From: a virus
Reading direction: 5' to 3' (one strand)
Virus record (IMG/VR): IMGVR_UViG_3300009183_000373
Coordinates: 1-23,469 of that record
DNA: 23,469 bases
A program made the position numbers and the translations under genes. Every line of letters begins with the position of its first letter. The stretch's first letter is position 1. The notes beneath the pieces are model-generated. The model was not told where the DNA came from. It did not search any database and saw nothing but the letters and a program-made list of their open reading frames with translations. Of this stretch, positions 1 to 23,469 are shown piece after piece.

Positions 1-588
1 CTTATGCAATCCATAAGTAAATAAAGTTTCTTCCCTGTGCGCCACGCGAGAAAGATTTAGGTTGTAGTCATACACACCAGCCCGATACAGAAAAGAACAA
101 TGCAGATGTTCAACCTTCTTATAGCCTTCAATCATTCCCCATTGAATGTTTGGTTCTAGGTCTATTAAGTCAATCGTGCCAGATACCCTAGATGTATCCA
201 TGACAGGCGGGGTTAGGATTGAGCCACCTACTGCGCCAACTTTGTCAAAAAATGTCGTAAAGGAATATAGGCGTTTAAGCACATTAGGTTCTGGTATTGC
301 GTCATCATCCACGCGCCAAACCCATTCATAGCCCATGCTATTTGCCATCTGGTGAATATGATGCTGACCTTTTTTGCCAGCATAAATCCATTCCCACGCA
401 ATCTTTTTAATGTCCAGCATTTGAAAAAAATGCGCGTAGATCAATTCATTCCGCATATCTTGCGGTTCATCATTGTCATCAAAGATAACTAACTTATCTA
501 CCTTATGCGTCTGGTTAATGATTGCTTGAAGGGTTAGCGGTAAGGTCGTAAAGTATCGACCCCGTGTAGCCACAGAACAAAGAATCAT
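1..588 (-). CDS. GT-A fold glycosyltransferase, family 2-like (partial, C-terminus beyond window)
   Basis: The frame opens at ATG 588 and stays open for 196 codons to the left edge, so the C-terminus is missing. The start overlaps the methyltransferase stop (ATGA) and is preceded by AGGTGG, a good Shine-Dalgarno site. The protein begins MILCSVATRGRYFTTLPLTL, a typical GT2 opening strand and helix. It then has LVIFDDND (33-40) and VWRVDDDAIPEPN (90-102), which holds the DXD-type metal and nucleotide-sugar motif. HREETLFTYGL (184-194) could hold the acidic catalytic region. The family transfers a sugar from an activated donor. The acceptor is unknown; its position after the fibre genes suggests a virion fibre or host surface glycan, which is inference. 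The fold call is fairly secure and the substrate is not. Confidence 0.8.
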   Translation of the reverse strand, partial: MILCSVATRGRYFTTLPLTLQAIINQTHKVDKLVIFDDNDEPQDMRNELIYAHFFQMLDIKKIAWEWIYAGKKGQHHIHQMANSMGYEWVWRVDDDAIPEPNVLKRLYSFTTFFDKVGAVGGSILTPPVMDTSRVSGTIDLIDLEPNIQWGMIEGYKKVEHLHCSFLYRAGVYDYNLNLSRVAHREETLFTYGLHK

Positions 589-1259
589 GCATCCCACCTA
601 CATAGCATTAAGTTACAACGATTTGTTTCGCAAATGATTTGGGGTTGGTCGGTAATGTTGCCCGCTTCAGATATATAAGCAAATTTAAAGTCTGGGAAAT
701 GGCTTTCATTAAGCCCGTGCAATTTGTGATGCTCGCCCCAAAATCCTTGCGGTTCATTCCACGGCACAGAAATTAAAAGTCGTTGGCAATGTTGTTGAAG
801 CATTTTCACAATCTCTAAACCATTGTCTAGATGCTCAATGACTTCAAACGCAATGATGGTGTCCCAAGAATGTTCTAGCCCATCATTTATGTTGGCTTGT
901 TTAAAGTGTCTATGCAAACCCCATGCTTGTTCTTGCGCTACATCAACAATAATTGGGTCGTAATCAAGACCAAGGTAATGCGCTGTTGTTGGCAAAAACT
1001 GTGAGCCGTATCCAGTAGAACAACCAACTTCTAAAACATCTTGCCCATTGAAGTTTTGGTTTGCCCAAATGTAGCGTGTGGCTTCCCTTGGAAATACTGG
1101 GTCACCTTTTAAGAAAACCGCCCGTTCATAGTTGTTAGATAGTCTCCAACGATACCAATCTGGGTGATGTTCTTTGGCAAGTTTTAATGCGTGTATTTCT
1201 AGGATTTGTTCCCAATGGGTTACAACGCTTAACCCGTATATTGTCTTATCTTGTGTCAT
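585..1259 (-). CDS. SAM-dependent class I methyltransferase
   Basis: This 224-residue protein has the Rossmann methyltransferase motifs in order: VLEVGCSTGYG (75-85, SAM-binding loop), GLDYDP (97-102, acidic residue for the SAM ribose), and IIAFEVIEHLDN (135-146, of the Methyltransf_11/23 type). A fourth strand, LLISVPWNEP (161-170), follows, then a His-rich segment (WGEHHKLHG). This pattern fits small-molecule or sugar methyltransferases rather than DNA methylases, since no DPPY or PCQ motif is visible. It starts three bases after the fibre stop (TAAGACATG) and overlaps the glycosyltransferase by 4 nt, so the two are probably made together and may act on the same glycan. The substrate is not deducible. 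Confidence 0.85.
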   Translation of the reverse strand: MTQDKTIYGLSVVTHWEQILEIHALKLAKEHHPDWYRWRLSNNYERAVFLKGDPVFPREATRYIWANQNFNGQDVLEVGCSTGYGSQFLPTTAHYLGLDYDPIIVDVAQEQAWGLHRHFKQANINDGLEHSWDTIIAFEVIEHLDNGLEIVKMLQQHCQRLLISVPWNEPQGFWGEHHKLHGLNESHFPDFKFAYISEAGNITDQPQIICETNRCNLMLCRWDA

Positions 1260-1262
1260 GTC

Positions 1263-3416
1263 TTATCTTGGATATGTTGCGTCAACCTTTGTTCCTACTG
1301 CCAAGCCTGTGCCAAACACAATGGATGTTCCGCTTGTGACTGTTACATCTGTGCCGTTAACCATCCTAACCCCGTTTACATATACGCTGATTTTTCCAGA
1401 TGTATAACTTAACGAAGTTGTGAATGTTGTTTGCGCGGCAGTTGCCGTAAATTGATCATAGATTACGCCCGTAGCCGTTCCAGAATAACCAGAGTAACCA
1501 GAAAAGCCCGATGTTCCAATTCCTGAGTAACCAGAAAAACCACTATATCCAGAAATGCCAGAACCCGAATAGCCAGAATAACCGCTTATTCCGCTTGCAC
1601 CATTAGAACCCGTGCCACCTGAGTAACCGCTAATCCCTGAGAATCCAGACCAGCCAGAGATTCCGCTAAATCCAGATGCGCCTTGTGCGCCATTAGTTCC
1701 GCTAATACCAGAAAAACCTGAGTACCCAGATACACCAGAACCGCTATATCCGCTAAAACCTGATACACCAGAACCAGAGAAACCAGATATGCCTGAGAAA
1801 CCAGAGTAACCAGACACACCGCTTCCGCTAAAACCTGAGTAACCAGAAATTCCAGAGTAACCGCTTGCACCGCTATACCCGCTTTGGGTATACATGACTT
1901 GTGTAGCAGTAAGAATTACAGAAGGTGTTAATGGGTATGTTGCATTGCCAGCAAGAGTTTCAATGTAAACATTTGCGTTTGTTGTGTCCCAGAAAAGTTG
2001 AAACACATCATTTGCCGCAACAGTCAAAACATAATTGACAGTTAAAACTTCAGACGAATATGCGCTACCTTGTTTGTCTGGCACATCAAAATGTGTATTG
2101 CTATCAGCAACATTAGTTCCATTTTTCTTTAACCAAACTTGCGTATTTCCCAAAGCCGTGCTGTGGTTTGTAAACTGAATGGAATAAGTAATGCTGTAAG
2201 TGCCAGCATTATTGAATTGCCATTGGCTTGCAGATATAAGATTTACGCTATTGCTACCAGCCGTTGTATTTAGCGTTATAGCCGTTGCCGTGTTAGCAGT
2301 TGTTGTCTGATTTGTGGTGTCGTAAAAAGAACCATAAGCCCCGATAGTTCCACCTAGACCAGCCGAACCGCTATATCCAGAAATCCCCGAAAATCCGCTA
2401 TATCCAGATATTCCAGATGCACCGCTAAAGCCAGAAACACCACTACCAGAAAAGCCCGAATAACCAGACCATCCAGAAACACCAGAGCCACTAAACCCAG
2501 ATATGCCTGAGTAGCCCGAAAACCCGCTTACACCGCTTCCAGAGAATCCGCTAATGCCTGAGTAGCCAGAAGTGCCAGACGCGCCAGAAAACCCGCTTAC
2601 GCCCGACCCAGAGTAACCAGAAAAACCTGAGTACCCAGAAACCCCGCTACCAGAAAAACCAGAGTAGCCAGAAACGCCACTTCCAGAAAATCCGCTTATT
2701 CCGCTAAAGCCAGAATATCCGCTAATTCCAGACGCACCAACTGCACCAGAAAAACCAGAATAACCACTTACGCCAGAGCCTGAGTAACCAGAATATCCAG
2801 ACACGCCAGACCCACTAAATCCTGAGTAGCCAGAGATTCCGCTAAAGCCTGAGATACCAGAAAAGCCGCTTGTGCCTTGTGTGCCTTGTGCGCCTGAGAA
2901 TCCAGAATATCCGCTTACACCAGACCCAGAAAAGCCTGAGTAGCCCGACACACCAGAACCACTAAAACCTGAAAATCCCGACTGTCCACTAAATCCAGAA
3001 TAACCAGATGTGGATGCACCACTCATTCCAGAATAACCAGAATATCCAGAATAACCCATTCCAGAAAAGCCAGAATAACCACTAACCCCAGAGCCAGAAA
3101 AGCCTGAGTAGCCGCTATAACCTGAGTAACCGCTATAACCACTTCCACCAAGAAATCCATTTTGTCCAGAAATTCCGCTATATCCCGAAAAGCCAGAAAA
3201 ACCCGATACACCAGACCCCGAAAATCCAGAATAACCAGAAGTGCCTGAGTATCCAGAAACGCCACTTATGCTTCTATCAATATTGATAGTCTGCGTTGGT
3301 AATGGTGTGACTTCGACATTGATGTTATTTTGACCACCGACAGTTACATCTATCTGGTTGACAGTCAAATTTACATCAGTTGGGTCACCCTTTGTGATGC
3401 TAAGTTGTGTTGCCAT
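1263..3416 (-). CDS. Collagen-like GXS-repeat tail fibre with C1q-like insert
   Basis: This is a 717-residue fibre in four visible parts. Residues 1-50 are non-repetitive and probably attach to the tail. Residues about 51-355 are Gly-X-Ser triplets, mostly GYS, GFS, GIS and GVS, with frequent GSGVS interruptions. Residues about 357-510 look like a C1q/TNF-type jelly roll, with alternating strands such as WQFNNAGTYSITYSIQF and VWLKKNG. Residues about 511-648 are repeats again. The last 70 residues (DQFTATAAQTTFTTS onward, with ISVYVNGVRM) form a small beta domain that also occurs in the hub. The triplets recall collagen but are nearly proline-free with an aromatic X position, so a true collagen triple helix is uncertain. 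It lies 1 nt after the 160-residue gene. The likely role is receptor binding or a side fibre. Confidence 0.85.
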   Translation of the reverse strand: MATQLSITKGDPTDVNLTVNQIDVTVGGQNNINVEVTPLPTQTINIDRSISGVSGYSGTSGYSGFSGSGVSGFSGFSGYSGISGQNGFLGGSGYSGYSGYSGYSGFSGSGVSGYSGFSGMGYSGYSGYSGMSGASTSGYSGFSGQSGFSGFSGSGVSGYSGFSGSGVSGYSGFSGAQGTQGTSGFSGISGFSGISGYSGFSGSGVSGYSGYSGSGVSGYSGFSGAVGASGISGYSGFSGISGFSGSGVSGYSGFSGSGVSGYSGFSGYSGSGVSGFSGASGTSGYSGISGFSGSGVSGFSGYSGISGFSGSGVSGWSGYSGFSGSGVSGFSGASGISGYSGFSGISGYSGSAGLGGTIGAYGSFYDTTNQTTTANTATAITLNTTAGSNSVNLISASQWQFNNAGTYSITYSIQFTNHSTALGNTQVWLKKNGTNVADSNTHFDVPDKQGSAYSSEVLTVNYVLTVAANDVFQLFWDTTNANVYIETLAGNATYPLTPSVILTATQVMYTQSGYSGASGYSGISGYSGFSGSGVSGYSGFSGISGFSGSGVSGFSGYSGSGVSGYSGFSGISGTNGAQGASGFSGISGWSGFSGISGYSGGTGSNGASGISGYSGYSGSGISGYSGFSGYSGIGTSGFSGYSGYSGTATGVIYDQFTATAAQTTFTTSLSYTSGKISVYVNGVRMVNGTDVTVTSGTSIVFGTGLAVGTKVDATYPR
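1480..1881 (-). repeat. Imperfect tandem repeats encoding GXS triplets (distal block)
   Basis: Minus-strand units of 9 nt and multiples (GGN TAY/TTY TCN type) repeat imperfectly and code for residues about 511-648 of the fibre. Codons vary at wobble positions, so selection seems to act on the protein rather than on identical DNA. Repeats of this kind can expand or contract by slippage or recombination. Confidence 0.85.
2360..3270 (-). repeat. Imperfect tandem repeats encoding GXS triplets (proximal block)
   Basis: This longer block of the same 9-nt based units codes for residues about 51-355 of the fibre. A higher-order unit of roughly 24-33 nt (GYSGFSGSGVS in protein) recurs several times. 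It has no constant-length spacers and is not CRISPR-like. Confidence 0.85.
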
Positions 3417-3417
3417 A

Positions 3418-3900
3418 TCAATTTACAACTCCATCAGAACGAACCAAGAACAGTAAAAAGATGATGGAATCTTGCGCTGGCGTTGTGCCAGATGCGGGAT
3501 AACTAATCTTAATTCGACCACTAAACGCCACAGGGGATGTTGCGTTAATGTCTAGTTGTGTATCTGTGGAAACGACAGACCATGCCGATTCATCTATAAC
3601 CAAAGTAAATGTACCAGCCGCATCTACTCTGTTAGCAATGGTTAGGTTTACTGCCGTTGGCGTTGATACTGTGTAATCAGCAATGTCAAAACTTAACCCG
3701 TAGCGTGTATCTACAAGGTTAGAAATCTGCCTACGAATGATCTGTGCGTCAATTGTTGCGCCTGTTAAATCAATTGGCACACCAGCCGTTGCAAGGGCTA
3801 AATTCCAAAAGGTTTTTTGGTTGTAAACAAGTTCGCCAGAAATGATCTGGTTATCAAACCCTGACACTTGGGTCAAGGTATTTTTAGAAAAGAGAGCCAT
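3418..3900 (-). CDS. Baseplate/fibre-associated beta-sandwich protein (BppU N-terminal-like)
   Basis: This 160-residue protein has no signal peptide or membrane segment. The central pattern FWNLALATAGVPIDLTGATIDAQI (about 31-54), followed by more strands and FTLVIDESAW, resembles the N-terminal beta-sandwich domain of BppU-type baseplate proteins, where 'G-PVDLTGAT' is typical. The C-terminus ends in hydrophobic strands (SIIFLLFLVRSDG). It stands between the small 69-codon gene and the GXS fibre, so it may anchor the fibre to the tail tip; that role is inferred. The ATG has a modest GGGA upstream at 8 nt spacing. That GGGA overlaps the 3' arm of a leader hairpin, so its translation may be controlled. 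Confidence 0.75.
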   Translation of the reverse strand: MALFSKNTLTQVSGFDNQIISGELVYNQKTFWNLALATAGVPIDLTGATIDAQIIRRQISNLVDTRYGLSFDIADYTVSTPTAVNLTIANRVDAAGTFTLVIDESAWSVVSTDTQLDINATSPVAFSGRIKISYPASGTTPAQDSIIFLLFLVRSDGVVN

Positions 3901-3909
3901 ACATAATTT

Positions 3910-3949
3910 CCCGTACTCAGGTTGTGACGCACCCCGCGTACTCGCAAGG
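3910..3949 (-). promoter_or_regulatory. Tandem AGTA-loop hairpins in 5' leader
   Basis: On the minus strand, 3949-3932 can fold as CCTTGCG-AGTA-CGCGGGG (7 pairs, two of them G-U). 3921-3910 can fold as CCTG-AGTA-CGGG (4 pairs). Both stems close on the same AGTA loop and both are preceded by AA, so they look like a duplicated element (AACCT..GAGTACG.GG). No T-run follows, so it is not an intrinsic terminator. The second 3' arm supplies the GGG next to the start of the 160-codon gene. It could be a cis-acting RNA or a protein-binding operator; its function is unknown. Confidence 0.45.
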
Positions 3950-3973
3950 TTCGGATGTATTGTCTTTTTTTAA

Positions 3974-4006
3974 ATTATACCGAAGCAGTTTCTAAAGGTG
4001 TTAAAT
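3974..4006 (-). promoter_or_regulatory. Possible sigma70-like promoter before the fibre genes
   Basis: A perfect TATAAT at 3979-3974 overlaps the stop codon of the upstream 69-codon gene. The -35 region is poor: the best candidates are TTAACA at a 19-nt spacing or weaker hexamers at 17 nt. If active, transcripts would begin near 3967 and carry the two hairpins as leader. This rests mainly on the -10 match in an AT-rich stretch. Confidence 0.3.
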
Positions 4007-4184
4007 CTTCAGTTGTCCAAAAGTCTTTGGCAAGCATTATTTTTAAATGTTCTTTGTTGCGTGATAAGCAATCTGCCCAATCATCATCTGTCATTTTTTC
4101 TGGTTGTCCAGCATTTATAAGAGCCACGCTATCAAGTGCGGCTTTGTAGTGCTGTGCTATTTGCGCTTGTGTAATTTCTTCCAT
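3975..4184 (-). CDS. Small conserved-looking phage protein after the S74 fibre
   Basis: This 69-residue acidic, soluble protein has a predicted helical start (MEEITQAQIAQHYKAALDSV) and a charged second half containing RNKEHLKIMLAKDFWTTEDL. I recall this C-terminal pattern in small proteins beside tail fibres of environmental phages, but I cannot name a family. It begins three bases after the S74 fibre stop (TAAGACATG), with AAAGGA upstream as a clear ribosome site, so it is very likely expressed. Fibre assembly or a virion minor component are guesses from position. Confidence 0.7.
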   Translation of the reverse strand: MEEITQAQIAQHYKAALDSVALINAGQPEKMTDDDWADCLSRNKEHLKIMLAKDFWTTEDLTPLETASV

Positions 4185-4187
4185 GTC

Positions 4188-5768
4188 TTATCCTTTCAGA
4201 GCCACAAGTTCGGCTTTTACTGTATCTAGTTCTGCTTTTAAGTTTTTAATAGCGTTAATCATGTACCAAGTCAGATTTTCAGAATTAACCGACAAAACAC
4301 CACTTGATTCTTCTTTTACGCAATCAGGCAATACTGCTTGTAATTCTTGAGCAATAACGCCAAGTTGAACACCAGTTTTTTCAATAATATTTGATGGGTT
4401 TAGTTCTGTTATTTCTTCTTTAAGACGATACTCAAAATTACGAATTCGAACAGATGTTATTTTGTTTAAACCATCTGTGTTATCTACAATGTTCTTTTTA
4501 AGTCTGCGGTCAGATGTAGTTGACCAAACGGCACTATTTGCTTGGTTATAAACACCAGAAGAACCGCCAAAGTAACCAGTATTAGAGCCTTTTCCTTGGA
4601 ATGGGAAACCACCTCCAACTACTGTTTCATTAGAATCTGTTGCCGCATTTAGAATTGCATTTCTACCAATACAGGTATTTGTTGCGCCAGTTGTTATGTT
4701 GTCTCCAGCCGTATAACCAACGCAAGTGTTATTAGAGCCTGTAGTATTTCCAGAAAGTGCTACTCGACCAATACCGCAATTTGCAGTTCCACTTGTATTA
4801 GCAAATAAAGCACCAGCACCAACAGCAGTATTATCGCCAGCAGTATTTGATTTAAGTGCTTCTTCACCTATTGCAACATTACTAGCCCCAGTTGAATTTG
4901 AATATAGGGCTTGATAACCTAATGATGTGTTATATGTTCCAGTAGTTCCACTGTAACCAGCCTGATAACCTACTGCTGTGTTGTAAGATGCTGTGGTGTT
5001 GGCTTGGAGTGCGCCAAAACCAAATGCCGAATTATTAGAACCCGTTGTATTAGAACGCAATGTCCCTACCGAATTGTCATAACTACCAAAACCAGCGTTT
5101 CCTGAACCAGTTGTGTTGTTTTGCAATGTTCCTGAACCAAAAGCGGCAATATATCCAGTCGTTGTATTTGTAGCGGCATTTAACCCAAGGGCAGTATTAA
5201 AAGAGGCTGTATTGGAATATAAAGCACCATAACCAATAGCAGTTATAGAGCCATTGGTAGTGCTGGAGTAAGCCGCCTGATAACCTACTGCTGTGTTGTT
5301 AGATGCTGTGGTGTTTGCTGATAAAGCACCTACCCCTACACCTACATTTGAACCGCCTGTCGTGTTAGAAGCCAATGCACCTGATATAGAAGTTGTTGTA
5401 CCACCTAATGCAGTATTGGCTGTACCAGTTGTATTTTGCAATAAAGCATTTGCACCATAAGCGGTATTTTCGCCAGATGTATTTGCTTTACCTGCTTGAT
5501 AACCAGTAAAAGTAGAATAACTTCCTGTTGTAACTAATCCAGCCTGATAACCAGCCACAAATAATCCTACTCCTGAACTATTTCCGTTTAATGCTTGATA
5601 ACCAAGTGCCGTGTTAGTAGCAACAGACCCTGCGCCTTTACCTACTGTTAGACCATTGGCGGTTATGTCGGTTGTCCAAGATGGATTCTTAGAATTTGTG
5701 GAAAGGTCTAATTTTCCAGATGAATCAACACCATTGGCTAATTGTGAAAGATTAAATGCTTGTGTCAT
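4188..5768 (-). CDS. Tail fibre with YadA-like repeats and C-terminal S74 chaperone
   Basis: In this 526-residue protein, residues about 45-400 carry many copies of a degenerate unit of the form NTAxGYQA(L/G)...NTTG. This resembles the left-handed beta-roll head repeats of trimeric autotransporters and similar phage fibres. Residues about 413-526 are an intramolecular chaperone (peptidase S74) domain, with the motif TTSDRRLKKNI. Ser419 and Lys424 are placed as expected for the Ser-Lys self-cleavage dyad. LGVIAQELQAVLP follows, and the terminal helix is probably a trimeric coiled coil. In this family the domain trimerises and folds the fibre, then cuts itself off. The ATG overlaps the hub stop by 4 nt (ATGA). 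The likely role is receptor-binding fibre. Confidence 0.9.
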   Translation of the reverse strand: MTQAFNLSQLANGVDSSGKLDLSTNSKNPSWTTDITANGLTVGKGAGSVATNTALGYQALNGNSSGVGLFVAGYQAGLVTTGSYSTFTGYQAGKANTSGENTAYGANALLQNTTGTANTALGGTTTSISGALASNTTGGSNVGVGVGALSANTTASNNTAVGYQAAYSSTTNGSITAIGYGALYSNTASFNTALGLNAATNTTTGYIAAFGSGTLQNNTTGSGNAGFGSYDNSVGTLRSNTTGSNNSAFGFGALQANTTASYNTAVGYQAGYSGTTGTYNTSLGYQALYSNSTGASNVAIGEEALKSNTAGDNTAVGAGALFANTSGTANCGIGRVALSGNTTGSNNTCVGYTAGDNITTGATNTCIGRNAILNAATDSNETVVGGGFPFQGKGSNTGYFGGSSGVYNQANSAVWSTTSDRRLKKNIVDNTDGLNKITSVRIRNFEYRLKEEITELNPSNIIEKTGVQLGVIAQELQAVLPDCVKEESSGVLSVNSENLTWYMINAIKNLKAELDTVKAELVALKG

Positions 5769-8700
5769 GCCGCGCCCGCCCTTGCAAATGTTTGTTGTTG
5801 AAGAATTGTATAACTGTTAGTAGGAGTAACAGCAAGTGTATAAGTCGTTGGATTTTCTGTAAAGTCCACGCCATCCACAAGCATTGCGCCATTAGCGTAA
5901 ATCTGGAATGCATCCGTGTTATGGTTAAAACTGTATACAGTCTGCCCCGTTACAGTCGTTGTCAATGTGTTTGTAACTGCTGAACACGGCACACTAAAAC
6001 TGTTTTCTGCAAACTGAATTACAGACATTGAACCAGATACAACATCTGGAAATCCATTCAACGCACCACTTGTAATGTCGTAGTCAATTTCATTGTAAAT
6101 AGACCCATTGACAAATACCAATTCAAAGCCTGATCGCAAATCCCATGTCATTGGGGTATAACTTGAACCAGAAGACCAAGTTATGTCATATCTGCTAAAT
6201 GGCGTATATGCCGTGCCAGCATTGCGATAACGATATAAAGGCGTTCCAGCAACTAAACCAGTTGGCGAAGTTGTGAATGTAATTTGTCTAGTTGTGTAGT
6301 TAACTGTGCTAACTGTGTATTGCGTTGGCGTTCCAGCATTTACAAAGGTTATCTTGTCACCAGCATTTATGTATTGATAAGGTGATGAACTGGTGCTGTA
6401 TGTGACTGTTGAAGTTGCCACAGATGCCACAGTAATATTTAAAGGTTCATAATAAGACAATGTAGAAATTGCTCGCATATTTAAGATTACTACGCGATCA
6501 TTGACAGAACAAGCCACACCAAGAACAACTGTTGTTGATGTTTCTGTGTAATCTGCAAGTCCTAATAAGATGCCGTTTTTAAAGACTAGCACTTGCCCGA
6601 CTGTATGGGTTACAGAAAATGAAGTTTGTCCAGCCGTTGCCGTAAATACAGATGCCGTGAAATAGAAAGTATCTGGGTCAACCACACCAACCACACGACC
6701 ATAAACATCAATAGTCAATGCCGATACAGGGAAAGTCTTTTGATTAACGCCTTCACCAAAATTTAAAAACCTATCCAGTTGGGCAATGATTTGACCAGTT
6801 TGGTTGTTTACAACTTTAATCAATCCATCTGCTGAAGAAACCGCAGAAGTACCAACGCGAATCAATTGCCCTGTTCGCGTATCTAGGTCAATCATGTTTA
6901 AACCATCTGGCAACGCAGACCACAAAGATTGATCAAATGTTGTTGTATCAGATGGGACATAAGAACCCGTTTGGCTTGCATAAACTGCACCACCCGTTGC
7001 AAAACTAAATATACGGGATTGACGATTGCTAAAAAGCAAAAAGTTGTCTGAACCAAAATCTGGGTTTGCGTCATACCAAATGTAATCACTAGGATTAGTT
7101 GATACTGTTGTATCTGGTTGGTTATGCAAACCAAAATATGTTTTTCCAGTTGGAGACAATGAGAATCCAGCACCAGATGTGCTTGTGCCATACGCAACAC
7201 CCAAATATCTATCTGAAAATTGGAATGTTAAAGGCCTCCAATCTATTGCAGAACTGGCTGGACTAAATGCAGATGTAGCCATTGAATTGACCATCCGACT
7301 AAAGAAGTACCAATTGCCCGTAGGAATACCAGAAACAGTAACTGGGGGCATTGCCACACTATTGCCGTATGGTGTGCCATTGGATTGCACCGCAGTAGTT
7401 CCAGCAAAGATTAACTGGCTTGCTGATGGACTAGAAAAAGCAGAATACCAAACTTCCGCATACTGCGTGATACCCGCGCTAGATGTGGTCACATTAACTT
7501 GAAAAGACGGGATAGGCGCAGATACCAAGATGTTTGAAATTGTTGGTGCTGGCACAGTTCCAAAAATGTTTGGGTCTGGCAATCCCGTATTGTCTGGCGG
7601 ATTAAACTGTGTAATTGATGCATCATCAAAAACAGTTGGGTCAAAATTCATTAAAGTTAAATCTGCCGTGATTGCGCCATCATTTGCAATTCTTTGAACA
7701 ACTTTGCTAATGCGGAATAATTTTGCAACCCATCCATAGTTGGCATTTGTAACAGTAACAATATCACCCGCTTCTAATTGCAAGCCGACAAAGTTAATAG
7801 AACAAGTAACTTGCAAATCCATTCTTGCAGACTTTAAGAATCGTGTTCCTAACAGTTGCGCTTGCACATTGTTATTGCAAAGATTTAATTGAATTGTTTG
7901 TAAATTAACTGGTTCATTTGGATACAACAAATCTGGTGCGACTGTTGCCAAATCAATTTGCGTTGTATTAAATGCACTATTGATTGTTATGTCTGGATAC
8001 TGGCATTGTGCAATGTTAAAAGTGTTTGATATATCTAATGAAGATATGCCAATAGTAGAAATCATGTTGGAATCGTTAATGTTCATTGCGACTGTGTAAG
8101 TCGGGCTTTGAACAACGGCAGACCATTGACCATAGATTTCGTTGTATTTCAATAAACAATCACAACTATCAGTAATGACTTGCAAGTTTTGCATTACTGG
8201 TTTAGTTGTATCAATAAATCCATTCATCTTAAAACGGGGCTGTGTAGCACTACCGCCCGTGTATGGCGTAAATGTGATTACTTGATTGCAATAAGTATTT
8301 AGAGCAGTCAGACTTGCTGTATCTATTTGGCTTGTTGGTATTGCCGCACCATATCGCGTATTAGATAAATAGTCATACAAAACATCTCCCGCGCTATTGC
8401 GAGAATTTGTTATTTCAAACTGCGTTTGTTGAATGTTTGTAATGCCAGCATTTTGGTTGTAGTTCAAATGAACAATAGCAAACGCACAATTGCTCATTAA
8501 CTTTGTTGAATCCCATGTATATGTCAATCCACTTGACTGCATAACGCTAATTGCGCTTTGTGATGAATTAACAGGACTATTTGAGCCATTGTTGTATAGA
8601 TAGATATACAAATGACCGCTAACTGTGCTGTCTGTCGTTCCTGTTGATTGATCGGTTAAGCCAACTACTTTAGTTTGGTCTGTTCCATCAAACACACAAA

Positions 8701-9070
8701 GTTTGCCACCAAAATAAATGTCACCAAATGTAATTGTGTCTGGGCTAGAACCGCCAGTTACTTCACAAAGTGACATTACATAATAGAGGTCTTGATTGTC
8801 TGTGGTGATGCTTAGATCAGTAATCGTTCCACCAATAAATGAATTTCCATAAACAACTGGTAATTTATTGTTTGTGGCTGGTGCAACTTGTAAATTTACG
8901 CCTGTATTTAATGATGATTGATTGCTTAATCCAGAATTTGGCGGGTCAGATGCAAAGGTACTGGAAACAATAGATGATGCAACCATTTGAATAGCAAATG
9001 ACGCGACTGCCGCTTCTGCCGCAGTCAATGCAAATGTTTCAATCAACCATGTGGCAAGTATTTCTCCCAT
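5765..9070 (-). CDS. Tail tip/hub protein, lambda J-like (host specificity)
   Basis: I choose ATG 9070, whose A is the last base of the upstream TAA (TAATG), over a TTG four codons earlier; this gives 1101 residues. The order is: a hydrophobic N-terminus (about 4-38); a conserved J-like entry (LPVVYGNSFIGGTITDL, about 67-83); a hub body with SCDCLLKYNEIYGQWSAVV and LEAGDIVTV...GWVAKLFRI, as in phage-tail_3/J proteins; an fn3-like segment (about 505-615); and a C-terminal third with three copies of a small beta motif ending 'vxVNG...DY' (about 808-867, 975-1025, 1032-1101). J-type proteins form the central tip, contact the receptor and close the tail tube. Position and size support this. The receptor is unknown. 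Confidence 0.85.
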   Translation of the reverse strand: MGEILATWLIETFALTAAEAAVASFAIQMVASSIVSSTFASDPPNSGLSNQSSLNTGVNLQVAPATNNKLPVVYGNSFIGGTITDLSITTDNQDLYYVMSLCEVTGGSSPDTITFGDIYFGGKLCVFDGTDQTKVVGLTDQSTGTTDSTVSGHLYIYLYNNGSNSPVNSSQSAISVMQSSGLTYTWDSTKLMSNCAFAIVHLNYNQNAGITNIQQTQFEITNSRNSAGDVLYDYLSNTRYGAAIPTSQIDTASLTALNTYCNQVITFTPYTGGSATQPRFKMNGFIDTTKPVMQNLQVITDSCDCLLKYNEIYGQWSAVVQSPTYTVAMNINDSNMISTIGISSLDISNTFNIAQCQYPDITINSAFNTTQIDLATVAPDLLYPNEPVNLQTIQLNLCNNNVQAQLLGTRFLKSARMDLQVTCSINFVGLQLEAGDIVTVTNANYGWVAKLFRISKVVQRIANDGAITADLTLMNFDPTVFDDASITQFNPPDNTGLPDPNIFGTVPAPTISNILVSAPIPSFQVNVTTSSAGITQYAEVWYSAFSSPSASQLIFAGTTAVQSNGTPYGNSVAMPPVTVSGIPTGNWYFFSRMVNSMATSAFSPASSAIDWRPLTFQFSDRYLGVAYGTSTSGAGFSLSPTGKTYFGLHNQPDTTVSTNPSDYIWYDANPDFGSDNFLLFSNRQSRIFSFATGGAVYASQTGSYVPSDTTTFDQSLWSALPDGLNMIDLDTRTGQLIRVGTSAVSSADGLIKVVNNQTGQIIAQLDRFLNFGEGVNQKTFPVSALTIDVYGRVVGVVDPDTFYFTASVFTATAGQTSFSVTHTVGQVLVFKNGILLGLADYTETSTTVVLGVACSVNDRVVILNMRAISTLSYYEPLNITVASVATSTVTYSTSSSPYQYINAGDKITFVNAGTPTQYTVSTVNYTTRQITFTTSPTGLVAGTPLYRYRNAGTAYTPFSRYDITWSSGSSYTPMTWDLRSGFELVFVNGSIYNEIDYDITSGALNGFPDVVSGSMSVIQFAENSFSVPCSAVTNTLTTTVTGQTVYSFNHNTDAFQIYANGAMLVDGVDFTENPTTYTLAVTPTNSYTILQQQTFARAGAA

Positions 9071-9486
9071 TACATTACCCAATCATTAGATCGTTTGGTT
9101 GCGCCAAGTTTAGACAAATCCGCATCAGAATATGTTGAAATGTAGAACTGCGTTATATCGCCTTTGCGTTTCATTCTTTTGCCCAATTCAATATATTTTT
9201 TTATCAGCATTACGCTGGTTTTTTTGCTTTTTGCATACCACATGGTTTCTTGCAATATATATACATTTGGTATCCAAAAACAAGGCGCGCGCATAGCACA
9301 CAAAAACCCATCATCTTCAATTAGCACAAAACCCATACCAGCATAGATTTTTGCTAGTTGTTCATCCACATAAGTACCAGACCATTTATCTATTTGATGC
9401 GACAAAGCATTTCCATAATCTCTATGGTAATCCTTTAAGAATTCTTTAATTCTTTCATTATCAAATTTGTTGGCTAGACGAATCAT
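9070..9486 (-). CDS. GNAT-fold protein (acetyltransferase-like) in the tail tip module
   Basis: This 138-residue protein follows the GNAT layout: a helix-rich start (KFDNERIKEFLKDYHRDYGN), strands at GMGFVLIEDDGFLCAMR (50-66), and the signature strand VYILQETMWYAKSK (75-88), followed by the long helix SVMLIKKYIELGKRMKRKG. The acetyl-CoA loop is degenerate: the usual R/Q-x-x-G-x-G/A after the fourth strand reads SKKTSV. It may therefore be a weak enzyme or a structural GNAT fold. Both neighbours overlap it by 1-4 nt, so it is firmly part of the tail operon. T7 gp13 is a known virion protein with acetyltransferase-like similarity; the comparison with it is my inference. Confidence 0.7.
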   Translation of the reverse strand: MIRLANKFDNERIKEFLKDYHRDYGNALSHQIDKWSGTYVDEQLAKIYAGMGFVLIEDDGFLCAMRAPCFWIPNVYILQETMWYAKSKKTSVMLIKKYIELGKRMKRKGDITQFYISTYSDADLSKLGATKRSNDWVM

Positions 9487-10070
9487 GCTGTTTTACCAAA
9501 TGGATAATAAATTGTTGATACATAGCCGACCCGTGCCATGCTTGTGTCACCAGCGTTATAAAACTGCCAACTTTGATCATTGGTAAATCTTCCAGCAATC
9601 CTGTTTTGAAGAATGATTTGTATGCTTGATGCAGTAACTGAAATAGTACCTATATACATCCGCGCATCTTCCATCCATTGTTCACCAATATTAAAGTTGT
9701 TTACATAGCCGTAAAAATATTGATACAAACCGCCCGTGCCACCACCAGTAATTAGATTGCCATCAACATCAAAAAAGCCTTTCCACATTGTTATCTGTGA
9801 ACCTTTAATGTCTTGTGATAACACCCAACCAAGCAAAGCCGTGTCAATGCCAACAAGTGTCAATGATGTTTGATTTGCAGTAGATTTAAGATCGCGTTGA
9901 ACATCCGCAATGTTTACCAATGAACCCAATCCATCAAATGTACCAATGCCAGAAATAGTTAATGCTGTTGGGGTTGTAGCAAACCGATATGTCGCAATTG
10001 GCGTAATAACTTGCACAAAATCCGCATAGCGAATATTGCTTGTATTTTGGACTGGTGCTATAACATTCAT
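9483..10070 (-). CDS. Minor tail protein (gpL/hub-adaptor-like)
   Basis: This 195-residue, largely beta protein sits where lambda has gpL, between the post-tape-measure gene and the hub. The segment QITMWKGFFDVDGNL (about 92-106) and the end segment NRIAGRFTNDQSWQFYNAGDTSMARVGYV resemble DUF2163-like baseplate hub proteins, which often end with 'R..g.Rft...q...f.gD.....'. The family match is by eye only. The start ATG overlaps the upstream stop (ATGA) and the end overlaps the GNAT start in the same way. It probably forms part of the tail tip ring. Confidence 0.6.
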   Translation of the reverse strand: MNVIAPVQNTSNIRYADFVQVITPIATYRFATTPTALTISGIGTFDGLGSLVNIADVQRDLKSTANQTSLTLVGIDTALLGWVLSQDIKGSQITMWKGFFDVDGNLITGGGTGGLYQYFYGYVNNFNIGEQWMEDARMYIGTISVTASSIQIILQNRIAGRFTNDQSWQFYNAGDTSMARVGYVSTIYYPFGKTA

Positions 10071-10753
10071 AGGACTAACTCAAATGCTTTGAATGTAGAG
10101 TTCCACGCCACAAATGAATCGTTGGTCATTGGCACTAGCGTATAAGTTGGATACTGTTGCAAAATAATTGGAAATGTTACGCCTGTGTAGGTATTGCCAC
10201 CCATAGAAACTGTTGTGCCGTATTGCCCTATAACGGCATTTATTGCACTTCCTAATGGACCATTGATTAGGTTTCTATGCACAGGAATAGTCACAGTAGA
10301 ACCAGAACCGCGCAAAACATCTTGTGTGGCAATGTAGGTATACAAACCGACTTGGCAGAAATCGCCAGCCTTAACAATGTATGCGCTAGATGAAATGGAT
10401 GGTAGGCTTCCAAGAACTAAATTCTTTGCGGCAGAACTGGTTTGCCATTGACACGCAGAAATTTGTGCGCTGGTCATATTGCCTTGGTAAGCAATGTAGT
10501 TAACCCAACCAGTAGAACCAAAATTTAAATACTGCGCCAAGGATTTGTCATAGTAACGAAGGTTTGCCAGCAAAGCCCGATTAGTGCTGTATTGCAAATA
10601 ATTGTTTGGCTTAAACTCAAACTGAAACGGCACGACTGTGATAATTTCAGAAGTAGAAATTCGCTGATTGCGCGAAATGACTTGTCCAACAAATCGTTGG
10701 TCATTGATTGCCACAGATTCGGCAATAGCAAGAATGTCGTTTATGTTTGCCAT
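10067..10753 (-). CDS. Minor tail/distal tail protein (gpM-position)
   Basis: This 228-residue protein begins three bases after the tape measure stop, with AGGT upstream of its ATG. It is rich in Ser, Thr, Tyr and beta-forming residues, with no signal peptide or membrane helix. Segments such as ITVVPFQFEFKPNNYLQYSTNR and NTYTGVTFPIILQQYPTYTLVP do not let me name a family. Directly after the tape measure, siphoviruses usually encode the distal tail protein or gpM, so a tail tip role is likely from context alone. Confidence 0.6.
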   Translation of the reverse strand: MANINDILAIAESVAINDQRFVGQVISRNQRISTSEIITVVPFQFEFKPNNYLQYSTNRALLANLRYYDKSLAQYLNFGSTGWVNYIAYQGNMTSAQISACQWQTSSAAKNLVLGSLPSISSSAYIVKAGDFCQVGLYTYIATQDVLRGSGSTVTIPVHRNLINGPLGSAINAVIGQYGTTVSMGGNTYTGVTFPIILQQYPTYTLVPMTNDSFVAWNSTFKAFELVL

Positions 10754-10756
10754 GTT

Positions 10757-12694
10757 TTACCTAGTTTGCGGCAATGATCGTTGTGCGGTCTGGTTTGCCG
10801 CCCAGACTGCGCTTTTGTTTTTAGCCAAAAACTGTGTGGCTGACTGCGTGTCTATCGCGCTCATTTGCGCTATGTATGGACCATTGTAGGTAACGCTTGG
10901 TTGATTGCTACCCATAGCACTACTAAGCATATTGTTTGGAATTACTGTTCCAGAACTGCTAGGCACAATCAATTCTGGACCACGCTCGCCAACAATGTAT
11001 GGGCTATTTGCGTTTATACCGCCACCATCTGCGCGGTAATTAACATCTGGGTTAAATATATTAGCGGGTGAACCACCACTAAACAAAGAACTAAACATTC
11101 CCATTCCACCTATTGATTTAAAAATAGATAGGGCTTGCGCTTTAAGTTGAATAGCAATAATGTCTTGAATGATGCTTTGGGCTAATGATTTAAAAGATAG
11201 TTTTCCTGTACGCACAAAGTTATCTAGCGCGGAATTCATGTTACCCATGACCGATTCAAAAGCCATTTGTCCACGCTCTAATTCTGTTGTTGCATTGCGG
11301 AAATAATCCCCCATAGCCAAACCAAAACCTTGCTCAAAAGTACCTTCGCGAACTGATTTAATTGCTTGATTTCTTGCCCTTGCAAGTCTTTCTGCTTCGT
11401 CTGCTATTGCTTGTTCTGTTTTTAATAATTCAACTTTGGATTCTTTATCCAAAATATTATCTCTGCTAATCGCCTTCATCTTTTCCGCACGATTGCTTTC
11501 TATTTCATACAAGTCTTTAGAAAGTTGCACATCTTCTTGTCTCATGTGCAAACCTTTTATGCTTAATTCAAACATTGCTTGTTGGTCTTTTAATGATTTT
11601 TCTTCAACCATTTGACGCAATGCAACTGTGTGATAAGCATCAACTTCTTTGCGTAATGTTTCCATTCGCAACTTATCTTGATCTTGTAAGTCTTTATTGA
11701 TAATGCGGTTTCTAGCAAGTTCTAATGCTTTTAACTTTTCTGCTTCTGCATCTCTACCTACTTTTGTTAATCTTTTTGGCGAACCATTAGGTTTATTTGC
11801 ATCCCATCCTTCGCCAGACCCAGAATCAAATGAACCTAATTCTTGTATTCTTTTAAATCTAGCGTATTCGTCATTAAACTTTTTTAGTTTTTCTGTATTT
11901 GCGCCAAACATGGCAAAACCAAATGCAGAAGAAAAGTCAATCAACATTTTCATGTTGCGACCTAAATTATTAAAGGCATCTGATAGTTTGTCTATTTCAT
12001 GTAATGAAGATTCCAGCCATTGCGTAAATTTCAATGCTGGTGTTCCAACAAATGCAGTAAAGGTTATTAAGACTTCATGCGTAATCTTGTGTAACATATC
12101 CCATGCTTTAGCGGCATCTTCAATGCTTTTGGCTTGCTCTTTTGATACATGACTAGTTTTTTCCATGTCTTCAGCAACGCCAGCAACTTCTGCACCTTTC
12201 ATTGCCCTACCAAGTATTTCGTAAGCCCTTGCTTGCCGTGTTAATTGGTCTGGTATTTCTGATAAACCTTTTAATGTTTTGGCAAACAATTCTTCCATGC
12301 TCAAAGTACCTATGTCTTTGAGACTTATGCCAACATCTTTAAATGCCTTTTGCGCTTCAAAAGAACCAGTAGCCGCTTTGTCTACAAAGGCTGTAAATGC
12401 ATTTAATATTTTTCCAGCATTTTCTGCACTACCGCCATTTTGGTCTAAGGCTTCACCCAACTTTAAAACTGTGGTGATAGCCATGTCATTGGCTTTGGCA
12501 ACATCAGATATTGAATCCGCAAATTCCAATGCCTTATAGGTCATGGCGGCAAATGCGGTTGCGCCTACTGTTGCAAATGTTTTTGCTTGTGATGCGAATT
12601 CAGACAGGTCTTTTTTGGCGGCTTCTATGCCTTTGGAAAACTCCGCGCTATCGATACCAAGTCTTACACCTAGTCTAGCAATCGTATTAGCCAT
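10757..12694 (-). CDS. Tail tape measure protein
   Basis: At 645 residues this is the longest helical protein in the tail block and lies directly after the G/T chaperones. The N-terminus (MANTIARLGVRLGIDSAEFS) and the helical stretch to about residue 150 are typical of phage tail tape measure proteins. The middle (about 310-440) is charged coiled coil. Hydrophobic patches occur near 205-260 and 525-545. The C-terminus has SFKSLAQSIIQDIIAIQLKA and the common signature YIVGERGPELIVPSSSGTV (about 566-584). It sets tail length and passes into the host on DNA ejection. At about 1.5 angstrom per residue it predicts a tail near 95 nm. It overlaps the T frame by 8 nt. Confidence 0.93.
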   Translation of the reverse strand: MANTIARLGVRLGIDSAEFSKGIEAAKKDLSEFASQAKTFATVGATAFAAMTYKALEFADSISDVAKANDMAITTVLKLGEALDQNGGSAENAGKILNAFTAFVDKAATGSFEAQKAFKDVGISLKDIGTLSMEELFAKTLKGLSEIPDQLTRQARAYEILGRAMKGAEVAGVAEDMEKTSHVSKEQAKSIEDAAKAWDMLHKITHEVLITFTAFVGTPALKFTQWLESSLHEIDKLSDAFNNLGRNMKMLIDFSSAFGFAMFGANTEKLKKFNDEYARFKRIQELGSFDSGSGEGWDANKPNGSPKRLTKVGRDAEAEKLKALELARNRIINKDLQDQDKLRMETLRKEVDAYHTVALRQMVEEKSLKDQQAMFELSIKGLHMRQEDVQLSKDLYEIESNRAEKMKAISRDNILDKESKVELLKTEQAIADEAERLARARNQAIKSVREGTFEQGFGLAMGDYFRNATTELERGQMAFESVMGNMNSALDNFVRTGKLSFKSLAQSIIQDIIAIQLKAQALSIFKSIGGMGMFSSLFSGGSPANIFNPDVNYRADGGGINANSPYIVGERGPELIVPSSSGTVIPNNMLSSAMGSNQPSVTYNGPYIAQMSAIDTQSATQFLAKNKSAVWAANQTAQRSLPQTR

Positions 12695-13046
12695 TCTTGA
12701 ACCTATCCTGTTTGAAATCTGGGGCTTGGGTCATAAACGCCAGAAGACTATTATTAACTGATGCTTTCTTGTCTTGTTCGCTCAATGGCGGATAAATGTA
12801 ATCATACGCGCTACCCAAAATGTTGGCTAGTTTATAAGGGCGGGAATTTGCCTGTCTCATGTAATTAAATACACCAGCAGTTAGCGACCCTAAAACTTCC
12901 AATGTCGCACGATTTCCAATCATGCCATCTGCATACATTGTCTGGATTTGTGCCATTGTTATATCGTCTATGTCTGCAAGTGAATCATGTGTATGCCCAT
13001 TGAAGATCATTGCGACTTCAACTTGTTTCCTCAATGAGCCAATCAG
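12687..13046 (-). CDS. T extension of the G-T tail assembly chaperone (made by -1 frameshift)
   Basis: This frame is in -1 relation to the upstream G gene and is open from the slippery site onwards. After G codon 160 it adds 119 residues (LIGS, then RKQVEVAMIF near its start), giving a G-T fusion of about 279 residues. Read alone it could only begin at TTG 13034, which lacks a ribosome site, so frameshifting is the better explanation. In lambda, G and G-T coat and chaperone the tape measure and recruit tail tube protein; G-T is made at a low ratio. Position just before the tape measure, with an 8-nt overlap, fits fully. The sequence itself shows no family motif that I can name. Confidence 0.85.
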   Translation of the reverse strand: MIGSLRKQVEVAMIFNGHTHDSLADIDDITMAQIQTMYADGMIGNRATLEVLGSLTAGVFNYMRQANSRPYKLANILGSAYDYIYPPLSEQDKKASVNNSLLAFMTQAPDFKQDRFKNG

Positions 13047-13525
13047 TTTCCCCGTGATTCCTTATATGTTGGGCTAATCGCTTCTGAAATCTTTTCAATC
13101 AAAGTGATCTGCACCGCCATTGGAAATTCTGCTTCCACTTCTTCATAAGTTAAGTCGGCTAATGAATCGGCTTCATTTTCTGGAATAAGCAACTTAATAA
13201 ATTCAGTTATGCGGTTTTGGGTCATCAACTTTAGTTTGGCAGTCTCGCGCATAGACCGACCATTTACCAGAATGTCGTTATCAACAAATTGGAATTCTTC
13301 AGTCTCTTGCCCTTTGAATTGTTCCAAGGGTTTTGCGATCTGGTCATAGACCAACGCAATATCTTCTTCTTTTGGATTCTGGATGCGCTCATACATGGCA
13401 TCCGATTCAGCCACAGTTGGCACTCTGACTTTGAAGTTATAACCGCCTAGTTCAAACTGACGAATGAATAAGCCTTTGCGTTTGCCCTCATATTGAGAGC
13501 CAAGAAGGGATGCTAATTTTGTCAT
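13043..13525 (-). CDS. Tail assembly chaperone, G-like
   Basis: This 160-residue, acidic, mostly helical protein begins MTKLASLLGSQYEGKRKGLF and has a strand-rich segment FELGGYNFKVRVPTVAESD (about 24-42), which is common in phage tail assembly chaperones. Many Glu and Asp residues lie around PENEADSLADLTYEEVEAEF. It stands two frames upstream of the tape measure and ends with a slippery heptamer, the diagnostic arrangement of the lambda G/T pair. It starts 12 nt after the gp10-like gene, with AGG as the ribosome site. The short form should be the abundant one and is not expected in the finished virion. Confidence 0.85.
   Translation of the reverse strand: MTKLASLLGSQYEGKRKGLFIRQFELGGYNFKVRVPTVAESDAMYERIQNPKEEDIALVYDQIAKPLEQFKGQETEEFQFVDNDILVNGRSMRETAKLKLMTQNRITEFIKLLIPENEADSLADLTYEEVEAEFPMAVQITLIEKISEAISPTYKESRGN
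13046..13052 (-). other. Programmed -1 frameshift slippery heptamer GGGAAAC
   Basis: In the G reading frame the codons are CGG GGA AAC TGA. The heptamer G GGA AAC fits the X XXY YYZ rule and is followed at once by the G stop codon. Slipping back one base places tRNAs on GGG AAA and continues into the T frame. Lambda uses GGGAAAG at the same gene boundary. A Shine-Dalgarno-like AAGGA (13063-13059) lies 6 nt upstream. A 6-bp hairpin, TTGAAG/CTTCAA (13021-13000), lies 24 nt downstream, farther than usual. Confidence 0.88.
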
Positions 13526-13537
13526 GTCTTTTACCTA

Positions 13538-14104
13538 TCATTTAATGTTTTTCGCCCTGAATTGCTCAACGCGCCTTCCGATTATCTCACCAAGTTTGTT
13601 AGCCACGGCAGTTGCGTTTGTCTCTAACGCTGGTCGCATAAATGGATTTGCCCCGTTGTGGGCAGAACCAAACTCTTGGGCAATAGCCCTAGCGTCATAA
13701 GGAAAGTTTAGGGATGCGGCATATTCTTTAAACTTCTTTCTATAAGCCGTTTTATCTGTGGCATACAAAGACGCATTTTCTGCATAGAACTGTTGGCGTT
13801 TCTTTTTAGGAAAGGCTTTAGTTGTCACCAGAGCAATGACAGTATCAGTCGGGCTTGAATACTTTGAACGCTGGTCACGCTTGTTAGGTCTACGCGCTTC
13901 AATCTGCAATGTTCTAGCAAGATCGCCTGTGTCTTTGGGGGCTAGTAGTTTTGCAGTTGCTAGAACGGGTTTCATGGCTTCCCGTGCGGCTGGCACTAAC
14001 ACTTTGCTGGTTGCCTTTTTATCGCCTATTTCATTTGCTAATTCGTCAAATACGGCTAATGCTTCACTCAGTCCAGTTACCTCAACTTTACTGTAAGTAG
14101 CCAT
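13538..14104 (-). CDS. HK97 gp10-like neck/tail protein
   Basis: This 188-residue basic protein begins MATYSKVEVTGLSEALAVFDELANE and continues with an amphipathic helix and VLVPAAREAMKPVLATAKLLAPKDTGDLARTL (about 36-67), the usual pattern of the HK97 gp10 family. AHNGANPFMRPALE (about 148-161) is also typical ('..nPFlrPA.e'). The family is found at the head-tail junction or in tail completion. It begins one base after the preceding stop. It is displaced: the gene usually precedes the tail terminator and tube, but here it follows them. Confidence 0.8.
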   Translation of the reverse strand: MATYSKVEVTGLSEALAVFDELANEIGDKKATSKVLVPAAREAMKPVLATAKLLAPKDTGDLARTLQIEARRPNKRDQRSKYSSPTDTVIALVTTKAFPKKKRQQFYAENASLYATDKTAYRKKFKEYAASLNFPYDARAIAQEFGSAHNGANPFMRPALETNATAVANKLGEIIGRRVEQFRAKNIK

Positions 14105-14105
14105 A

Positions 14106-14330
14106 TCAAGCCTTCTTGCTAATCACCCGTTGGAATAATTCGTTGTTAAGTTCAATTACATAATCAACAACTTGGGATGGTGTTAACTTATCCGCATGGT
14201 TGGCGGCAATTTGGTGCGCCAGCGTAATGCCAATAATCTTCTGTTGCAAAAACCCAAACCATTGCTTGTTTCCCGTGTCGGCTTGCGATACCAAAAAGCC
14301 AAGCAGATCGTTTGAGTCTTTTATTTGCAT
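14106..14330 (-). CDS. Small protein of the tail module, unknown
   Basis: This 74-residue protein starts directly on the base after the preceding stop (TAAATG) and ends one base before the gp10-like start, so it is well embedded in the operon. It is mainly helical (NDLLGFLVSQADTGNKQWFGFLQQKIIGITLAHQIAANHADKL) with a charged end, RVISKKA. There is no signal peptide or obvious motif. It may be an accessory tail assembly factor, but nothing in the sequence proves this. Confidence 0.65.
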   Translation of the reverse strand: MQIKDSNDLLGFLVSQADTGNKQWFGFLQQKIIGITLAHQIAANHADKLTPSQVVDYVIELNNELFQRVISKKA

Positions 14331-14558
14331 TTATTCTTTTGTTGTTTCTACTGGTGTTTCAACTGGTGCGGTTTCCTGTTTTACAACTGGATTCCATTTA
14401 GCCAAGGCTTGCAATGCAACCATTTCGGCTGAATCGGGGTCTGCCTTTGTGATTGCTTGTGCAACTTCATTAGCATCCACAACCTGACCCTTCGCTAAAA
14501 GGGTTAGGTCGGAATAACTGCTGACCATTACCGCCAGCACATCTTTTAGTTTAGCCAT
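14331..14558 (-). CDS. Small acidic-tailed protein after the tail tube, unknown
   Basis: I choose ATG 14558, one base after the tail tube stop (TAATATG), giving 75 residues. A GTG at 14594 in the same frame would overlap the tube gene by 35 nt and is less likely. The protein is helical (MAKLKDVLAVMVSSYSDLTL), then ADPDSAEMVALQALAKWNPV, and ends in a Pro-Glu-Thr rich tail (VETPVETTKE). No family is recognised. Its place, between the tube gene and the chaperones, suggests an accessory role in tail assembly. Confidence 0.6.
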   Translation of the reverse strand: MAKLKDVLAVMVSSYSDLTLLAKGQVVDANEVAQAITKADPDSAEMVALQALAKWNPVVKQETAPVETPVETTKE

Positions 14559-14559
14559 A

Positions 14560-15054
14560 TTAAGTGCTTGCAGTCCAGCCGTACTGATTGCCACGGGGAT
14601 GGATAGTAAAAGTTACTTTGGCTTCAGCGTTTGGTTGGCTGTCAATTTGCCACTCGCTAACGCGACCATTGAAGGCGTAGTTAACGATTCCTGTGCCATC
14701 AGTAGCAGAGATAACAAAGGTGCGGTCAATCATGCCGTTGTAAGCATCACCGCGCAACAACAACAATACTGTATCGCTTGGATTCCATGCGGCAGTAATT
14801 GTCATGCTGGTAGGTGCAGACTGCGTTGGGATTTTGTCTGATTGGCGTGAACCAGCGACAGAAAAAGATGCCATAGCGTCATCTTGACCAAATGCGGGGA
14901 TTGCTTCCACAGGCACTAGATTTCCAGAAATTGCCAATGCGCTTACGCTTGCGTAAACAGAAAGGTTAGCCACAGTCAAAGGCGTTGGGGTTGCGCTTGG
15001 TTGGGCATATAGCGTTGCTGAGAAACCAGCAAGAATTTTAGCGGGTAGTGCCAT
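14560..15054 (-). CDS. Major tail (tube) protein
   Basis: This 164-residue beta-rich protein has the features of a siphovirus tube subunit: MALPAKILAGFSATLYAQPS at the start, repeated strands (SMTITAAWNPSDTVLLLLRG, about 83-102), and a C-terminal FNGRVSEWQIDSQPNAEAKVTFTIHPRG typical of tube proteins. The ribosome site GAAGGA lies 8 nt before the ATG in a 38-nt gap, stronger than most sites here, which fits high expression. It follows the tail terminator gene. A domain search could separate it from a minor tail protein, but its order and ribosome site support the tube. Confidence 0.75.
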   Translation of the reverse strand: MALPAKILAGFSATLYAQPSATPTPLTVANLSVYASVSALAISGNLVPVEAIPAFGQDDAMASFSVAGSRQSDKIPTQSAPTSMTITAAWNPSDTVLLLLRGDAYNGMIDRTFVISATDGTGIVNYAFNGRVSEWQIDSQPNAEAKVTFTIHPRGNQYGWTAST

Positions 15055-15092
15055 TTTGATTTTCCTTCAAAAAAAGAGTTTGTGAAATTATC

Positions 15093-15509
15093 TTATGTTG
15101 GTACATCAATTGTGCAATCCAGAAAAATCTGCGCCAATTTGTCTGTGTTGTCGTATGAGTTATATAACCATTGCACATCTGCTTTGGAAACATAAACCTG
15201 ATTGGGCGAACCGCCTAAAAGACCGCTATACCCGTGCAACGATTGTAGTATCAAATTACTGATTGTGAAACCATCTTCTATTAGTTGGGTAAATATAGAA
15301 ATCTGGAATGTTGGGGTATCTATGCCTTTTACGCCCTGATAAATACCCGTGTAAACGGGTTGATGGACATTGCGTAAATTCCAAGTAATGAACTTGGGTT
15401 GCGTTGCAAAGTTGCGGTTAAAAGACGCATATACAGGCACAGGCGTAACAATCTGTTCCAACTGATACTGGATAGCCTTGCCATATAGAACGGGGTTCAT
15501 TTGTGCCAT
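15093..15509 (-). CDS. Tail terminator/completion protein (DUF3168-like)
   Basis: This 138-residue protein has the DUF3168 (HK97 gp11/SPP1 gp17-type) outline: an N-terminal helix (ALYG-type, LYGKAIQYQLEQIVTPVPVY), a central strand followed by a helix where partners pack (TPTFQISIFTQLIEDGFTIS, about 66-85), and NSYDNTDKLAQIFLDCTIDV at the end, matching 'y......y...ld..v'. Such proteins cap the finished tail and join it to the head. It overlaps the head closure gene by 1 nt (TAATG). The match is by eye. Confidence 0.65.
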   Translation of the reverse strand: MAQMNPVLYGKAIQYQLEQIVTPVPVYASFNRNFATQPKFITWNLRNVHQPVYTGIYQGVKGIDTPTFQISIFTQLIEDGFTISNLILQSLHGYSGLLGGSPNQVYVSKADVQWLYNSYDNTDKLAQIFLDCTIDVPT

Positions 15510-15853
15510 TACACCGCCACCACAGGGTCATTGCGAACACAAAGGATTCTGACTGTCATGCGATCATCCGCTTCCCGCACATTATCAATGCGCCAATCAA
15601 ACCCACGCCAATTGATGGAATAAAGGTTTTGGTTGTCAATTATTGTTTTAGTGTTTGGTGTGTAGTTCAAAGTGAAATCCACAATGTCAGAATAAACGCG
15701 ATATTTCTCAGAAATCTTTACATTGTTAGCCACCGAATGCACACGCGCACGGGTTTGAAACCATAAGGTCTGCGTTGTGCTTTGCTCTCCAAAGGTGCTT
15801 TTGCCAAAGGTTAGGCTATTCACAGTTATGTTTTCAAACCGCGCTATTGCCAT
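15509..15853 (-). CDS. Head-tail joining/head closure protein
   Basis: This 114-residue beta-barrel-like protein has the head-tail joining family pattern: a Trp-rich strand, TQTLWFQTRARVHSV (about 28-42), and a C-terminal YSINWRGFDWRIDNVREADDRMTVRILCVRND, corresponding to 'i.y.g..y.I..v...d.r...l.l.c'. In HK97 and SPP1 such proteins seal the connector and bind the tail. It starts right after the connector stop (TAAATG) and shares one base with the tail terminator start. Confidence 0.72.
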   Translation of the reverse strand: MAIARFENITVNSLTFGKSTFGEQSTTQTLWFQTRARVHSVANNVKISEKYRVYSDIVDFTLNYTPNTKTIIDNQNLYSINWRGFDWRIDNVREADDRMTVRILCVRNDPVVAV

Positions 15854-16522
15854 TTACATCACCAAAGGTTTGTAAGGGCGCAACAAAGTCGACACACCAA
15901 ATGGAATGTTCTTCAATTGGCTATCAGTTGTATCGCTTCGGTTGTTGTAAAGATGGGTCAAAAGCAAAAGTGCCGCTTGCTTAATCACAGGATAAGCCGA
16001 CAAAGGATTTGCTGAAGTCGTGTATTCACAAAACACAGGGCTTGTCATGCTGGAATTTAGGTTTGTCGGCAAGGTCTGCAAAACAATCTTATTACCAGAC
16101 GGGTCATAGTAATAAGTCGTTGATGAAACTGTATATAAAACAGGCGGTTGTGCATCTGACCAATACTTAACCGCATTGACAGTTACGCCAGATTGCGTTG
16201 GATTAAAGTTTTGGCTGACTTCTGGCAAGTCCAGCGTTAAAGGCGTTCCATACAGGCTTGCTATGTTGTACCAGACGCGATAACTGGTTGGGAATATGGA
16301 CATACCCAGATAGTCTTCAATAGCCTGTCTAGTGGCTAATTCCAGACCATATAGATAATCGGCTTGGCTGGTATCACCAAACAAATTTAGTTGTTGAGTA
16401 ATTTCATCCAGCGTAAGCCAAGGCGTTGCCAAGTCACGGGCAATCTGTTCAACCTTTGCATAGTTGAAAGGATTGCGCGTTGGTGCGCCATAGTTTAGAA
16501 AGCCTGTTTGATCAACAGACAT
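15854..16522 (-). CDS. Head-tail connector (gp6-like / phiE125 gp8 family)
   Basis: This 222-residue protein begins with a helical region (about 20-70: WLTLDEITQQLNLFGD, then YLYGLELATRQAIEDYLGM), typical of gp6-like connectors that bind the portal. It then has a strand-rich insertion and ends with AYPVIKQAALLLLTHLYNNRSD and IPFGVSTLLRPYKPLVM, which closely fit the family ending ('P..l..A.llla.hwYenRe....lPfgv..LL.pyr'). It follows the second capsid gene by 2 nt and precedes the head closure gene. It forms the ring under the portal. Confidence 0.82.
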   Translation of the reverse strand: MSVDQTGFLNYGAPTRNPFNYAKVEQIARDLATPWLTLDEITQQLNLFGDTSQADYLYGLELATRQAIEDYLGMSIFPTSYRVWYNIASLYGTPLTLDLPEVSQNFNPTQSGVTVNAVKYWSDAQPPVLYTVSSTTYYYDPSGNKIVLQTLPTNLNSSMTSPVFCEYTTSANPLSAYPVIKQAALLLLTHLYNNRSDTTDSQLKNIPFGVSTLLRPYKPLVM

Positions 16523-16524
16523 AA

Positions 16525-17556
16525 TTAAACCCCGACTAAACGAACACCAGCAAATGGGTCACGCACAGAACTGACCATGCGCTTTTCAGCATATAAGGTT
16601 ATAAAACCAGCCTGAGTTTGTTCCATTGCTTGCACAGTCATTTCTTCAACATCTGCAATAGTTACAAACCGATTCCAACAGGCTAAATAAATTGCAAACT
16701 TACCAGCCCCAATAGTTTCCATGTTGGCATTAGGAATAACGGGGAAACCAAATACATACGCAACTGCACCACCATCATCATCGCCTACCTCAGTAAACAT
16801 TGGTGCGCCACCAGTAGCACCTTTTAATTTGCGTAGGGCTTGAATAGTGTTGGGGTGCATCATCCAAGCATTGCCCATACAAGACCAATAAGGTGCTGGT
16901 AAAGCATTGCAAAGATTAACAATATCATCATAGGCAATGGATGCGCCAGCCTGACTAACAGTTGCAATGGAATGAATGCCGTCTGTGATTGCGTAACCGC
17001 TAGAGCCATAAGCCGCAGTTCCCGCGCTTGTGTAGTAATTCAAACCACGCAAGCCATTTGTTCCACCAGTTGTAGTAGTGGTAGTTCCAGATTGATCGTT
17101 GTTAAGAATCATAGATGCGCCTTCAATAGACGCAAATTCCATTGCTAAATCTTCAACGATTGTTTCGTTTAAATAATTTACATCTGACATTACTGCCGTG
17201 CGAATTGGCAACTGTGCCGTAATCACGCGAGTAGGCAATTGCCAAATGCTTGTGTCTGTGTTTGGTGTGCCACTATTAGGCGTGAATGTATAAGTCCAAG
17301 GATTAGTTTGGCTTGCGGCATTACCCGTTTTAGCAACAAACTGAACCGCAGAACCTTGTGCGGGAATTACCCGTGCCGCTTGACGAATTGGGTTTGCAAA
17401 ACGCAAAGCCGCAAACGCATCATCAAAATAAGTGCGACCACCAACCCCATAACCAGAGCCTGTGATTGCAGACGCTTCGCGCAAATCAATTTTGACTTGA
17501 TCGCCTGTCTCTAGTGTTTGCTTAATGCCTGATAGGATTTTTTCGGTGATGGTCAT
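16525..17556 (-). CDS. Second HK97-fold capsid protein, lacking the scaffold domain
   Basis: This 343-residue paralogue of the upstream major capsid protein aligns without doubt by eye from residue 27 (EASAITG; partner 106, EASALTAG) to 339. Shared blocks include GGRT..D..F.ALR.ANP.R, F.VKTGNA-type, DTSIWQL, PIRTA...D, MEFA/VEFA..E..SM...NNDQ, GGTNGLRGL, GFIT...EKR...SVRDP.AGVR. It lacks the roughly 100-residue delta-like region, so it starts about where the partner would be cut. It could be a minor shell subunit such as a vertex protein (compare T4 gp24 with gp23) or a second shell component. Its ribosome site is only a weak GGA, 8 nt upstream. It follows a terminator, so its expression is probably lower. 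Confidence 0.85.
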   Translation of the reverse strand: MTITEKILSGIKQTLETGDQVKIDLREASAITGSGYGVGGRTYFDDAFAALRFANPIRQAARVIPAQGSAVQFVAKTGNAASQTNPWTYTFTPNSGTPNTDTSIWQLPTRVITAQLPIRTAVMSDVNYLNETIVEDLAMEFASIEGASMILNNDQSGTTTTTTGGTNGLRGLNYYTSAGTAAYGSSGYAITDGIHSIATVSQAGASIAYDDIVNLCNALPAPYWSCMGNAWMMHPNTIQALRKLKGATGGAPMFTEVGDDDGGAVAYVFGFPVIPNANMETIGAGKFAIYLACWNRFVTIADVEEMTVQAMEQTQAGFITLYAEKRMVSSVRDPFAGVRLVGV

Positions 17557-17581
17557 TTTGTTTATCCAAATTGGGTTGCAG

Positions 17582-17609
17582 AAAAAAGGTGAGGGGCGAA
17601 CCCCCCACC
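17582..17609 (-). terminator. Intrinsic terminator between the two capsid genes
   Basis: On the minus strand, GGTGGGGGG (17609-17601), loop TTCG (17600-17597) and CCCCTCACC (17596-17588) form a 9-bp stem with one G-T pair. TTTTTT (17587-17582) follows. It lies 12 nt after the stop of the major capsid gene and 25 nt before the second capsid ATG. It probably lets part of the transcription end after the most needed protein. Confidence 0.88.
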
Positions 17610-17621
17610 AATTGGCAACGA

Positions 17622-18971
17622 TTAGGTCGCAGTACCAGTTGAACGATAACGAACACCAGCGTTAGGGTCACGCACAGAAGTTGCCAAACGCTTTTCACCA
17701 AAGAAGGTGATGAAGCCAGGGGCTGTCTGGTCGTATCTACGCATAACCATGTTCAAACGATCAATGATTGTGTGAAATCTTGAGAAATCAGCAAAATACA
17801 TTGGGTACAAACTAGATGTTCCAGCAGAGCCAGCAGTTGCTTGTGATGGGTTGTCAAGATACTTGTTCATCACAACATCAAAGCCCAACATCTGACCAAT
17901 GATGCCATCTGGGTTCAAAGATTCAACAGAATTGAAAATTGGTCGACCATTGGTATCTTGCAGACCGCGAATTGCTTGTGCCAATATTGGGTTAACCATC
18001 CACTTAGCATTAGAAGTCCAATATTGTTGTGGCAATGCATACATAGTGTTAATCACATCTTTATAAGCAATTGAGTTTGCGCCAACTGTATTAGCGTTAG
18101 AAGTCAATTGATCATAAGTTGCAAGGCTATGCAAGCCTGTGCTAGAGCCAGTACCGCTAGAGCCAAATGCTGGTGTTGAAGTTGTACCACCAGCGTAGGT
18201 TGCATTAGCACCAGCGTATTGGTCAAGACCACGCAAGCCGTTAGTACCACCATAAGGATTGCTAGCAGACTGTGCGGCTTGGTCATTATTTTGCACCATT
18301 GACAATGCTTCTGATTGAGCAAATTCAACCAACATATCATCAACCACATTGGCTTCTAAACCATCAATATCGTCTAGCGCGGCTGTACGAATTGGGAATT
18401 GCACATTCAAATCTTGCAAAACTAATTGCCAAATTGAAGTGTCTTCAGTTGTGGTTGCGCCATTGTTTTGAATGGTGTAACCCCATGCCGCACCAGCATT
18501 GCCAGTTTTAACGCGGAACTGATAAGAAGAACCATCAGTTGCAACTGTGCGAGAAATGCCACGCATTGGGTTAGCCAAACGCAAAGCAACAAACACAGGG
18601 TCATAACCAGTTCTACCACCTTGGTTATTACCGCCAGCAGTCAATGCAGATGCTTCAGCCATGTATGCACCATATTGGCTTTCGTCTTCAAACATCTTCA
18701 ATTCTTTTTCAACATTGCGACCACCTTTGTAGTAGGTTGCAATTTGCTCTTTCACCGCACGATTCACATCACCGCGAACAGTTTTGTGTGGGGCGCGAAT
18801 GATTGCTGGTGCTTGAACAGATGCGACTTTGGCTTCTAAAGCAGAAACTAATTCTTGGAATTCCGCTTTAACGGCTTCCACAGATGCTTGTGCTTGTGAA
18901 GTTACTTCTTCAATCTTGGCGGTATTTGCCGCTTCAATTGCGTCTAATTTTTCAATGATTTCTTTTGACAT
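17622..18971 (-). CDS. Major capsid protein (HK97 fold) with N-terminal delta domain
   Basis: In this 449-residue protein, residues 1-55 form a coiled coil (KEIIEKLDAIEAANTAKIEE) and the charged region to about 104 acts as the internal scaffold domain seen in HK97 gp5. The mature part starts near MAEASALTAGG (104-114), the likely processing zone. The E-loop and shell regions follow: RTGYDPVFVALRLANPMRG (120-138), FRVKTGNAG (152-160), PIRTAALDDIDG (193-204) and the end SVRDPNAGVRY. It lies directly after the prohead protease, whose stop codon falls between its ribosome site (AAAGG) and its ATG. It should be the most abundant head protein. Confidence 0.93.
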   Translation of the reverse strand: MSKEIIEKLDAIEAANTAKIEEVTSQAQASVEAVKAEFQELVSALEAKVASVQAPAIIRAPHKTVRGDVNRAVKEQIATYYKGGRNVEKELKMFEDESQYGAYMAEASALTAGGNNQGGRTGYDPVFVALRLANPMRGISRTVATDGSSYQFRVKTGNAGAAWGYTIQNNGATTTEDTSIWQLVLQDLNVQFPIRTAALDDIDGLEANVVDDMLVEFAQSEALSMVQNNDQAAQSASNPYGGTNGLRGLDQYAGANATYAGGTTSTPAFGSSGTGSSTGLHSLATYDQLTSNANTVGANSIAYKDVINTMYALPQQYWTSNAKWMVNPILAQAIRGLQDTNGRPIFNSVESLNPDGIIGQMLGFDVVMNKYLDNPSQATAGSAGTSSLYPMYFADFSRFHTIIDRLNMVMRRYDQTAPGFITFFGEKRLATSVRDPNAGVRYRSTGTAT

Positions 18972-18973
18972 GA

Positions 18974-19753
18974 TTAACCTTTCAGTCGGGTATTGAGTTG
19001 TTTAAGAATCTCGCGGTCATTTAAGGCTTTGAGAATCTCTGCTTCGGTCACATCCACATCTGAGTCGCTCAGTTGGGGCGCATTTTCAATAGGCTTGGAT
19101 GCATCACGCAATTCCAAAACTTTCTTGAAGATAGATGCGGCTGTGACCGCATCCTTTTTAGACAGGCTTGCATCTCGCAACGCCCGTTCCAAAACTTTTA
19201 AATCGGCAGTTCCATCAGCGCGGAAATACTCTAATTTCTGCACTTCTGCCATTGGATTATTTGGGTACATCACCACAGACACTTCACGCAAACCGCCTTT
19301 GGTGATTCGGAAATATGCTTCATCACTTTGGTCGGGTTCGCCATCTGCGTTGACCATCATAAATTCTTCAGCATACGCGCCAACTGAAACGCCACCAAAC
19401 ATATTTGGTGATTCGCACATTACTTGGTAAAGGTCTGAACCCTGTGTGGTGTTCATGTAAATGCGACCTTCTGCGGTCATGCCTTTATCGTCAAACTCAA
19501 ATGAAGTCCATTCGCCAACTGGTATTGAATCAGCATCATGGTTTACAAACATTGGCAATGGTCGACCTTCTTTAGAAAAGGCTTCTGCCCAATCCATAAA
19601 GGCTTCTGGCTGATAGTTAAAACGCCTACCATCTACGCCTTCACGCGCACCCCATGTAGTTACAACGGCTTCAATCTTCCCTGTCGGTTCTGCGTTGCCT
19701 TGGTTTTCCAAAACCAATTTCGCTTCGCATACCATCATTAAGTTTTGCGTCAT
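18974..19753 (-). CDS. Prohead protease (HK97 gp4-like, U35/S78)
   Basis: This 259-residue protease cuts the scaffold domain from capsid subunits during head maturation. The expected catalytic set is readable: His72 in FVNHDADSIPVG, Ser123 in MFGGVSVGAY, and Glu157 in GLREVSVVMYPNNP. The spacings (51 and 34 residues) are close to those of the HK97 enzyme. Residues about 185-259 form a helical, charged tail that may be removed or bind scaffold. ATG 19753 has GAGG upstream, with 5-6 nt spacing. It sits between portal and capsid as usual. An out-of-frame small ORF overlaps its first 83 nt. Confidence 0.92.
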   Translation of the reverse strand: MTQNLMMVCEAKLVLENQGNAEPTGKIEAVVTTWGAREGVDGRRFNYQPEAFMDWAEAFSKEGRPLPMFVNHDADSIPVGEWTSFEFDDKGMTAEGRIYMNTTQGSDLYQVMCESPNMFGGVSVGAYAEEFMMVNADGEPDQSDEAYFRITKGGLREVSVVMYPNNPMAEVQKLEYFRADGTADLKVLERALRDASLSKKDAVTAASIFKKVLELRDASKPIENAPQLSDSDVDVTEAEILKALNDREILKQLNTRLKG

Positions 19754-19883
19754 GGATTACCTCATTGACTTTAGTACGATCTATGTCTTTTATTGTAGTC
19801 AATGGTCTGCCACGCTTATTTGGGACAGATTTGTGTCTGTATTTTGTAAGCAATGCTACCATTAAATCAAAATTATTGGACAA
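19671..19883 (-). CDS. Possible small basic protein between portal and protease
   Basis: This frame of 70 codons begins at TTG 19883, two bases after the portal stop, or 63 codons from ATG 19862. Neither start has a clear ribosome site. It would fill the 132-nt gap and overlap the protease by 83 nt in another frame. It is basic, with NKRGRPLTTIKDIDRTKV holding an AT-hook-like RGRP core, and ends in GKPRQRRTDRED. It may be a real small DNA-binding or regulatory protein, or chance coding in a short spacer. I consider it unproven. Confidence 0.35.
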   Translation of the reverse strand: MSNNFDLMVALLTKYRHKSVPNKRGRPLTTIKDIDRTKVNEVIHDAKLNDGMRSEIGFGKPRQRRTDRED

Positions 19884-19885
19884 TT

Positions 19886-21280
19886 TTATTTGCCAATGTT
19901 CATTTTGTTGGTTTGATTCCCGCCACCACCGCCCGTATCTTGAGGGCTAGTGCCTTTAATCGGATCACCAGATTTTGAAGAATTGAGTTCATTTGCACCA
20001 TCCATATTTGATTTGCCAAGATATTCACGCGCTTCGTTAGGCGTGAGTATCCCCGCATTTACACCAGCAACCACATAGTTCATTTGATCTAGTGGTGCGC
20101 CTTTTAGGAAATCTTGCACATCAAATTCTACGCACAAATTGGGATAGCCTTTTAGCAAAGACTGTTTCAATTTCTGCTGGACATTCACAATGATTGGATA
20201 CATTGTGGATTTATAGAATTCATCTAGCATTGTCTGTGTATTGTTGTATTTCTGATCGCCAATATGCAACATGGCTGGCGGTACGCCATATAAGCCACAT
20301 ATCCGCTTCATAGTCTGCATCTTTAAATTTGCCAAATCTGCATCTTGCAAAGTCAACATTTTTAAAGGTTCATATTTCATGCCCTGATCTAGCAACATAC
20401 CCTGACCAACTTTACTTGGGTCTGTTTGCTGACTGCCAACCATGCTAGACCATGCTTCTTTAAGTCGGGCGGCAATTTCTTTATATTTGCCATCTGGAAT
20501 TACATTTTCTGTAATAAACATTCCAGAAGGTTTTGCGCCATTTAGCATAACAAAGTTAGCATATAAATCTATATCTTGATCTAATCCTACTAATTCTGCC
20601 GCCAAAATTCCTTTGTTAAAACCCGCAGAACCTTGCCATGCCATATCTTTGCAATGCATGATTTGGTGTGATTCCAATGGTTGATCTTTGCTAAACCCAT
20701 AAGAAGGCGTAGACAAGCGATAACTTGGATAACGGGTTGGTGTGATTTGAACGGCAATAAGTGTGCTGTCCATTTCATACATTTCCAACGGGGTTTGCAT
20801 TGAATCTTTTTGGTCTTTTCTCCACCACAGGGTAAAGGCTTCACCAAGCAATTCATGCCACATCATCCATTGATACCAAAATTCATAACTGCTTTGAAAG
20901 TTATTTGGGTTGGTCAGTAATGAATAAACTTGTTTGGCTTTTGTTTTATTTCGCTCTGCAACGCTTTCATCTGTCAATGCATTTACATAAGTGCCATCTT
21001 CAGACAAAGCCATAATCTTTATTGGCAACTGCGCCAATGCACGGGCTTTGACCGCCACGCATGACATTACTGTGCTATTACGCGTGAGTAATGTTGTGTC
21101 AACTGGTCTGCCAGCAGTCGTTGTTGTGGCAGTTGTGACATAAAGAATCTGCGTGTTTACTGTTGGGACTTTATTGTTGCCCTGATAAACAATGTTATTA
21201 CCTAACGCAGTTTGACCAAATAGCGTGTTTGATTCTTTGGAAATACTATCTTTTCTTTTGAATATGTCAAACATTCCCAT
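19886..21280 (-). CDS. Portal protein (HK97 family)
   Basis: This 464-residue protein begins MGMFDIFKRKDSI, a common portal start, and shows the family hallmarks: VMSCVAVKARALAQLPIKIM (about 71-90), a WYQWMMWHELLGEAFTLWWRK segment (about 136-156), and MKRICGLYGVPPAMLHIG (about 323-340) followed by NNTQTMLDEFYKSTMYPII. These fit the wing, stem and crown regions of HK97-type portals. It forms the dodecameric ring at one vertex through which DNA enters and leaves. The ATG follows the terminase by 9 nt with a strong AAGGGG ribosome site. The Gly-rich C-terminus (GGGGGNQTNK) is low-complexity. Confidence 0.93.
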   Translation of the reverse strand: MGMFDIFKRKDSISKESNTLFGQTALGNNIVYQGNNKVPTVNTQILYVTTATTTTAGRPVDTTLLTRNSTVMSCVAVKARALAQLPIKIMALSEDGTYVNALTDESVAERNKTKAKQVYSLLTNPNNFQSSYEFWYQWMMWHELLGEAFTLWWRKDQKDSMQTPLEMYEMDSTLIAVQITPTRYPSYRLSTPSYGFSKDQPLESHQIMHCKDMAWQGSAGFNKGILAAELVGLDQDIDLYANFVMLNGAKPSGMFITENVIPDGKYKEIAARLKEAWSSMVGSQQTDPSKVGQGMLLDQGMKYEPLKMLTLQDADLANLKMQTMKRICGLYGVPPAMLHIGDQKYNNTQTMLDEFYKSTMYPIIVNVQQKLKQSLLKGYPNLCVEFDVQDFLKGAPLDQMNYVVAGVNAGILTPNEAREYLGKSNMDGANELNSSKSGDPIKGTSPQDTGGGGGNQTNKMNIGK

Positions 21281-21289
21281 GATTTCCCC

Positions 21290-22951
21290 TTAAAAGGTTC
21301 TGAATCCAAACCCTGACATTGTAGGATTATCTAGCGAACAATGCATTGCTATGATTAAACTGATTATGCCATCAACTTTTGCAGACTTGTCGGCTTCATT
21401 TTTACGCACTTTTACATTGCCGTTTACATCTTCGTAAACTTCGCAGTTACCTAATTGCCATCCAACAAATGGGTTGCCGTCATGTTTAACCCCGTAATTC
21501 ATTATAAGTTTTTCAATGTGTTTACTTGGGTTACTTAATACCGCCATACCCTGACCGACCTTCTTTACAGGCAAACCAGCATCATGTAGCCTAGCCACTA
21601 GGCTTGCCGCGTTATAAGCATCAAAACCAATTTCCTTCACATCATATTTAGCGCATTGACCAATAATGTAATCGCTTATTTCGCGGTCATCCATCACATT
21701 GCCTTCGGTCACATGAAGAATGCCATTCTGTCGGGCAACCCTAAAAATATCTCCGTAGTGTTTAGGTATAAGGGCATATCCATCTTCTGGCAAAAAGAAT
21801 TTAAACTCTGCATGAAAGTCATCATCAGCAAATCTTTTCAGCGTACAGACTGCGTTTAAGTCACGGGTTGCCGCCAAGTCAAACCCAATAAATACCGCTT
21901 CTGGTTCGCGCTCTCCAAGAAGTATGCATTTAGGGTCATCCCAATAAGAACGATCAACCCAAGCAGAATTTGCGCTTACATAGATATTTAGCGTCTTGCA
22001 AAGAAATTCATTTAACGCGGCTGGCTTATGTTTTGATTCTTCTGCTCGTTGCGAAATGGCTTCGTCATAGACCGAAATGCCGTGCATTGGATTTGCCTTC
22101 ATCCAAGAAGATTGTTCGCGCCAATCATCCTGTGGGTCTAGTCCATACAGTAAACCAAACCAGCGCGGGTTATCAACCACATCACCTTTGAGCATAGATT
22201 CCAGAATGCTCATGTCTTCATAAAACTTGGTTTCTTTGGTAAAACTCGCAGTCGTAATATAAATCCGCAATGGGTTTTGTCGTGCAACCATTCCAGAAAA
22301 TATAACTTCAATTGAGTTTCTATCCACGATCTGGGCGGCTTCATCAATGATGGCGCAAGATGGGTTCATACCATCACCCGACTTTTTTGTGTCGCGGGAT
22401 AACGCCCTAAATTTTGTTTGGGCATCACCAGTTTTGGTTATTTGATTTCTTTGCACCTTATATAAATCTGCTACATCAGACGGCATAGATTCGACAAAAC
22501 CAGATGCGGCATTAAACACAATGGATGCTTGGTCGCGGCTGGTTGCCAAGGTGTAAACCTCTGCACCCGCTTCGCCAAATACTAATTCGTATAAGCCAAT
22601 TGCCGCAATTAGGGTTGACTTTCCAGCCTTGCGCGGAATAAAAATAATCACATCCGACACCATCCGATTGGCTAAATTCTTTTTACTGCGAAAGCCGTAA
22701 ATGGCGCAGATTATAAAAACTTGGAAAGGTTGAAGTTTTAAAGCCGTGCCAGCGTCTGGTCCTTTGGTGTGCTTTAGTGTGGATGCAAATTCCAAGAAAT
22801 GGTCAACATATTTAACATGGAATTCCCAAGCCCAATTTCGGTCTTCGAGTTGATTAAGAAATCTTTGAGCCGCAAGCCGTACATTTTGACAAACAAGGAT
22901 TTCACCCTTAACGACTTGGACTGCATAAAGAATCCCGTCTTCGTAGGTCAT
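21290..22951 (-). CDS. terL: Terminase large subunit
   Basis: This 553-residue DNA packaging motor has an ATPase half with a Walker A-like loop, PRKAGKST (106-113), Walker B CAIIDEA (199-205, Asp203/Glu204), and coupling motif YITTAS (231-236). The nuclease half has acidic residues in FIGFDLA (Asp358), IGFDAY (Asp444) and KVDGIISLI (Asp527), fitting the RNase H-like fold that cuts concatemers. Length and order match the HK97/P27-partner class. The ATG overlaps the small subunit stop by 4 nt. No residue needed for activity appears missing. Confidence 0.95.
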   Translation of the reverse strand: MTYEDGILYAVQVVKGEILVCQNVRLAAQRFLNQLEDRNWAWEFHVKYVDHFLEFASTLKHTKGPDAGTALKLQPFQVFIICAIYGFRSKKNLANRMVSDVIIFIPRKAGKSTLIAAIGLYELVFGEAGAEVYTLATSRDQASIVFNAASGFVESMPSDVADLYKVQRNQITKTGDAQTKFRALSRDTKKSGDGMNPSCAIIDEAAQIVDRNSIEVIFSGMVARQNPLRIYITTASFTKETKFYEDMSILESMLKGDVVDNPRWFGLLYGLDPQDDWREQSSWMKANPMHGISVYDEAISQRAEESKHKPAALNEFLCKTLNIYVSANSAWVDRSYWDDPKCILLGEREPEAVFIGFDLAATRDLNAVCTLKRFADDDFHAEFKFFLPEDGYALIPKHYGDIFRVARQNGILHVTEGNVMDDREISDYIIGQCAKYDVKEIGFDAYNAASLVARLHDAGLPVKKVGQGMAVLSNPSKHIEKLIMNYGVKHDGNPFVGWQLGNCEVYEDVNGNVKVRKNEADKSAKVDGIISLIIAMHCSLDNPTMSGFGFRTF

Positions 22952-23406
22952 GGTCCATTTAACAATTTGGAATATTTGCCACCTTCAACTTTATTGGTAG
23001 CAAGCCGACCTTTAGGTGTAAGCCCAAGTTCATTCATCAGCACAACTGCACGGGACAGGGATTTGTCTGCGCCAGTTAAGAAAGGGCTTATGCCTTGCGT
23101 CTGTCCAGAATTAAAAGTTGTGACTATTCCCTGTTCTTGGATTCCCTTTATGCAAGAAATATAAATCTCCAACTGCATAGCCAATGCGCCAAGAATATGT
23201 TTGTCTTGGTCTGAACCTATGCCATAAGTTTCCCAAAGAAAGTCTGAAGTCTCTTTAATAAACTTATTTCTGTCCCATGCGTCTGGGTTGTCCAACCATT
23301 CAGCCTTTGGCACTCTGCGTTTAACTTGGTCAGGCAAAACCCCCGCTTTGTGGGCGGCTTTAGTTCCATGCACCAAGTGAAGTTCGGCTGGTATTCGGTT
23401 TGTCAT
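22948..23406 (-). CDS. terS: Terminase small subunit (P27 family)
   Basis: This 152-residue protein begins MTNRIPAELHLVHGTKAAHK, the usual P27-family start ('RkP..L..l.GT'). It then has FLWETYGIGSDQDKHILGALAMQLEIYISCIKGIQEQG and the end motif LMNELGLTPKGRLA (about 125-138), which is typical of the family. It recognises phage DNA and directs the large subunit. The frame is open upstream to the window edge without a likely start, so ATG 23406 is chosen on family length. No ribosome site precedes it (AAAAACC), which is odd. Confidence 0.88.
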   Translation of the reverse strand: MTNRIPAELHLVHGTKAAHKAGVLPDQVKRRVPKAEWLDNPDAWDRNKFIKETSDFLWETYGIGSDQDKHILGALAMQLEIYISCIKGIQEQGIVTTFNSGQTQGISPFLTGADKSLSRAVVLMNELGLTPKGRLATNKVEGGKYSKLLNGP

Positions 23407-23413
23407 GGTTTTT

Positions 23414-23451
23414 AGTATACCAAAAGACTTAATACCCCTAATATCTAAGTC
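23414..23451 (-). promoter_or_regulatory. Possible extended -10 promoter with dyad upstream of terS
   Basis: TGGTATACT (23422-23414) fits an extended -10 element, with TATACT at 23419-23414. No good -35 lies at 17 nt; a TTGACT (23453-23448) is 28 nt away. An inverted repeat, GACTTA (23451-23446) and TAAGTC (23431-23426), lies just upstream and could bind a regulator. The expected start of transcription falls at or next to the terS ATG, implying a leaderless message. Confidence 0.35.
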
Positions 23452-23469
23452 AATCTGTGAAAGATTGCC

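Follow-up and report, generated by a model that had tools for sequence, protein, structure and literature searches.

The question raised by this locus is what becomes of ribosomes that reach the end of a 160-aa ORF, here called G, in the tail gene region of a virus genome: whether all of them terminate there, or whether some move one base back and continue into a 115-codon ORF, T, that sits one frame back from G. The sequence analysed, hereafter the window, is a 23,469-base IMG/VR virus record carrying a siphophage structural module on its minus strand. The module comprises genes for terminase large subunit, portal, protease, capsid proteins, connectors and major tail protein, the 160-aa and 115-codon ORFs, and the tape measure gene, the portal and protease labels being assigned from gene order and size only. 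The overlapping G and T frames are thus placed between the major tail protein gene upstream and the tape measure gene downstream, and the elements around them are as follows.

14560..15054, minus strand: major tail protein (phrog_158, match 8.7e-8)
13043..13525, minus strand: G, putative G-like tail assembly chaperone ORF, 160 aa, 18.4 kDa (from the ORF, gene order and predicted fold)
13059..13063, minus strand: AAGGA, Shine-Dalgarno-like candidate stimulator, 6 nt 5' of the heptamer
13046..13052, minus strand: slippery heptamer G_GGA_AAC, abutting the G stop (from sequence and conservation)
13043..13045, minus strand: G stop TGA, the first codon past the heptamer (TGA or TAA in GGGAAAC relatives)
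12687..13046, minus strand: T extension in the -1 frame, 119 codons from CTG 13046 to the stop TAA 12689-12687 (from the reading frame and third-position variation)
10757..12694, minus strand: lambda-type tape measure protein (Tape_meas_lam_C, 3e-14)

A sequence-only reading of this DNA had proposed a -1 frameshift at a GGGAAAC heptamer directly before the stop codon of G, and its account of the site, with G ending CGG GGA AAC TGA, the heptamer at 13052-13046 and the stop adjoining it at 13045-13043, proved correct to the base in phase and coordinates. The 3' end of the G frame reads TCA CGG GGA AAC TGA, and G_GGA_AAC is the only X_XXY_YYZ site that we found in the 16-nt G/T overlap; it is in frame and leads into the -1 frame, which is open in that phase, as had been claimed, from 13061 to the TAA at 12689-12687. 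Slippage at this site would join G and the T extension in a predicted 279-aa, 31.6-kDa fusion. However, GGGAAAC is not a rare word in the window, where it occurs five times against 2.6 expected, and the case therefore rests on comparison, that is, on phase, position and conservation.

Homologous loci were collected by searches with G, by searches with T and from a phage collection, which together gave 162 loci including the window; removing redundancy around the junction leaves 115. The sole named isolate among them is Methylophilaceae phage P19250A. Two loci (L161 and L162) with the same G-T junction lie on contigs binned into bacterial MAGs (Crocinitomicaceae and Gammaproteobacteria), and these are probably phage contigs binned with bacteria. 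The sequence-only reading had pointed to conservation of the heptamer in related phages as a check, and the heptamer is indeed GGGAAAC in 70 of the 115 non-redundant loci, while A_AAN, as AAC, AAG, AAA or AAT, stands directly before the G stop in all 115. The remaining classes are GTCAAAG (25 loci), CTCAAAG (6), GGAAAAG (3), GGGAAAG, TTTAAAA, TTTAAAG and AAAAAAC (2 each), and GTCAAAA, TTCAAAG and GGGAAAT (1 each), with one clade carrying CTCAAAG beside the full heptamers TTTAAAG and TTTAAAA. A second search, with a DNA pattern, specified the start region of T and left the slip site and stop unspecified against circular selection; it gave at least 80 loci, some on contigs already in the first homologue set, and among the matches listed all 62 unique loci have A_AAN followed by a stop.

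Constraint at the site extends to synonymous positions. The glycine codon is always GGA in the GGGAAAC class, although GGA is the rarest glycine codon elsewhere in G (19/320), and GGA159 and AAC160 show zero synonymous variation in the 15 closest relatives of equal length, which is so for only 16 of 155 G codons; both counts ignore shared ancestry. The sequence-only reading had tied the mechanism to a slippery site being kept wherever both frames are kept. Relatives with both frames and TCA AAG before the stop, where P-site re-pairing would be lacking, do exist (P19250A, which is L001, as well as L024, L047 and others), yet they retain a re-pairable A_AAG, the stop and the downstream stem described below, so that the mechanism is broadened rather than refuted. 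Re-pairing in the TCA AAG relatives is open only to the last tRNA, as it is at the known A_AAG tetramer sites (PMC4066793).

The AAGGA to which a possible supporting role had been ascribed lies where it was said to lie, at 13063-13059. This element or AGGGA is present in all 73 loci of the AAAC/AAAT class, although AAG makes up only a third of the lysine codons elsewhere in G, and it is not kept in the GTCAAAG class. It is thus a possible stimulator of frameshifting, the 6-nt spacing making its role uncertain.

The strongest element of the locus, however, had been missed: a 12-bp stem 3' of the heptamer. Its parts, together with two potential start codons of T, are located as follows.

13028..13039, minus strand: 5' arm of the stem (GCUCAUUGAGGA), beginning 6 nt past the heptamer (from alignment and covariation)
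13007..13027, minus strand: 21-nt region enclosed by the stem (neither conserved apical pairing nor a pseudoknot was found)
12995..13006, minus strand: 3' arm of the stem (UCUUCAAUGGGC; from alignment and covariation)
13032..13034, minus strand: TTG, the proposed alternative T start (not conserved, absent in 51/115 loci)
13008..13010, minus strand: first in-frame ATG of T, codon 12 (replaced by leucine codons in 15/115 loci)

The stem is kept in all relatives examined, with at least 11 of its 12 pairs. RNAalifold on the ungapped alignment gave the stem a z of -13 in the GGGAAAC class and of -8 in the other class, relative to column shuffles, and standard pairs fill 98.6% of 1,032 cells (86 distinct sequences) compared with 92.8% in shuffles; when the 3' arm is shifted by one to three bases, stem pairing falls to 30-58%. 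Four stem pairs show compensating changes on both sides. Columns 18-54 form A-U in 51 sequences and G-C in 34, with one exception, and columns 21-51 form G-C in 51 and A-U in 34, again with one exception. These two pairs, together with 15-57 and 24-48, link synonymous third positions of the GSLR codons with those of the IFNG codons. Random choice of synonymous codons for the same proteins lowers the pairing to 8.07 +/- 0.19 pairs, as against an observed mean of 11.84 of 12, and the amino acid sequence therefore does not account for the stem.

Stem changes were also counted on a protein tree for which the stem columns had been left out. There were at least 10 changes of state in pair 18-54 and at least 8 in pair 21-51. 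Among independent comparisons, six for 18-54 show the partner changing in the same sense, none in the opposite sense and one no change, and for 21-51 the figures are six, none and none; in each case p was 0.03, the lowest value that the concerted-change test can attain with six pairs. A covariance model of the signal found one match in the window and one in P19250A (73.7 bits). We looked at the junction for a pseudoknot between the loop and downstream sequence and for a conserved apical stem and found neither, and the search of Rfam returned only a sub-threshold match to the retroviral gag/pro frameshift element (E 0.91; 17 bits, the threshold being 43), which we took to be due to chance.

Stems of 11-12 bp positioned 11-12 nt from the first base of the P-site codon cause the strongest pause of bacterial ribosomes (PMC8861025, PMC7282821). 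The stem in the window begins 12 nt past the P-site GGA, and from this geometry it should act exactly when the heptamer fills the P and A sites. We propose that most ribosomes would end G, at 160 aa, on the TGA at 13045, and that the stem would pause a minority of them while GGA and AAC occupy the P and A sites, respectively; these paused ribosomes could slip one base back on G_GGA_AAC and read on through T to give the 279-aa G-T fusion. The stop codon would be next in the tunnel at the moment of the slip, and would reach the A site only after one further translocation. It is from the sequence that we infer slippage itself, its rate and the action of the stem as its stimulator. G_GGA_AAC is a low-efficiency site in E. 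coli, whose tRNA set may not be that of the host, yet IS elements use such a motif (PMC4066793); low efficiency is in keeping with a product made in small amounts and could be the reason why a stem is needed.

The position of the stop also admits a different timing, in which the same G-T fusion is made but the ribosome slips after translocation, when the last peptidyl-tRNA is in the P site and the stop has entered the A site; the rate would then depend on the availability of release factor, and the stop would be part of the signal. This alternative, which we consider rather unlikely while taking it seriously, is consistent with the stop lying right after the slip site in every locus and with the codon before AAR being TCA in 33/115, where only the AAR tRNA re-pairs; further, when a stop followed the HIV heptamer in E. 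coli, overexpression of RF2 abolished slippage (PMC4373837). In the class to which the window belongs, however, a slip by the last tRNA, which reads AAC, would set it on AAA with a third-position mismatch, whereas the preceding glycine tRNA can re-pair from GGA to GGG. The GGA codon does not vary, and the position of the stem suits a pause earlier by one codon. The alternative shares the frameshift with the preferred explanation and differs from it only in the step at which the slip occurs, and our leaning against late slippage and our high confidence in the frameshift do not exclude one another. Direct competition of slippage with termination, as the sequence-only reading had it, is plausible by analogy with the precedents in PMC4373837.

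A further possibility is that the stem is not a stimulator of slippage at all, and serves instead to mask the internal ATG of T or to protect the mRNA. The ATG sits in the closed loop, and stems of this kind can block initiation. We nevertheless judge this explanation improbable, since the stem is equally kept in relatives with neither ATG nor TTG there (among them L024, L037 and L141), lies at a constant distance from the slip site, and has the length of known stimulators (PMC8861025).

The evolution of the T frame itself bears on whether T is reached from G. In the 73 loci of the AAAC/AAAT class, mean pairwise differences at positions 1/2/3 of the four -1 codons before TTG 13034 are 0.04/0.00/0.33, and over -1 codons 0-11 they are 0.16/0.21/0.44. 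Variation is thus concentrated in third positions from the slip site on, upstream of TTG 13034, and the -1 frame is under purifying selection there. Nor are the candidate starts constant. The slot at T codon 4 is TTG in 64/115 loci and something else in 51/115, 8 of the latter with GGGAAAC, whereas the ATG at codon 12 is kept in 100/115. Seven loci (L024, L026, L027, L037, L039, L076 and L141, the last carrying GGGAAAC) lack any ATG, GTG or TTG upstream of the conserved FNGHT, which means that T must be reached from G in those phages; the first ATG was checked in six of the seven and is codon 30 in those six. The codons conserved in these start-less loci are likewise conserved in the clade of the window. 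The selection from the slip site on and the start-less relatives strongly support the view that T is made as a continuation of G, in a G-T fusion, and not from a start of its own.

These data bear equally on the reading in which T is a separate protein, started at TTG 13034 or ATG 13010 by reinitiation or coupling after termination of G, with an incidental overlap of the frames. The frequency of the codon 12 ATG and, to a lesser extent, of the codon 4 TTG would suit it, as would the annotation of P19250A, in which T is a gene of its own beginning at that ATG. We regard it as very improbable, however, because it leaves the start-less loci without a route to T, the frame 5' of both starts shows the variation expected of coding sequence, the conservation of slip site and stem extends to synonymous sites, and no Shine-Dalgarno-like sequence lies 5-10 nt before either TTG 13034 or ATG 13010 in the window. 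Translation from TTG 13034, which the sequence-only reading had entertained as the competing account, is excluded as the general route of the family by the non-TTG loci and the seven start-less ones. Its remark that the downstream frame has no good start holds in part: the ATG at 13010-13008 exists in the window, while both it and TTG 13034 are missing in several relatives.

Taken together, the comparative evidence strongly supports the -1 frameshift at GGGAAAC that had been read from the window, and we conclude with high confidence that this is a real programmed -1 frameshift signal in a putative siphophage tail-assembly chaperone gene, very probably directing synthesis of a G-T fusion. The source is a freshwater-type tailed phage, in which ribosomes very probably slip back one base before the stop, helped by a hairpin that is kept paired. 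A chance occurrence of a common heptamer near a stop, without recoding, has a negligible probability in our estimate, for although the word is more frequent in the window than expected, the site is conserved in more than 100 divergent loci, with synonymous constraint and covariation. Transcriptional slippage was considered and rejected, since it needs longer runs than the 4 G and 3 A present at the site, as was stop readthrough, T lying in another frame.

Among the closest known systems is the -1 frameshift of lambda G/GT (Levin 1993; Xu 2004, 2013, 2014; reviewed in PMC5009743), where again a pair of overlapping frames separates the major tail protein from the tape measure, with a GGGAAAR-type heptamer, a -1 shift and a minor G-T fusion. 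The exact lambda heptamer, GGGAAAG, occurs at the same place in two relatives of the window (L029 and L031). The window differs in having GGGAAAC, in having the stop as the next codon and in the covarying 12-bp stem that follows, and we detected no sequence similarity of its G or T to the lambda-type family. In Burkholderia phage KL1, a GGGAAAC directly before TGA was predicted at the tail-chaperone position of gp18/gp19 in 2012 (PMC3483164), and GGGAAAC-TGA is seen in the sequence of that record (JF939047); unlike in the window, one more gene separates G-T from the tape measure in KL1, and its record gave no match to the covariance model of the window-family signal.

With regard to the stem, E. 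coli dnaX and HIV-1 gag-pol are similar in having an 11-12 bp stem, 5-6 nt past the heptamer, at the mRNA-tunnel entry during slippage (PMC8861025, PMC7282821), and differ in their slippery motifs and in the codon after the heptamer, which is a sense codon. An upstream Shine-Dalgarno-like element also occurs in dnaX; the AAGGA of the window, a possible counterpart, is only 6 nt upstream. Systems known from eukaryotic RNA viruses share the stop codon in the intercodon position, their genes and structures being unrelated. Also close are genes 0013/0014 of P19250A (KX815270), which have homologous G (53% identical) and T (about 55-57%), the same stop position and the stem, but TCA AAG TAG where the window has GGA AAC TGA, and which are annotated as two separate hypothetical proteins.

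Neither G nor T gave an informative sequence-family match in Pfam or PHROG. The structural model of G (pLDDT 88), for which one row from a phage record was left out of the alignment used in prediction, best matches, among solved structures, the tail assembly chaperone of HK97 (2OB9; Z 5.9, rmsd 3.6, 101/107 residues), where a Z below 8 can reflect a common arrangement; the Foldseek E value was 2.0. In the ranking, the uncharacterised 5IR0 and 3FGX fall between 2OB9 and clearly unrelated chains (Z 3.0 down). The 2OB9-like predicted fold and the gene order together lead us, with moderate confidence, to assign G as a tail assembly chaperone. The model of T is of low confidence (pLDDT 68.6), with Foldseek matches only to uncharacterised phage proteins. 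By analogy with the lambda model, in which G-T bridges tape measure and tail tube (PMC5009743), G would coat the tape measure protein and the T part would recruit the tail tube protein. The tape-measure ATG overlaps the final codons and stop of T (window 12687-12694, minus strand), and tape measure synthesis could thus be coupled to passage of the few ribosomes that enter T.

Signals of this kind are already known from lambda G/GT and from the GGGAAAC-TGA of KL1, and the window is a new, well-supported case with an unusual, strictly kept layout. Comparative support of this sort, from dozens of divergent homologues with synonymous constraint and repeated compensatory changes in a stem, is seldom available for phage tail-chaperone frameshifts; here it identifies otherwise unannotatable G and T proteins in a large group of uncultured phages and corrects the annotation of P19250A genes 0013 and 0014 (L001 6001-6812), for which it favours G and G-T made by -1 frameshift. 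The family also provides a natural series of slip sites in one stem context (GGGAAAC, GGGAAAG, AAAAAAC, TTTAAAG and TCAAAG), which lets the effect of the stop codon and of the P-site codon on bacterial -1 slippage be tested. More speculatively, the layout might amount to a distinct "slip-stop-stem" cassette, widespread in freshwater-type siphophages, in which the G stop would be a fixed functional part with a re-pairable A-site codon on one side of it and a covarying stem on the other, release factor availability would tune the ratio of G to G-T, and one clade, with TCA AAG before the stop, would do without the half of the heptamer that lies in the P site; we offer this tentatively, and incline to doubt it in this full form.

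Elsewhere in the module, the window carries tandem HK97-type capsid protein genes (16525-17556 and 17622-18971, minus strand), both PF05065 and 41% identical to each other over 355 columns, with two ORFs of comparable size at the corresponding place in P19250A (L001 697-2085 and 2163-3221). A 526-aa protein (4188-5768, minus strand) combines Ala/Asn/Thr/Gly-rich repeats with a C-terminal Peptidase_S74 (endosialidase-type intramolecular chaperone) domain, and a 717-aa protein (1263-3416, minus strand) consists mostly of collagen-like repeats (G-x-SG-(Y/F)-SG) interrupted by a non-repeat domain. A SAM-dependent methyltransferase-like gene (585-1259, minus strand) lies at the end of the structural module.
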